Below, one piece after another: positions 1-64,000 of a stretch of DNA of 64,000 nucleotides. The stretch covers positions 248,001-312,000 of the forward strand of contig NZ_WUBS01000004.1 in NCBI RefSeq assembly GCF_010131535.1, read 5' to 3'. Position numbers and translations under genes: made by a program. The DNA is from Acerihabitans arboris (lineage in GTDB: Bacteria; Pseudomonadota; Gammaproteobacteria; Enterobacterales; Enterobacteriaceae). A model generated the notes under the pieces. It saw nothing but the letters and a program-made list of their open reading frames with translations. It did no database searches and was not told the origin of the DNA. Every line of letters begins with the position of its first letter. Position 1 is the first letter of the stretch.

Positions 1-259
1 CGGGCCTTTGAGGCAGTGGTTATATTATAATGTTGAACGGGATTACTCAGGGTATGTTATAAATGGCATATTAAGAACATCGTTAGTTCCCTGAATATTG
101 TGTCAATATCGGGTATGCCCTTGTCTGGCCAGCGCTACGTTGATGTATGGTGGGCGGCTGAATTTACCAATCGGCAGACGTTTATAGCAGGCGGTAACGT
201 TACCCCCGATGTATACAGCAAAGTTGGTCCATTGATGTTGCTTGACGCAGGAGGTCCGC

Positions 260-994
260 GTGATTATCGCCCAAATCTCAGACATTCATGCCGCCCCAGA
301 CAATGACAACGTGTCCAGGCTTGACCGCGCCCTGGCGTGGCTCGATTTCATTGAACCGGACGTCATGGTCCTCTCCGGCGACTTAATTGATAATGACTGG
401 TTCGACGGCTACGAAACAATCGCGGCACGCCTGGATAAGAGACACTATCCTGCCTTCATCCTGCCGGGTAATTCCGATAACTGTGCGGTAATGCGCTCCG
501 TTTTGGGCTGTAGTTACTGGACCGACGACGCCTCGGGAGCATTGCATTTTACGGCGGATATGGATGATATTCGCCTTATCGGACTTGACTCAACGGTCGA
601 GGGAACTTCCGCAGGCAGCGTGGTTGAACATCTTCCTTGGCTGGAGGAGACCCTATCCAGTGAGGGCCCTGGAACATCAATGCTGTTTATGCACCATCAC
701 GTTTTCCAAAGCGGTGTTCCTACAATGGATCACATCATGTGCCGCGACGCTGTAAAATTTGGTGAGCTTTTGCGAAACAATCCGCGGCGGCCCATTGCCA
801 TAGCGACTGGGCATGTTCATCGACCGGTGGCGAGCACCTTGGCGGCGATTCCCGCCTACATCTGCGGATCCATTTGCCCCGCGAACCCTGCATGGTTCGG
901 ATTGGAAACCGTTCCCCCCGCCGACGACCCGCCTTCACTTATGGTCCATCGCTGGGTAAATGGCTCCATGGCGAGCCATCATATTTCCGTTTAA
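260..994 (+). CDS. metallophosphoesterase (CpdA/GpdQ-like class III phosphodiesterase)
   Basis: This is a calcineurin-like metallophosphoesterase of 244 residues, probably a cytoplasmic cyclic-nucleotide or glycerophospho-diester phosphodiesterase. The metal-ligand motifs appear in family order: DIH at residues 8-10, GDLID, GNSDN (the GNHD motif), HHH and GHVHR. I chose the GTG at 260 because AGGAGG lies five bases upstream; the TTG at 242 would place this Shine-Dalgarno inside the gene. There is no signal peptide. It stands alone at the left edge, next to toxin-like genes, so its substrate cannot be read from context. Confidence 0.85.
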   Translation: MIIAQISDIHAAPDNDNVSRLDRALAWLDFIEPDVMVLSGDLIDNDWFDGYETIAARLDKRHYPAFILPGNSDNCAVMRSVLGCSYWTDDASGALHFTADMDDIRLIGLDSTVEGTSAGSVVEHLPWLEETLSSEGPGTSMLFMHHHVFQSGVPTMDHIMCRDAVKFGELLRNNPRRPIAIATGHVHRPVASTLAAIPAYICGSICPANPAWFGLETVPPADDPPSLMVHRWVNGSMASHHISV

Positions 995-1012
995 TCCACT
1001 GTTTCGGAATCA

Positions 1013-1111
1013 TCAGTTATCACTTTGCCGGTTCGCTAATATAGCCACTTTTAAGCAATCCGCGAATATATCCTTATAATGCAGTACCGCAACGACGTAG
1101 ATCTCGGCATC
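1013..1111 (-). pseudogene. RelE/ParE-like toxin C-terminal remnant
   Basis: On the minus strand an open stretch of about 33 codons ends in TGA at 1013-1015. It reads DAEIYVVAVLHYKDIF and then a short basic tail, which resembles the last beta-strand (IxVxAVxH) of ParE/RelE toxins. An in-frame TAA lies immediately upstream, and I find no readable N-terminal half or antitoxin. I read it as a decayed type II toxin gene. The match is short and could be chance. Confidence 0.4.
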
Positions 1112-1376
1112 TTACTGGACTATTTCATTGATTAGATGCCAAATTGGCGTTTAACAATAGGTTTAGTTTTGCTGCTAACCTGTTCAGTGTCGCGGTTAAT
1201 CTAAGTTCAGCGACGTGCGCGTTGCCGGGCAAGATCAACCACACGCTGCCGCTCCTTGTAAAAAACACCCGAGTTCAGACATAAGATTAATTCCCATATT
1301 AAACTGATTACGCAATTACTTTTTTAAAAATATAATTAGAACATGAATTATTTATAGTTACTATTTTATTAATAAA

Positions 1377-1601
1377 TTAAACCAACAGTTCCGCATCGAT
1401 AATATGCTGACCATTTTTGGCGGTAATGGTGACGCATTGGCCGGTAAAAAAATCGCATCCATGCAGCCATCGGCCTTTAATATGCAGCGCGGGCGGCGCG
1501 TTGCGCTTACCGCCATTTGGAACGTAGCCCACAGTATAAAAATGGGTTTCAACTTTTGCTTGGGATGTGAGGGATTCTGACTTACAATTCTTTTTAGCCA
1601 T
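1377..1601 (-). CDS. SymE-like toxin (type I toxin-antitoxin family)
   Basis: A 74-residue protein with the SymE signature: TVGYVPN, then PPALHIKGRWL, then a hydrophobic/GQ segment (FTGQCVTITAKNG) that matches the AbrB-like fold of SymE toxins. SymE family members are SOS-induced, RNA- or DNA-targeting toxins normally kept silent by the antisense RNA SymR transcribed across the 5' end. AAGGTAG stands upstream of the ATG. I could not identify a LexA box or a SymR promoter by eye. It lies beside a ParE-like scrap in AT-rich, probably acquired DNA. Confidence 0.7.
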   Translation of the reverse strand: MAKKNCKSESLTSQAKVETHFYTVGYVPNGGKRNAPPALHIKGRWLHGCDFFTGQCVTITAKNGQHIIDAELLV

Positions 1602-2222
1602 GGTAACTACCTTTTATAGTTGCTGATGGTGAGCGGTGGTCAGGAGCGCTAACTCTTTGCCATCGCGTCATTACTTAATATATTTATTATTCAATTAATT
1701 ATATTGATAGAGAGCGCAGAAATAAGTATACTTTTATTACATGCATTATAATTTATAAAAGTACTAAAGGATGATACTCCTAGCGTAATGAATGAAACCC
1801 TCACTTTATGTTCCAACCGTCTCTTAAGTTATATTGAGGGGGTTTATACCGGTTAAGTTACCAGTGAATGAATTAAAAGTCGACAGAAAAATATAAAAAT
1901 AATGTTAGTTGAGTTAGTTTATCCAATTATCCATATTCCCATAAAAATTTATAATCATCCAACTATACTGTTCTCTATAGTCTCAAGCGTAGTTTTAGTA
2001 TTTGTTGATATATAATTAAGATACTATAACTATCATTCTAAATACAATAAAGAAATTACCACAACCATGGCCTTTCACTATTTTATACAGTCGTTATCGG
2101 CACACACGACCTATACGCTTATACCTTAATTCACTTCACGGCTTGTAATTTTAATTTCGCCGGTATGCAGCAGCAAATGGCTTATTTAGCCTATGCTGTT
2201 TACCTTGCACCTGCATTTAACC
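1602..2222. other. AT-rich stretch without a recognisable gene
   Basis: About 620 bases of strongly A/T-rich sequence lie between the SymE-like gene and the GC-rich repeat region. I see no ORF longer than a few dozen codons and no RNA gene. It must contain the promoter of the SymE-like gene near 1602-1680 and may encode its antisense RNA. The sharp base-composition change near 2300 marks a junction between sequences of different origin. Confidence 0.5.
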
Positions 2223-2247
2223 TTAAACATGCTTTTTAATCTGTTTT

Positions 2248-2299
2248 GACCTTGAACTTGAACTTGCTTTTGACCTTGAACTTGCTTTTGACCTTGACC
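2248..2299. repeat. short direct repeats, 18-bp unit
   Basis: The unit gaccttgaacttgctttt occurs in tandem: one copy at 2272-2289, a preceding version with an extra gaactt, and a partial copy after it. The array is intergenic and imperfect, the pattern of a slippage-generated repeat. Confidence 0.7.
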
Positions 2300-2461
2300 C
2301 GGCATCAAGCGCGCTGACGGCACGGTTCACGGCCGGACGAGCCGCAGGGATGCGGCGAGAGGACGGTTCGCGCCGGGAGCGCGTACCGTGCGGTCCATAG
2401 GGCGTGGATCGGGTCGGAAGGCACCGCGCAGCGGCGCGCGATCTGCCGGGAGCCCGGGTTT

Positions 2462-2492
2462 CGAAAGGGCCGGGGCGACTGCCGGCCCTTCG
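2462..2492. other. GC-rich hairpin in intergenic spacer
   Basis: AAGGGCCGG (2465-2473) is complementary to CCGGCCCTT (2482-2490) across an 8-nt loop. It lies in a very GC-rich spacer (about 2320-2520) with several smaller palindromes. No T-run follows on either strand, so it is not an obvious intrinsic terminator; it may belong to a dispersed intergenic repeat. Confidence 0.5.
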
Positions 2493-2528
2493 TCGATTGC
2501 CCGCACGGTGCGGCATAAAAACTCGCCA

Positions 2529-2753
2529 CGCGCGGCAAGCGAAACCCACCCAGCCGCCAAAAGCCCACCACCACGCGCGGCAAGCGAAACCCACCCAGCC
2601 GCCGAAAGCCCACCACCACGCGCGGCAAGCGAAACCCACCCAGCCGCCGAAAGTCCGCCACCACGCGCGGCAAGCGAAACCCACCCAGCCGCCGAAAGTC
2701 CGCCACCACGCGCGGCAAGCGAAACCCACCCAACCGCCAAAAGGCAACCACCG
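2529..2753. repeat. 45-bp tandem repeat, five copies
   Basis: Five head-to-tail 45-bp units start at 2529, 2574, 2619, 2664 and 2709. Each contains the core cgcggcaagcgaaaccca. Copies 2-4 are almost identical; copies 1 and 5 diverge at the edges. Because 45 is a multiple of three, every frame stays open, producing repetitive ORFs on both strands such as 2223-2747 minus. These have Arg/Trp- or Pro/His-rich 15-residue repeats and no ribosome site I trust, so I treat the array as non-coding. It lies just downstream of ruvB. Confidence 0.9.
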
Positions 2754-2781
2754 CCTGGCCAGCTGCGATTATGGCTAATCG

Positions 2782-3789
2782 CTATATCTCCCCGCGCACT
2801 ATCCCAAAATGCTTATACGCAAACGCCGTCGCAATCCTTCCCCGCGGCGTACGCTGGATAAACCCCTGCTGGATCAAATACGGCTCAATCACATCCTCGA
2901 TGGTTTCTCTTTCTTCGCCGATAGCCGTCGCCAGGTTATCCAGCCCGACCGGGCCGCCGATAAACTTATCGATAATCGCCAGCAGCAGTTTGCGGTCCAT
3001 AAAGTCGAAACCCTCGGTATCGACATTAAGCAAATTCAGGGCGTTGACCGCCACATCATCGGTAATATTACCCTGGGCGCGAACCTCGGCAAAATCCCTG
3101 ACCCGTCGCAGGAGGCGGTTGGCGATACGCGGCGTGCCGCGGGCGCGTTTGGCTATTTCATGGGAACCGGATTCGGTAATGCTCAGATCCAGGCATTGGG
3201 CGCTGCGTTTGACGATATGCTGTAAATCCGCCACCTGGTAAAATTCCAGGCGCTGGACGATGCCGAAACGATCGCGCAGCGGAGACGTCAGGGAGCCGGC
3301 GCGGGTGGTGGCGCCCACCAGGGTAAACGGCGGCAGCTCGATTTTAATCGACCGGGCGGCCGGTCCGTCGCCTATCATGATATCCAACTGGTAATCTTCC
3401 ATCGCCGGATAGAGCACTTCCTCCACCACCGGCGATAGGCGGTGGATTTCATCGATAAACAGCACGTCGTGCGGCTCGAGATTGGTCAGCATTGCCGCCA
3501 GATCGCCGGGTTTTTCTAATACCGGCCCGGAGGTGCTGCGCAGGTTAACGCCCATTTCATTGGCGACGATATGCGCCAGGGTGGTTTTCCCCAGGCCCGG
3601 CGGCCCGAAAATCAGCAGGTGATCGAGCGCGTCGCCGCGCATTTTGGCCGCCTCGATAAAGATTTCCATCTGCTCGCGTACGTGGGGCTGCCCGATATAA
3701 TCTTCCAGGGTCTTCGGCCGGATGGCCCGGTCGATCACCTCTTCCGCTATCACCACGCCGGCGGAAATCAAACGGTCTGCTTCAATCAT
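2782..3789 (-). CDS. ruvB: Holliday junction branch-migration ATPase RuvB
   Basis: RuvB is the hexameric AAA+ motor that, with RuvA, drives branch migration of Holliday junctions in recombinational repair. The 335-residue protein is full length. It shows Walker [10 protein letters not shown], Walker [10 protein letters not shown], a sensor segment [18 protein letters not shown] and a C-terminal winged helix ending in RTPRGRIAT. It begins 8 bases after the ruvA stop, so the two are co-transcribed from the LexA-controlled promoter upstream of ruvA. The 45-bp repeat array lies immediately downstream. Confidence 0.98.
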
Positions 3790-3797
3790 CCTCTACC

Positions 3798-4418
3798 TCA
3801 CAGCGCGGCACGCAGGGCGTCGCGGATCATCGATTCACAATCGGCATCCGGCCGGGCCACTTTATTGATCATGCGGCTGGCCTCCTGAGGCTTATAACCC
3901 AAGGATACCAGGGCCGCAACCGCTTCCGCTTCCGGATCGGCATCCGCTTTGCCGTTGGCCGGCGCGGTGAGGGGAATCTCGCTGCCGCCGCCGAGGGCGA
4001 ACAAATCGCCGTTCATGCCCTTGAAGCGGTCTTTCATCTCCACCACCAGGCGCTCGGCGGTTTTGGTGCCGACGCCGGGAAGCTTGACCAGCGCACTGAT
4101 TTCCTGCCGCTCGACGGTATTGACAAACTGCTGCGCCGACATGCCGGAAAGTATGGCCAGGGCCAGCTTGGGGCCGACGCCGTTCACCTTGATCAGTTCG
4201 CGAAACAGCGCGCGTTCCTGTTTGTTGGTGAAGCCGAACAGCAGTTGGGCATCTTCCCGCACGATAAAATGAGTATAAATGATCGCTTCCACGCCGGTTT
4301 CGGGCAGCGCATAAAAACAGGTCATGGGCATATGGATTTCATAACCTACACCATGGATCTCGAGCAGCACCAGCGGCGGCTGTTTTTCCAGGATGATGCC
4401 TCTAAGACGTCCGATCAC
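3798..4418 (-). CDS. ruvA: Holliday junction DNA-binding subunit RuvA
   Basis: RuvA tetramers bind the four-way junction and load RuvB. The 206-residue protein has the N-terminal OB fold ([12 protein letters not shown]), two helix-hairpin-helix motifs (VNGVGPKLA and LPGVGTKTA) and the C-terminal RuvB-contact domain after an acidic linker. The start is GTG, preceded by AGGAAGG, as in E. coli. It is the first gene of the ruvAB unit, with an SOS box about 65 bases upstream. Confidence 0.98.
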
Positions 4419-4481
4419 ATTTACCTTCCTTTCAGGGCTTATTTATCATGTCGCGATGGAATGTTTATAACATAATAAAGG

Positions 4482-4497
4482 CTGGATGAATATCCAG
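4482..4497 (-). promoter_or_regulatory. LexA (SOS) box upstream of ruvA
   Basis: A 16-bp palindrome with the CTG-N10-CAG form of the LexA operator, reading CTGGATATTCATCCAG on the minus strand. It lies 64 bases upstream of the ruvA start, and the known ruvAB SOS box of E. coli has nearly the same sequence. It implies DNA-damage induction of ruvAB. Confidence 0.85.
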
Positions 4498-4641
4498 CCG
4501 AGTTCGCGCCTAGGCGCATAATGGACAAGATCCTAAAGACGCCGCAAATCCATTGCCGGCGCGCTACGCTTCACCCTTCTTGCCCATCATGCCCGCGTCA
4601 AGCTCACGCGCGCGTTGATTGATCCTAGCGCCGTCGGGTCT

Positions 4642-5163
4642 TCACCCCAAGCGGCCCCGGGAGAGGTTGAGGCGGCTGTTGCCCATGCGCAGCGCGTTCT
4701 GGTTGACATGGCAATGGGTAATGGCAATCGCCAGGGCATCGGCCGCATCCGCCTGGGGACTGGCGGATAATCTGAGCAGTACCCGGACCATATGCTGGAC
4801 CTGGCTTTTGTCCGCCGAGCCGATGCCGACCACCGTTTGTTTCACCTGGCGAGCGGCGTATTCAAACACCGGCAGCTCATGGTTCATCGCCGCCACGATG
4901 GCGACGCCGCGCGCCTGGCCGAGCTTGAGGGCGGAATCGGCGTTTTTCGCCATAAACACTTGTTCAATAGCGAAAAAATCCGGCTGGAACTGGGTGATGA
5001 TTTCACTGACGCCGGCATAAATCAGCTTCAGCCGGCTGGGCAGATCGTCCACCTTGGTACGAATGCAACCGCTGCCGAGATAGGTCAACACCCTTCCCTG
5101 CTGGCGGATAATGCCGTAACCGGTGATACGGGAACCGGGATCGATACCGAGGATAATGGTCAT
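4642..5163 (-). CDS. ruvC: Holliday junction resolvase RuvC
   Basis: RuvC is the dimeric endonuclease that cuts Holliday junctions brought by RuvAB. The protein has 173 residues, the usual length. It shows the catalytic Asp in ILGIDPGSR, the Glu in FAIEQVF and the C-terminal acidic pair in [10 protein letters not shown]. It follows yebC by 40 bases and is separated from ruvA by about 220 bases holding the ruvA promoter, the usual enterobacterial arrangement. Confidence 0.97.
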
Positions 5164-5203
5164 ATCCGGGCACCGCCCAGGCTAGCGTCACACCAGATCG
5201 CCG

Positions 5204-5947
5204 TCACAGCGTTGCCGCCACCTCGTCGGAGATCTCGCCGTTATGGTACACTTCCTGCACGTCGTCCGAGTCCTCCAGCAGGTCTATCAGGCGCAGCAGC
5301 TTGGGCGCGGTTTCCTCGTCCAGGTCGGCCTTGGTGGAGGGAATCAACCCGACTTCGGAGGACTCGGCGTGTAGCCCGGCCGCCTCAAGGGCGTCCTTGA
5401 CCTGGCCGAAATCTTCCGGCGAGGTATACACATCGATCGCTCCGTCGTCATAGGTCACCACATCTTCCGCGCCGGCTTCCAGCGCCGCGTCCATCACCCG
5501 ATCTTCGGTCAGGCCCGGCGCATAGGAGATCACGCCTTTTTTGGTGAACAGATAGGAAACGGAACCGTCGGTGCCCAGGTTGCCGCCGGTTTTGGTAAAC
5601 GCGTGGCGCACTTCCGCCACGGTGCGGTTGCGGTTGTCGCTCAGGCATTCCACCATGACCGCCGTGCCGCCGGGACCGTAACCTTCGTACACAATGGTTT
5701 CCATTTGTGTATCGTCGTCGCCGCCGACGCCGCGGGCGATGGCGCGGTTAAGCGTGTCGCGCGTCATATTATTCGCCAGCGCCTTATCCACCGCCGCGCG
5801 CAGGCGCGGGTTGGAGCCGACGTCGCCGCCGCCCAGGCGCGCGGCGGTCACCAGCTCGCGAATGATTTTGGTAAAAATCTTGCCACGTTTACTGTCCTGA
5901 GCCGCTTTACGATGCTTGGTATTGGCCCACTTGCTATGACCTGCCAT
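5204..5947 (-). CDS. yebC: YebC/PmpR-family translation or transcription factor
   Basis: A 247-residue YebC/TACO1-family protein, full length (E. coli 246). The N-terminus [18 protein letters not shown] and the motif [10 protein letters not shown] are diagnostic. Members have been described as DNA-binding regulators and, more recently, as factors that relieve ribosome stalling on proline-rich stretches. It lies between nudB and ruvC in the conserved aspS-nudB-yebC-ruvC order, on the same strand with short gaps. Confidence 0.96.
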
Positions 5948-5970
5948 AAATCTCTCCGAAATAAGCCTTA

Positions 5971-6414
5971 TCAGGCCGGATAAATAACAAATTCTTCAAT
6001 CGCCTGCCGATTGCTCCAGGATTTGGTCAGTAAAGCCGCCTCTGCCGCCGGCAGCCAGCGATAAGCCAAATGTTCACTGATCGCGGGTACCCGTTCTGAG
6101 GGTAACGTCAAACTGAACCAATATTCTGTATTGCGCGTCACTCCCGGCGCATATCGGTGACGTAAATGACTGAAAATTTCAAATTCGATACAGCGCTCGC
6201 AGTCGCGCAGCACCAGGCGCTCGGCGTCGATATCGATACCGGTCTCTTCCCTGACCTCGCGCGCGGCGGCGGCGGCCGGGGACTCATCGCCCTCCAGGCT
6301 GCCGGTTACCGACTGCCAGAACTGCGCATCATCGCGCCGCTGCAACATTAACACCCGGCCGCTATCGCCGGCATAAATGACGATCAATACCGAGACCGGG
6401 CGTTTCCAGGCCAT
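5971..6414 (-). CDS. nudB: dihydroneopterin triphosphate diphosphatase NudB
   Basis: A Nudix hydrolase of 147 residues that removes pyrophosphate from dihydroneopterin triphosphate in folate synthesis. The Nudix box runs from GSLEGDE to REVREETGI, residues about 38-60. The ATG directly follows the aspS stop (TAA ATG with no gap), so the two are translationally linked. It precedes yebC by 23 bases. Confidence 0.95.
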
Positions 6415-8205
6415 TTATTGCTGTCCGCGTTCCGCCGCTTCCTTGCCCTTGCCAATCACGGCAATGGACAGTTCCGCCAGCGCGGCGGCGTTGCCGAAGC
6501 TTGGGGCGTCGGTCATCGGATCGGCCGCCGCCGTGGTCTTTGGAAACGCAATAACGTCACGGATATTGTCGGTGCCGGTCAGCAGCATCACCAGCCGGTC
6601 CAGGCCAAAGGCCAGGCCGGCATGGGGCGGCGTGCCGTATTTCAGCGCGTCGAGCAGGAAGCCGAATTTTTCCCGCTGTTCATGTTCGGTGATGCCGAGG
6701 ATGCCGAACACCGTTTGCTGCATTTCGCTGCGATGGATACGCACCGAGCCGCCGCCGACTTCGTAGCCGTTCAATACCATATCGTAGGCGTTGGCGACAG
6801 CGTCCAGCGGCGCGGTCGCCAGCGCCGCTGGATCCATGGACAACGGCGCGGTAAAGGGATGATGCATCGCCGCCAGGCCGCCCTCGTCGTCCTCTTCGAA
6901 CATCGGGAAATCAATCACCCACAGCGGCGCCCAGCGGGTTTCGTCGGTGAGCTGCAAATCGCGGCCCAGTTTCAGGCGCAGCGCGCCCAGCGCGTCGGTG
7001 GTGATCTTGTGGCGATCGGCGCCGAAAAACAGGATATCGCCGTCCTGCGCGCCGCTGCGGGCAAGGAGCGCCTCCAGCACGGCGGCGTCGAGGAATTTGG
7101 CCACCGGGCTTTGTATCCCGTCCAGGCCCAGGTCACGCTGGTTGACCTTGATGTACGCCAGGCCCTTGGCGCCGTAGATTTCGATAAACTTGCCGTATTC
7201 GTCGATTTGCTTACGGCTGAGATGGCCGCCGCCGGGAACGCGGATGACCGCCACGCGGCCTTTGGCGTCGTTGGCCGGGCCGGAGAAGACCTTGAACTCC
7301 AGGTCCTTGACCAAATCGGCCACGTCGACGATTTCCATGGGATTGCGCAGATCGGGTTTATCGGACCCAAAGCGGCGCATCGCCTCGGCATAAGTCATCA
7401 CCGGGAACGCGCCCAAATCGACGCCCTTGATTTCCTGCCAGAGCGCGCGCACCAGACGTTCCATCACTTCACGCACCTGCCCGGCGCTCATAAAGGAGGT
7501 TTCCACGTCGATCTGGGTAAACTCGGGCTGGCGGTCGGCGCGTAAATCCTCATCGCGGAAGCATTTCACGATTTGGTAGTAACGGTCGAAACCGGACATC
7601 ATCAATAGCTGTTTAAACAGCTGTGGCGATTGCGGCAGCGCATAAAACTTGCCTTTATGCACGCGGCTGGGCACCAGGTAGTCGCGCGCGCCTTCCGGCG
7701 TGGCCTTGGTCAGCATCGGGGTTTCGATATCCAGGAACCCCTCGCCGTCCATAAAACGGCGCACCGCGCTGGTGATACGCGCGCGCGTCTTCAGCCGTTG
7801 CGCCATTTCGGGACGGCGCAGATCCAGGTAACGATACTTCAGCCGCTGCTCTTCGGTATTGGTTTGGTTTGAATCGAGAGGCAGGGGTTCGGAGCGGTTG
7901 ATAATGGTAAGCTGCGTTGCCAGCACTTCCACCTCGCCGGTAGCCATATCTTTATTGATCTGGTTGTCAGGGCGCGCCCTCACGATGCCGGTCAGCTGGA
8001 TGCAAAATTCGTTGCGCAGTTCGGCCGCGCGGCTGAATGCCTCCTGGCGATCGGGGTCGAAAAATACCTGCGCCAGCCCCTCACGATCCCTCATGTCGAT
8101 AAAAATCAGCCCGCCCAGGTCCCGGCGGCGGTTAACCCAGCCGCACAGTGTCACTTCCTGGCCTACATGGGACAGGTTGATCTGCCCGCAATATACAGTA
8201 CGCAT
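6415..8205 (-). CDS. aspS: aspartyl-tRNA synthetase
   Basis: A class II aminoacyl-tRNA synthetase of 596 residues that charges tRNA-Asp. I chose the ATG at 8205 (MRTVYCGQ) because it matches the E. coli N-terminus; an upstream in-frame ATG at 8271 would add 22 unrelated residues. The order is anticodon-binding OB fold ([12 protein letters not shown]), class II motif 2 ([18 protein letters not shown]), bacterial GAD insert, and motif 3 ([13 protein letters not shown]). It is the first gene of the aspS-nudB-yebC-ruvC unit and is divergent from yecD. Confidence 0.98.
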
Positions 8206-8535
8206 AACGATATCCTTGATTTTCAGCCCGCGCCGTCCCGCTAACTCAAGCGGGGCAGGGCTGTTATTCATTAATGACGACAGTGGCGGCGATGCATCGG
8301 TATTTTGCCGGCGTTCGAAAGGCGGCCATTATAAAGGAAATTCACCCGCAGGATAAGCCCGTCTGCACCCCGCGCGCGTCGGCTGGTTAAATAATCATTC
8401 ATTAACATACTTATTAACAAAAATTCCACCCGGGACACTGTCATAACACCACATTGATAACATACCCTCTTGCGATGGCTATATGAACAGGCAGCGACCT
8501 GTAATAAGGGTATTGTTATCAACCGGAGACGTTTT

Positions 8536-9102
8536 ATGCTTAAACTTGATCCTTCACGCAGCGCGCTGGTGCTGATTGACCTGCAAAAAGGCATCGTGCC
8601 CTTTGCCGGCGGCCCCTATACCGGTGAACAGGTGGTCACCCGGGCCGCCGCATTGGCGAAACATTTTCGCGCGCTGGGCGCGCCGGTATTCCTGGTACGG
8701 GTCGGCTGGTCGCCGGACTTTGGCGACGCGCCGCAACAACCGGTGGATGCTCCCTCGGGCGCAAAAAACCTGCCGGAGGACTGGTGGGAATTCCCCGCGC
8801 AATTGGGCGCGCAGGATAGCGATATCCGCATTATCAAACGCCAGTGGGGAGCGTTTTACGGCACGGATTTGGATTTGCAGCTGCGCCGTCGCGGCATCAC
8901 CACCATCGTGCTGGCCGGCATCTCCACCAATATCGGCGTGGAATCCACCGCGCGCAACGCCTGGGAAATGGGCTATGAACTGGTGCTGGTCGAGGATGTT
9001 TGCAGCGCCCACAACCAGGAACAGCACGACGGCAGCATGAAAAATATTTTCCCGCGCATCGGCCGGGTGCGTACCAGCAAGGACGTGCTGGCCGCTTTCT
9101 GA
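8536..9102 (+). CDS. yecD: isochorismatase-family hydrolase YecD
   Basis: A 188-residue cysteine-hydrolase/isochorismatase-fold protein, collinear with E. coli YecD (also 188). The family Asp (D15 in LVLIDLQKG) and the Lys in IIKRQWGAF are present. The position of the nucleophilic Cys is Gly, in [14 protein letters not shown]. coli YecD and isochorismatases have the same substitution, so a non-thiol mechanism is likely and the substrate is unknown. I start it at the ATG with GGAG upstream. Divergent from aspS. Confidence 0.93.
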
Positions 9103-9303
9103 CCGCCTGGCGGCACGCGCCCGGGACGGCAGCCCCCGCAAGGGGCCGGGCCGCACCCAGCGCCGGGTTTACCCCTACAGCTTAACTCGCCGAGCTGGTC
9201 GGCGCCGGCATGGCCGGCGGTGGCACCGGGTTGAACCCGACGGTTGAGTCGCGCCGGGTTGGCCAGGCTGCATTGGCCCGATCGGCAATCCCATGCTGGT
9301 TAT

Positions 9304-9954
9304 TCACGCCAGGGAGAAATATTCCAGCCTGGTGCAGGGAAAATCAACGATCAGTTTATCCAGCACCCGCTTCTCGTCTTTGAATACCGTCATCCAGATT
9401 GACCAGCCGCCGCTTAATTTAGCCAAATCGACAATCACCAGCGCATCAAGGACGCCCGCGCGCCAAGGCGTAAGGTAGCGCTCGGCCAGCGCCCAAATAG
9501 CCCGTCGATCGCTCCAGCGTTTATCCCTGGGGCTGTAGTCGGGATGCCCGGGCCGCCGGTCCAGTCCCACCAGCCGGATAAGCGACCGGGCTTTTTCCCG
9601 CGCCGCCGGACAGGCGAGCGCCGCCCGGTTGATATCCACCCTGCCGTCCCAGTGATAGGCAAATATGCGAAACGTATCGCTGACGGTGGGAAAATACATG
9701 TCTTTGACGGCGTTGACCCCTTTTACCGAATTGCAGTTTTTACAGGCCAGTAGAAAATTGGACCATAAATTCATCCGTTCTATATACTGGCTTTTATGCC
9801 TGATATGTTCCACATCGATGCCGCATGAATAGCTGTGGCGCTCGCAATAGCTGCAATAAGCGCCGATAGCTCGCATAAGATCGGTTTTGGCGCTGCCATA
9901 GGGTTTATATTCCGCTTTCCGTGCGGTAAACGATCTTTTATTGAGCGGCCGCAT
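9304..9954 (-). CDS. HNH endonuclease, PtuB-like (Septu anti-phage system)
   Basis: A 216-residue protein with an HNH zinc-finger nuclease domain: C34-x2-C37, H50 in VEHIRHK, N66, C71-x2-C74 and N75. The C-terminal 140 residues match nothing I recognise. The ATG overlaps the TAA of the upstream ATPase gene (TAATG), so translation is coupled. An HNH protein paired with an overlapping SMC/ABC-like ATPase is the composition of Septu (PtuA/PtuB) systems, where PtuB is the effector nuclease. The pair interrupts yecD-yecE and faces the opposite way, a sign of insertion. Confidence 0.75.
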   Translation of the reverse strand: MRPLNKRSFTARKAEYKPYGSAKTDLMRAIGAYCSYCERHSYSCGIDVEHIRHKSQYIERMNLWSNFLLACKNCNSVKGVNAVKDMYFPTVSDTFRIFAYHWDGRVDINRAALACPAAREKARSLIRLVGLDRRPGHPDYSPRDKRWSDRRAIWALAERYLTPWRAGVLDALVIVDLAKLSGGWSIWMTVFKDEKRVLDKLIVDFPCTRLEYFSLA

Positions 9955-11246
9955 TATGATCCTTTTAGCTTTCTCTCGGTGGCTAATAAATACGCCAGGA
10001 CGGGATTATCCATAAATTCGGTTTCGATATTATCCAGCGCCTGTTTGGCGGCTGTCTTACTCGCCTCGGACACGGTGTCGCTGTTTAGCAGCGAAAAATA
10101 ACGCTCGGCCAGGCGCTGGTACGCAAGGAATCGTTTGCTGCGCCTGACGTCCCCGACATCCATTTCATCCGCAACGATATCCTCCAGGCCCTTCATGTTG
10201 GTATTGTCCGAGGTGCTTTCCACCCGGCACTCGGCCAGTTTGATAAGCTCATGGCTTTGCATGGACTGGATAATAAACGGCGAATGGGTGGTGGCGATAA
10301 ACTGGATGCGGGGAAACGCATCCTTGAGCAGTTGCACGACGTCGCGCTGCCAGGACGGATGCAGGTGCATATCCAGCTCATCAATCAGCACCACGCCTTC
10401 GGTAAGCAACACGGCATTTTCCCGCAGGTGCGGGTTGAGTTTTATCGCCCGGTAGGCGATGTCGGCGGACAGCCTGATGATACTGCGGTAGCCGCTGCTG
10501 AGCATGTCGAACGATGTCCAGGTGCCGTCCGCCATGTAGCCGAGGATGGTATTGTGCGTCCAGCTGTAATGAATTTTTTGCCAGTTCGGCACCAGGGTGG
10601 TAATGGTATTCACAAAGGCGTCATATAAGCTTTTTTCCCGGGCGAACTTCAAAATCGAATCCTCATAATCGGCGAACCAGGATATAAAACGCTCCTGCAG
10701 GACGTGGGGATCGAGCGCCGCGGCATAACCCTCCGTCCGGGCCGTGGCCCGGGAGAGGCGATGGCGTTGGGATGTATCGCTGAATAACCGGGCGGTGCCG
10801 TAATAGGCAATCAGGGGTAAAGTGGTATTATCATTCGCTTCATAAATATTCTTACATAAACGTTCCGCATGCTTAATCATGGCGTTCGCATCTTTGTAGG
10901 AGGTCGATCCGCCGGTGACTTTGTCCGTTTCGCGCGTCCAGCGATATTCTTTATCCTGCAGGGTATGGCACAACGCCACTTTAAACGGCAGTTGGATATG
11001 CAAGGCGTTTTCCGTTAGTACTTTTCTTTTTTCGTGTTGCCTGAGCGTGCGGATTTCAATGGCGCTGTCGCCGGTGACCTTCCTGACGCCGATAAAAAAA
11101 GTGCCCAGCGCAAAAGAAATAGCGTCGAGAATGCTGGTCTTACCCGTTGCATTATCGCCGATAATAACATTGAAGCGTTCATTAAATTCCAATTCTAATA
11201 ATTCAAAGCATTTGAAATTATTCAATGAAATGGTTTTTATTTTCAT
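9954..11246 (-). CDS. AAA/ABC-type ATPase, PtuA-like (Septu anti-phage system)
   Basis: A 430-residue ATPase of the COG3950/RecF-SMC-like type. It has Walker A GDNATGKTS at residues 30-38, a signature-like LSSGYRS near 245-252, Walker B VVLIDELD with D289/E290, and an H-loop TTHSPFII near 320. I chose ATG 11246 (MKIKTISLNNF), which starts at the first beta-strand of the fold and has AGGAT upstream; the long ORF begins 47 codons earlier without support. It is coupled to the downstream HNH gene. In Septu, PtuA senses infection and controls PtuB. No reverse transcriptase lies nearby, so it is not a retron-type version. Confidence 0.78.
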   Translation of the reverse strand: MKIKTISLNNFKCFELLELEFNERFNVIIGDNATGKTSILDAISFALGTFFIGVRKVTGDSAIEIRTLRQHEKRKVLTENALHIQLPFKVALCHTLQDKEYRWTRETDKVTGGSTSYKDANAMIKHAERLCKNIYEANDNTTLPLIAYYGTARLFSDTSQRHRLSRATARTEGYAAALDPHVLQERFISWFADYEDSILKFAREKSLYDAFVNTITTLVPNWQKIHYSWTHNTILGYMADGTWTSFDMLSSGYRSIIRLSADIAYRAIKLNPHLRENAVLLTEGVVLIDELDMHLHPSWQRDVVQLLKDAFPRIQFIATTHSPFIIQSMQSHELIKLAECRVESTSDNTNMKGLEDIVADEMDVGDVRRSKRFLAYQRLAERYFSLLNSDTVSEASKTAAKQALDNIETEFMDNPVLAYLLATERKLKGS

Positions 11247-11435
11247 ATATATCCTGTTGCCATGTGTTATTTTTATTATGCAATAGCGATAATCCCCCGT
11301 CCATAATAACATGCAACTATTTCGACGAGCTAAATAGAGCGCCGCAATTCCGCGCGGCTGAATATCTTGCCGTGGCGGCGCTGTCACGTTAATCTGTTAT
11401 TATTAATACGCTAAAAGACAAGGATGAGTGCCGCC

Positions 11436-12251
11436 ATGTTTATCGGCTTGCCACAGTGGCACCATGCCGCCTGGAACCCTATCGGCATTGCCGGCCTGGC
11501 GGATTACGCCCGCTATTTTAACTGCGTGGAGGGCAATACCACGCTGTATGCCCTGCCGGATCCGGCGCGGGTATATGACTGGCGCGCCATGACCGGCGAC
11601 AGTTTCCGTTTTTGCTTTAAATTTCCCGCCGCCATCAGCCACCAGGGCGGGTTGCGCGATTTCCGCACCCAGCTTGCGCAGTTTTATCAGGTGCTCGATC
11701 CGTTGGCAGGCCGCATCGGCCAATACTGGCTGCAATTGCCGGCCGCCTTCGGCCCGGCGGAGCTGGATTATCTGTGGAACTTCCTCGACGCCTTGTCCGG
11801 AGGATTCAGCTATGGGGTGGAAGTGCGTCATCCGCTGTTCTTCGCCAAGGGCGACGACGAACGGCGGCTTAACCAGGGTTTGCAGCAGCGCGGCGTCAAC
11901 CGGGTGATCCTCGACAGCCGTCCGGTGCATCAATCCGCCGGCGCGTCTGCCGCCATGCTGGCGGCCAAACGCCAAAAACCCAAGGTGCCGGTGCATGCCG
12001 TACTCACCGGCGACCGGCCGTTGGTTCGTTATATCGGCAATGATGATATAACCGACAGCGTCCGGCTGTTCCAGCCCTGGCTGGATAAGCTGGGGCTGTG
12101 GGCGCAAAGCCGTTCGCCCTATCTGTTTATCCATACGCCCGATATCGGCCATGCGCCGCGCCTGGCCCAGCAGCTGTGGCCGCTGCTCGCGGCCCGCATC
12201 AGCGGCGTTGGGCCGATACCGCCCTGGCCGCAACAGGCCCCATTGTTTTGA
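11436..12251 (+). CDS. yecE: DUF72 family protein YecE
   Basis: A 271-residue TIM-barrel protein of the DUF72 family, collinear with E. coli YecE; its function is unknown. Recognisable blocks are CVEGNTTLYALP, FRFCFKFPA, YGVEVRHP and FIHTPDI. I prefer the second ATG (MFIGLPQW), matching the E. coli N-terminus; starting at 11424 would add four residues. It is divergent from the PtuA-like gene and begins the yecE-yecN-cmoA-cmoB run. Confidence 0.94.
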   Translation: MFIGLPQWHHAAWNPIGIAGLADYARYFNCVEGNTTLYALPDPARVYDWRAMTGDSFRFCFKFPAAISHQGGLRDFRTQLAQFYQVLDPLAGRIGQYWLQLPAAFGPAELDYLWNFLDALSGGFSYGVEVRHPLFFAKGDDERRLNQGLQQRGVNRVILDSRPVHQSAGASAAMLAAKRQKPKVPVHAVLTGDRPLVRYIGNDDITDSVRLFQPWLDKLGLWAQSRSPYLFIHTPDIGHAPRLAQQLWPLLAARISGVGPIPPWPQQAPLF

Positions 12252-12351
12252 CTGTTGAAAACAGGGTATTTTTAGCACGATAATAACGACAGCGCCACGC
12301 TGTCAGGATATCATTTGCACGCTGCTTGGTTTCTGGGTAATGGAGTTGAAG

Positions 12352-12747
12352 ATGGTAAGTGCGCTTTATGTGGTTTTCGGCGCCATGTTGTTGATTAAGC
12401 TGTCATTGGATGTCGTAAAATTACGAACGTCATATCGTGTGGCCTACGGCGACGGCGGTTTTTATGAATTGCAGACGGCGATTCGCGTGCATGGCAATGC
12501 GGTGGAGTATATCCCCATAGGCCTGCTGATGCTGGTGATCATGGAAATGAACGGCACGCCGAACTGGACCCTGCATCTGTGCGGGCTGATGCTGATGGCC
12601 GGCCGGATTATGCACTCGCTCGGCCTGCGCCAGCGGGAGTTTAGCTGGCGTCGTACCGGCATGAGCGTCACCTATGCGTCGTTGATCATGATGGTGTTGC
12701 TTAATTTGTGGTATCTGCCCTGGGAACTGGTGTTAAGCTGGCGTTAA
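12352..12747 (+). CDS. yecN: MAPEG-family inner-membrane protein YecN
   Basis: A 131-residue integral membrane protein of the MAPEG (eicosanoid/glutathione metabolism) family with four predicted transmembrane helices. The family block FYELQTAIRVHGNAVEYIP is present. E. coli YecN is the same size. I start at MVSALY, which has GGAG six bases upstream. The substrate is unknown. Confidence 0.93.
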   Translation: MVSALYVVFGAMLLIKLSLDVVKLRTSYRVAYGDGGFYELQTAIRVHGNAVEYIPIGLLMLVIMEMNGTPNWTLHLCGLMLMAGRIMHSLGLRQREFSWRRTGMSVTYASLIMMVLLNLWYLPWELVLSWR

Positions 12748-12775
12748 CACCGCGCGTGCCGGCGGCATAAAGGAT

Positions 12776-12798
12776 GGCGGCACATGATTTGTGCCGCC
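12776..12798. other. 9-bp-stem hairpin between yecN and cmoA
   Basis: GGCGGCACA (12776-12784) pairs with TGTGCCGCC (12790-12798) across a 5-nt loop. No T-run follows. It may terminate or process the yecN message or lie in the cmoA leader; the sequence does not decide. Confidence 0.5.
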
Positions 12799-12813
12799 GA
12801 TCTGTTAGAATAG

Positions 12814-14555
<1,742 letters not shown>

Positions 14556-14619
14556 CGTGCCCGCGCAGACCGCGTCGGCATTAGCGACCGGAGGTTCGGT
14601 ACATGACGCTGCGGCGGAT

Positions 14620-14649
14620 AAAAAAAAGCCCCAAGAAATATATTGGGGC
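14620..14649 (-). terminator. intrinsic terminator of cutC/MicL
   Basis: On the minus strand GCCCCAA (14643-14649) and TTGGGGC (14628-14634) form a 7-bp stem with an 8-nt loop, followed by eight T residues. It ends the cutC transcript and would give the 3' end and Hfq-binding tail of MicL. Confidence 0.9.
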
Positions 14650-14700
14650 CTGGTACTTGCAAGCATCACGCGGGTTAGTTCGTGTGCGCGGCAAAATCAG
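14620..14700 (-). ncRNA. micL: MicL small RNA from the cutC 3' UTR
   Basis: In E. coli the sigma-E-dependent sRNA MicL is made from the 3' end of cutC and represses lpp translation by pairing just inside the lpp reading frame. Here the cutC 3' UTR on the minus strand contains AGTACCAG (14650-14657). This is exactly complementary to CTGGTACT, the sequence spanning lpp codons 6-8 in E. coli. An intrinsic terminator with a long T-run follows. The 5' end is estimated; I could not find a convincing sigma-E promoter inside cutC by eye. Confidence 0.6.
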
Positions 14701-14703
14701 CGG

Positions 14704-15468
14704 TCAGGCCGGCCGGTGCGAGGGGGAGGATGCAGAGGCGGACAGCGCATGTTTCATCGCCGCCACCATATCGCCATCGACGCAAAATCGGGTAAATTCA
14801 TCCGCTTCGTTGTCCACGCTCATGCTTACGCCCGCTTTGCGGTAACGCATCCCGGAAGCAACCACCTGTCTTGCGGAACTGTGCAGTTCACGGATGCCAA
14901 TTTGTTGGAACTTATGCAAATTGGTTAACCTCACGCCAGCGCCTGCCATAATGATTGGACCACGGCTTTGGGCATTCAGTTCCCTTAATAATGCTAAACC
15001 TGTTTCGGCGCTTTGCTGTTGGCCGGAGGTCAGGATGCGCGCCACGCCCAGATCGGTTAATTGCTGCAACGCCTGGTAGGGATTGATGCACATATCGAAG
15101 GCGCGGTGGAAGGTGACCGCCACGCCAGCGCATTGCGCCATGATGCGCCGCATGCGCGGCAGATCGATATGCCCTTCTTGGTCCAGCACGCCGACCACCA
15201 CCCCGGGAAAGCCCCAATCGCGTACCAACGCCAGATCGTTAAGCATGCCGTCGAACTCGATTTCACTGTAGCAAAAATCGCCGCCCCGTGGCCTGACCAT
15301 GGGGTGAACGGGAAGCGTAAGCCTTTCCCTTGCCAGTTGAAGCGTGCCGTGCGAGGGCGTCAGCCCCCCTTCTGTCGGGGCCGAGCACAACTCGATCCTG
15401 TCCGCTCCCGCTTGCTCCGCCGTTATGGCGCAGTCAAGGCTATAGCAGCAGACTTCCAATTTAGGCAT
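14704..15468 (-). CDS. cutC: CutC family protein
   Basis: A 254-residue TIM-barrel protein of the CutC family (E. coli 248), cytoplasmic. It opens with [25 protein letters not shown] and has [12 protein letters not shown] and [10 protein letters not shown]. Its old assignment to copper homeostasis is doubtful, because the copper phenotype in E. coli was later traced to MicL. It is convergent with cmoB and divergent from the C-S lyase gene. Confidence 0.95.
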
Positions 15469-15564
15469 TGTATACTCCTTATAGACGCCCCAGGATAACA
15501 GGCATTTAAAAACAGCCCTTCGGCAGTCGCGATAATTTCTTATTTATTACCCAAGGAAATAACT

Positions 15565-16710
15565 ATGGCATTCAACTTTGACGAAAGTATCGACCGACGT
15601 CACAGCGACAGTTATAAATGGCGAAAATATGATGGCCGCGATGTTATTCCACTGTGGGTGGCGGATACTGATTTTCGCTCGCCTCCCGCTATTATCGAGG
15701 CATTGCGGGCGCGTGTCGAGCACGGCGTCTTTGGTTACGGCGCGCCTCCCGGGGAGCTGGCCACGCTGTTTGTCGAACGGATGCGCAGCCGTTATCAATG
15801 GCGCGTCAAACCCGAATGGCTGGTTTTTTTGCCGGGATTGGTAAGCGGCCTTAACCTGGCGGTGCGCGCGCTGACCCGGGAAGATATGGGCGTCGTTATC
15901 CCCACGCCGATTTACCCGCCGTTCCGCTCGGCCGCGCGCGGCGCGGCGCGTCAACAGCGCCTGGCGCCGATGGCGCTAACGCAGGGGCGCTGGCAGGTGG
16001 ATTTGGCGGCGATTGAGGAATCGATGGACGGCACGGAGCAGTTGTTGATGCTGTGCAACCCGCATAATCCAGGCGGCACCGTCTACCGGCGCGAGGAGCT
16101 GGAACAGCAGTTGGCGTTTGCCCGGCGTCATAATCTGCTGGTCTGCTCCGACGAGATCCATTGCGATCTGCTGCTGGAGCCCGGGGCCAGGCATATTCCA
16201 TTCGGATCGATGAGCGAGGATGCCGAACAACGTTCCATCACGCTGATGTCGCCGTCCAAGACCTTTAACATCGCCGGACTGGGCGCTTCGCTGGCGGTGA
16301 TCCCCAATGCGCGGTTACGCATGAAATTTATTGCGCAACGCAGCGGCATCGTCCCGAATGTGGATGTGCTGGCGTATGTCGCCGCCACCGCCGCCTGGCG
16401 CGACGGGCAACCCTGGCTGGACGAGCAGCTCCACTACCTGCGCGGCAACCGGGATTGGCTGGCCGCGCGCATCAACGCCCTGCCGGGTTTGCGCATGGCG
16501 CTGCCGGAAGCGACCTATCTGGCCTGGATTGATGCCGGCCGGCTTGGCGTGGAGAATGCTCAGCGATTTTTCGAGCAGGCGGGCGTCGGCCTGTCCGCCG
16601 GCGCGGATTTTGGCGATCCCCGGTTTATCCGGCTGAATTTCGGCTGCCCGCGCGCCCTGCTGGAGCAGGCGGTGGCACGCATGGAACGGGCAATTCGGGA
16701 GCTTGGCTAG
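15565..16710 (+). CDS. PLP-dependent C-S lyase, PatB/MalY family
   Basis: A 381-residue fold-type I PLP enzyme of the MalY/PatB cystathionine beta-lyase group. The N-terminus FDESIDRRHSDSYKW and the motifs PLWVADTDF, CNPHNPGG and SPSKTFNIAGL (PLP lysine K232) are typical. It probably cleaves cystathionine or cysteine conjugates to thiol, pyruvate and ammonia. Ribosome site AAGGAAATAACT precedes the ATG. It lies between cutC and yecM, where E. coli has no such gene, and its stop overlaps the yecM stop within CTAG. Confidence 0.9.
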   Translation: MAFNFDESIDRRHSDSYKWRKYDGRDVIPLWVADTDFRSPPAIIEALRARVEHGVFGYGAPPGELATLFVERMRSRYQWRVKPEWLVFLPGLVSGLNLAVRALTREDMGVVIPTPIYPPFRSAARGAARQQRLAPMALTQGRWQVDLAAIEESMDGTEQLLMLCNPHNPGGTVYRREELEQQLAFARRHNLLVCSDEIHCDLLLEPGARHIPFGSMSEDAEQRSITLMSPSKTFNIAGLGASLAVIPNARLRMKFIAQRSGIVPNVDVLAYVAATAAWRDGQPWLDEQLHYLRGNRDWLAARINALPGLRMALPEATYLAWIDAGRLGVENAQRFFEQAGVGLSAGADFGDPRFIRLNFGCPRALLEQAVARMERAIRELG

Positions 16711-17273
16711 CCGCCGCTCGCCTCGCTGCCCACGATAGCGCGCAGGCTGTGCGGGTGAAATTTAATCGTGACCCGTCCGTCGGTCACCGCCAGCGTCGGA
16801 TTGGGCAAACGCTCGCCCGCATCCTGCGGCGCGCTGTGTTTGAGGCTGATATCGGCCGCCGCCAGGGCCGAATCCGCCAGCAGCGCCAGCGCCCGTTGCG
16901 CCAGCGTGTCGGGCGGGCCGGGCAGGACGATCTCGATATGTTCCCAGCCATCATGGGGATAACGGCGCTGCCCCGGCCAGGGCAGTTCCACGCAGTCAAT
17001 GCGCAATGGCCCCACGCTTATCGGCGTTTGCATAACGAACAGCGCAATGGCGCGCCCGTTGAATTCACTGGTTTTCAGGCATTGCCCGCACCGCCGCAGG
17101 CCGTCAAACCAGCGCTGCGCCGTGGCGTCCTGCCGGCAGCGCAGCGCAATATGATCGATGCGGTGATCGGTCAGCACCAGGCCGAGCCGCGACGACAGCG
17201 CCGTGAGCCGCTGTTCGAAACACACAATGTCCTCGGCGAGATCGGCTAATTGTGGGATGGTGATCCAATTCAT
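16707..17273 (-). CDS. yecM: YecM family protein
   Basis: A 188-residue protein, the same length as E. coli YecM, a putative metal-binding enzyme with a glyoxalase/dioxygenase-like fold and unknown substrate. Conserved blocks are DHIALRCRQDATAQRW, VELPWPGQRRYPHDGWEH and LPNPTLAVTDGRVTIKFHP. I use the ATG at 17273; the TTG at 17279 would add two residues. Convergent with the C-S lyase gene. Confidence 0.93.
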   Translation of the reverse strand: MNWITIPQLADLAEDIVCFEQRLTALSSRLGLVLTDHRIDHIALRCRQDATAQRWFDGLRRCGQCLKTSEFNGRAIALFVMQTPISVGPLRIDCVELPWPGQRRYPHDGWEHIEIVLPGPPDTLAQRALALLADSALAAADISLKHSAPQDAGERLPNPTLAVTDGRVTIKFHPHSLRAIVGSEASGG

Positions 17274-17930
17274 TGTCAATTCCCGTAATTAATGCAAGCG
17301 CACCAAAATATAGCATCCTAGGAAATATCTTATTTCATTACATAACTTAATGTTCCTTTAATATTGTTTAATAAAAAAAACATTTCTTTATATTATTTTG
17401 TCTCATTGGCAACACGCGTAAGCGCCGCTTATGCCGCGTTTTTTTATCAATGAGCATTCTGTGCTCAGTATTATCTTAAAGCGCTTTTCATGGATTGTAT
17501 ACCTCGGATAAATACGTTATTTTCATAAATGGTATTACTCAGAGTATATAATTATGATGTTACTAACATTGTGCATAATACTTGTTGTTATTGCGGTGTT
17601 TTCAATACTTCAACACTTACGCACCAGAAATCGTAATCAGTTGGGCGCGTCCAGAAGATCACGCAACCGCTAGCCCCCATTTTTCCCCTGATGGGCTGAA
17701 TATCCCATGGTTAATCCCTTGCCCGCCACCACAGCCGCTTTTACTTTACAGGTACCCGCCAGGTCATACTGACTCGGCGCGCCGATTATGGTATAAGCGG
17801 TGTTTCTTTTGCTTTTCGACCTGCGTCCGGGCATTAAGCCTATGCCGCGGCATGCGGTCGACATATCAGATAGCCGGAAAACCGGGGCGGCGTTCCCCCC
17901 TCTTCCAGCGTTAGTAAGAAAGGTAATACG
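17274..17930. other. intergenic region upstream of argS, no gene recognised
   Basis: About 650 bases between divergent yecM and argS, AT-rich on the left and mixed on the right. Open frames at 17582-17914 plus and 17670-17864 minus have low-complexity or unfamiliar translations, and I do not accept them as genes. AAGAAAGG at 17917-17924 is the argS ribosome site. Confidence 0.5.
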
Positions 17931-19661
17931 GTGAATATTCAGTCTCTTCTTTCAGACAAAGTCAGTCAGGCGTTGACGGCCGCCGGCGCGCCCGTGGCAA
18001 GTGAAGCGCAGGTGCGCCAGTCCGCCAAGGCGCAGTTCGGCGATTATCAGGCCAACGGCGTCATGTCCGTGGCAAAAAAACTCGGTATCCCGCCGCGACA
18101 GCTGGCGGAAACAGTGGTTTCGCTGCTCGATCTTGACGGCATAGCGCAAAAAATCGACATTGCCGGTCCCGGATTTATCAATATTTTCCTGGACCCGGCG
18201 TGGCTCGCGCTGCAGGTCGATGCCGCGCTGGACTCCCCGCGGCTTAATATCACCCCGGTCATTCCCCAGACCATAGTGGTGGACTACTCGGCGCCGAACG
18301 TGGCCAAGGAGATGCATGTCGGCCATCTGCGCTCCACTATCATCGGCGATGCGGCGGTGCGTACCCTGGAGTTTCTCGGCCATAAGGTGATTCGCGCCAA
18401 TCATGTGGGCGACTGGGGCACCCAGTTCGGCATGCTGATAGCCTACCTGGAGAAAATCCAGTCCCGGGGCGAGCCGGAGATGCAATTATCCAGCCTGGAA
18501 GAATTTTACCGCGCGGCGAAAAAAACCTATGACGAAGACGCCGAGTTCGCCGAGCGGGCCAGGAGCTATGTGGTCAAGCTGCAGGGCGGCGACGAATACT
18601 GCCGGCAGATGTGGCGTAAGCTGGTGGATATCACCATGGCGCAGAACCAGCAGGTGTATGACCGCCTGAACGTGACCCTTACCCGTAAGGACGTGATGGG
18701 CGAGAGCCTGTATAACGATATGCTGCCGGGCATTGTCGCCGATCTGAAAGCCAAGGGCCTGGCGGTGGAAAGCGACGGGGCCACCGTGGTGTACCTGGAG
18801 GAATTTCGCACCAAGGAAGGCGAGCCGATGGGGGTGATCATCCAGAAGAAGGATGGCGCCTACCTGTACACCACCACCGATATCGCCTGCGCCAAATATC
18901 GTTACGAAACGCTGAAGGCCGACCGGGTGCTTTATTATATCGATTCGCGCCAGCACCAGCATTTGCTGCAGGCCTGGTCCATCGTGCGCAAAGCCGGCTA
19001 TGTGCCGGAATCCGTCCCGCTGGAGCACCATATGTTCGGCATGATGCTCGGCAAGGATGGAAAACCGTTTAAAACCCGCGCCGGCGGTACCATCAAGCTT
19101 GCCGATCTGTTGGATGAAGCGCTAGAACGCGCCCGCCGCCTGATCGCCGAAAAGAATCCGGACATGCCGGCGGAAGAGCTGGAAACCCTGGCGCGGGTGG
19201 TGGGCATCGGGGCGGTGAAATACGCCGACCTGTCCAAAAGCCGCACCACCGACTATATCTTCGACTGGGACAATATGCTGGCCTTTGAAGGCAATACCGC
19301 GCCCTATATGCAGTATGCCTATACCCGGGTCGCGTCGGTGTTTAAACGCAGCGGCCTGGATGAACGGCAGCTGACGGCGCCGGTCAGGCTGGAAGCGGAA
19401 CAGGAAACGCTGCTGGCGGCCCGCCTGCTGCAGTTTGAGGAAGCCATCACCGTGCTGGCCCGCGACGGCACGCCTCACGTGATGTGTAGCTACCTTTACG
19501 ATCTGGCCGGGCTGTTCTCCAGTTTCTACGAGCATTGCCCGATCCTGACCGCCGAACATAACGATATCCTGCAAAGTCGTCTTAAGCTGGCGCTGCTGAC
19601 CTCAAGAACCCTGAAGCAGGGCCTGGAGATGCTGGGCATCCAGACCGTCGAGCGCATGTAA
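17931..19661 (+). CDS. argS: arginyl-tRNA synthetase
   Basis: A class I synthetase of 576 residues (E. coli 577) that charges tRNA-Arg. It starts with GTG, as in E. coli, preceded by AAAGG. It has the N-terminal Add1 domain ([18 protein letters not shown]), the HIGH-type motif HVGHLRST and a C-terminal anticodon-binding helical domain. A strong terminator follows, and the next gene is murJ on the other strand, not the flagellar flhE region found downstream in E. coli. Confidence 0.98.
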
Positions 19662-19676
19662 CCCCAGGCGTTAAAG

Positions 19677-19712
19677 AAACCGCGCGCCGGCTTGGCCGGC
19701 GCGCGGTTTTTT
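19677..19712. terminator. bidirectional terminator between argS and murJ
   Basis: A 14-bp stem, AAACCGCGCGCCGG (19677-19690) with its complement at 19696-19709 and a 5-nt loop. It is followed by a T-run on the plus strand and preceded by an A-rich stretch that serves the minus strand. It ends both convergent transcripts. Confidence 0.9.
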
Positions 19713-19713
19713 A

Positions 19714-21249
19714 TTAGCTGACCGAACGGGCAAAATCCCTGATACGAAATCCCAGCGCCGCCAGGGTGGTGAAATAGGCCACCACGCCCACGGCCACCAC
19801 CAGCGCGAGGCGCAGCAGGCGCGCCAACATACTGCCCTGCGCCCAGTCGGGCATTACCCACAGCATGCCCAGCAGCGCCGCCGCCATCACCGCCACCGCG
19901 ATAATCAGTCGCACCATGAACGGCAGCCATCCCGGCTGCGGCTGGAACATGTTTTTCTTACGCAATTGCCAATAAAGCAATCCGGCGTTCAGGCAGGCGG
20001 CCAGGCCGATCGACAGCGACAGCCCGGCATGCTTGAGCGGACCGATAAACACCAGGTTCATCAGCTGCGTTATGATAAGCGTCACTATCGCCACCTTGAC
20101 CGGCGTCTTGATATCCTGGCGTGAATAAAACCCCGGCGCCAGCACCTTCACCATGATAAGGCCTATCAGGCCCACCGAGTAGGCCATCAATGCCCGCTGC
20201 GTCATGGCCGCGTCAAAGGCGGAAAACCGCCCGTACTGGAACAGCGATACGGTAAGCGGTTTGGCCAGGATGCCCAGCGCCACGGCGCTCGGCAACGCCA
20301 GCACAAAACACAGCCGCAGCCCCCAGTCCATCAGGCGGGAGTACTCCTCATGGTTGCCGCTGGAAAAGCTCCTGGCCAGCGACGGCAGCAAAATAGTGCC
20401 CAACGCCACGCCCAGCACGCCGGAGGGAAACTCCATCAGGCGATCGGCGTAATACATCCATGATACCGAGCCAGAGACCAGGAACGAGGCAAAAATGGTG
20501 TTGATGATCAGCGAAATCTGGCTGACGGATACCCCGAGGATCGCCGGCCCCATCAGGCGCAGCACGCGCCAGACGCCCGCATCCTTGAACTGGATGCGCG
20601 GCATCACCAGCATGCCGATTTTTTTCAGATGCGGCAGTTGGTACCCCAGTTGCAGCACGCCGCCGACCACCACCGCCCAGGCCAGGGCCAGCACCGGCGG
20701 ATGGAAATGCGGCGCGGCGAACAGCGCAAACCCGATCATGCTGACGTTAAGCAACGTCGGGGCAAACGCCGGCACCGAGAAACGGTTCCAGGTATTGAGG
20801 ATGGCGCCCACCAGCGACGCCAGTGAAATCAGCAGGATATAAGGAAAGGTAATGCGCAGCAGCGACGAGGTCAGGATAAATTTATCCGGCGTATCGGTGA
20901 ATCCCGGCGCGGTAACCATGATAACCCACGGCGCGGCCAGCATGCCGGCCAGGGTGACCAAGGCCAGCGCCAGGGTCAGCAGACCGGAGATATAGGCAAT
21001 AAAGGTACGGGTGGCTTCCTCGCCCTGCTGGGTTTTATATTCGGCCAGAATCGGCACGAATGCCTGCGAAAACGCGCCCTCGGCAAAAATACGCCGCAGC
21101 AGGTTGGGCAGTTTAAAGGCGACAAAAAACGCATCCGTCGCCATGCCGGCGCCGAAAATGCGGGCAACAATCGCATCGCGGGCAAAACCCAGCACCCGCG
21201 AGAACATGGTCATGGAACTGACGGCAGCCAGTGATTTCAATAAATTCAT
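19714..21249 (-). CDS. murJ: lipid II flippase MurJ
   Basis: MurJ moves the peptidoglycan precursor lipid II across the inner membrane. The 511-residue protein from [15 protein letters not shown] equals the E. coli length; an upstream ATG at 21294 is ignored. It is a MOP-superfamily protein with 14 membrane helices and conserved blocks [25 protein letters not shown] and [18 protein letters not shown]. In E. coli its neighbours are mviM and flgN; here the mviM side is interrupted by the glucan synthase gene, and argS replaces flgN. Confidence 0.97.
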
Positions 21250-21457
21250 GGTGTTATTTTTTCTACCGCGCCCGGATGCCGCGGTTGGTGGCATAAAACA
21301 GCCCCGCCGACATCCTTATCCTTTTGTGGTGCGCCTAGTCTACCCTGACTTCAGGAAATCGCTACTGCGAGTTGTTACGCGGCGTAAGCACCCCGCCCTG
21401 ACAGCCCGGGACGGCCAGCCGAAAATATTCCAGTACCGTCGCCGGGCACGCGCGGCG

Positions 21458-24400
21458 TTATAGCTTCAGCACCAGATGATGCGTTCCGCCATCGAGCGCC
21501 GTACGCGCCTGCCTGCCGGTCACCGTCAGCGGCGCGTCATCCAGCAACGCTTCGCTTACGCCGCGCGGGTACAGGCCGCTGTTGGTCACCTCGATGGTGA
21601 AGCGGGTGTCCAGCACCAGAACTTCGGCGTCAAAGCCCGGCCAGCCGGAGGGCAGGCACGGATCGACAATCAGCGTCGCCCCTTCCCGGCGAATGCCGAG
21701 GATCCCCTCCACGCCGGCGCGGTACATCCAGCCGGCCGACCCGGTGTACCAGGTCCAGCCGCCGCGCCCAACATGGGGAGCCACGGAATACACGTCGGCG
21801 GCGATAACATAGGGTTCGACCTTATAACGCGCCACCTGCTCCGGCGTGCGGGCATGATTGACAGGATTGAGCAGCGCAAACAGTTCGTGCGCCTTGTCAC
21901 CCTGCTCCAACCCGACGAACGCCAGGATCGCCCACATGGCCGCATGGGTATACTGTCCGCCGTTTTCGCGCAATCCCGGCGGATAGCCTTTGATATAACC
22001 CGGATCGTGGGTGGTTTTATCAAACGGCGGCGTGAACAGCAGCGCCAGCTTGTCCTCGCGGCGGATTAACCATTTCTCCAGCGACGCCATGGCAAGCGCG
22101 GCGCGTTTGCCGTCGGCCGCGCCGGAAAGCACCGCCCAGGTCTGGGCAATGGAGTCAATCCGGCACTCATCGTTATCTTTGCTGCCAAGCCAGGTGCCGT
22201 CGTCAAAGGTTGCCCGCCGGTACCACTCGCCGTCCCAGGCGTGGCGCTCAATCGACCGGCCCACGGATTCCTTATGCGCCCGCCAGCGCGCGGCCCGTTC
22301 GGGCTCGCGGGCCGAGACCCAGGGCATAAACAGGGTCAGGGTGCGGATCAGCAGCCAGCCCAGCCAGACGCTTTCGCCCTTGCCGCCTTCACCGACCCGG
22401 TTCATGCCGTCGTTCCAGTCGCCGGTGCCCATCAGGGGCAGGCCGTGCGCGCCGGTAAGCTGCAGGCATTGCTCCATGGCCTGAACGCAATGCTGATAGA
22501 GCGTCGCGCTCTCGGCGGCCACCATCGGCTGGAAAAAGGCGTCGTGCTCGCCCTCCGCCAGGCGGGGGCCTTCCAGATAGGGCAGCACTTCGTCCAGCAC
22601 CGTCTCATCATGACTACAGTTAATATAGCTGGCGACGGCAAACGACAGCCATACCCGGTCATCGGAGATGCGGGTGCGCACGCCCTGGCCCGAATGAGGC
22701 AGCCACCAGTGCTGCACGTCGCCTTCCATAAACTGCCGTCCGGCGGCGCGCAGCAAATGGCCGCGCGTCTGCTGCGGCTGCGCGAAGGTCAGCGCCATGC
22801 CGTCCTGCAGCTGATCGCGAAAGCCATAGGCGCCGCTGGCCTGGTAGAAGCCGGAGCGCGCCTGGATACGACAGGCCTGGGTTTGATACAGCAGCCAGCC
22901 GTTAAGCATGATATCCATGGCCGGATCGGGCGTGGTGACCTGTACCGCCCCCAGCCGCTGTTGCCAGTGTTGGGTTACCTCCGCCAGCACCGCGTTCAGA
23001 TCGGCGGCCCGGTAGTTTTCGATTAAGCGGCGGGCGCCTTCGGCCGAGTCGCTCTGGCCGATAAACCACACCACTTCGATACTCTGGTTTACCCCCACCT
23101 CGATATGGGTCTGCAATACGGTACAAGGATCGTAGCCGGCGCCGCAGGCGCCGCTCAGACGGCCGCCGTTGACCAGCGCGGCGGGCGCGTCCATGGCGCC
23201 GTTGCGGCCGAGAAATTCGCTGCGATCGGTACTGAAGGCATCCTGGCGACCGTCGAGGTCGGCAAACGCCACCCGTCCCTGGAACGCCGTTCCCCAGGAA
23301 TTTCGCGCCAGCACCGCGCCCGTGCTTTCATCGTGTTCGCTGATGATATAGGGACCGGACGCGCTGCGCGAGGTGCCCAGCACCCACTCGACATAGGCCG
23401 AAACGGACAGGTGCAGCGTTTGATCGCTCAGGTTGCGTATGGTCAGGCGGGAGATCTTGACCGAGTCCGCCAGCGGTACATACTGCAGCAGCTCCACCGC
23501 CGCCTCCAGGGTATTATGCTCGAAACGCGAATAACCGAAACCGTGGTGGGCCAGGTAGCGGCCGCCATCGTTTATCGGGTGGAACGTCGGGCTCCACAAG
23601 GCGCCGGTAATATCGTTGCGGATATAGATAGCTTCACCGCCGCTGTCCGCCACCGCATCGTTCAGCCAAGGGGTCAGCTGGTTTTCCCGGCTGTTTTGCG
23701 CCCAGGTATAACCACTGCCGCGGGCCGACACCTGGAAACCGAAGTCCGGATTGGCGATTACGTTGATCCAGGGCGCCGGCGGGCAGGTATCCGCATCGAT
23801 CACGGTGACATACTCGCGTCCCCGCTGGCCAAAACCGCCGGTGCCGTTAAAAAACACCAGACCCGAGGGTATCGGCAACGGGCCGGGGGTCGGCAGGCGC
23901 ATCTTGCGCTGCGGCAGCAGGGATACCGGCGGCAGCTCCAGCGAGGCCAGCTGGGTGCCGATACTGCCGCGCCGCGCCAGCAGCGCCACCCGCGCCACCG
24001 ATTGCAGCAGCATGCGCGCCTCCTGGGTCATCAGATCCGCGCGCAGGGTATAGACGCCGCCGCGCGAGGAATCGCCGGTGTACCGTGGGTGGGACTGGCT
24101 GCTGCGTACCGCCGTTTCGATGGCGATCTGCAAATCCTGCAAATAAGACGACGAATGCTCATTGATGATCACCACGTCGACGCTGAGCAGCTTCATATGC
24201 CAGTATTCATGCGCGCGCAGCAACTGTTTCACCTGGGCAATATCCTGGATATCGTCGATGCGCAGCAGGACAATCGGCAAATCACCGGAGATCGACAACG
24301 GCCACAGGCCGGACTGGACGCCGGAGCCGCGGATAATGGTGGCGGAAGGCGCGCGGAAACGGGAGTCGGCATATAACAGCGGCGCGGCCAGCCGCTGGAA

Positions 24401-27400
24401 GTCGGCCGCTTCCTCGGCATTGATATCCAGATGGCGCAACTGTACCTGGGCCTGGGTCCAGGCCAGGGTCTTCGCCCGCTTATACGCGCTGCGATCGTGA
24501 TGCTTGTCGATCAGCGCCATCAGCGCCTCTTCAGTGGACGCCACCAGCGTCCAGTAGGTGACCCTGACCGAGGTGCCGGCCGGAATGCGCACCTGTCGCC
24601 GGAGCGAGAAAATCGGGTCCAGTACCGTGCCGACGGTATTGGACAGCGGCTGCCGGCCAAGCACCGCGTCCGCGTGGGTAGGGGAAGCCCCACGGCCGAT
24701 AAACCGCGCCCGATCGGTTTCATACTGGGCATCGGCGAGGCTTTCGCCTTCCACAATGGACAAATGCGCCGCCCAAACGTGCGGCTCCTGCGGGGTACGG
24801 GTCCTGCGGGTGGCAATCAGCGCGGTAAATTCCGGCAAATAACGGGTCTGCACAAACATTTTGGCGAACGCCGGATGGGCGATATCGGTATTGGCCGGCG
24901 CCAGCACAATCTCCGCATAGGAGGTCAGTTCAACCTCGCGGGTGCGACGGCCGCTGTTGGTTAACATCACACGCCGGACCTCGCCGTCATCCTCGCCGGA
25001 CACCAGGACGTTAAGCGTGGTGGTCAGCGTCCGATCATGATGGATAAAGGTAGCGTCATCCTCGCTGAAGATGACCTGGTTGAACGACTTGCCTTTCAAC
25101 GCCCGAATGCGGCGTTCGCTTTGCGAATCCGTCCCCTGGGTTTGCAGCCCGGCCGACCACACCTTGCCGCTGCGCAGATCGCGAAAGCGGATAAACGAAC
25201 GGCTGTCGTCGCGGGTGACATCTTCGCGCCAGCGGGTAATGGCAATATTGCCCCAGCGGCTATAGCCGCCGCCGGACACGGTCAGCATGACCGCGTAATG
25301 GCCGTTGGAAACCAGATGGGTAACCGGCGCGCCGGCGGGCAACGCCGAAAAACGGCGCTGCGTGAGATATTCGTGGCCTGATTTCGCCACCGCTTTTTTC
25401 ACTTCTTCGGCATGCGGTTTGGTCAGCGCCACTTCCCTTGGCATCCGTTCCTGCAATAACAGTTCGCTGGCCTGGATCATCGGTTCACGGTGAAAACGCG
25501 CGCGCATGACCCCATCGAGCAAAGTGTTGTTCAGCGCGACAATCGTCATGCCCTGATGATGCGCCATATAGCTGCGCACGATAGCCACCTTCTGGTTATC
25601 CGGCAGCCTGGCGGACGTAAAGTCCAGCGCCTCGTAAAAACCATAGTCGCCGCGCGCGCCCATCTCCGCCAGGCGGCGATAGTTGAGCATCGCGCCGCGC
25701 CCGTCCACCATCGACGCCAGTCCGGTGGCATAAGGCGCAATCACCTGGTTTTGCGCCAGGCCGCGCTGCAGCCCCAGTCCCGGCACGCCGAAATTGGAAT
25801 ATTGATAGGTAAAATCCAAATCGCGGGCATTGTAGGCGGACTCGGACACGCCCCAGGGAATCTTAAGCATGCGGCCGTAGGTCTGCTGATGGGCCACCAC
25901 CACCCGGTTGGTCTGTTCCAGCAGCGTGCCGGCCGCCGCGCGCATGACCAGGGACGGCATCAGGTATTCAAACATCGATCCCGACCAGGAGATCAGCGCT
26001 GCTCCCTTGCCGGACCGGATGGCGGCACGGCTGAGGCGGAACCAGTGCCGGGTGGGAATATCCCCTTTGGCGATGGCAAACAGGCTGGCCAGCCTGGCTT
26101 CGGACGCCAGCAGGTCATAACAGCCGCTGTCGAGCTGGTTGTCGGTAAAGGAGTAGCCGATCGACAGTAACTTGCGCTCGCCGTCGACCAGGAAGCGGAA
26201 ATCCATGCCCAGCGCCAATTCCCGCGCGTGGTCGGCCAGCCCTTGCAGGCGTTCATTATAGATATCCACCGGCAGCAGGCGATCGGCATTGATATCGGCG
26301 ATACTCTGTTTCAATGCCTCAAGCCAGAACATCAGCGTCGGATCCGCCGCGCCCTCGGACGCGGCGTCATCGGCGGGTTCTTCCTCGGGGGAGACGTCGA
26401 GATCGCGCATCAAGCCGTACGCCTCGTCCGTAAGCGTGGCGAGCGTCGGCAGCAGGCTGTGATCCGGCTGCCCCTGCTCCAGCTGGCGGGCGATCTCGTC
26501 AAGCAGCGCCTCCAGCGGCAGGTCGTCTATTTCCGGCGCTTTTTTTAACGCCTGGCGAATCAATAACACCTGATCCACCGCGCCGGCCCGCCATTCCGGC
26601 GATACGGGCGCGCAGCGCCATTCTTCGCAGGCATTGGCCAGGGCTATCAGGTGGCCGGCCAGGTTGCCGCTGTCCACCGACGACACATAGGCCGGGGCCA
26701 GGGCTTCCAGGTTGCGGGTTTCATACCAGTTGAAAAAGTGGCCGCGATAACGCTGCAGCTTGTCCAGCGACGCAAAGGTCGCCTCAAGCCGCGCGAGCGT
26801 CGCCCCGGTGGAGGCCCAGCCGAAATCACGGGCCGACACGGTGGATAATAAATACAGCCCGATATTGGTGGGCGACGTGCGGTGGGCGACCACCGGCCGG
26901 GGTTCTTCCTGAAAGTTATCCGGCGGCAGCATATTGTCCACCGGCGTAACAAAGGTTTCAAAAAATCGCCAGGTCCGGCGGGCGATCAGGCGCAGCGCCT
27001 GGGTTTCCTTGGCTGTCAGCGTCGCCTGCGGCGCTATCACCGGCTCCCGGCTGGCCCATAACGCCATCAGGGGCGACAGCAGCCATAATAGCGCAAACAC
27101 GCCGGCCAACGGCCAGTTCCACGGTGCCAGGAACAGTGTGGCGGCCGTTATCACCAGGCCCAGCAGGATGCCGGCGAACATTTGCCGGTAGAATCCCCGC
27201 AGCCCAAGGCGCGGGCTGCCGCCGGTCTGGGCCGAGGTGGTCCATTCAAGCAGCTTGCGATGGCTGAAAAATACCCGTGATAAGGAACGCGCAATGGCGT
27301 CCAGCATAGTCCAGGCGTTATCGGCTAAAAAAACCACCTGCATCAGGATGCGCAGCAATGCGTAGCGCAAATCGACGGCGACGTTACGTAAATGCGTACG

Positions 27401-30001
27401 CAACGGGATGCGGCGCCGGCGCGGCAATAAATCGCAGACAATCGGAAGCAAGGACGGCACGGCGATAGCGGCGATAAGGATCACCGTCCCCAACGCGGCG
27501 GTTTCCGGGGGCAGCAGCCAACTCCAGCCGAAAGCCAGCAGGCTGAGCGGCGCGAGCAGCGATCGGCGCAGATTGTCGATCATCTTCCAGCGTCCGACGG
27601 CGGGAACCGGGCTCAGGCCGTCGCGACCGTTGAATATCCAGGGCAATAACTGCCAGTCGCCGCGCGTCCAGCGGTGCTGTCTTTTGGCCACCACGTCATA
27701 GCGCGCGGGAGAGTCTTCCACCAGTTCCACATCGGAGGCCAGGCCGGCGCGGGCATAAATGCCCTCGAACAGGTCGTGGCTGAGCAGGGTATTTTCCGGA
27801 ATACGCGCGTCAAGAGCGGCGTCGAAGGCATCGACATCATAAATGCCCTTACCGGTATAGGAGCCTTCGCCGAACAAATCCTGATAAACATCCGAAACCG
27901 CCGCGGCATAAGGATCCATGCCGCCTGGCCCGGAGAATACGCGCTGGTAGACCGACCCGTCGGTGCCCAAGGGTAAAGACGGGGTAATGCGGGGCTGCAG
28001 GATGCCGTAGCCGCTGACGATACGCTTGCGCACGGCGTCGAATTTCGGCCGGTTAAGCGGATGGGCCATTTTGCCCACCAGCAGCAGCGTGGTTTCACGC
28101 GGCAGCCGGGTATCGGCGTCCAGGGTTATGACATAACGCACCCCTTCCGGCACGCGGCTGCCCGGCAGGAAGCTGGTATCGCGCGCGCCGCGCAGCAGAC
28201 GATTCAATTCGTGCAGTTTGCCGCGCTTGCGTTCCCAGCCCATCCAGCAGGATTCGCGCTCGTTAAACAGGCGGCGGCGGTGCAATAGCAGAAACCGGGC
28301 GCCGGCGGGTCCCGCTCCGTGGCGTTGATTTAGTCGGGCGATGCCCTCCCGGGCGCAGGCGATCAGTTCAGCGTCGCCGGGCAACGTTTCCTGCGGCGCA
28401 TCCAGGCTGTCGGAGAGCAGGGCAAAAGTCAGATCCCCCTCGCCGCTGGCCAGATAGTGCACTTCCAGCCGCTCGATTTGCTCGTTGATCTCCTGCTGGT
28501 CGGTCAACAGCACCGGCACCACGATCATGGTGCGCAACGCCGTCGGCACGCCGTCGGTTAACGCCAGCCCGGCCAGGGGCGATGCGCCGAGCCGCCAGTT
28601 AACCAGCCGGTTGACCAGCGCGCTGGCGGCATCGCTCAGGGCGGGCAGCGCCAGGATCAGGAATATCGCCAGCGCGCCGGCGCCGATACCGGACAACACC
28701 AACAGGCGCCCAGCCCAGGCGGCCAGCAGCAGGCTGAACAAGATGATGGCCCCGGCATAGCCGGCAATACCGGGTTCAATGGCCAACCGGCTGATGCGCA
28801 AGCGCCAGGGCGGTTTAAAATCGATGGCCCGCTCCAGCCGCCGACGGCCGCCGGCAATCAGGTGATAACCAGGATCGCCGACGCGGGCGGCTTCGAGGGG
28901 GTCGGTCTGGCCGGCGGCGGCATCGCGCGCGGCGTCCAGCGCCCTCCGGGCGATATCCAGCTCACTGTACGACGATCCGCGGGACAGTTGCTCGATGGCG
29001 CTGCGATAAAGATTGCGGGTGGTAAAGTTCATCTCGTTAAACGCGCTGTACTGGCTTAAATGTTCATCCACCAGGCTGACGCTTTCAAACAGGGTCGCCC
29101 AATCAATATCCGAGATCAGGCGCATGCTGGTGATAATGTTGCGTACCGTGACGTTGGAGGCGCCCAGGCGCTGTTGGGCATTTTGCACAATCAGCTCAAT
29201 GGAGCTGTCCTGTTGGCTGAGCCGGTCTTCCAGCCAGGCCAGGGACGGCGTGGTGCGGGGATCCTGGTTGCGCAGGCGTTTCGCCAGCTGCGCGGCAAAA
29301 TGTTCATTAAGCGGCGAGACGTAGCGGGATAAATGCGCCGCTTCCATCGCCGCCTGGGCATTGCCCTTGGCCAACAGCTTGTTGGCCAGTTCCTCGGCCT
29401 CCTGGCGGGCTTTGCGACCTTCGCTCATCTGATCCGCCAGTCGCCGCAGGTTCTCGATTAACACGATACGCAGGGTAATGGCCACCGCCCACAGCTCACC
29501 GATGGTGAGGGGCTGCACCCGCTGGTAGGCGGCGATAAAGCGCTTGAGATTTTCCGGATCGAAATGGCTGTCGGTATGGGCGATAAAGGCCCAGGCCACG
29601 CCGAAAACCCGGGGATAACCGGCAAAAGGTCCCTGGGCCAGTTTCGGCAACAGGCGGTAGAAGCTGGGCGGCAAATCTTCGCGGATTTCACGGATTTGCG
29701 CTTCGACCAAATGATAGTTGTCCAACAGCCATTCGGCGGCCGGCACCACGGTATGGCCCTTCTCCAGCTCAAGGGCGCTGGCGCGATAGGCCGCCAGCAA
29801 TACCGCGGCGTTATCATTCAGCCGCTGGCGCAAAGGTGAGACCCTCGGCGGGTTATCGGTGACGGTCTGGGCCGTCGCCAGGCTTTCGGCATGCTGTTCC
29901 AGGCGTTCGACGCCAAAAAGTTCTTTCCTGACCGGGGAAGGATCGTTCCACGGCGACGAGGCTTCACGAAAACGGTAGATCCCAGCGAGCAATTTTTTCA
30001 T
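21458..30001 (-). CDS. ndvB: cyclic beta-1,2-glucan synthase (NdvB/ChvB-type)
   Basis: A 2847-residue inner-membrane enzyme that builds, length-controls and cyclises periplasmic beta-1,2-glucan. In order: an N-terminal region and membrane helices near 410-470; a GT84 glucosyltransferase domain about 490-790 with LDADTR near 627 and QHRW near 774; more membrane helices about 830-1010; a glycoamylase-like domain about 1280-1480; and two GH94 phosphorylase-type modules with the catalytic motif GDWNDGMN near 2529. AAGG lies five bases upstream of the ATG. It lies alone between murJ and mviM. The reading frame is intact, so it is probably functional. Confidence 0.92.
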   Translation of the reverse strand: MKKLLAGIYRFREASSPWNDPSPVRKELFGVERLEQHAESLATAQTVTDNPPRVSPLRQRLNDNAAVLLAAYRASALELEKGHTVVPAAEWLLDNYHLVEAQIREIREDLPPSFYRLLPKLAQGPFAGYPRVFGVAWAFIAHTDSHFDPENLKRFIAAYQRVQPLTIGELWAVAITLRIVLIENLRRLADQMSEGRKARQEAEELANKLLAKGNAQAAMEAAHLSRYVSPLNEHFAAQLAKRLRNQDPRTTPSLAWLEDRLSQQDSSIELIVQNAQQRLGASNVTVRNIITSMRLISDIDWATLFESVSLVDEHLSQYSAFNEMNFTTRNLYRSAIEQLSRGSSYSELDIARRALDAARDAAAGQTDPLEAARVGDPGYHLIAGGRRRLERAIDFKPPWRLRISRLAIEPGIAGYAGAIILFSLLLAAWAGRLLVLSGIGAGALAIFLILALPALSDAASALVNRLVNWRLGASPLAGLALTDGVPTALRTMIVVPVLLTDQQEINEQIERLEVHYLASGEGDLTFALLSDSLDAPQETLPGDAELIACAREGIARLNQRHGAGPAGARFLLLHRRRLFNERESCWMGWERKRGKLHELNRLLRGARDTSFLPGSRVPEGVRYVITLDADTRLPRETTLLLVGKMAHPLNRPKFDAVRKRIVSGYGILQPRITPSLPLGTDGSVYQRVFSGPGGMDPYAAAVSDVYQDLFGEGSYTGKGIYDVDAFDAALDARIPENTLLSHDLFEGIYARAGLASDVELVEDSPARYDVVAKRQHRWTRGDWQLLPWIFNGRDGLSPVPAVGRWKMIDNLRRSLLAPLSLLAFGWSWLLPPETAALGTVILIAAIAVPSLLPIVCDLLPRRRRIPLRTHLRNVAVDLRYALLRILMQVVFLADNAWTMLDAIARSLSRVFFSHRKLLEWTTSAQTGGSPRLGLRGFYRQMFAGILLGLVITAATLFLAPWNWPLAGVFALLWLLSPLMALWASREPVIAPQATLTAKETQALRLIARRTWRFFETFVTPVDNMLPPDNFQEEPRPVVAHRTSPTNIGLYLLSTVSARDFGWASTGATLARLEATFASLDKLQRYRGHFFNWYETRNLEALAPAYVSSVDSGNLAGHLIALANACEEWRCAPVSPEWRAGAVDQVLLIRQALKKAPEIDDLPLEALLDEIARQLEQGQPDHSLLPTLATLTDEAYGLMRDLDVSPEEEPADDAASEGAADPTLMFWLEALKQSIADINADRLLPVDIYNERLQGLADHARELALGMDFRFLVDGERKLLSIGYSFTDNQLDSGCYDLLASEARLASLFAIAKGDIPTRHWFRLSRAAIRSGKGAALISWSGSMFEYLMPSLVMRAAAGTLLEQTNRVVVAHQQTYGRMLKIPWGVSESAYNARDLDFTYQYSNFGVPGLGLQRGLAQNQVIAPYATGLASMVDGRGAMLNYRRLAEMGARGDYGFYEALDFTSARLPDNQKVAIVRSYMAHHQGMTIVALNNTLLDGVMRARFHREPMIQASELLLQERMPREVALTKPHAEEVKKAVAKSGHEYLTQRRFSALPAGAPVTHLVSNGHYAVMLTVSGGGYSRWGNIAITRWREDVTRDDSRSFIRFRDLRSGKVWSAGLQTQGTDSQSERRIRALKGKSFNQVIFSEDDATFIHHDRTLTTTLNVLVSGEDDGEVRRVMLTNSGRRTREVELTSYAEIVLAPANTDIAHPAFAKMFVQTRYLPEFTALIATRRTRTPQEPHVWAAHLSIVEGESLADAQYETDRARFIGRGASPTHADAVLGRQPLSNTVGTVLDPIFSLRRQVRIPAGTSVRVTYWTLVASTEEALMALIDKHHDRSAYKRAKTLAWTQAQVQLRHLDINAEEAADFQRLAAPLLYADSRFRAPSATIIRGSGVQSGLWPLSISGDLPIVLLRIDDIQDIAQVKQLLRAHEYWHMKLLSVDVVIINEHSSSYLQDLQIAIETAVRSSQSHPRYTGDSSRGGVYTLRADLMTQEARMLLQSVARVALLARRGSIGTQLASLELPPVSLLPQRKMRLPTPGPLPIPSGLVFFNGTGGFGQRGREYVTVIDADTCPPAPWINVIANPDFGFQVSARGSGYTWAQNSRENQLTPWLNDAVADSGGEAIYIRNDITGALWSPTFHPINDGGRYLAHHGFGYSRFEHNTLEAAVELLQYVPLADSVKISRLTIRNLSDQTLHLSVSAYVEWVLGTSRSASGPYIISEHDESTGAVLARNSWGTAFQGRVAFADLDGRQDAFSTDRSEFLGRNGAMDAPAALVNGGRLSGACGAGYDPCTVLQTHIEVGVNQSIEVVWFIGQSDSAEGARRLIENYRAADLNAVLAEVTQHWQQRLGAVQVTTPDPAMDIMLNGWLLYQTQACRIQARSGFYQASGAYGFRDQLQDGMALTFAQPQQTRGHLLRAAGRQFMEGDVQHWWLPHSGQGVRTRISDDRVWLSFAVASYINCSHDETVLDEVLPYLEGPRLAEGEHDAFFQPMVAAESATLYQHCVQAMEQCLQLTGAHGLPLMGTGDWNDGMNRVGEGGKGESVWLGWLLIRTLTLFMPWVSAREPERAARWRAHKESVGRSIERHAWDGEWYRRATFDDGTWLGSKDNDECRIDSIAQTWAVLSGAADGKRAALAMASLEKWLIRREDKLALLFTPPFDKTTHDPGYIKGYPPGLRENGGQYTHAAMWAILAFVGLEQGDKAHELFALLNPVNHARTPEQVARYKVEPYVIAADVYSVAPHVGRGGWTWYTGSAGWMYRAGVEGILGIRREGATLIVDPCLPSGWPGFDAEVLVLDTRFTIEVTNSGLYPRGVSEALLDDAPLTVTGRQARTALDGGTHHLVLKL

Positions 30002-30417
30002 AGCGACCTTAAACCTGCGGCTTCATGCCACAGGCATCACGAAATGTTATAGGTGCAAAATGCAACATTATGTCGATAACGCGCCGACACTGACCGCCGT
30101 CAATGACTCAGACCGCAGCAAACTCCGCTCTGCGATGGCGGCGATACTAACCCTGGAAAGAGGCGCTTTGTTTAGCGCCTGGAATGACATGCCCAGAGGG
30201 CTGACTAGATATGTAGGAACTCATGTGGGGACGCGTTAAACGCCCCCCGGCGCGCCGCCGCGGGCAGCGCGCCGATATCGGGTTCTCTGACTATGGACCA
30301 TAAACCCGGATCGCGCCAATGCGCCGATGCAAAGTTGCCTGCGCCGTCATGCAGGCGGGTAAAAAAGGGGCAACCGACCCGTCTGGGCACGGGCAAAGGT
30401 GAAAAACATAAAGAGGG
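30002..30417. other. intergenic spacer, no gene recognised
   Basis: About 415 bases upstream of the glucan synthase gene. It must hold that gene's promoter. The only structure I see is a 7-bp-stem hairpin, AGGCGCT/AGCGCCT at 30161-30180, without a T-run. A 63-codon minus-strand frame at 30205-30396 has no family resemblance. Confidence 0.5.
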
Positions 30418-31413
30418 TCAGAGGTCCGTCAGGCGCTCCACCAGGGCCTGCGCCCTTAGCGCCTGTTCGCCGCTGGTTTCAGGTTGGGTTTGGTTCGCCA
30501 CCGCATCGATAAAATGCGCCACCGCGCCGGTAAAACCGCGTTGGGTCAGGACAGTTTGCCAGGCGGGAACCGGCAGCTCGCTGATGACTCCCTGGCTTTC
30601 GCTGCGCCACAGGCGCATCTCCTCGATGCGGTACAGCGCGCCCGCGGTGACCGCGCTCACCGTTTCACCCTGGCTGCCGGCCTGGCGATGCATACTGGTG
30701 GTGACGGCGCAGCCGCGGTGCATAAAATGGTGCTCGGCGTACAGCATCTGGCCGGCGGCATTGCCCTGCAGGGTGCCGCCGGTCAGCTGCGGCGCGCCGG
30801 CGGGCGGCGAGGAAAGCGCCGCCGCAGGTAGCGCGGAAAGCGCCGCTGGCGTTGCGCCTGCGTTAGCCGGCGGAGTGTCCTCACTTTCCGCCAGCCACAG
30901 CGCGGTATCCACCACATGCAGATAGTCGTCAAGCAGCGTGAAACGCATATCGCCGGGACCAACGCTGTCCAGGCGGTGTTTATCCATACGGATCGAGGCG
31001 GGCTGCCGCATCTGCTGTTTCAGCCTGAGGTAAAGCGGCGCGAAACGGCGGTTGAACCCAACCATCAGCGCCCGTCGTTTACGGGCCGCCAGGGTGACCA
31101 GCCGTTCCGCCTGTTCCAGCGTCCCGGCCAGCGGCTTATCCACATAAACATGCACCCCCCGCTCCAGCAGGTGGCTCACCACGGCAAAGTGGGTCGCGGT
31201 GCTGGTATGGACAAAAACCGCGTCGCAGCGCTGCGCCAGCGCATCCAGGCTGGCGAAACTGTCGATGCGGTAGGCCGCGCACAGCGCGCGCGCCTTGTCC
31301 TGATTGGGGGAAAACGCCCCGGCCACGTCCCAGTCCCGCGCCTGGCATAACAGCGGCAGGTAGACCTTTTGCGCGATGCCGCCCAAGCCGACAATCCCGA
31401 TACGCAATGTCAT
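30418..31413 (-). CDS. mviM: Gfo/Idh/MocA-family oxidoreductase MviM
   Basis: A 331-residue NAD(P)-dependent oxidoreductase with a Rossmann N-terminus (RIGIVGLGGIAQK) and the family motif DKPLAGTLEQAERL, collinear with E. coli MviM (307). I start at MTLRIGIVG, dropping 28 unsupported upstream residues. Compared with E. coli it carries an Ala/Pro/Ser-rich insert of about 30 residues after WLAESEDTPP, in the C-terminal half. The substrate is unknown. It follows rimJ by 26 bases; the yceH gene that lies between them in E. coli is absent. Confidence 0.92.
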   Translation of the reverse strand: MTLRIGIVGLGGIAQKVYLPLLCQARDWDVAGAFSPNQDKARALCAAYRIDSFASLDALAQRCDAVFVHTSTATHFAVVSHLLERGVHVYVDKPLAGTLEQAERLVTLAARKRRALMVGFNRRFAPLYLRLKQQMRQPASIRMDKHRLDSVGPGDMRFTLLDDYLHVVDTALWLAESEDTPPANAGATPAALSALPAAALSSPPAGAPQLTGGTLQGNAAGQMLYAEHHFMHRGCAVTTSMHRQAGSQGETVSAVTAGALYRIEEMRLWRSESQGVISELPVPAWQTVLTQRGFTGAVAHFIDAVANQTQPETSGEQALRAQALVERLTDL

Positions 31414-31439
31414 AATGTAAGTGCCCCAATGAAAAGTGC

Positions 31440-32024
31440 TTACCGGCCGGGTTTCCAGTCGGTGTAGGTGAGCGCCGTCAGTATATGATCGCGCCACTGG
31501 CCGTCTATCAGCAGATAATCCTTGGCATACCCTTCCCGCTCGAATCCCAGGCGGGTAAGCAGATTGCCGCTGCGCTGGTTGTGCGGCATATAGTTGGCCA
31601 TAATGCGGTGCATTTGCTGATGGCGCTGCATATAGCGGATAGCGGACTGCAGGGCTTCATACATCAATCCCTGCCCTTGCCATTTTTCGCCCAGGGAATA
31701 CCCGAGGAAACAGGCATGGAACGAGCCGCGCAGCACGTTGCTGAAATTGGCCACGCCGTAGACCTCGTTCTCCTCGGGATCGAGCAGGATAAAATAGTAG
31801 GCGGTGCCCTGCCGGTGCATTTCGGTAATCAATCCCAGCCGGGCCTGCCAGCCCGAGGGGAAGCAGTGGCTTTCGTCACGCACCGGCTCCCAGGGCTTGA
31901 GATAGGCCTGGTTGCCGGCATAGTACTCCGCCAGGCGGTAAGCATCGCGTTCATGGACCAAACGCACCACCAGTCTGGTGGTAACCAGTCGCACTTTTGG
32001 CGACGCCGATCGATAGCCAAACAT
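31440..32024 (-). CDS. rimJ: ribosomal protein uS5 alanine N-acetyltransferase RimJ
   Basis: A GNAT acetyltransferase that acetylates the N-terminal alanine of ribosomal protein S5. From ATG 32024 ([13 protein letters not shown], with GGAGGG upstream) it has 194 residues, equal to E. coli. Conserved blocks are [30 protein letters not shown] (the acetyl-CoA loop) and [14 protein letters not shown]. It precedes mviM on the same strand and is divergent from mdtH. Confidence 0.97.
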
Positions 32025-32304
32025 CTTCCCTCCGCTGTCCGGGCTATTACACAGTTTTTCCGTTGGTGTGAGGCGCCCGGCCAGAAGCGCGTCGGTAACC
32101 CTCACCCGGTGATTTCACCATAGTACAATTTATCGTCGTCACTTTTACCGTGTTAACGCACGAGAAGATGATCCCTCTTATAAATTAGCGTTTCTATTAC
32201 TATTTTTCGATAGAAAATTATCATCCGCTGCGGGCTATCGTTATCGGCGTATTACGTTCAGAATAAGCATCCTCGTAAAATGTCTTTTTTGTTTGTGGTG
32301 AAGC

Positions 32305-33510
32305 ATGTCATCGGTATCGCAAGCTCGGAGCTTGGGTAAGTATTTTCTTCTCATGGATAACATGCTGGTGGTCCTGGGCTTTTTTGTGGTATTCCCGCTC
32401 ATTTCCATCAGGTTTGTCGACCAGTTGGGCTGGGCCGCGCTGCTGGTCGGCATCGCGCTGGGACTGCGGCAGCTTGTCCAGCAGGGCCTGGGGATTTTTG
32501 GCGGCGCCATCGCCGATCGCCTGGGCGCCAAGCCGATGATCATTTCCGGCATGCTGCTGCGCGCACTGGGCTTCGCCCTGATGGCGGTCGCCGATCAACC
32601 CTGGATACTGTGGCTTTCCTGCCTGCTGTCCGGTCTTGGCGGCACGCTGTTCGATCCGCCCCGCACCGCGCTGGTGGTCAAGCTGATCCGGCCCCATGAG
32701 CGCGGCAGGTTCTTTTCCCTGCTAATGATGCAGGACAGCGCCTGTTCGGTTATCGGCGCGCTTATCGGCAGTTGGCTGCTGAAATACGACTTCCATCTGG
32801 TCTGCTGGGCGGGCGCGCTGATGTTTATCCTGGCGGCGATATTCAACGCCTGGTGGCTGCCGGCATATCGCATCTCGTCGGTGCGCGCCCCTATGCGCGA
32901 CGGCATGCGGCGGGTACTGAGGGATCGGCGTTTCGTGACCTACGTGCTTACGCTGACCGGGTATTATATGCTGGCGGTACAGGTAATGCTGATGCTGCCC
33001 ATCCGGGTCAACGAGGTGTCCGGGCAGCCCGCCGCGGTGAAGTGGATGTATGCTATCGAGGCGGTATTGTCGCTCACGCTGCTCTACCCCATCGCCCGGT
33101 GGAGCGAAAAGCGTTTCAGCCTGGAACTGAGGCTGATGGCGGGCCTGCTTATCATGACGCTGAGCCTGTTCCCCATCGGCATGGCCGACAATCTGCAGAC
33201 GCTGTTTTGCCTGATCGGTATGTTTTACCTGGGTTCGATTATCGCCGAGCCGGCGCGGGAAACCCTCGGCGCGTCGCTGGCGGACAGCCGGGCCAGGGGC
33301 AGTTATCTTGGTTTCAGCCGTCTCGGGCTGGCACTCGGCGGCGCCATCGGCTATAGCGGCGGCGGCTGGTTATACGATGTCGGCCACGATCTGGATGTGC
33401 CCGACCTGCCCTGGGTGATGCTGGGGGTTATCGGCCTGGGGACCCTGCTCGGGTTATACCGCCAGTTCCACCAGCGCAGGATTGAGCCGGCCATGTTGAG
33501 CGGCCGCTAA
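32305..33510 (+). CDS. mdtH: MFS multidrug efflux transporter MdtH
   Basis: A 401-residue major facilitator with 12 predicted membrane helices, close to E. coli MdtH (402). Recognisable blocks are [15 protein letters not shown], the family motif A region [12 protein letters not shown], and [15 protein letters not shown]. It probably exports drugs by proton antiport; E. coli MdtH gives low-level quinolone resistance when overproduced. The Shine-Dalgarno is weak (GGTGAAGC). Confidence 0.96.
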
Positions 33511-33614
33511 TATTGGGTGACCGGGCCCCTATTGTCCCATAATGAACATAACGTCCCTGCGGCGCTCTGTAAATTACGCGTCGCACGCTTTCAACCAGGA
33601 GAACAGACCATATT

Positions 33615-34262
33615 ATGAAACTCTACATTTATGAGCACTGCCCGTTTTGTGTTAAGGCGCGGATGATTTTCGGTCTGAAAAATATCCCGATAGAACTGAA
33701 GGTACTGGCTAACGATGACGAGGCCACGCCCATCGGCATGGTAGGGAAAAAAATGGCGCCGATCCTGCAAAAGGACGACGGCGGCTATATGCCGGAAAGT
33801 ATGGATATCGTCCATTTTGTCGATACTCATTACGCCAGCCCCCTGGTGACCGGGCCGGTCAATCCGCTCATCGGCAAATGGCTTGAAGAAAACCATGCGG
33901 CCGCCTATCCGTTGGTATTGCCGCGTAATGTTAACGGCAGGTTCGAAGAGTTCGCCACCCCGGCGGCGCGCAGCTATTTTATCAATAAAAAAGAAGCCGC
34001 CAGCGGCGGCTTTGAGGAACTGATGTCCCGTACGCCGGGGCTGGTAAAAAAGGTCAGCCAACAGCTGCGCGACCTTGAGCCGCTGATTCAGCAGTCCAAC
34101 GCCTGCAACGGCGAGCTGTCGGACGACGATTTCCATTTGTTCGCCCGGCTGCGCTCCCTGACCATCGTTGCCGGCCTGGAGTGGCCGGCCCGGGTGGCCG
34201 GGTATCGCGATAATATGGCCAACCAGACTCAGGTCAACCTGCTCACCAGCGTAGCGCAATAA
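33615..34262 (+). CDS. grxB: glutaredoxin 2
   Basis: GrxB is a GST-like glutaredoxin that reduces disulfides with glutathione. The 215-residue protein equals E. coli. The active site CPFC is at residues 9-12, in an N-terminal thioredoxin fold, followed by an all-helical GST C-terminal domain. The family signature MVGKKMAPILQKDDG is present. AACCAGGAG lies upstream. It precedes yceB by 24 bases, probably in one transcript. Confidence 0.97.
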   Translation: MKLYIYEHCPFCVKARMIFGLKNIPIELKVLANDDEATPIGMVGKKMAPILQKDDGGYMPESMDIVHFVDTHYASPLVTGPVNPLIGKWLEENHAAAYPLVLPRNVNGRFEEFATPAARSYFINKKEAASGGFEELMSRTPGLVKKVSQQLRDLEPLIQQSNACNGELSDDDFHLFARLRSLTIVAGLEWPARVAGYRDNMANQTQVNLLTSVAQ

Positions 34263-34286
34263 CCAGGGTAAGTAATTGAGGACAGT

Positions 34287-34862
34287 ATGAAAAATCTTAT
34301 CTTGGCCTGGCTTAGGCTGCTTTTCAGCTGCGTGCTGGCAAGTAGCCTGCTAAGCGGTTGCAATAATTTGACGCAATACACCCTAAGCGAGCAGGACGTG
34401 AACGCTTATCTGCAAAAGCATAACGATTTCAGCAAAAATATCGGCATTCCCGGCCTGGCCAATGCCCATATCGTCGTCAGCAGCCTGGCGAGCGAGATCG
34501 GCCGCGCCGAACCGGATAAGGTGAGATTATCCGGTAATGCGCGCCTGAATATCGATACGCTGTTTGGATCGCAACAGGCAGACGCAAAACTGACTCTGCA
34601 GGCGCAACCGTATTATGACAAGTCGCAGGGGGCGATATACCTGAAGGATATGCGTCTGGTTGACTATCAGGTGCGACCGGCCGACCTGGACACAACCTTC
34701 CGGGCATTGTCGCCTTATCTGGACCAGTCGCTGAAGTCTTATTTCGACAATACGCCGGCATACGTATTGGATGCCAACCGCAATAAAAACGAGGCGATGG
34801 TCAAGAAACTGGCCCAGGGCCTGGAAGTCAGGCCGGGCAAACTGGTCATCCCGTTTGGCTGA
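34287..34862 (+). CDS. yceB: DUF1439 lipoprotein YceB
   Basis: A 191-residue lipoprotein with a signal peptide and lipobox LLSGC, giving a lipidated Cys25. The remainder is a DUF1439 domain, a lipid-binding-like fold seen in E. coli YceB. The residue after Cys is Asn, so it is predicted to be sorted to the outer membrane. It follows grxB. The function is unknown. Confidence 0.92.
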   Translation: MKNLILAWLRLLFSCVLASSLLSGCNNLTQYTLSEQDVNAYLQKHNDFSKNIGIPGLANAHIVVSSLASEIGRAEPDKVRLSGNARLNIDTLFGSQQADAKLTLQAQPYYDKSQGAIYLKDMRLVDYQVRPADLDTTFRALSPYLDQSLKSYFDNTPAYVLDANRNKNEAMVKKLAQGLEVRPGKLVIPFG

Positions 34863-34879
34863 AAGCGCTCCCTTCGACA

Positions 34880-34899
34880 CGCCGGGATTAAGCCCGGCG
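34880..34899. terminator. possible terminator hairpin between yceB and ycdY
   Basis: CGCCGGG and CCCGGCG form a perfect 7-bp stem with a 6-nt loop between two convergent genes. No T-run follows, so termination is only possible, not evident. Confidence 0.45.
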
Positions 34900-34934
34900 A
34901 TGGCGGGCCTGGCGAGCCAGGGCGCGATCTTCCG

Positions 34935-35489
34935 CTAGCAGGCGGGGGTTTCGTCCAGCTCTTCACGCAGCGCCTGAAGGGCCTCGCGGCAGATGATGGC
35001 CAGCACCCGATAAAAGTCACCGGTGGCGCAGGCTTCGACCTTGCCCAGGAAACGATCGCTCCAGGGCAACAGATAGAAATCGAACAGCTGGCGTTGCGCC
35101 TGCGTTTCATCCAGTTGAGCGTGATCTTCCAGCCAGGAGCCGGCCAGGAGCAGCGCGCCGAAGTGATCCGCCGGGCCGTCGCCGGCCGGCATGCCGAGCT
35201 GCCGCAGGAACGTCCCGATATCGCTGTCATCCGCCGTCACCCACGCGGAGCGCAGCGGCGATACCTGCGCCCCGGCACCCGAGAACAGAAAACGATATTC
35301 CGCGGCCAAGCCCTGCGGATCGCAGCTTTTCTGCAGGCGTTCCAGCAGGGGATCCTGCTCCAGCGGCCAATGGGCCGCCAGTTTGCCTTCGCCGATAAGC
35401 AACATCAGCGGCGCCAGCATGGCATCCTGCGGCTGTCGGTAAAATAGCGTACCGAGCACCCGGCAAACCATGGAAAAATCATTCATCAT
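34935..35489 (-). CDS. ycdY: TorD-family chaperone YcdY
   Basis: An all-helical redox-enzyme-maturation-type chaperone of 184 residues, the same length as E. coli YcdY, which activates the metal-dependent phosphatase YcdX. Conserved blocks are MVCRVLGTLFYRQPQD, AEYRFLFSG and LLLAGSWLEDHA. ycdX, its usual neighbour, is not beside it here; ghrA is next upstream. Confidence 0.92.
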   Translation of the reverse strand: MMNDFSMVCRVLGTLFYRQPQDAMLAPLMLLIGEGKLAAHWPLEQDPLLERLQKSCDPQGLAAEYRFLFSGAGAQVSPLRSAWVTADDSDIGTFLRQLGMPAGDGPADHFGALLLAGSWLEDHAQLDETQAQRQLFDFYLLPWSDRFLGKVEACATGDFYRVLAIICREALQALREELDETPAC

Positions 35490-35581
35490 TTTATCCGTTT
35501 CCAGTCGTTCAACTTATACAATTCAGCAAAATCCAAAACCGGCGCCGACCTTGTCATAAAACGGCCGCTTGCGCAATGGCA

Positions 35582-36523
35582 TTAATACCCTTTATGGCGA
35601 TCGACCCGGCCGCGGGGAAGGTGTCCGTTCTCAATGCGCCGGATATTGTCGGCAATGCTGTCCATGGCGAGTTCCGGCAATGTCATGGCGGCAATATGCG
35701 GAGTAAAAGCAATGCGCGGCGATGTCCAGAAGGGATGATCGGCCGGCGGCGGCTCCTGGCGGCTCACATCCAGGGTTGCCGCGGCGATATGCCCTTGCGC
35801 CATGGCGTCAAGCAGGTCGCTTTCCACAAGATGCGCGCCACGGGCAATATTAATGATAAACGCGCCTTTATTCAGGCGCGCAAACAGGGCCGCGTCGAGG
35901 ATGCCGGTGGTATGCGGCGTATTGGGCAGCAGGTTCACCAGTACCTGCACCCCTGACAGAAAGTCGTCGAGCCCTTCCTGCCCGGCAAAGCTGATGACGC
36001 CTGGGATAACTTTCACACTCCGGCTCCAGCAACGCACCGGGAATCCCATGCCGTTAACGGCCATTGCCACTTTGCGCCCCAATACCCCGGCGCCGGTAAT
36101 GCCTATGACAAAATCGTCCTTAGCCGGTATCGCCAGTTCGCGCCATTCCCCCAGGCGTTGCTGCAAGGCATACTCATCCAAACGGCGATAATAACGCAGC
36201 ACCGCCGCAATAACATACTCCACCATTTGCTGCGCCATGCCGGTATCCTCCAACCGCAGCAGCGGCACATCTTCCGGCAGCATGTGGGGATGGAGGCGCA
36301 GCTGGTCCATCAGCGCATCCACCCCGGCGCCGAGCGCAAACACGCCCTTCAGTCCGGTCCTGCCCGCCAGCATCCCGGTGGGCGGATGCCAGACCAGGGC
36401 ATAATCGGCCGGCATAGTATCGCCCTCCCGCCACCGCCTTATCTGCGCGCCGGGCAAACGCCGCCGCAACCCGTCCAGCCACACCGCAGCGTTCTCCGCC
36501 GGGTGAAAAAATATGATGTTCAT
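35582..36523 (-). CDS. ghrA: glyoxylate/hydroxypyruvate reductase A
   Basis: A 2-hydroxyacid dehydrogenase of 313 residues that reduces glyoxylate and hydroxypyruvate with NADPH. The nucleotide fold is marked by IGITGAGVLGRKVA; the catalytic Arg lies in NIARGAHLVE and the His in FTPHIAAM. I start at MNIIFFHP; the longer ORF adds 15 residues with no match. It ends about 90 bases upstream of ycdY on the same strand. Confidence 0.95.
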   Translation of the reverse strand: MNIIFFHPAENAAVWLDGLRRRLPGAQIRRWREGDTMPADYALVWHPPTGMLAGRTGLKGVFALGAGVDALMDQLRLHPHMLPEDVPLLRLEDTGMAQQMVEYVIAAVLRYYRRLDEYALQQRLGEWRELAIPAKDDFVIGITGAGVLGRKVAMAVNGMGFPVRCWSRSVKVIPGVISFAGQEGLDDFLSGVQVLVNLLPNTPHTTGILDAALFARLNKGAFIINIARGAHLVESDLLDAMAQGHIAAATLDVSRQEPPPADHPFWTSPRIAFTPHIAAMTLPELAMDSIADNIRRIENGHLPRGRVDRHKGY

Positions 36524-37351
36524 GGTGCAAAACCTTTTCATCTTCAAACTTTTTTCACAACTAAGCATTTAACATACCGGCAGAGAGGGCAAAGAACAAT
36601 CTTGCGCCTGCGCCGTGAAATCGTGTCTGGCCCCGAGCACATTGCTAAAATCGGCAATGGCTAATAATCATGCCGACATTTATAGTCAATTTTTTGCCGG
36701 CCGTTGACAATTAGTGCTTAAGAGCCCCGTCCGACGGAGTCCTTTACAGGACGATATGACATAAAATGTTCACATTTACGCAACGGAAAGTGAAATCACT
36801 AAGAATTATCTCAAGCTAACCGGCACCCTGGTCCGGTAAAAAAAGTTAGCCATTTTCTTGTGCGAAAGGAGGAAACACCGGATTGCCGATATCTTAGTTA
36901 CCCTGCGCCAAAAGGCGCAGCAAGGCTGGCGGCATGAATAATTATTCTAGAACCTTCGTCCGGAACCGGTTTACGTTTAAATAACGTTCTGATCTTTAGA
37001 CAATAGTGGCAATACCAAGTCCAATAAGCCTATCTGTTTTACTATCGGTAAACGCCTAGAGGGCTACGTTGGGGCCGGTGTGGGATTAGGTTAACAGGCT
37101 GGTTATTTACAATTAAAAGTTTAAAGTTAATGCGTTTCTATTCAACGCGGCAAAAGCGAAAAGGATGAAATTTTATAAAAACCCCTAGCAAAATGCCTAA
37201 ACTATTAGTCTTTGCTAATTTCACTTGCGCCTGATGTCATGATTTGTTGTTTTTAAATTCAGAATTATTACCGTCGCGAGATCTGAGAGCTCGTCTATTG
37301 TTTATATGGACTCATTCTGCAAAACGTAAAAACAACCTATTGGAGGAACAT
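36524..37351. other. long intergenic region at the left edge of an AT-rich island
   Basis: More than 800 bases between divergent ghrA and the regulator gene, with no ORF I can support. A TTGACA at 36704 could be a -35 box, but no matching -10 is obvious. I looked for a JUMPstart/ops element and did not find one. It probably holds promoters and regulator-binding sites. Confidence 0.5.
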
Positions 37352-37370
37352 ATGATCAGGTAAGTGGGGG

Positions 37371-37415
37371 ATGAAAAAAATAAAATATCAGGCAGTTGGC
37401 CTTTATACATCTTGA
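37371..37415 (+). CDS. possible 14-codon leader peptide before the regulator
   Basis: GTGGGGG directly precedes an ATG opening a 14-codon frame (MKKIKYQAVGLYTS) that ends eight bases before the regulator's candidate ATG at 37423. A three-codon frame, ATG ATC AGG TAA at 37352-37363, with a strong GGAGG, lies just upstream. Tandem mini-frames with good ribosome sites suggest a translated leader or coupling; chance is possible. Confidence 0.3.
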   Translation: MKKIKYQAVGLYTS

Positions 37416-37422
37416 AAATTTT

Positions 37423-38304
37423 ATGATCGCGCGTAACGTGCGCATCAGTGATGCAATAAGAAAAAAAATACTATTGAGGTATTTGGAGATGAAACTTACA
37501 CAACCCATCACGATCAATCATCTTGAAGTGAAAATTGCGCCCGACATCCATAATCGACTTCGCTGGAAAGAGTATCAGATTCTCAATTTATTAATCCAGA
37601 ATTCACCTGCGGTAGTGACGCGCGCTGAGCTGGTCAACCAGATATGGAAAGGAACCTATTGTTCGGATTCAACCATTAACCAGACGATCAAATCGATACG
37701 TCAAAAGTTGGGAGATGATAACCATGACATTATCAAAACCATTCCTCGCATTGGCTACATTATTGAGGAAAAACAGATGGTTAATATTTCATTTAATCCT
37801 GCGTCCTTGGACGAAGCCGTGCCAGAGGCATTACCTCAGCAGCCTCCACAGCTACCGGAATCCAGCAATAAAGCGGCCTACGATAGCGGGATCCAGGACA
37901 ACCCGCCCCTGGATGACGAGATTTACGGCCAACCCATCTGGGCATTGCCCTCTCATTCAAGAACAACCAAGACGATCGCTAAAACCACAGTGAATAGATC
38001 GAATGCGTTAAGAGATGTTTCCTACGCTTTTGCCGCAAGGATTCTTCAAACAAAAAGTAAAATCATGATGGGATTGTTTGCTTTTTTTATTTTATCACCT
38101 TTGATAATGTATTTATTTTCAACAATTAAGATCCCGTTTGCCTCATATGCGCTGGAATTGGCCAGGTTCAACAAGGTCAGCGCAGTGACGCTGACCTGCC
38201 CATTGGGATATAACAGCGCATCCAGCGATGCGTTTTCCTGTAAAAGCATGACGGTTAAATTCGACGGCATCGCCTTTGATTGCCAGGCATTAGGCGATAA
38301 ATAA
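37423..38304 (+). CDS. CadC/ToxR-like membrane-anchored winged-helix regulator
   Basis: A 293-residue protein with an N-terminal OmpR-type winged helix (RWKEYQILNLLIQNS, then STINQTIKSIRQKLGDD and TIPRIGYII), a charged and proline-rich linker, one membrane helix (IMMGLFAFFILSPLIMYL) and a short C-terminal tail of about 50 residues with three Cys. This is the CadC/ToxR layout, with a very small periplasmic sensor whose cysteines could be redox-sensitive. The start is uncertain: ATG 37423, or ATG 37489 with GAGG nine bases upstream. A terminator separates it from the flippase gene. Confidence 0.75.
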   Translation: MIARNVRISDAIRKKILLRYLEMKLTQPITINHLEVKIAPDIHNRLRWKEYQILNLLIQNSPAVVTRAELVNQIWKGTYCSDSTINQTIKSIRQKLGDDNHDIIKTIPRIGYIIEEKQMVNISFNPASLDEAVPEALPQQPPQLPESSNKAAYDSGIQDNPPLDDEIYGQPIWALPSHSRTTKTIAKTTVNRSNALRDVSYAFAARILQTKSKIMMGLFAFFILSPLIMYLFSTIKIPFASYALELARFNKVSAVTLTCPLGYNSASSDAFSCKSMTVKFDGIAFDCQALGDK

Positions 38305-38345
38305 TCTTACCTGGTCAGCGCCGCTATGATGATCTTCTTAATAAG

Positions 38346-38373
38346 AGCCCGAATGATGATTCGGGTTTTTTTT
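38346..38373 (+). terminator. intrinsic terminator of the regulator gene
   Basis: CCCGAAT (38348-38354) pairs with ATTCGGG (38359-38365) across a 4-nt loop, followed by eight T residues. Confidence 0.92.
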
Positions 38374-38644
38374 GCCTCAAAAAATTCATACTGCCTATAA
38401 AGTGAAATGAAATAAAGATGAAATATGGTTTTCACATTAAAGCGTTATGGATTTATAAAATAAAACTCAACATTGCTTTAATATTTTACTTTTTTTTATT
38501 TGCGCATATATCCATAAGGCTATATTTTTCGATTATTCGATAAAGTTATATTTCGGATGAGAGCCTATGGCCTCCATTCCTAAGTAAAGTTTAAAAGCTC
38601 TATTGAGAATGGCATTTTCATAAAATTTTACCCATAAGAGGATC

Positions 38645-39967
38645 ATGCGAGCTATCATCTATAATTCATTGTGGATCATACTTGAGAAATTTTGCTTTGC
38701 CGGTGCCGGCATCATTTCTGCAATGTATATAGCCCGCTATTTAGGGCCTGAAAATTTCGGGACATTAAGCTATTTAGTGTCTATTATTGCGCTGATATTG
38801 CCCTTTATACAACTGGGCAGCGACAATGTATTGTTTAATCGTATTGCGAAGAAGCCGCACAGCGGCATGAATTTAATGATCGCCTCATTACGATTGAAAT
38901 TGATGCTATTCATCATTTTTAGCATTGGACTTATTACCTGGGCCTGTTATTTTTTACCCCTGGAACATACCGAGATATTGCTGGTACTGTTAGCAGGGAC
39001 GTTTTTTACTTTACGCGACATCTATAAGCTGTATTACGATGCCACCCTGGCATCCAAAGTTAATCTGGTGATCAACAATTCGGTGCTGGTGCTATTCGTG
39101 GCGACCAACCTGATGTTCGCCTGGCTGCAGTTGAGTTTAATATGGTTTGCATTTTCACTGGCGGTCCGAAGTATTATTCCTTATATGGTGAGAAAAATAC
39201 TGTTTAGCCGGGAGCAGCGCGCTAAAGGCATGCGGCATAAAAGAAGGCTTAAAGCGAAATACAGTACCTTTTATAATATTTATTTGCTCAAAGTGGGTTT
39301 CCCGCTGGCCATATCCAGCCTGGCAATAGTGATCTATACCCGTATCGATCAGATAATGCTGGCAAAATTTATGGGTTACCATGCCGTGGGTATTTATAGC
39401 GCGGCTCTGGCAATAAGCGGGGGATGGGTGCTGGTTCCCATGGCTTTGATAACCTCGTTTATGAGCACCATCGCCAGCGAGCGCGATGCCCGCAGAGCCG
39501 GCGACCGGGTGCGTATGCTTTATATGATTACGCTGGCGCTCTGCGCGCCGGTGATCGTGGCTTTAGGTTTTTTCAGCAAGGATATCATACAGTTAATTTA
39601 TGGCGACGCGTTTATGGATTCGGCATCTATCCTGTTGATATGTGGATTGACTTCCCTTTGCAGCGTATTGGGCACCATTTCGTATCGGATAATACTGATG
39701 CACTCCGGCTATCGTTTCGTCGCGTTAAAGATGCCGGTTATCGCATTACTAAACATTGGTCTTAATTATCACTTTATCCCGCTCTTTGGCATTAAAGGAG
39801 CGGCGTTATCCACCTTATTGTCCGAAGTCATATCACTATTGGTGCTCAATGCGATGTTCAAAAAAGGGTTAGTCACTTACCAGCTGTTCAGTGCCTATAA
39901 AAGTATTCCAAAATTTATAATTGAGGTGCAAAACTATGTTAAATCCACTCGTCAGGCAAGCCTTTAA
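38645..39967 (+). CDS. polysaccharide flippase (Wzx/MOP superfamily)
   Basis: A 440-residue multi-pass membrane protein of the oligosaccharide-flippase family. The N-terminus shows the family motif ARYLGPENFGTLSY, followed by about 12 hydrophobic helices and the mid-protein block YTRIDQIMLAKFMG. AGAGG lies four bases before the ATG. It probably moves a lipid-linked oligosaccharide across the inner membrane. No polymerase, initiating transferase or sugar-nucleotide genes lie nearby, so its substrate must be made elsewhere. The composition is AT-rich relative to the flanks, suggesting transfer. Confidence 0.88.
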   Translation: MRAIIYNSLWIILEKFCFAGAGIISAMYIARYLGPENFGTLSYLVSIIALILPFIQLGSDNVLFNRIAKKPHSGMNLMIASLRLKLMLFIIFSIGLITWACYFLPLEHTEILLVLLAGTFFTLRDIYKLYYDATLASKVNLVINNSVLVLFVATNLMFAWLQLSLIWFAFSLAVRSIIPYMVRKILFSREQRAKGMRHKRRLKAKYSTFYNIYLLKVGFPLAISSLAIVIYTRIDQIMLAKFMGYHAVGIYSAALAISGGWVLVPMALITSFMSTIASERDARRAGDRVRMLYMITLALCAPVIVALGFFSKDIIQLIYGDAFMDSASILLICGLTSLCSVLGTISYRIILMHSGYRFVALKMPVIALLNIGLNYHFIPLFGIKGAALSTLLSEVISLLVLNAMFKKGLVTYQLFSAYKSIPKFIIEVQNYVKSTRQASL

Positions 39968-40784
39968 CTTGTTACCGGACATGTTATATCATCAATTAAA
40001 ATATGCGCGCGTTTTCAAAAAATGGCCTAATGTTGCCCAGCCCACAACTTTTAGTGAAAAAATCACCATTAGAAACTTTCGGCCTAAAACTATCTACACC
40101 AATTTAGCGGATAAATTTAAGGTGCGCGAGTATATCGCCAACACCATTGGGGAAAAGTATCTTATTAAACTGCACGCCGTCTTTGGCGAACTGACGGCAG
40201 AGATTTATTCCAATCTGCCGGATGCGTTTGTTATCAAGGCCAACCATGGCTCCGGCTTTAACCTGGTGGTGCATGATAAATCCGACACCACCTTTGAACA
40301 GCTCAGCGCGTTGACCCGCTACTGGACTAAGACCAATTATTATAAGAAGAGCAGGGAAAGGCACTATAAAAAAATCCAGCCCTGTATCCTGGTAGAGCAC
40401 CTGTTGCAGGATGAGGGTCACATCCCGAACGATATTAAATTCCACTGTTTTAACCGCCAGGGGGATATGCATATCTTTATCCAGGTCGACTACGATCGTT
40501 TTGGGCTGCATCGCCGCGACGTATTCGATACCGACTGGAACAAGACCGATATCCGGATGGGATTGCCTAATAACCCCACGCCGATGCCCGCGCCCAAGAA
40601 CCTGCCTGAAATGGTGGCCCTGGCAAAACGGCTGGCGTCTGATTTCAATTATGTCAGGGTGGATTTTTATGAAGCCGAAGGCAATGTGTATTTTGGCGAG
40701 TTAACATTCACTCCCGGTGGGGGACTGTGCAAAATGTATCCGGAAAATGTGCAGCATCAATGGGGCAGTTTTTTCACCGAATGA
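39936..40784 (+). CDS. TupA-like ATP-grasp enzyme
   Basis: A 282-residue protein of the ATPgrasp_TupA type found in capsule and teichuronopeptide clusters, where members are thought to join amino acids or sugars to surface glycans. Visible blocks are TFSEKITIRNF, YTNLADKFKVREYI, VIKANHGSGFNLVV (nucleotide-binding loop) and the C-terminal GELTFTPGGGL. I use the ATG at 39936 with GAGG upstream; it overlaps the flippase gene by 32 bases. The two are co-translated and probably act on the same glycan. Confidence 0.82.
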   Translation: MLNPLVRQAFNLLPDMLYHQLKYARVFKKWPNVAQPTTFSEKITIRNFRPKTIYTNLADKFKVREYIANTIGEKYLIKLHAVFGELTAEIYSNLPDAFVIKANHGSGFNLVVHDKSDTTFEQLSALTRYWTKTNYYKKSRERHYKKIQPCILVEHLLQDEGHIPNDIKFHCFNRQGDMHIFIQVDYDRFGLHRRDVFDTDWNKTDIRMGLPNNPTPMPAPKNLPEMVALAKRLASDFNYVRVDFYEAEGNVYFGELTFTPGGGLCKMYPENVQHQWGSFFTE

Positions 40785-40861
40785 TGCTGTGGCGTTGAAC
40801 GAATGACCATAACAATAAAATGTGATTAACACGTTTTTTACTGCTGCCATGCTGTTTACAC

Positions 40862-40919
40862 GCGGAACGGGAATAGCACACCCGCACTAAACTAACGGGT
40901 CGGCTATTCCCCGCTTTTT
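40862..40919 (+). terminator. terminator after the flippase/ATP-grasp genes
   Basis: A long hairpin with outer stem GGGAATAGC (40869-40877)/GCTATTCCC (40903-40911) and an inner ACCCG/CGGGT stem, followed by five T residues. It closes the operon before the tRNA gene. Confidence 0.75.
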
Positions 40920-41158
40920 CGACGATTAATTTGCCACAGCGTTTGGATTTCGCTTAATCTCGCGGAAAATAACCGGCCCAGCCCTTCCCTGCCCCGCCGC
41001 CGTATAATCTCTCAGGCAGGCCGGATTCCAATAATATCTTCGCCGGACCACAGATACGCTCAAACCCTGAGCAAACGGCGCAGCCGTGATAAATTATACT
41101 TGACCGGAATGGGCCGAATCCCTATAGTACCGCCCCGTTGACCCTTGGTTAACAGCGT

Positions 41159-41248
41159 GGTGAGGTGTCCGAGTGGCTGAAGGAGCACGCCTGGAAAGTG
41201 TGTATACGAGAAATCGTATCGAGGGTTCGAACCCCTCTCTCACCGCCA
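41159..41248 (+). tRNA. tRNA-Ser (GGA anticodon)
   Basis: A 90-nt class II tRNA with acceptor GGTGAGG, D arm GTGTCCGAGTGG, anticodon GGA in CCTGGAAAG, a long variable arm, T loop GGTTCGAAC and encoded CCA. It closely matches E. coli serW/serX, and serX also lies between ghrA and phoH there. The adjoining AT-rich island makes it a candidate integration target. Confidence 0.97.
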
Positions 41249-41330
41249 TAATTAATAAGGTCAGCGTCCTGGCCGCAGAGCCGGAACGTTGTCGTAAGGC
41301 ATCATTATAAGATAGAGTTATACGTTGCTC

Positions 41331-41367
41331 TGAAAAGAAAAGCCCGGATGGCTATCCGGGCTTTTTT
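41331..41367. terminator. bidirectional terminator between tRNA-Ser and phoH
   Basis: AGCCCGGAT (41341-41349) pairs with ATCCGGGCT (41354-41362) across a 4-nt loop, with six T residues on the plus strand and an A-rich run upstream for the minus strand. Confidence 0.92.
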
Positions 41368-41411
41368 CGTCTCAGGCGGCCGAGTTAGACGGTACGCGCG
41401 AGCCGCAGGGG

Positions 41412-42203
41412 TTAACGGTAGGCATTCAGCGTTCGCTGGCATAGCGCCGAGCGCACGCAGTCCTGTTTGCCAAAACGCACTACGCCTATCATCTCGTCCT
41501 CTTCGGTAAATCTCTCCAGTGCATCCGCCAGTCCGGATTTTACCCCTCTGGGCAAATCACATTGGGTAATATCACCGTTCACGATCACCGTGACATTTTC
41601 CCCCAGCCGGGTTAAGAACATTTTCATTTGGTTAACGGTAACATTCTGCGCCTCATCCAGAATAACCACCGCATTTTCAAATGTCCGTCCGCGCATATAC
41701 GCGAAAGGCGCGATCTCCACTTTGCCGATTTCCGGTCGCAGGCAATATTGCATAAAAGACGATCCCAGCCGGCGCAGCAAAATATCATAAACCGGTCGGA
41801 AATAAGGGGCGAATTTTTCAGCGATATCTCCGGGCAGGAAACCCAGATCCTCGTCGGCCTGTAATACCGGCCGGGTGACGATAATACGTTCAACCTCTTT
41901 GTGGATTAACGCATCTGCCGCCTTGGCGGCGCTAAGGAAGGTTTTGCCACACCCCGCCTCGCCGGTTGCAAAAATTAACTGTTTAGTCTCAATGGCTGTT
42001 AAGTAAGCTTCCTGGACTTCATTACGTGCCTCAATTAACCTGGTGTCGCGACTGTCGCGCGCCATGCCTATCGATTCAATCCCGCTCATATGAACAAGAG
42101 AAGTGACCGAGTCCTCTTCACGCATTTTGTGATTGCGTGATTCACGCCGGATAACGCGTTTAGCTTCGCGACGAGCTTTGATCACTACTTTTTGTCTTCC
42201 CAT
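41412..42203 (-). CDS. phoH: PhoH family ATPase
   Basis: A 263-residue cytoplasmic P-loop ATPase of the PhoH family, phosphate-starvation-inducible in E. coli and suspected to act on RNA. Walker A is GEAGCGKT, followed by RIIVTRPVLQADEDLGFLPG and VVILDEAQNVT (Walker B). I start at MGRQKVVIKARREAKR with AAGGTG upstream; a further ATG lies 33 bases upstream. It is convergent with tRNA-Ser and divergent from putA. I could not confirm a Pho box by eye. Confidence 0.94.
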   Translation of the reverse strand: MGRQKVVIKARREAKRVIRRESRNHKMREEDSVTSLVHMSGIESIGMARDSRDTRLIEARNEVQEAYLTAIETKQLIFATGEAGCGKTFLSAAKAADALIHKEVERIIVTRPVLQADEDLGFLPGDIAEKFAPYFRPVYDILLRRLGSSFMQYCLRPEIGKVEIAPFAYMRGRTFENAVVILDEAQNVTVNQMKMFLTRLGENVTVIVNGDITQCDLPRGVKSGLADALERFTEEDEMIGVVRFGKQDCVRSALCQRTLNAYR

Positions 42204-43014
42204 AAGTGGCACCTTACAGTTTGTTTCACCATTCACTCAGGCGCGGGCCTGGTGATTACGCTTCACATTCAGATGAGGTTGTGGCTTCCTTTAAAGCCAA
42301 TAATAGCCATGAGATAAGATGACATAGCCCGGTGAGTCCGCGTGGACAATACGGACGCGGCGGGATGCGCATCGGGTGGAAAATAGCGAAAAAGTGTGGA
42401 ACAGCAGAGAACACTAACATTGCCGGTCGGCAAAAACGAAGTTGGAAACAGAGTGTTGAAATTACAACCGCCGAACGTTCCGGTGGCGATTGCTATAGAA
42501 CCTGGTATTGCCATCAGCCCATAAAAGGACACTGTCATTAGCGATCCCCGCAGTGAGGTTTAGAATTTCGCATCTGAACAACTTTCTGAACTAGCGCTTG
42601 ATGTCTTCAGTATAATGACATTGCTACAATTTGCTGTCCGAATGCAATATTTTTTTTAGCGATCGGACAAATAATAAGCAGAGGCCGTTACGCTTGCCTG
42701 GTTAAAAACAATACAATATAAATTCTCCGACCTTATTCAATGCCGATATTAACCCGGGCGGCGGGATTTTTCCCGCTGCGCTTGAAAAAGAACGCACGGG
42801 ATAAAAAACATCATTTATTACAAATTAACTCCCTATTACCCTTGGCTAAGCTAAAACCGGACATCCCGCGACGCGGCAGCGCGCCGTTTCACCCCAAGCG
42901 CAGGGCAATAACACGCCCCCGATTTAACCATAAGTTAATTGTTTATTAACCCGGTTGCACTTAGTTGCAACATTGGCGATAGTGATATCTCACAGGGTCG
43001 CCGGGGAATTCGCG
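42204..43014. other. phoH-putA intergenic region, putP absent
   Basis: Roughly 800 bases between divergent phoH and putA. It should contain both promoters and PutA operator sites. In E. coli the proline permease gene putP is divergent from putA, but no such gene is here. Short frames at 42332-42541 and 42740-42949 look non-coding. Confidence 0.6.
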
Positions 43015-46000
43015 ATGGGTACCACTACGCTGGGGGTAAAGCTTGACGATGCCGCCCGGGAACGGATTAAAAACGCGGCGCGGCGGATCGATCGCACCCC
43101 GCATTGGTTGATTAAACACGCTATTTTCCATTACCTTGATGAACTGGAACAGGGTACCGCCACGCCGCCGCCCATTGCGCCCGCCGCCGGCGGCCATGAC
43201 TCGATGGCGCCGCCGGCGGCTGACGGACGCCAGCCGTTTCTGGCGTTTGCCGGGCAGGTCCTGCCGCAGTCGGTATTGCGCGCCGCCGTCACCGCCGCAT
43301 GGCGGCGGCCGGAAACCGAAGCCGTGCCGTTGCTGATTGAACAGGCTCGCCATCCCGCGACAACGGTGCAAATCAACCAGCTGGCGCGCCGGTTGGCCGA
43401 AACGCTGCGTAATCAAAAAAACGCGGGCGGCCGCGCCGGCATGGTCCAGGGCTTTTTACAGGAGTTTTCCCTGTCGTCACAAGAAGGCGTAGCGTTAATG
43501 TGCCTGGCGGAGGCGTTGCTGCGCGTGCCCGATAAATCCACCCGCGATGCGCTGATCCGCGATAAAATCAGCCAGGGCAACTGGCAGACCCATATAGGCC
43601 GTAGCCGGTCGGTGTTTGTCAATGCCGCCACCTGGGGACTGCTGTTTACCGGACGGCTGGTGGCCACCCATAACGAGGCCAGCCTGTCGCGCTCGCTTAA
43701 CCGTGTTATCGCTAAAAGCGGCGAGCCGCTGATCCGCAAAGGCGTGGACATGGCCATGCGGCTGATGGGCGAGCAGTTTGTCACCGGCGAAAATATCGGC
43801 CAGGCGCTGGCCAACGCCCACCGGCTGGAGCAACGCGGCTTTCGCTACTCCTACGACATGTTGGGCGAAGCCGCCCTGACGGAAGACGACGCCCAGGCCT
43901 ACCTGCTGTCCTACCGGCAGGCCATCCATGCCATCGGCAAGGCATGCAACGGACGCGGCATCTATGAAGGACCGGGCATTTCCATCAAGCTTTCCGCCCT
44001 GCATCCGCGTTACGCCAGGTCGCAATACGCGCGGGTGATGAACGAGCTGTATCCCCGCCTGCTGGAATTGACCCAATTGGCGCGCCAGTACGATATCGGC
44101 ATTAATATCGATGCCGAAGAGGCCGACCGGCTGGAGCTCTCCCTCGACCTCTTGTCCAGGCTGTGTTTTGAACCGGCGCTCGCCGGATGGAACGGCATCG
44201 GCTTCGTGATCCAGGCCTATCAGAAACGCTGTCCCTACGTGATTGACGAACTGATCGATCTGGCGCAACGCAGCCAGCGCCGCCTGATGATCCGCCTGGT
44301 CAAAGGAGCTTATTGGGACAGTGAGATCAAACGCGCGCAGGTGGACGGGCTGGAAGGCTATCCGGTCTATACCCGCAAGGTGTATACCGACGTCGCCTAT
44401 CTTGCCTGCGCGCGCAAGCTCCTGGCGGTGCCCCATTATATTTACCCGCAGTTCGCCACCCATAACGCCCAGACCCTGGCGGCCATCTATTATTTTGCCG
44501 GACAGAATTATTATCCGGGGCAATATGAGTTCCAATGCCTGCACGGCATGGGCGAGCCGTTGTATGACCAGGTAGTGGGTAAAACCGCCGAGGGCAAGCT
44601 TAACCGCCCGTGCCGCATCTACGCCCCGGTGGGCACCCATGAAACCCTGCTGGCCTATCTGGTGCGACGATTGCTGGAAAACGGCGCCAATACCTCATTT
44701 GTCAACCGTATCGCCGATACGTCCCTATCCCTTGACGTTCTGGTCGCCGACCCGGTGGAAGACGCCCTGGCCATCGGCGAGCGGGAAGGCGGCGTCGGCC
44801 TGCCCCATCCCGGCATTCCCCTGCCCCGACAGCTTTACGGGCCGCCCCGGCTTAATTCGGCCGGTATCGATCTGGCTAACGAACATCGCCTCGCCTCGCT
44901 CTCCAGCGCCTTGCTCAACAGCGCCCACCAGCGCTGGCGCGCGCAGGCGAGCGGCACGCCCCCGCAGGACGGCGGCGCATGGCATCCGGTGCTTAATCCG
45001 GCCGACGGCAGGGACAGCGTCGGGGAGTGCCGTGACGCCACCGCCGACGACGTAGCGCGGGCCATAACCAGCGCGGAGCACCACGGCGCGATGTGGTCGG
45101 CCACGCCCGCCACCGAGCGGGCGTCGATGCTCTGCCATGCGGCGGAACTGCTGGAACAACGGATGCCGACGCTTATCGGCCTGTTGGTTCGCGAGGCCGG
45201 CAAGAGTTTTGCCAACGCCATCGCCGAAGTGCGCGAGGCGGCCGATTTCCTGCGCTATTACGCAGGCCAAATCGCGGTATTTGATCGCGACGACTGCCGT
45301 CCGCTGGGGCCGGTGGCCTGCATCAGCCCCTGGAACTTCCCGCTGGCCATTTTTACCGGCCAGGTGGCGGCGGCGCTCGCCGCCGGTAACTGCGTGCTGG
45401 CAAAACCCGCGGAGCAAACGCCGCTGGTGGCCGCGCAGGCGATAAATATCCTGCTGGAGGCGGGCATTCCCCCTGGCGCGCTGCACCTCCTGCCGGGCCT
45501 TGGCGACACCGTCGGCGCATGGCTGGTAGGCGACGAGCGGGTGCGCGGGGTGATGTTTACCGGCTCCACCTCCGTCGCCCGCGTGATACAAAATACGCTG
45601 GCGCAAAGGCTGGACCCGCAGGGACGGCCGGTGCCGCTGATTGCCGAAACCGGTGGGCTTAACGCCATGATCGTCGACTCATCCGCCCTGACCGAACAGG
45701 TGGTTAACGATGTCATCGCCTCGGCGTTTGACAGCGCCGGGCAGCGGTGTTCGGCGCTGCGGTTGCTATGCATCCAGGAAGAGGTGGCCGACCGCACGCT
45801 GCGGATGCTGCGCGGCGCCATGGCGCAGTGCAGCCTGGACGACCCGCAACTGTTATCCACCGATATCGGTCCGGTGATCGACGCCCAGGCCAAACAGGGT
45901 ATCGAGGATCATATCGCCGCCATGCGCGAGGCCGGTCATCCGGTGTGGCAAGGCGCCTATAACCTCGACGGCGCGCGTCAACAGCGGGACTTGGGTAGTT

Positions 46001-46962
46001 TTGTCCCACCCACGCTGATTGAGCTGGACAACGTAGCGCAGCTGGATAAGGAAATATTCGGTCCGGTGCTGCACGTGATCCGCTACCGCAGGCGGGACCT
46101 TAACGCCCTGCTGGAGCAGATTAACGCCGGCGGCTATGGCCTGACCCTGGGCCTGCATACCCGGATAAACGAAACCATTAACCGGGTGATTGAACAGGCC
46201 CGGGTGGGCAACTGTTATATCAACCGTAATATTGTCGGCGCCGTGGTCGGCGTGCAGCCGTTTGGCGGCGAAGGATTGTCCGGCACCGGTCCGAAAGCCG
46301 GCGGCCCGCTGTACCTTTATCGCCTGCTATCCCAACGCCGCGCCGATGAACCGCTCGATTCGCTACGTTTGGCCGATGTCGACGACGCGGGGAACAGTCC
46401 GAGCGCGCCCCAGCCGGCCTATGACGCGCTGATGGCCTGGGCCGAAACGCAGCGTCCCCCTGAACAAACGCAGCGGCTGCGGCGCTTTGGCGACCTGTCG
46501 CAGGCCGGGACGGTAAGGTTGCTTGCCGGCCCGACCGGCGAGCAGAACAGCTATCGCCTGCTGCCGCGGGAACGCGTGTTGTGCCTGGCAGGGGACGAGG
46601 ACGACCTGCTGACGCAGCTGGCGGCGGTATTAAGCATCGGGTCCACGGCGCTCTGGCAGGATGTTGCGCCGACCCGCCCGCTGCTCGCCAGCCTGCCGGA
46701 GGAGGCGCGGGCGCGTATCCTGCTTAATGCCGATTGGCTGGAGGCGGCGGATCCGTTCGACGCGGTGCTGTTCCACGGCGACTCGGATCGGCTGCTGGAG
46801 GTCTGCGGCAAAATAGCGCGGCGCCCCGGGCGGATTATCCAGGTGCACGGCTACGCGCGCGGCGAAACCGCGATCTTGCTGGAGCGATTATTGCTGGAAC
46901 GGGCGGTGAGCATTAATACCGCCGCGGCGGGGGGCAACGCCAGCCTGATGACCATTGGGTAA
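43015..46962 (+). CDS. putA: trifunctional proline utilisation protein PutA
   Basis: A 1315-residue protein (E. coli 1320) that represses put genes and oxidises proline to glutamate. In order: ribbon-helix-helix DNA-binding domain (GVKLDDAARERIKNAARRID, residues about 5-47); FAD proline dehydrogenase barrel (about 260-560, with LVKGAYWDSEIKRAQ); P5C dehydrogenase (about 620-1110, with E878 in AETGG and catalytic C912 in SAGQRCSA); and the C-terminal lid domain. I start at MGTTTLGVK; the ORF's 20 extra N-terminal codons lack homology. It stands without putP. Confidence 0.97.
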   Translation: MGTTTLGVKLDDAARERIKNAARRIDRTPHWLIKHAIFHYLDELEQGTATPPPIAPAAGGHDSMAPPAADGRQPFLAFAGQVLPQSVLRAAVTAAWRRPETEAVPLLIEQARHPATTVQINQLARRLAETLRNQKNAGGRAGMVQGFLQEFSLSSQEGVALMCLAEALLRVPDKSTRDALIRDKISQGNWQTHIGRSRSVFVNAATWGLLFTGRLVATHNEASLSRSLNRVIAKSGEPLIRKGVDMAMRLMGEQFVTGENIGQALANAHRLEQRGFRYSYDMLGEAALTEDDAQAYLLSYRQAIHAIGKACNGRGIYEGPGISIKLSALHPRYARSQYARVMNELYPRLLELTQLARQYDIGINIDAEEADRLELSLDLLSRLCFEPALAGWNGIGFVIQAYQKRCPYVIDELIDLAQRSQRRLMIRLVKGAYWDSEIKRAQVDGLEGYPVYTRKVYTDVAYLACARKLLAVPHYIYPQFATHNAQTLAAIYYFAGQNYYPGQYEFQCLHGMGEPLYDQVVGKTAEGKLNRPCRIYAPVGTHETLLAYLVRRLLENGANTSFVNRIADTSLSLDVLVADPVEDALAIGEREGGVGLPHPGIPLPRQLYGPPRLNSAGIDLANEHRLASLSSALLNSAHQRWRAQASGTPPQDGGAWHPVLNPADGRDSVGECRDATADDVARAITSAEHHGAMWSATPATERASMLCHAAELLEQRMPTLIGLLVREAGKSFANAIAEVREAADFLRYYAGQIAVFDRDDCRPLGPVACISPWNFPLAIFTGQVAAALAAGNCVLAKPAEQTPLVAAQAINILLEAGIPPGALHLLPGLGDTVGAWLVGDERVRGVMFTGSTSVARVIQNTLAQRLDPQGRPVPLIAETGGLNAMIVDSSALTEQVVNDVIASAFDSAGQRCSALRLLCIQEEVADRTLRMLRGAMAQCSLDDPQLLSTDIGPVIDAQAKQGIEDHIAAMREAGHPVWQGAYNLDGARQQRDLGSFVPPTLIELDNVAQLDKEIFGPVLHVIRYRRRDLNALLEQINAGGYGLTLGLHTRINETINRVIEQARVGNCYINRNIVGAVVGVQPFGGEGLSGTGPKAGGPLYLYRLLSQRRADEPLDSLRLADVDDAGNSPSAPQPAYDALMAWAETQRPPEQTQRLRRFGDLSQAGTVRLLAGPTGEQNSYRLLPRERVLCLAGDEDDLLTQLAAVLSIGSTALWQDVAPTRPLLASLPEEARARILLNADWLEAADPFDAVLFHGDSDRLLEVCGKIARRPGRIIQVHGYARGETAILLERLLLERAVSINTAAAGGNASLMTIG

Positions 46963-47028
46963 GATAATATCAAGGCTGCGGCCCACCGTCGCTGTCATCA
47001 TTCGACGTGTGGGCAACCGGCCGGGTGT

Positions 47029-47538
47029 TCAAAAATTACGCTGCCAGTGGAGATATTGATCGTATTTACGCAATGCGATGCGGTAATTGCTTTGGCCAGC
47101 GTCGGGAATCTCCTCAATCAGCGCTTGCGGACCGGTGGGATGCTCGAATTTATCATGGGGATAATTCCTGGCGGCCAATATTTCATCCAGCCGGCGCAGG
47201 CGCACCACATATTCCCGAATAGTGCTGTGACTCATCGCCGTCTGTTCAAATAAATATTGCTTAAACGCCTTGATATCAAAATAGTTAGGTTCGCTATTGC
47301 AGGAAATAACGCTGCAGAACCGGCATAGCGCCGTCAGTTCTTTAGTCAGGCTTTGCCAGACGGTGTCGTCGATAAGCTGATCCATACCGGCAATAGCTTC
47401 TTTATTGATAATCTGACCGCGAAACACCAGCGTCATACGATCCAACGGCTTGCCGCATTGGCAGCAATGGGTTTGACAGTGCTTAAAATCTTTTAAGTAA
47501 CGGCTGAGGGGCCGTTTTTTTCCCACTTTGGCTAACAT
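47029..47538 (-). CDS. fliZ: flagellar regulator FliZ
   Basis: A 169-residue DNA-binding protein related to phage-integrase core-binding domains. In E. coli it represses sigma-S-type promoters and sustains flagellar gene expression. The N-terminal block RPLSRYLKDFKHCQTHC and FDIKAFKQYLFEQT...REYVVRLRRL match E. coli FliZ (183). It lies downstream of fliA on the same strand, the normal fliAZ order. The C-terminus is shorter than in E. coli. Convergent with putA. Confidence 0.93.
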   Translation of the reverse strand: MLAKVGKKRPLSRYLKDFKHCQTHCCQCGKPLDRMTLVFRGQIINKEAIAGMDQLIDDTVWQSLTKELTALCRFCSVISCNSEPNYFDIKAFKQYLFEQTAMSHSTIREYVVRLRRLDEILAARNYPHDKFEHPTGPQALIEEIPDAGQSNYRIALRKYDQYLHWQRNF

Positions 47539-47707
47539 GTCGTTTTCCCTAGTGTTATGAATAGCGCTATTGGTAGCGCGTTGGATAGCGCTTTGATAGT
47601 GCCGTGAATAACGCGATTAAAACGCGATATAACAAGCTTATAATGTGTGTAGTCCCCGGCTAACGCGCGCTGGAAAGCGTGCGTATTAATACCGCCGGGC
47701 AGCCGAT

Positions 47708-48433
47708 TTAATGATCGTTATTCAGGCGCGCCCGCAAACGTTTAATTGCCTGACTGTGCAATTGACTCACCCGCGATTCGCCTACTTCCAGCACCGCGCC
47801 AATTTCCTTCAGGTTCAGTTCTTCCTGATAATAGAGCACCAGGACCATTTTTTCCCTTTCAGGTAACCCGTCAATCGCCTCGATAACTCTTTCACGCAGA
47901 TTGTCTTCCATTAATAAATGGAGCGGATTAGCGTCTTCATGTCCCGGCATTAGGTTATCGGCACTGTCGCCGTGATCTTCACACCATTCGTCGTAAGAAA
48001 ACAATTGACTATTATTGGTGTCCAGCAAAATCTGCCGGTATTCCGCCAGCGTAATATCCAGCGTCTGGGCCACTTCCTGTTCGGAGGCCATCCTGCCCAG
48101 CTGTTGTTCGGCCTGGTGAATGGCCTGCGCCACTTCACGCGCGTGGCGACGCACGCTCCTGGGCACCCAGTCGCGGCTGCGTAGTTCATCCAGCATGGCG
48201 CCGCGGATACGCTGTACCGCATAGGTGGTGAAGGCCGTGCCCTGCAGGCAATCGTACCGTTCCACCGCGCTAAGCAGGCCGATTCCCCCCGCCTGCAGCA
48301 GATCGTCGAGCTCCACGCTTGCCGGCAGCCGCACCTGTAATCGCAAGGCCTCGTGGCGGACCAAAGGAATATAGCGCTGCCATAGGGACTGTTTATCTAT
48401 TACGCCCGTGGCAGTATACAGATCGCTCACCAT
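47708..48433 (-). CDS. fliA: flagellar sigma factor FliA (sigma-28)
   Basis: Sigma-28 directs RNA polymerase to late flagellar promoters. The 241-residue protein has region 2 (LDDLLQAGGIGLLSAVERYD), region 3 (RDWVPRSVRRHAREVAQAI) and region 4 (LNLKEIGAVLEVGESRVSQLH). The start is one of four codons, ATG-GTC-ATG-GTG; I take the ATG at 48433 with AGGG six bases upstream, while E. coli uses the equivalent GTG. Its target promoters are visible upstream of fliC and fliD. Confidence 0.96.
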   Translation of the reverse strand: MVSDLYTATGVIDKQSLWQRYIPLVRHEALRLQVRLPASVELDDLLQAGGIGLLSAVERYDCLQGTAFTTYAVQRIRGAMLDELRSRDWVPRSVRRHAREVAQAIHQAEQQLGRMASEQEVAQTLDITLAEYRQILLDTNNSQLFSYDEWCEDHGDSADNLMPGHEDANPLHLLMEDNLRERVIEAIDGLPEREKMVLVLYYQEELNLKEIGAVLEVGESRVSQLHSQAIKRLRARLNNDH

Positions 48434-48610
48434 GACCATCCCTACATTGATCCTGTTATCGCCGTTATTATCCGGTTAACGGTTCGGGTCAATCGACTGA
48501 ATAGTCACTTAAATACCCCTCTATTTATACCTTGTCACCATTCCTTAACCAGGCTTTACGCTAACCTTACACTTATTCCCGTCCCGTTCGCCAAGAGGGT
48601 TTATTAGCGA

Positions 48611-48634
48611 AAAAAACCCCGACGCGCGGGGTTT
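48611..48634 (-). terminator. intrinsic terminator of fliC
   Basis: On the minus strand AAACCCCG and CGGGGTTT form an 8-bp stem around a 5-nt loop, followed by a T-run. It lies 27 bases beyond the fliC stop. Confidence 0.9.
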
Positions 48635-48660
48635 CGATTAAACCAATGTTGTTGCCTGGA

Positions 48661-49749
48661 TTATTGCAGCAGCGACAGCACGGTCTGGGGAACCTGGTTG
48701 GCCTGGGCCAAAACCGAGGTGCCAGCCTGTTGCAGGATCTGCGCCTTGCTCATATTCGACACTTCGGTCGCATAGTCGGCATCCTGGATACGGGATTGCG
48801 CTTCGCTCAGGTTGCTGGTGGTGCTGGACAGGTTGTTGATGGTGGAGTCAAAACGGTTTTGCACGGCACCCAGGTTGCTACGCATGTCGTCGACCGTGGA
48901 CAGCGCTTTGTCCAGTGTGGTCAGCGGATCGGTGGTGGCAGCGGTAGTGGTGTTGTCGGCGCTGTTGTCCACGGTTACTGTCAATGCGCCGGTGGTGGAG
49001 TCGATTGACATATCGTTGGCGGTTAGTTTGTAATAAGTCTCCGCGCCCGAAGCATCAGTTGCGCCGGTATCAACAAAATAGTTACCGTTGGCGTCGGTTT
49101 GCAATGTGCCCGTAACAGCGGCGCCGGCGGAATCCTTCAGGGAAACAGCGGTAATCGCCGTACTGTTATACTTGGCGGTGCCATCTGTGGCGACGGCGGT
49201 AGTGGTGCCCGAAGGGCCGTCGACGTTAAATTTATCCAGGCCCAGGGTAGAGGTATTGATGGCCTGCAGATCGATGGTGATGGTCTGGCCGTCGTTGGCG
49301 CCAACCTGGATGGACACGGAGCTCTTGCTGCCGTCCAGCACGCTCACGCCGTTGAACTGGGTCTGTTCGGAGATACGGTTGACTTCATCCAGGCGCTGGC
49401 TGATTTCGTCCTGGATGGACTGCAGGTCGCTGGCGCTGTTGGTGCCGTTTTGCGACTGTACGGTCAGGGTACGGATGGCCTGCAGGTTATCATTCACTTC
49501 ATCCAGCGCGCCTTCAGTGGTCTGCGCCAGAGAAATGCCGTCGTTGGCGTTGCTTGACGCCTGGGTCAGGCCGTTGATGTTGGACGTGAAACGGTTGGAG
49601 ATCGCCTGGCCGGCGGCATCATCCTTGGCGCTGTTGATGCGCAGGCCGGATGACAGACGCTCAATAGCGGTGCTCAGGGAAGACTGAGATTTGTTCAGGT
49701 TGTTCTGGGCGATCAGCGAAATGCTATTGGTATTAATGACTTGAGCCAT
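48661..49749 (-). CDS. fliC: flagellin
   Basis: The filament subunit, 362 residues, exported by the flagellar type III system. The N-terminal D0/D1 (MAQVINTNSISLIAQNNL, then LSSGLRINSAKDDAAGQAI) and C-terminal D1/D0 (ending in PQTVLSLLQ) are fully conserved. The central variable part, about residues 165-275, is short and rich in Thr, Ser, Ala and Asp, so the D2/D3 domains are much reduced compared with E. coli (498 residues). It is divergent from fliD, with its own sigma-28 promoter. Confidence 0.97.
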   Translation of the reverse strand: MAQVINTNSISLIAQNNLNKSQSSLSTAIERLSSGLRINSAKDDAAGQAISNRFTSNINGLTQASSNANDGISLAQTTEGALDEVNDNLQAIRTLTVQSQNGTNSASDLQSIQDEISQRLDEVNRISEQTQFNGVSVLDGSKSSVSIQVGANDGQTITIDLQAINTSTLGLDKFNVDGPSGTTTAVATDGTAKYNSTAITAVSLKDSAGAAVTGTLQTDANGNYFVDTGATDASGAETYYKLTANDMSIDSTTGALTVTVDNSADNTTTAATTDPLTTLDKALSTVDDMRSNLGAVQNRFDSTINNLSSTTSNLSEAQSRIQDADYATEVSNMSKAQILQQAGTSVLAQANQVPQTVLSLLQ

Positions 49750-49835
49750 GAGTATATTCCTTTTAAGCGTGCGTCAGGACTGGTTAAATTAAATCGGGCA
49801 TTTTCGCCCTTGGGCATGAATGACCGTCCCCCCTT

Positions 49836-49862
49836 GTATCGGCGTGGGCCTGACAACCTTTA
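49836..49862 (-). promoter_or_regulatory. sigma-28 promoter of fliC
   Basis: On the minus strand TAAA (49859-49862), then exactly 15 bases, then GCCGATAC (49836-49843). This matches the FliA consensus TAAA-N15-GCCGATAA with one mismatch, about 87 bases upstream of the fliC ATG. Confidence 0.9.
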
Positions 49863-49969
49863 GCTAAAAATTTTTATATCTCGCTTTCCGGCGTCGGCAA
49901 AAGCGCCTATGAGCTGAATAGCCGCCTATTCATCTGTCCTTTCGCGCCATGGCTTATAAAAAAATAAGA

Positions 49970-49996
49970 TAAGCTTTTGGCCTTTCGTGCCGATAA
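49970..49996 (+). promoter_or_regulatory. sigma-28 promoter of fliDST
   Basis: TAAG (49970-49973), exactly 15 bases, then a perfect GCCGATAA (49989-49996), 36 bases before the fliD ATG. It fits a FliA promoter serving fliD, fliS and fliT. Confidence 0.9.
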
Positions 49997-50032
49997 CCGC
50001 TTCGCCTACCGTGCACTATTAGAGGAGTTATC

Positions 50033-51460
50033 ATGGCAACAATCAGTTCCTTAGGCGTCGGCTCGAATCTGGATTTAAGCACTTTACTGGATACGCTGAC
50101 GACCAATGAAGAAAAGCGGCTCACGCCGATTACCGACAAGCAGACCAGCTATAACGCCAAGCTCACCGCCTACGGTACTCTGACCAGCGCGCTGGAAACC
50201 TTTACCACCGCCACCGAAGCCCTGACCGACAGTTCGGTCTTCACGGAAAAAGTGGCCAGCACCCATGACGCGTTCACCACCGAGGTCGACGCCGACGCGG
50301 TCAGCGGCAGTTACAGCATCAGCGTTACCCAGTTGGCCGCCGCCCAGTCATTGACCTCCAGCCAAACGTTCAGCGATACCACCTCGCTTATCGGCACCAG
50401 CGGCAGCACCGACCGGAGTATCAGCATCCAGGTCGGCACCGCCACCGCGGTAAGCGTCAGCCTGACCGACGCCCAAACCACCCTGGCCGGCGTGCGCGAC
50501 GCCATCAACGGCGCCAAGGCCGGCGTCACCGCCAGTATCATCCAGTCCGGCGACAGCAGCTATCAGTTGGTAATCCAATCGGACAGCACCGGTGAAACGT
50601 CGGAAATGAATATCAGCGTCACCGGCGACGATACGCTTAACGGCATCATCGGCTACAGCAGCACCGAGGCCGACGCGGACAGTACCTACACCAGCGGCAT
50701 GTCGGAGTCCGTTGCGGCGCAAAATGCCAAGCTCACGGTAAACGGCACGGCGGTGGAACGCAGCAGCAATACCATCAGCGACGTGCCGCAGGGCGTTACC
50801 CTGACACTGACGTCCACCACCAGCTCCACGCAAAACCTGATTATCCGCCAAAGCGCCACCAGTTCGACCAAGGCCGTGGAAGATTGGGTGTCGGCCTACA
50901 ACACCCTGCTGACCACTTTTGATACGCTGAGCAGCTATACCGCCGTGACCAGCGGTGAAGATCAGGACACCAGCAACGGCGCGCTGTTAGGCGATAGCGT
51001 GCTCAGATCGGTAAAATCCCAGATCAAGAACCTGGTCAGCTCCGCCCAGAGCAGCGATACGTTCCAGGTGCTTAACCAGTTGGGCGTTACGCTGAATAAA
51101 GACGGTACCCTGACCACCGACGAAGCGACCCTGGTGAAAAACCTGGCGGATAACCCAACCGCGGTGTCGGACTTTTTTGTCGGTGACGGCAAAACTACCG
51201 GCCTTGCCACCCAGCTCTCGTCGGTAGTCCATGCCTTCACGGACGACGATGGCACGATAAGCGACGCCAGCGATAATATAGACTCGATTCTCGACAAGCT
51301 GGGCGACCAGTACACCCAGGTGCAAAACAGTATCGATACCGTTGTCGCTCGTTATAAAAAACAGTTTACCGCCCTGGATGTGCTGGTGGCGTCGTTAAAC
51401 AGCACCAGCGACTACCTGACCCAGCAGTTTGACGCCATCAGCGCCAGCAGCAGCAGTTAA
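50033..51460 (+). CDS. fliD: flagellar hook-associated protein 2 (filament cap)
   Basis: FliD forms the cap under which flagellin polymerises. The 475-residue protein is close to E. coli (468). N-terminal (ISSLGVGSNLDLSTLLDTL) and C-terminal (KQFTALDVLVASLNSTSDYL) heptad-rich ends frame a Thr/Ser-rich middle, as usual for this secreted family. AGAGG lies upstream. It is the first gene of fliDST. Confidence 0.96.
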   Translation: MATISSLGVGSNLDLSTLLDTLTTNEEKRLTPITDKQTSYNAKLTAYGTLTSALETFTTATEALTDSSVFTEKVASTHDAFTTEVDADAVSGSYSISVTQLAAAQSLTSSQTFSDTTSLIGTSGSTDRSISIQVGTATAVSVSLTDAQTTLAGVRDAINGAKAGVTASIIQSGDSSYQLVIQSDSTGETSEMNISVTGDDTLNGIIGYSSTEADADSTYTSGMSESVAAQNAKLTVNGTAVERSSNTISDVPQGVTLTLTSTTSSTQNLIIRQSATSSTKAVEDWVSAYNTLLTTFDTLSSYTAVTSGEDQDTSNGALLGDSVLRSVKSQIKNLVSSAQSSDTFQVLNQLGVTLNKDGTLTTDEATLVKNLADNPTAVSDFFVGDGKTTGLATQLSSVVHAFTDDDGTISDASDNIDSILDKLGDQYTQVQNSIDTVVARYKKQFTALDVLVASLNSTSDYLTQQFDAISASSSS

Positions 51461-51501
51461 TCAATAACAAGCGTGATCAATGACAGTAAAGGAAATTGAC
51501 A

Positions 51502-51891
51502 ATGTACGGTTCACAGGCTTATGCCATGGTCGGTTTGCAGAGCAGCGTTATGAGCGCGAGCCCGCATAAATTGATTACCTTGTTATTCGACGGGGCGCTT
51601 AGCGCCCTGGCCAAGGCGGATATCTGCCTGGAACAGGGAAATATCCCCGGCAAGGGGAATGCGATATCAAAAGCGATTGAAATCATCGGTAATGGGCTCA
51701 AGATGGGGTTGGACATGGAAAAAGGCGGCGAGCTAAGCCAAAACCTGTCCGATCTTTATGACTACTTCTGCCGTCAGCTGATTCAGGTTAACTTACACAA
51801 CGATCGTGATCTATTAACTAACATTCGCCAATTATTGGCTGAAATAGCCGATGCCTGGCGGCATATATCACCGGACAATGCCCAGCCCTAG
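51502..51891 (+). CDS. fliS: flagellin export chaperone FliS
   Basis: FliS binds the C-terminus of flagellin in the cytoplasm and prevents its early polymerisation. The protein has 129 residues. MYGSQAYAMVGLQSSVM and SPHKLITLLFDGALSAL are family landmarks. I start at ATG 51502 with AAAGGAAA upstream; a TTG two codons earlier is not favoured. It lies between fliD and fliT. Confidence 0.96.
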   Translation: MYGSQAYAMVGLQSSVMSASPHKLITLLFDGALSALAKADICLEQGNIPGKGNAISKAIEIIGNGLKMGLDMEKGGELSQNLSDLYDYFCRQLIQVNLHNDRDLLTNIRQLLAEIADAWRHISPDNAQP

Positions 51892-52026
51892 CGATAATGG
51901 TTTTATTACCTTCACAGGTTATATTTCTCAGAATGGTTATCCCGACACTTCAAGGTGTGTGATAAAGCAGCTAGAAAATGAGCAGGATTAACCCACTGTA
52001 TACGTCAAATACCGATTAGGATAGCC

Positions 52027-52416
52027 ATGATGGATGCTTGCCCTTCCCTTTTAGCCCATTATCAGCAGATACTTACGCTTAGCGAGAATATGCTGTTAAT
52101 GGCTCGTCAATCAGAATGGGACACCTTGATATATATTGAAGAAAAATATGTTCATGCCGTGGCTAAAATTGCCGAACTCAATGCCGGGCAGGTAACCACC
52201 CTGCCGATCGTAATCCAGGATAAAATCACCACGATATTACAACATTTACTGCAAAACGAAAATGAAGTTAATCAGTTGCTGCAGGCCCGGCTTAACCAGT
52301 TGAGGGATTTAATCAGCCAATCCAATCGTCAGCAATCAATTAATTCGACTTATCATAAGTTTTCCGATCACGGTTCAATGCTGCCCGGTGAAATAAAAAA
52401 ACAAACTTCCGAGTGA
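52027..52416 (+). CDS. fliT: flagellar export chaperone and FlhDC antagonist FliT
   Basis: A 129-residue all-helical protein in the FliT position after fliS (E. coli 121). It keeps WDTLIYIEEKYVHAV and NENEVNQLLQARLNQL. In relatives FliT chaperones the cap protein FliD and, when free, inhibits the master regulator FlhDC. Sequence conservation is modest, as usual for FliT, so the call rests partly on order. Confidence 0.9.
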   Translation: MMDACPSLLAHYQQILTLSENMLLMARQSEWDTLIYIEEKYVHAVAKIAELNAGQVTTLPIVIQDKITTILQHLLQNENEVNQLLQARLNQLRDLISQSNRQQSINSTYHKFSDHGSMLPGEIKKQTSE

Positions 52417-52696
52417 CGGAGAACAACGCCAGTCTTCCGGCATGCCCCACGTTCCACTGACAAACTGCTGGGCTGGCTGCAACCATGCAGGCCAGCCTAA
52501 CCCGCAAAGCGCCAGTTAACCGTTTTTTCACCGTTCTCTTGCGTAAGGCGCCATGCGCGGTCCGCCAGCGGGACAATGTGGGTGAGCGGGTGTTGGTTTG
52601 GAATGTTCTTAAAAAAATGACCCAATCCCCGATAACAGGAAATATCGACATTTTCGCCTATATTAAGTAGGTAGACACTCAATAAGGACGATAACA

Positions 52697-52951
52697 ATGT
52701 TTGATAAAGCCAAAGATAAAGCAGAAGAAATTGCGGGTAAAGGCCAGGAAGAATTTGGCCGCGCCACCGGTGACAACGCGTTGCACCTGGAAGGAAAACT
52801 GCGCAAACGCGCCGCGCAGGCGTCCTACAGCGTGAACGATTGTATTGACCAGATTAAAGAAAAAACCGCAAGCGACCCTATTCCGGCATTGCTTATTGCC
52901 AGCGGCGTGGGGTTTCTATTAGCTAAAATTATAGGTCATCGCCGTCGCTAG
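52697..52951 (+). CDS. CsbD-like/ElaB-YqjD-type small stress protein
   Basis: An 84-residue protein. The N-terminal half is CsbD-like (FDKAKDKAEEIAGKGQEEFG and a repeat-like continuation). The C-terminal half ends in a membrane helix (PIPALLIASGVGFLLAKIIG) followed by HRRR, the tail of ElaB/YqjD ribosome-anchoring proteins. This mixed layout suggests a membrane-associated stationary-phase or osmotic-stress protein. AAGGACG lies upstream. It lies outside the flagellar operons, in the fliT-fliE gap. Confidence 0.8.
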   Translation: MFDKAKDKAEEIAGKGQEEFGRATGDNALHLEGKLRKRAAQASYSVNDCIDQIKEKTASDPIPALLIASGVGFLLAKIIGHRRR

Positions 52952-53048
52952 CCCTGACCGGTCGACGCCGGGCGATGGCAGGCTGTAACAGACGATTGCC
53001 CGGTGTTGCGTTAAGCCCGTGATAACAAAAGCAGCAAGAGCTATACCG

Positions 53049-53258
53049 ATGGCGAAGTGGTATCATTACCTTTTCACCATAGCCGCGGCGATAATTATGT
53101 CTATCTTTGATGCGCTTAAGGCGTTCGGCAGTACCTCAGTTAAAGTCACGTGCCCGGAATGCGGTTACGTTACCCAGCAACCCGCTCTGAAAGTGCGCAA
53201 AAACATCACCTTAGTCTGCCCGAAATGCGGCCACTATTTCCTGCCGAAAGACAAATAG
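53049..53258 (+). CDS. small zinc-ribbon protein (YnfU-like)
   Basis: A short protein whose C-terminal 45 residues form a zinc ribbon with CPECG and CPKCG 28 residues apart. The start is unsure. From ATG 53049 it has 69 residues and an N-terminal hydrophobic segment (LFTIAAAIIMSIFDAL); from ATG 53097 it is a soluble 53-residue ribbon. Neither start has a good ribosome site. The function is unknown. Confidence 0.6.
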   Translation: MAKWYHYLFTIAAAIIMSIFDALKAFGSTSVKVTCPECGYVTQQPALKVRKNITLVCPKCGHYFLPKDK

Positions 53259-53288
53259 ACCTAAGCCTCCCGATAAATAATCACCGCG

Positions 53289-53492
53289 CTATACCCTGAG
53301 CAGGCCTATCGCCACACCGATAAAAAAACGCCGGATTTCATCATGCTCCCGCTCCTGCTCGGCGGCCAGGTAGGTCACGATAGCGCCCGGATGGATTCTT
53401 GCGCCCCGCCGATGCAGCGCCAGGCTGGCCTGGCCTATCAACAGACTTACCGTATCATGGGTCTGCCGCAACGCCTCTGCCGGTATTGTCAT
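53289..53492 (-). CDS. small helical protein, possibly YmgB/AriR-like
   Basis: A 67-residue protein. I start at MTIPAEALRQTHD because GGAGG lies five bases upstream of that ATG. The block RRGARIHPGAIVTYLAAEQE followed by a C-terminal helix recalls the GkxlnRxaIxxxLxxxlE pattern of YmgB/AriR/YcgZ connector proteins, which link stress signals to biofilm control. The resemblance is weak. It is convergent with the zinc-ribbon gene. Confidence 0.5.
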   Translation of the reverse strand: MTIPAEALRQTHDTVSLLIGQASLALHRRGARIHPGAIVTYLAAEQEREHDEIRRFFIGVAIGLLRV

Positions 53493-53700
53493 CACCACCT
53501 CCCATTCTTTCTTATCCATTTTGCCGGCGTAATATTGCAGAGAAATGAACGTGGGAAGAAAAGCCGCGGCAACGGGGCATGACGGCAAGCAGTGCCGCTA
53601 TACCGACATATTCATGATATGAGTGATAAAACTGGATTTTTAAAATATCTGCGCATAATTCCTCCACAGGCACTAATAATATTGGATTACATTGGAAGGG

Positions 53701-53835
53701 ATGCGTAATGATCCAGCGGTAACACCTATGATGCGCGTGTTTGATGAATTTCTAAAAGAAAAAGAACATGATATTGAAGAGGCGTTTGAGCGTATAGATA
53801 ACTTTGCGGTGGCTATTGCAATGGCTAAATTTTGA
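53701..53835 (+). CDS. possible 44-codon protein, unknown
   Basis: An ATG preceded by GGAAGGG opens a 44-codon frame with an acidic, helical translation (FDEFLKEKEHDIEEAFERID) ending in AIAMAKF. I recognise no family. The spacing between the ribosome site and the ATG is very short. It could be a real small protein or the tail of a decayed gene at the left edge of the phage-like remnant. Confidence 0.35.
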   Translation: MRNDPAVTPMMRVFDEFLKEKEHDIEEAFERIDNFAVAIAMAKF

Positions 53836-54255
53836 GGTAGGGGAAAAGATTAATACAGACATGACAATAATGCGACAAATGAGCTGGTTGATAGCTATAA
53901 TAGAAAAGAATGAAAATAAGTAGAGCATCATCAATACTATGGCTTATTCCACATCTATCGAGGCCAGGGTTTTGCAAGCATTACCGCTCCGCTAGCCTGC
54001 TCTCGCACTCGGTTGTTTATCAATTTCGGGCCTACCCTGGCCCGCTTCTTTATTTAGCTCATTATAGTATTACGCGTTGATTGGTTTAATGGCATTGATA
54101 CTGGAGCGGCGGGCGAATTTAGTTTTGCTGACAAAGCGGACGTGTGGGGATACTTAAGAATAATTTATCCATGCTTTTCTTCACAACCTCAATAAAAAGA
54201 ATAACATACATACAATACCCTCATGGACCACAATAGTGATCCGGCGTTATTTGAT
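53836..54255. other. AT-rich stretch without a recognisable gene
   Basis: About 420 bases with no supportable ORF, RNA gene or repeat, between a possible small ORF and decayed coding sequence. Confidence 0.5.
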
Positions 54256-54822
54256 TCAATTTTCCGGGGCTGTATCGGTCGTTTCTGTCACCACCAGCTT
54301 TACTAAATGGGGTGATGTGATGTTTTTTTCCAGTATGGGCACGATCGCGATTTGGCTGCATGCCGACTGGGATCGGTAGCGCAGTAAAGCCACGAAATAA
54401 TAGCGCCGCGTGACGACATAACACCAGATACCTTGTCCATTAAACTAGCGCAAGTTACCGTGTCATAAACAGTATTATATAAAGCCATCAATCCAATAGT
54501 GCCAGTCATGCCATTTTTTTATGGTTGACATACTGGTACTCGGCATGCCGTTAATGTAAATGGGTATCGTTGATTTTGTTTTGCCAACAATGGCCAAGGT
54601 TGTAACAGCGCCAGCGCTCGTGATCCGGTTTATTGCCGAAGTGCTTATTTGTATCGTTTGAACAATCCATGAGCCAGTAAACGAAATTGACAGATTAATT
54701 TAACTTCCGGCAGTGTTTGCCACCGAAAGGAATCCTGAGGAAGCGCAGTTTACGAATTATCCAAACCCGGCATGAGGTACGGCGGCGGTACTAATACTTC
54801 CAACCAGGCTTGATAAATTAAC
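54256..54822 (-). pseudogene. decayed gene, unknown, probably phage-derived
   Basis: On the minus strand a protein-like reading runs INLSSLVGSISTAAVPHAGFG, stop, FVNCASSGFLSVANTAGS, stop, then about 75 clean codons including TTLAIVGKTKSTIPIYING. After a stop it continues in other frames (YVVTRRYYFVALLRYRS, then ILEKNITSP) to a TGA at 54256. Several stops and frame changes in an otherwise natural composition indicate a broken gene. I do not recognise the family; its place beside an integrase scrap suggests phage origin. Confidence 0.5.
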
Positions 54823-55182
54823 TATACTCTTCATCTGGCAGATTTGGGTTGTTTAACGTTATACCTGATTTGGATCGCATCTTATACTCCAGCTATTTCA
54901 AATAGGCCAATTTGAGCAATACTCATTGCCCGAGACCCTGATATAACAATGGTGAGGCCAGTCACCGCGGCGGGAACGGCAAATTCCTTAACGTGCGGAT
55001 TTGGTTGGAGTCAATAGAACTGTTCCCGGTTAGAAACGATGTCGCCCGACACGTACCAAGATGCTCAGCATGTAACGCGTCCATCTGCGCTGGCCCGAGT
55101 CGATAGTCTTCCATCCCCTGCCCCAGATGCGGCGGATATCCACGCGCAGGACAACACGAGTTACGCCGTGTCGTCGTTAGGC

Positions 55183-55443
55183 CAAACATGGGACGCCGCA
55201 TTGCGGAAGAGCCGAGTACGCCGCAGAAATGCCTACCAATCGCGACATACTTATGCATGTTGGTCAATCGCGGCCGGCGCCAACCCCTCATTCATCGCTG
55301 CGCAAATGGACCACGCATCGGCACAGAGGGTTTTCACTGTTTACGGCGACTGGATGCCAGAAAACAACGAGGAGCAGGTCACGCTGCTAAATCAGAAATT
55401 GTCGTCTGTTGCCCCACCCATGCCCCACAGAGGAACAGCATAA
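55183..55443 (+). pseudogene. tyrosine recombinase (phage integrase) C-terminal remnant
   Basis: The last 85 or so codons of a Rac/P22-type integrase: VRRRNAYQSRHTYACWSIAAG, a catalytic-region HASAQRVF and the Tyr in VYGDWM, ending with APPMPHRG. The catalytic domain's first half and the N-terminus are missing. Upstream codons from 55039 are unrelated. No tRNA or attachment site is recognisable nearby. It marks an old integration between fliT and fliE. Confidence 0.8.
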
Positions 55444-55475
55444 GACTAATACTGTTTAATATCAGCATCTTAACA

Positions 55476-55787
55476 CTACACTGACATATTCATCATTTCC
55501 TGATAGGCCGACACTAATTTATTCCTGACCTGCACGCCGGTTTGCAAGGATATGGATGATTTTTGCAGATCAACCATCACATCGTTCAATCCCAACGCCG
55601 AGTTGCCGGTGGCGAACGCTTCGGACTGGACGCGGGCCTGGTTTTGCGTATCGCTGATTTTAGCCAGCGACGCGCTGAGCATGCCGGCAAAATCGCCGCC
55701 GGAGTCCTGCGTTTCACTCACGCCGCCCGCGGCTCTGGCGGCAAGCTGCAATTGTTGGACCGCTGATTCGATACCCTGAATGGCCAT
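55476..55787 (-). CDS. fliE: flagellar hook-basal body protein FliE
   Basis: FliE joins the MS ring to the proximal rod. The 103-residue protein is full length (E. coli 104), with the conserved C-terminus NDVMVDLQKSSISLQTGVQVRNK. It is secreted through the flagellar exporter without a signal peptide. As in E. coli it is transcribed divergently from fliF. The integrase remnant lies just 3' of it. Confidence 0.96.
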   Translation of the reverse strand: MAIQGIESAVQQLQLAARAAGGVSETQDSGGDFAGMLSASLAKISDTQNQARVQSEAFATGNSALGLNDVMVDLQKSSISLQTGVQVRNKLVSAYQEMMNMSV

Positions 55788-56021
55788 GACATTTCCTCGA
55801 TTTTTATGGTGAACGCTACCCTATCAGAACTTCAACCATCCTAAGGCGCTAAATAACGCTAAAACACCCGGTTATTTCAGCCATCGATTGTGTTGCTAAA
55901 GGCAAATAATGGCACCCACATTTATAAGATGACCGCCGGCTACGCCCGTTAAGCACAGCAGGGAGAGTGTTTTGTTATCAGCTATTAAGCCCCACCCTTT
56001 GACTCTTGGCGGAATATTGCG

Positions 56022-57728
56022 ATGAGTACGGTTAAAAACGGTTCTACCGGACCGGGCAAGAACCCGTTCATGCCGATGCTGGAGCGCCTGCGCAGCCATC
56101 CAAAAATAGCCGCGGCCGTGGCCGCCGCCGCCGCGATAGCCGTGGTGGTGGTCCTGGCGTTATGGGCGAAAAGCCCTGATTATCGTGTGCTGTACAGCAA
56201 TATCGGCGATCGCGACGGCGGCGATATCGTCGCGCAGCTGACCCAGATGAATATTCCCTATCGTTTCGCCGAACAGGGCACGGCGGTGCTGGTGCCCAGC
56301 GAATCGGTGCACGAAACCCGCCTGAAGCTGGCCAGCCTCGGCCTGCCGAAAGGCAGTTCGGTGGGATTTGAGCTGCTGGATCAGGAAAAATTCGGCATCA
56401 GCCAGTTCAGCGAACAGATCAATTACCAGCGGGCGCTGGAAGGCGAGCTGGCGCGCACCATTGAAACCCTGGGGCCGGTACAGTCGGCCCGGGTCCATTT
56501 GGCGCTGCCGAAGCCGTCGCTGTTTGTGCGCGAACAGAAAAACCCGTCCGCCTCGGTAACCCTGAACCTGCAGCCGGGCCGGGCGCTGGATGACGGCCAG
56601 GTTAACGCCATTGTCTATATGATCTCCAGCAGCGTGGCCGGTTTGCCTCCCGCCAGCGTCACGGTACTGGATCAGCAGGGGCATTTATTGACCCAGGCCG
56701 ACGCCAACGGCCGCGCGCTGAACGCAACGCAGCTTAAATTTAACAGTGAACTGGAAAATCGCTACCAGCGGCGCATCGAAACCATCCTGGCGCCGATGGT
56801 CGGCGGCGCCAACGTGCATGCGCAGGTGACGGCGCAAATCGATTTCGACAGCCACGAGCAGACGGAAGAACAGTACCAGCCCAACGGGCGGGATGATAAC
56901 TCGGCGATTCGGTCCAAACAGGTCGCCCAAAGCGAGCAGTTGGGCGGTTCGCCGCTGGGCGGCGTGCCCGGCGCGTTATCCAACCAGCCGGCGCCGGCTG
57001 CTACCGCGCCAATTGACAAGCCGCCGGTCACCAACACCAACGGCCAGACCGCGGCGCCCGGCGCCCGCGCCGGCGCCACCGGGCAAAATGCCAATACCGC
57101 GCAGGCCCGCACCGCCGCCACGCCGTCCAACACCCGTCATGATGAAACCATCAATTACGAGCTGGATCACAAGGTGGTCCATGTCAAACGCAGCGAGGGC
57201 AACCTGCAGCGTTTATCGGTGGCGGTAGTAGTGAACTACCTGCCCGGTGAAGCCGGCAAACCCGGCACGCCGCTTACGCCGGACCAGATTAAGCAGATTG
57301 AGGATTTAACCCGCGAGGCGATGGGGTTCTCCACCGATCGCGGCGACAGCCTCAACGTGGTGAACGCGCCGTTCGTCACCACCGACGACAACGGCGGCGT
57401 GCTGCCGTTCTGGCAACAGGCGGCGTTCTTCGACGGCCTGTTAACCGCCGGGCGCTGGCTGCTGGTGCTGCTGGCGGGATGGTTGCTGTGGCGCAAACTG
57501 GTGAAACCGCTGCTGCGGGTGAAACCCGAGACGCCGGCGGCGGCCCCGGCCGCCCCGGTCGTCGAGGATGTGGTCGTCAGGCTTAGCCGCGATCAGCAAG
57601 ATGAACAAAAACGAGCGCAGCAACGGGAAAACACCGAGGCCCGCAGCCAACGGATCCGCGATATCACCGATCAGGATCCCCGTATCGTGGCGTTAGTTAT
57701 CCGCCAGTGGATGAGTACCGAACAATGA
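56022..57728 (+). CDS. fliF: flagellar MS-ring protein FliF
   Basis: FliF builds the MS ring in the inner membrane, the base of the motor. The protein has 568 residues (E. coli 552). It has an N-terminal membrane helix ([14 protein letters not shown]), ring-building motifs ([19 protein letters not shown]), a long Ala/Pro/Thr-rich linker about residues 310-370, a second helix ([14 protein letters not shown]) and a C-terminal FliG-binding tail. It is the first gene of fliFGHIJK and overlaps fliG by ATGA. Confidence 0.97.
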
Positions 57729-58717
57729 GCATGACCGGAACCGAAAAAAGCGCCGTGTTGCTGATGACCCTTGGCGAGGACCGGGCGGCGGAGGTGTTCA
57801 AGCACCTGTCGGCCCGGGAAGTGCAGCAGTTAAGCAGCGCCATGGCCAATATGCACCAGACGTCGCAGCAGGAGCTGCTGGAGGTGCTGAAAGAGTTCGA
57901 GGCTGATTCCGAACAATATGCCGCGCTCAGCCTCAACGCCGGTGATTTTTTACGCTCGGTGCTGATCAAGGCCCTGGGCGAGGAACGCGCCTCCAGCCTG
58001 CTGGAAGACATCCTCGAAACCCGCGAAACCACCACCGGGATGGAAACCCTCAACTTTATGGAGCCGCAGAACGCGGCGGATTTGATCCACGAAGAACATC
58101 CGCAGATTATCGCCACCATCCTGGTCCACCTGCGGCGCTCGCAGGCCGCCGATATCCTTGCCTTGTTCGAGGAAAAACTGCGCAACGACGTCATGCTGCG
58201 CATCGCCACCTTTGGCGGCGTGCAGCCGGCCGCGCTGGCGGAGCTGACCGAAGTGCTGAACGGCCTGCTCGACGGCCAGAACCTTAAACGCAGTAAAATG
58301 GGCGGCGTGCGCACCGCTGCCGAGATTATCAACCTGATGAAAACCCAGCAGGAAGAATCAGTTATCGAGGCGGTGCGCGGCTACGACCATGAACTGGCGC
58401 AAAAAATCATCGATGAAATGTTTTTGTTCGAAAACCTGGTGGAAGTGGACGACCGCAGTATCCAGCGTCTGCTGCAGGAAGTGGAATCGGAATCCCTGCT
58501 GATTGCCTTGAAAAATGCCCAGCCGCCGTTGCGCGAAAAGTTCCTGCGCAATATGCCGCAGCGGTCGGCCGAGATCCTGCGCGACGATTTGGCCACCCGC
58601 GGGCCGGTTCGGATGTCGCAGGTGGAGAACGAACAGAAGGCGATCTTGCTGATTGTCCGCCGCCTGGCGGAAAGCGGCGAAATGGCCATCGGTGGCGGCG
58701 AGGATACCTATGTCTGA
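57725..58717 (+). CDS. fliG: flagellar motor switch protein FliG
   Basis: FliG is the rotor protein that contacts the stators and sets torque. The protein has 330 residues (E. coli 331). Blocks include [17 protein letters not shown], the [13 protein letters not shown] motif and the C-terminal torque helix region ([19 protein letters not shown]). I start at MSMTGTEKS, whose ATG overlaps the fliF stop. It overlaps fliH by 8 bases. Confidence 0.97.
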
Positions 58718-59399
58718 TGCATTTAACCATTTACCCTGGCGCCCTTGGGCATTAACCGATCTGGCCTGCCCCGTGCCGCCGGCGCCGCTGCCGGACGCAG
58801 TGGATGCCAGGACGGACGACGCGCAGATACAACAGTCGGCCCTTAACGCGCTGCGCAATCAGGCCAAACAGGAAGCGCATCGCAGCGGTTATGCCGAAGG
58901 CGTTAAACAGGGACAGCAGGAAGGCTACCAGGACGGGCTGCGCGCCGGGCAGGAGGAAGGACGGCTGCAGATACAACGCGACCAGCAGCCGGCCGTCGCC
59001 CAATTGCAAATGCTGGTCAACGAATTCCAGCATACCCTCGACACGCTTGACAGCGTGATGGCCGAGCGGCTGGCGCAGCTGGCGCTGACCGCCGCCAGGC
59101 AGGTGTTGGGCCAGGAACCGGCCGGCGGCGGCGAGGCCATGCTGCGCCAGATCCAGCGTTTAATGCAGCAAGAGCCGTTACTGGGCGGGAAACCCCAGCT
59201 ACGGGTGCATCCGACGCTGGTGCCCCTGGTGGAACAACATTTGGGCGCGACGCTAAAATTGCACGGCTGGCGCGTCATCCCCGACGACGAACTGCATCCC
59301 GGCGGCTGTAAGGTCACCTCGCCGGAAGGCGATCTCGACGCCAGCCTCGCCACCCGTTGGCATGAGCTGTGCCGCCTGGCCGCGCCGGGAGAATTGTAA
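58710..59399 (+). CDS. fliH: flagellar assembly protein FliH
   Basis: FliH is the stator-like regulator of the export ATPase FliI. The 229-residue protein has an N-terminal conserved FliN-binding stretch ([11 protein letters not shown]) and a central GxxxG-type repeat region ([21 protein letters not shown]) characteristic of FliH. Its TAA shares one base with the fliI ATG (TAATG). Confidence 0.95.
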
Positions 59400-60757
59400 T
59401 GACCACCCGCCTGGGCCGTTGGCTGGACTCGCTGGACTCGCTGGAACAGCGCTTGTCCGCCACGCCGTCGGTGCGGCATTACGGCAGGCTGACCCGCGCC
59501 ACCGGCCTGATTATGGAAGCGACCGGCCTGCAGTTGCCCCTGGGCGCGCCTTGCCTGATCGAGCGACAGGGCGACGGCGGCATCGAGGAAATCGATTGTG
59601 AAGTGGTGGGGTTTAACGGCGATAAGCTGTTCCTGATGCCGCTCGAGGAAGTGGAAGGCATAGTGCCGGGCGCGCGGGTCTACGCCCGCAAGCGCGCCGG
59701 CGGCCAGAACGGCAAGCAGCTGCCGCTGGGCACCGCTTTGCTTGGCCGCGTGCTGGGCGGCAGCGGCAGGCCGCTGGACGGATTGCCGCCACCGGACACC
59801 GGTTATCGCGCGTCGCTGAACACCGCGCCGGTCAATCCGCTGCAGCGTACGCCGATTTACGATGTGCTCGACGTCGGCGTGCGCACCATCAATGCCCTGC
59901 TCACCGTCGGCCGCGGCCAGCGCATGGGGCTGTTCGCCGGTTCCGGCGTGGGCAAAAGCGTGCTGCTGGGCATGATGGCGCGCTATACCAGGGCCGATGT
60001 GATCGTGGTGGGTCTTATCGGCGAGCGCGGTCGCGAAGTGAAGGATTTTATCGATAATATCCTCGGCCAGGAGGGACTGGCGCGTTCGGTGGTGATTGCC
60101 GCGCCGGCGGACGTTTCGCCGCTGCTGCGCATGCAGGGCGCCGCTTATGCCACCCGCATCGCCGAGGATTTCCGCGATCGCGGCAGCCATGTCCTGCTGA
60201 TCATGGATTCTTTGACCCGCTACGCCATGGCGCAGCGTGAAATTGCCCTGGCGGTCGGCGAGCCGCCGGCCACCAAAGGCTATCCCCCATCGGTTTTCGC
60301 CCGGCTGCCCGCGCTGGTGGAACGCGCCGGCAACGGCATTAGCGGCGGCGGTTCCATCACCGCGTTTTATACCGTGCTGACCGAGGGGGACGATCAGCAA
60401 GACCCCATCGCCGACGCCGCGCGCGCCATTCTCGACGGTCATATCGTGCTGTCGCGCCAACTGGCCGAGGCCGGCCACTATCCGGCCATCGACATTGAAG
60501 CGTCGATCAGCCGCGCCATGACCGCCATCGTGCCGGCGGCGCAGGAAACGCTGGTCAGGCAGTTCAAGCAGTTGCTGTCGCGCTACCAGCGCAACCGGGA
60601 TTTAATCAGCGTCGGCGCCTACGCCGCCGGCAGCGATGCGCAGCTCGATCGCGCCATCGCGCTATATCCGGCCATCGAGGCATTTTTACAGCAGGACATG
60701 CATCAACGCTGCGAATATTTGCCAGCCTGCGAGCAATTGCAGGGATTATTCAGTTAA
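59399..60757 (+). CDS. fliI: flagellum-specific export ATPase FliI
   Basis: FliI is an F1-beta-like hexameric ATPase that energises and prepares flagellar type III export. The 452-residue protein (E. coli 457) begins [13 protein letters not shown]; ten upstream codons of the ORF are excluded. Walker A is [12 protein letters not shown], Walker [12 protein letters not shown], with the family signature [17 protein letters not shown]. Co-translated with fliH. Confidence 0.97.
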
Positions 60758-60775
60758 GCCGGTTAACGGGGAACC

Positions 60776-61219
60776 ATGAAAAGTAACGCACCGCTGGACG
60801 TTTTGCGCGAACGGGCCAAAGAAGAGCTGGACCAGGCGGCCATTCGCCTGGGGCAAATCCGCCAATCCCATCAGTTGGCCCGCAAACAGCTGGAGCAGCT
60901 ACAGGAATACGAGCGGGAATACCGGCAGAAACTGCAGCGCGGCATGACCGAGGGCATGGCCTCGGCCAGTTGGTATAATTACCAGCAGTTTATCATTACG
61001 CTGGAAACCGCGATCGAACAGCACCGCGCCCTGCTGGCGCAATGGACCCAGCGGCTGCAGCAGGCGGTTCAGGTTTGGCAGAACATGCATCAGCGCCTTA
61101 ACGCATTGGTCACGTTGCACACGCGTCACCAGAAGGTTCAGCTGTTGCACGATAACCGCCAGGATCAAAAACGAATGGATGAGTTCGCCCAGCGGGCTTG
61201 CGCGAGGAAACACCAATGA
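60776..61219 (+). CDS. fliJ: flagellar export chaperone FliJ
   Basis: FliJ is a coiled-coil protein that sits as a stalk in the FliI ring and recycles chaperones. The 147-residue protein equals E. coli in length. It is charged and Gln/Arg/Glu-rich throughout, with long heptad patterns ([16 protein letters not shown]). It overlaps fliK by ATGA. Confidence 0.94.
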
Positions 61220-62646
61220 TAGCAGCGGTCAGTGTAACAAACCTGGCGCCGGGCGGTGCCGGCACCACCACGAAAAACGCCGATGACGCCGCCGTTGATT
61301 TCAGCGCCATATTGAGCGGCAAGGTTAACGATCGGCAGCAGCCGACGCCGGTCGCCGGTCGGGCCGACTCCGCCGGCGGCGACCAGTCCGGTACGGCGGC
61401 GGACACCCTCCCGGACCCGCTAGCGGAGCCGGCCCGCGCCGATCTGCTGGCGGAAAAACTGGAGGCCAGGCTTGCCGATGGCGACCAGGCCGGCGCCACG
61501 GGCGTATTGCCGCCGTCCGCCGCCGTTGCCGATGCCGATGCCGATGCCGACGCCACCCCGGCGGCCGCACCGGCAACCACGGCGGCCCAGGACGCGGATC
61601 CGGCGCTTGACGGCGCCGCCGCCGCGGCGCTGATGGCCTTGCTGGCGCAAACCCGCCCGGCGGCAGCCAACGCCTCCGCCGCCGGGATTGCCGGTGCCGT
61701 CGACGCCACGCCGGTGGCGGGTACCGATGCCGGAAATATCGCCAGTCTGGCGGCCGGCGCCGGTAACGTCGGCGCCAATGCGATAGCCGCGGAAACCCTG
61801 GTTGCCGTCGTCGCCACGGACAGCGCCGATACGGCCCTGCCGTTGTCCGATCCCCTGGTCCAGGACGATGCTTTCAGCCAGGCCGGCGACCTGTTGACGC
61901 TAGGCCTGAAAACGGCCGCGCCGGCTGCTGCCGCCACGATAAAGAGTGCGCCGGCAACGCCGGATAAGGGTTTATTGCCGCACGCCGACGCAACGCAGTC
62001 GCCGGCGGCGGCCAATCCAATTCTCGTATCGCAGACAACCAACGCTACGGATGATTTTTCAGACCCGTCGGTTGATACCACATTAATCTTAAAGAAAACC
62101 ACCGGCCTGATGCTTGACGCCCCGGCATCCACGGTGGGCGTGACGCCCGCCGCCACGCCCACGCTGAGCGCCGCCGACACGGGCGTTACCACGACCGCCA
62201 CCCCGGCCACCGCGCTTATCAGCGCGCAGTTGGGCAGTGACGAATGGCGGCAGGCCATCGGCCAGCAGGTACTGATGCAGGTACGCAACGGCCAGCAGAA
62301 CGCCGAGCTGCGTTTACATCCGGATAACCTAGGCGCCTTGCAGATAAGCCTGCGGATGGACGGCAATAACCAGGCGCAGATCCATCTGGCCTCGGGACAT
62401 AGCCAGGTGCGTTCCGCCCTGGAGGATGCCCTGCCGCAGCTGCGCGCAGCCCTGGCTGAAAGCGGCATCAGCCTTGGACAAAGCAGCGTCGGCAGCGAAA
62501 CCACGCCCAACTGGGGCGGGACCGGCCAGGATTCGGCCAATAACGCCCGTACGGCGTCGGGATTCGCCATTGACGCCCAGACCGTAATCGCCGACGACGC
62601 GGTGGCGCCGGCATCCACGGCCGCCGGCATAGATACCTTTGCCTGA
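61216..62646 (+). CDS. fliK: flagellar hook-length control protein FliK
   Basis: FliK is the secreted ruler that measures the hook and switches export specificity. The 476-residue protein is longer than E. coli (375), because of a very Ala/Thr/Asp-rich middle. The C-terminal switch domain is clear ([19 protein letters not shown], then [17 protein letters not shown]). I start at [10 protein letters not shown], within the fliJ stop. The longer ruler would predict a longer hook; this is inference. Confidence 0.95.
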
Positions 62647-62795
62647 AATCGCAAACGGGCAAGTTAAGGCAAATTATCCCGCCTATTCGTCCTATTGAAT
62701 CGGAAGGGAAACGGGATAATTGCCATCCATAACCGGCATTTTGCGGCTGTCGCAATGGACAAGTGCCGTCACGCATACAGGAATACCAAACAGTT

Positions 62796-63275
62796 ATGTC
62801 TCAGAATGTGCTTCCCACGGCTCGGAAACAATCAAAATGGCTCGTGGCGCTGGTGATCATCGCCCTGGCTGCCGGCGGCGCGGCGGGCTATCTCTGGTGG
62901 CAGCATAAGCTGCCCGGGCAGATGGCTAAGCAAACCGCACCGGCAGAGGCGCCGATCCCGATTTTTATGCCGTTGGACACCTTCACCGTCAACCTGGCCA
63001 ATCCGGCCAACGACCCGGACCGGGTATTGTACATCGGCCTGACCCTGCGCCTGCCCGACGAGGCCACTCGCAAAGAAATGATGGATTTTTTGCCGACGGT
63101 GCGCAGCCGTTTGCTCTTGCTGCTGACCCGGCAGGACGCGGGCGCGTTGGCCAACGACCAGGGTAAGCTGCAATTGGTGGAACAGATAAAATTGATATTG
63201 AACGAACCCTTGGTGACGGGCCAGCCGCGACCCGTTGTCAATGACGTCCTTTTCACCGCCTTTATCCTGCGCTGA
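62796..63275 (+). CDS. fliL: flagellar basal body-associated protein FliL
   Basis: FliL is a single-pass inner-membrane protein that supports the stators under load. The protein has 159 residues (E. coli 154). A membrane helix (WLVALVIIALAAGGAAGYLWW) is followed by a periplasmic domain with FTVNLANPANDPDRVLYIG. I start at MSQNVLPTARKQ; 11 upstream ORF codons are excluded. First gene of fliLM, 149 bases after fliK. Confidence 0.95.
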   Translation: MSQNVLPTARKQSKWLVALVIIALAAGGAAGYLWWQHKLPGQMAKQTAPAEAPIPIFMPLDTFTVNLANPANDPDRVLYIGLTLRLPDEATRKEMMDFLPTVRSRLLLLLTRQDAGALANDQGKLQLVEQIKLILNEPLVTGQPRPVVNDVLFTAFILR

Positions 63276-63280
63276 TCATC

Positions 63281-64000
63281 ATGGGCGACAGCATATTATC
63301 CCAGGCGGAAATCGATGCGCTGCTTAATGGCGACGACGGCGAGCAGCTGCCGGTCAGCAAAGGTATCGAAAACGAGGTCAAGCCCTACGATCCCAATACC
63401 CAGCGGCGGGTGGTGCGTGAACGGCTGCAGGCGCTGGAAATCATCAACGAGCGTTTTGCGCGATCGTTTCGCATGGGGTTGTTTAATCTGCTGCGCCGCA
63501 GTCCGGATATTACCGTCGGCGCCATCAAGATCCAGCCCTATCATGATTTTGCCCGTAACCTGCCGGTGCCGACCAACCTGAACCTGATCCATCTCAAGCC
63601 GCTGCGCGGCACCGCGCTGCTGGTGTTTTCGCCCAGCCTGGTATTTATCGCGGTCGACAATCTGTTCGGCGGCGACGGCCGGTTCCCCATCAAGGTGGAG
63701 GGCCGCGAATTTACCCATACCGAACAACGGGTGATACGCCGCATGCTCAAGCTGGCGCTGGACGGCTACGAAGACGCCTGGAACGCCATCTACAAGCTTA
63801 ACGTGGAATACGTGCGCGCCGAGATGCAGGTAAAGTTCACCAATATCACCACCTCGCCCAACGATATCGTGGTCACCACGCCGTTCCACGTGGAAATCGG
63901 CTCGATGGTGGGTGAATTCTACATCTGCATCCCGTTTTCCATGATTGAACCGTTGCGGGAACTGCTCACCAATCCGCCGCTGGAATATTCCCGGGTGGAG
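63281..64000 (+). CDS. fliM: flagellar motor switch protein FliM (cut by window end)
   Basis: The first 240 codons of FliM, open to the last base. FliM forms the C ring and binds phosphorylated CheY. The N-terminal CheY-binding peptide (MGDSILSQAEIDALLNG) is present, followed by the middle domain with YDPNTQRRVVRERLQALE and VFIAVDNLFGGDGRFP. The ATG lies 5 bases after the fliL stop. About 90 further residues are expected outside the window. Confidence 0.97.
   Translation, partial: MGDSILSQAEIDALLNGDDGEQLPVSKGIENEVKPYDPNTQRRVVRERLQALEIINERFARSFRMGLFNLLRRSPDITVGAIKIQPYHDFARNLPVPTNLNLIHLKPLRGTALLVFSPSLVFIAVDNLFGGDGRFPIKVEGREFTHTEQRVIRRMLKLALDGYEDAWNAIYKLNVEYVRAEMQVKFTNITTSPNDIVVTTPFHVEIGSMVGEFYICIPFSMIEPLRELLTNPPLEYSRVE

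Follow-up and report, generated by a model that had tools for sequence, protein, structure and literature searches.

A predicted Septu type I gene pair between yecD and yecE in Acerihabitans arboris

In the bacterium Acerihabitans arboris, an ATPase gene and an HNH nuclease gene are found between yecD and yecE, on the strand opposite to both. A preliminary description, made from the sequence alone, took the pair for Septu (PtuA/PtuB), perhaps a divergent subtype, and proposed the yecD-yecE gap as a small hotspot of defense genes. The locus thus raises the question of which kind of system the pair represents and what its site tells about its history.

Gene pair and family assignment

The window, i.e., the whole stretch of 64,000 nucleotides analyzed (contig NZ_WUBS01000004.1, positions 248,001 to 312,000), contains the following features at the locus.

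9954..11246, minus strand: ptuA, 430-aa SMC/ABC-type ATPase with Walker A (residues 30-38), signature LSSGYRS (249-255), Walker B (D289/E290), and H321
9304..9954, minus strand: ptuB, 216-aa HNH protein with cysteines C34/C37/C71/C74, with H50, N66, and N75, and with a helical C-terminal part containing GGWSIWMTVF
8536..9102, plus strand: yecD, left flanking gene, site marker
11424..12251, plus strand: yecE (DUF72), right flanking gene, site marker
11247..11423, minus strand: AT-rich sequence preceding ptuA; the minus strand has a weak sigma-70-like match at 11303-11275
9103..9303, strand not assigned: GC-rich stretch in the yecD-ptuB interval

The layout was as first described: the two frames (11246-9954 and 9954-9304) are joined by TAATG, in which the last base of the ptuA stop codon TAA is the A of the ptuB ATG, and all three ATPase motifs are present, with Walker A reading GDNATGKTS and Walker B reading VVLIDELD. 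The lower GC content of the pair was borne out as well, being 50.7% for ptuA and 54.4% for ptuB versus 61.2% for yecD, 62.6% for yecE, 60.9% for aspS, and 59.0% for cmoA. Upstream of ptuA, a promoter scan revealed 6 promoter-like sites compared with 3.0 ± 1.9 expected, so the sigma-70-like match is weak evidence; a short part of this region is conserved in the sister genome, G248. In 9103..9303, neither a clear target-site duplication nor a terminal repeat was recognized; the repeats listed as possible insertion boundaries look like chance, and alignment of the flanks with the sister genome yielded short conserved stretches only.

PADLOC profiles matched both proteins over nearly their entire lengths with E values of 4.5e-119 and 1.1e-60, and therefore the match of this frame pair is not a chance one. 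The folds predicted by AlphaFold, for which each chain was modeled alone using alignments of 48 (PtuB) and 44 (PtuA) of 80 relatives, agreed along almost the full length of each protein with those of the solved E. coli Septu chains, and the proposed Septu identity thus stood. The C-terminal domain of the HNH protein, previously called unknown, proved to be a feature of the PtuB family, since it falls inside the PADLOC PtuB1 model (protein residues 1-214 aligned to model residues 1-213 of 227) and inside the fold match to the solved PtuB 8eea_G (residues 1-204 of the predicted model). Nor was the divergent subtype supported: each protein has a nearly full-length PADLOC model, the PtuB C terminus is common to the family, and 430 aa is a usual PtuA length (median, 440.5 aa for the 78 PtuA frames beside PtuB relatives, taken from the first possible start). 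PARIS (AriA/AriB) was rejected as a candidate, the AriA-type ATPase not being the best family for PtuA.

As for membership in Septu type I, a PtuA ATPase of the Septu family is present, the HNH gene ptuB adjoins it, the ATPase and HNH residues are intact as judged from the sequence and from their conservation in 80 relatives, and yecE, not an RT gene, precedes ptuA. We consider it very probable that the locus is a chromosomal Septu type I system, predicted to act against phages. By sequence and model comparison, the pair is an intact, ordinary Septu type I at a lineage-specific site and belongs to a known kind of system.

Relatives and the retron question

Relatives were retrieved by a scan with peptide patterns built around two motifs, YCSYCE and WSxWMTVF, which located 319 PtuB-encoding stretches in GTDB genomes; the best 80 of 319 were analyzed and, by record title, come from many phyla. 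Among the 80, the cysteines and the catalytic residues hardly vary, and the conservation of the two motifs results partly from selection, as both served as search patterns. PtuA adjoins PtuB in 72 of the 80 relatives by script and in 78 when larger frame overlaps were allowed (six, whose longest frames overlap by more than 60 bases, were paired by hand), while the remaining two begin at a contig edge. Distances among PtuA and PtuB proteins were correlated over 72 loci (Mantel r of 0.71, with 0 of 999 permutations as high). Five PtuB relatives were found on viral contigs, four of them with a PtuA match upstream. Plasmids yielded 1 weak partial PtuB match together with 104 PtuA matches, all below 60% identity and 11 covering at least 80%, and a search of the phage collection yielded none for PtuB.

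PtuAB pairs also serve as effectors in type I-A retrons (Ec78/Eco7 and Ec83), and the PADLOC authors assign PtuAB with an RT to Septu type II, which they equate with type I-A retrons, and the canonical pair to type I (PMC8565338, available text). These effectors have the same folds as the pair studied here, and the solved retron PtuA and PtuB match both predicted models well; the fold scores of retron and Septu PtuB chains are equally high, and the two types therefore cannot be told apart by the fold of PtuB alone. Yet such retrons possess an RT, and their PtuA is usually longer (542 to 552 residues in the retron chains of the PDB list, with one of 456), whereas the RVT_1 profile had no match on the contig that carries the window. 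Genome-wide, RVT_1 matched three places; these lie on contigs C31, C8, and C3, and the C3 match is below the cutoff. Within 6000-14000 of the window, no Rfam family reached its gathering score, and up to an E value of 1 the sole match was a subthreshold one to an unrelated family. Moreover, phmmer with the RT frames of the A. arboris genome detected an RT in none of the 80 relatives but in 7 of the 26 loci L032-L057, a test that remote RTs, or RTs past short contig ends, could escape. Scores with the NCBIfam models for retron Ec78 were 198.8 bits for PtuA (cutoff, 500) and 25.7 bits for PtuB (cutoff, 150), both too low. The retron hypothesis was rejected on RVT_1, Rfam, and the RT test on relatives, and a type I-A retron whose RT and ncRNA had been missed or lost appears extremely unlikely.

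Two RT loci elsewhere in this genome are recorded here in their own right. At approximately 14480-15097 of contig C8 lies a type II-A-like retron (NDT_II-A, 1.3e-90), whose RT scores nearly alike with RT_I-A and RT_II-A and whose neighbor gene matches PDC-M04A (4.8e-22). The RT at approximately 199212-199643 of contig C3 has RT_VI as its best PADLOC match (7.8e-104) and is perhaps part of a type VI retron.

The yecD-yecE site within and beyond the genus

Two of the six genus genomes, A. arboris (G000) and G248 (MAG Enterobacterales bacterium bin_27, a contig of which is the closest relative found), carry the same pair at the yecD-yecE site, and the other four have an empty site with 39 to 81 bases between the matched parts of the two genes. 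The G248 pair has the same orientation, with PtuA 81% and PtuB 70% identical to those of A. arboris; its PtuB frame is of 225 aa with another tail, and the intergenic DNA is mostly unlike. Identities of the flanking proteins between the two genomes were 79% for YecD, 78% for YecE, 87% for YecN, and 91% each for CmoA and AspS. In a tree of four flanking proteins, G000, G247, and G248 were grouped with a support of 100, and G247, whose site is empty, fell inside that group beside G248 (support of 72). This pattern is compatible with a single gain followed by a single loss or with exchange via the flanking DNA; two independent gains at this site are less likely. Other PtuAB pairs, 31 to 37% identical, are present elsewhere in G246 and G141. 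Thus, instead of the varied cargo of a hotspot, the genus pattern looks like one insertion with patchy presence.

Outside the genus, the hotspot suggestion was rejected. We searched 246 family genomes, the A. arboris genome included, and 104 others had both genes on one contig and strand; their gap has a median of 8 bases (at most 100 in 92 genomes, 103 to 321 in 11, and 953 in G171, the only one above 400). The G171 gap is without a convincing gene, and its frames look like chance. We entered yecE from 131 other genomes, excluding A. arboris and the fragmentary G051, and yecD from 111 genomes, for which strong orthologs were taken and weaker paralogs discarded; for a split yecE the 5′ piece was used, and for a two-piece yecD (G104, G107, G201, and G028) the whole span. 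In five genomes both genes were present but apart or inverted, yecE alone was present in 22, and yecD alone was present in 2; the rest of the 246 were uncounted. In E. coli, where the adjacency of the two genes was confirmed by a 4-base overlap in two records, a 247-base junction query was at least 80% covered in one place in 5,374 of 5,375 matching genomes, in a search that joins pieces up to approximately 620 bases apart, such that small insertions could hide. The exception, H79, spans 210 bases and represents a shortened junction, not an insertion, and 51 of all 5,426 genomes had no match and are uninformative. Judged by title and abstract, none of the papers retrieved dealt with Septu together with yecE.

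A different site was observed in this survey: yecE is split near codon 36, with pieces approximately 40 to 42 kb apart, in G065, G235, G237, and G140, and near codon 169, with pieces approximately 11 kb apart, in G196. Integration inside yecE, as distinct from the yecD-yecE gap, seems to recur. Several features were noted elsewhere in the window, with gene names assigned by eye. A tandem array of a 45-base unit (2526-2752; 5.0 copies, 95% matches) lies just 3′ of a ruvB-like gene, and at 52417-55443 approximately 2.6 kb without an open reading frame of at least 120 aa is followed by a 134-aa frame resembling the C-terminal part of a phage-type integrase. The stretch at 37000-43000 is low in GC (38 to 52% per kb), and its genes appear winged-helix regulator-like, polysaccharide flippase-like, and ATP-grasp-like; beside it lies tRNA-Ser (41159-41248), the single tRNA gene detected in the window.

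Possible function and rival readings

The pair resembles E. coli Septu type I (PDB 8ee4, 8ee7, 8eea, and 8sux) in having PtuA and PtuB, in its ATPase motifs, and in its predicted folds. In structural alignment, PtuA is 28 to 30% and PtuB 22% identical to these proteins, and given this low identity the target and the trigger may differ. The PtuB studied here has two CxxC pairs and CxxCN, whereas in the printed alignment the 8ee7 PtuB has Ser in place of the second Cys of the first pair and its second pair is not seen. Septu EcB88 is likewise a ptuA-ptuB pair with Walker and H-N-H residues, and its 16-residue H-N spacing is the same here; according to the available text, mutations in Walker A/B of its PtuA, or in H75/N91 of its PtuB, abolished immunity, and its target is tRNA-Tyr, cut in the variable loop (PMC13096335). 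K36, D289, H50, and N66 are likely counterparts of the EcB88 residues, H50 and N66 sharing the spacing of H75 and N91. For the Septu of E. coli ATCC 25922, nicked phage DNA was reported in the available part of PMC11555353. The PtuAB of retron-Eco7 has tRNA-Tyr as its reported target.

We infer, in part from general background, that PtuA and PtuB would form an ATP-controlled complex, that infection would free or activate the PtuB HNH site (H50/N66/N75 beside the Cys4 zinc site), and that this site would then cut a nucleic acid and halt the production of phage, a response that probably carries a cost for the host cell. A more specific version is unlikely in our estimate. In it, the locus would be a stand-alone Septu whose docking site is particular to the lineage, acquired a single time before the three species diverged and cleanly lost (or exchanged via the flanks) in one of them; its PtuB, which differs from the E. 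coli 8ee7 PtuB in having a complete Cys4-zinc HNH site, would attack a third target, e.g., another tRNA, and not nicked phage DNA or tRNA-Tyr.

Selection bears on the other readings. Compared with G248, dN/dS was 0.09 for ptuA and 0.28 for ptuB, figures that are rough owing to the high dS (1.39 and 0.80, respectively), and the range for yecD, yecE, cmoA, and aspS was 0.07 to 0.13. These values are signs of probable purifying selection on both genes, and they would suit a Septu-derived pair retained within one lineage for some role outside phage defense, as would the fact that it occupies a single site in two species that differ by 9 to 22% in the flanking proteins. However, the pair is absent from the site in four of six genus genomes, and the phylum range of the best 80 of 319 relatives, together with the five relatives on viral contigs, is a usual pattern of defense genes; we regard such a role as very unlikely. 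The faster evolution of PtuB relative to its neighbors could instead point to a decayed or inactive remnant, but both frames are open, the catalytic residues are kept, and the ptuA ratio is low, so that a remnant is most improbable.

The predicted anti-phage pair is a further Septu type I locus, well supported, in a genus of the searched family, and its analysis corrects two suggestions, the divergent subtype and the hotspot. Tested PtuAB systems differ in target (DNA or tRNA-Tyr), and the group with complete zinc sites, represented by 319 GTDB stretches, would be a sensible choice for studying what determines the target.
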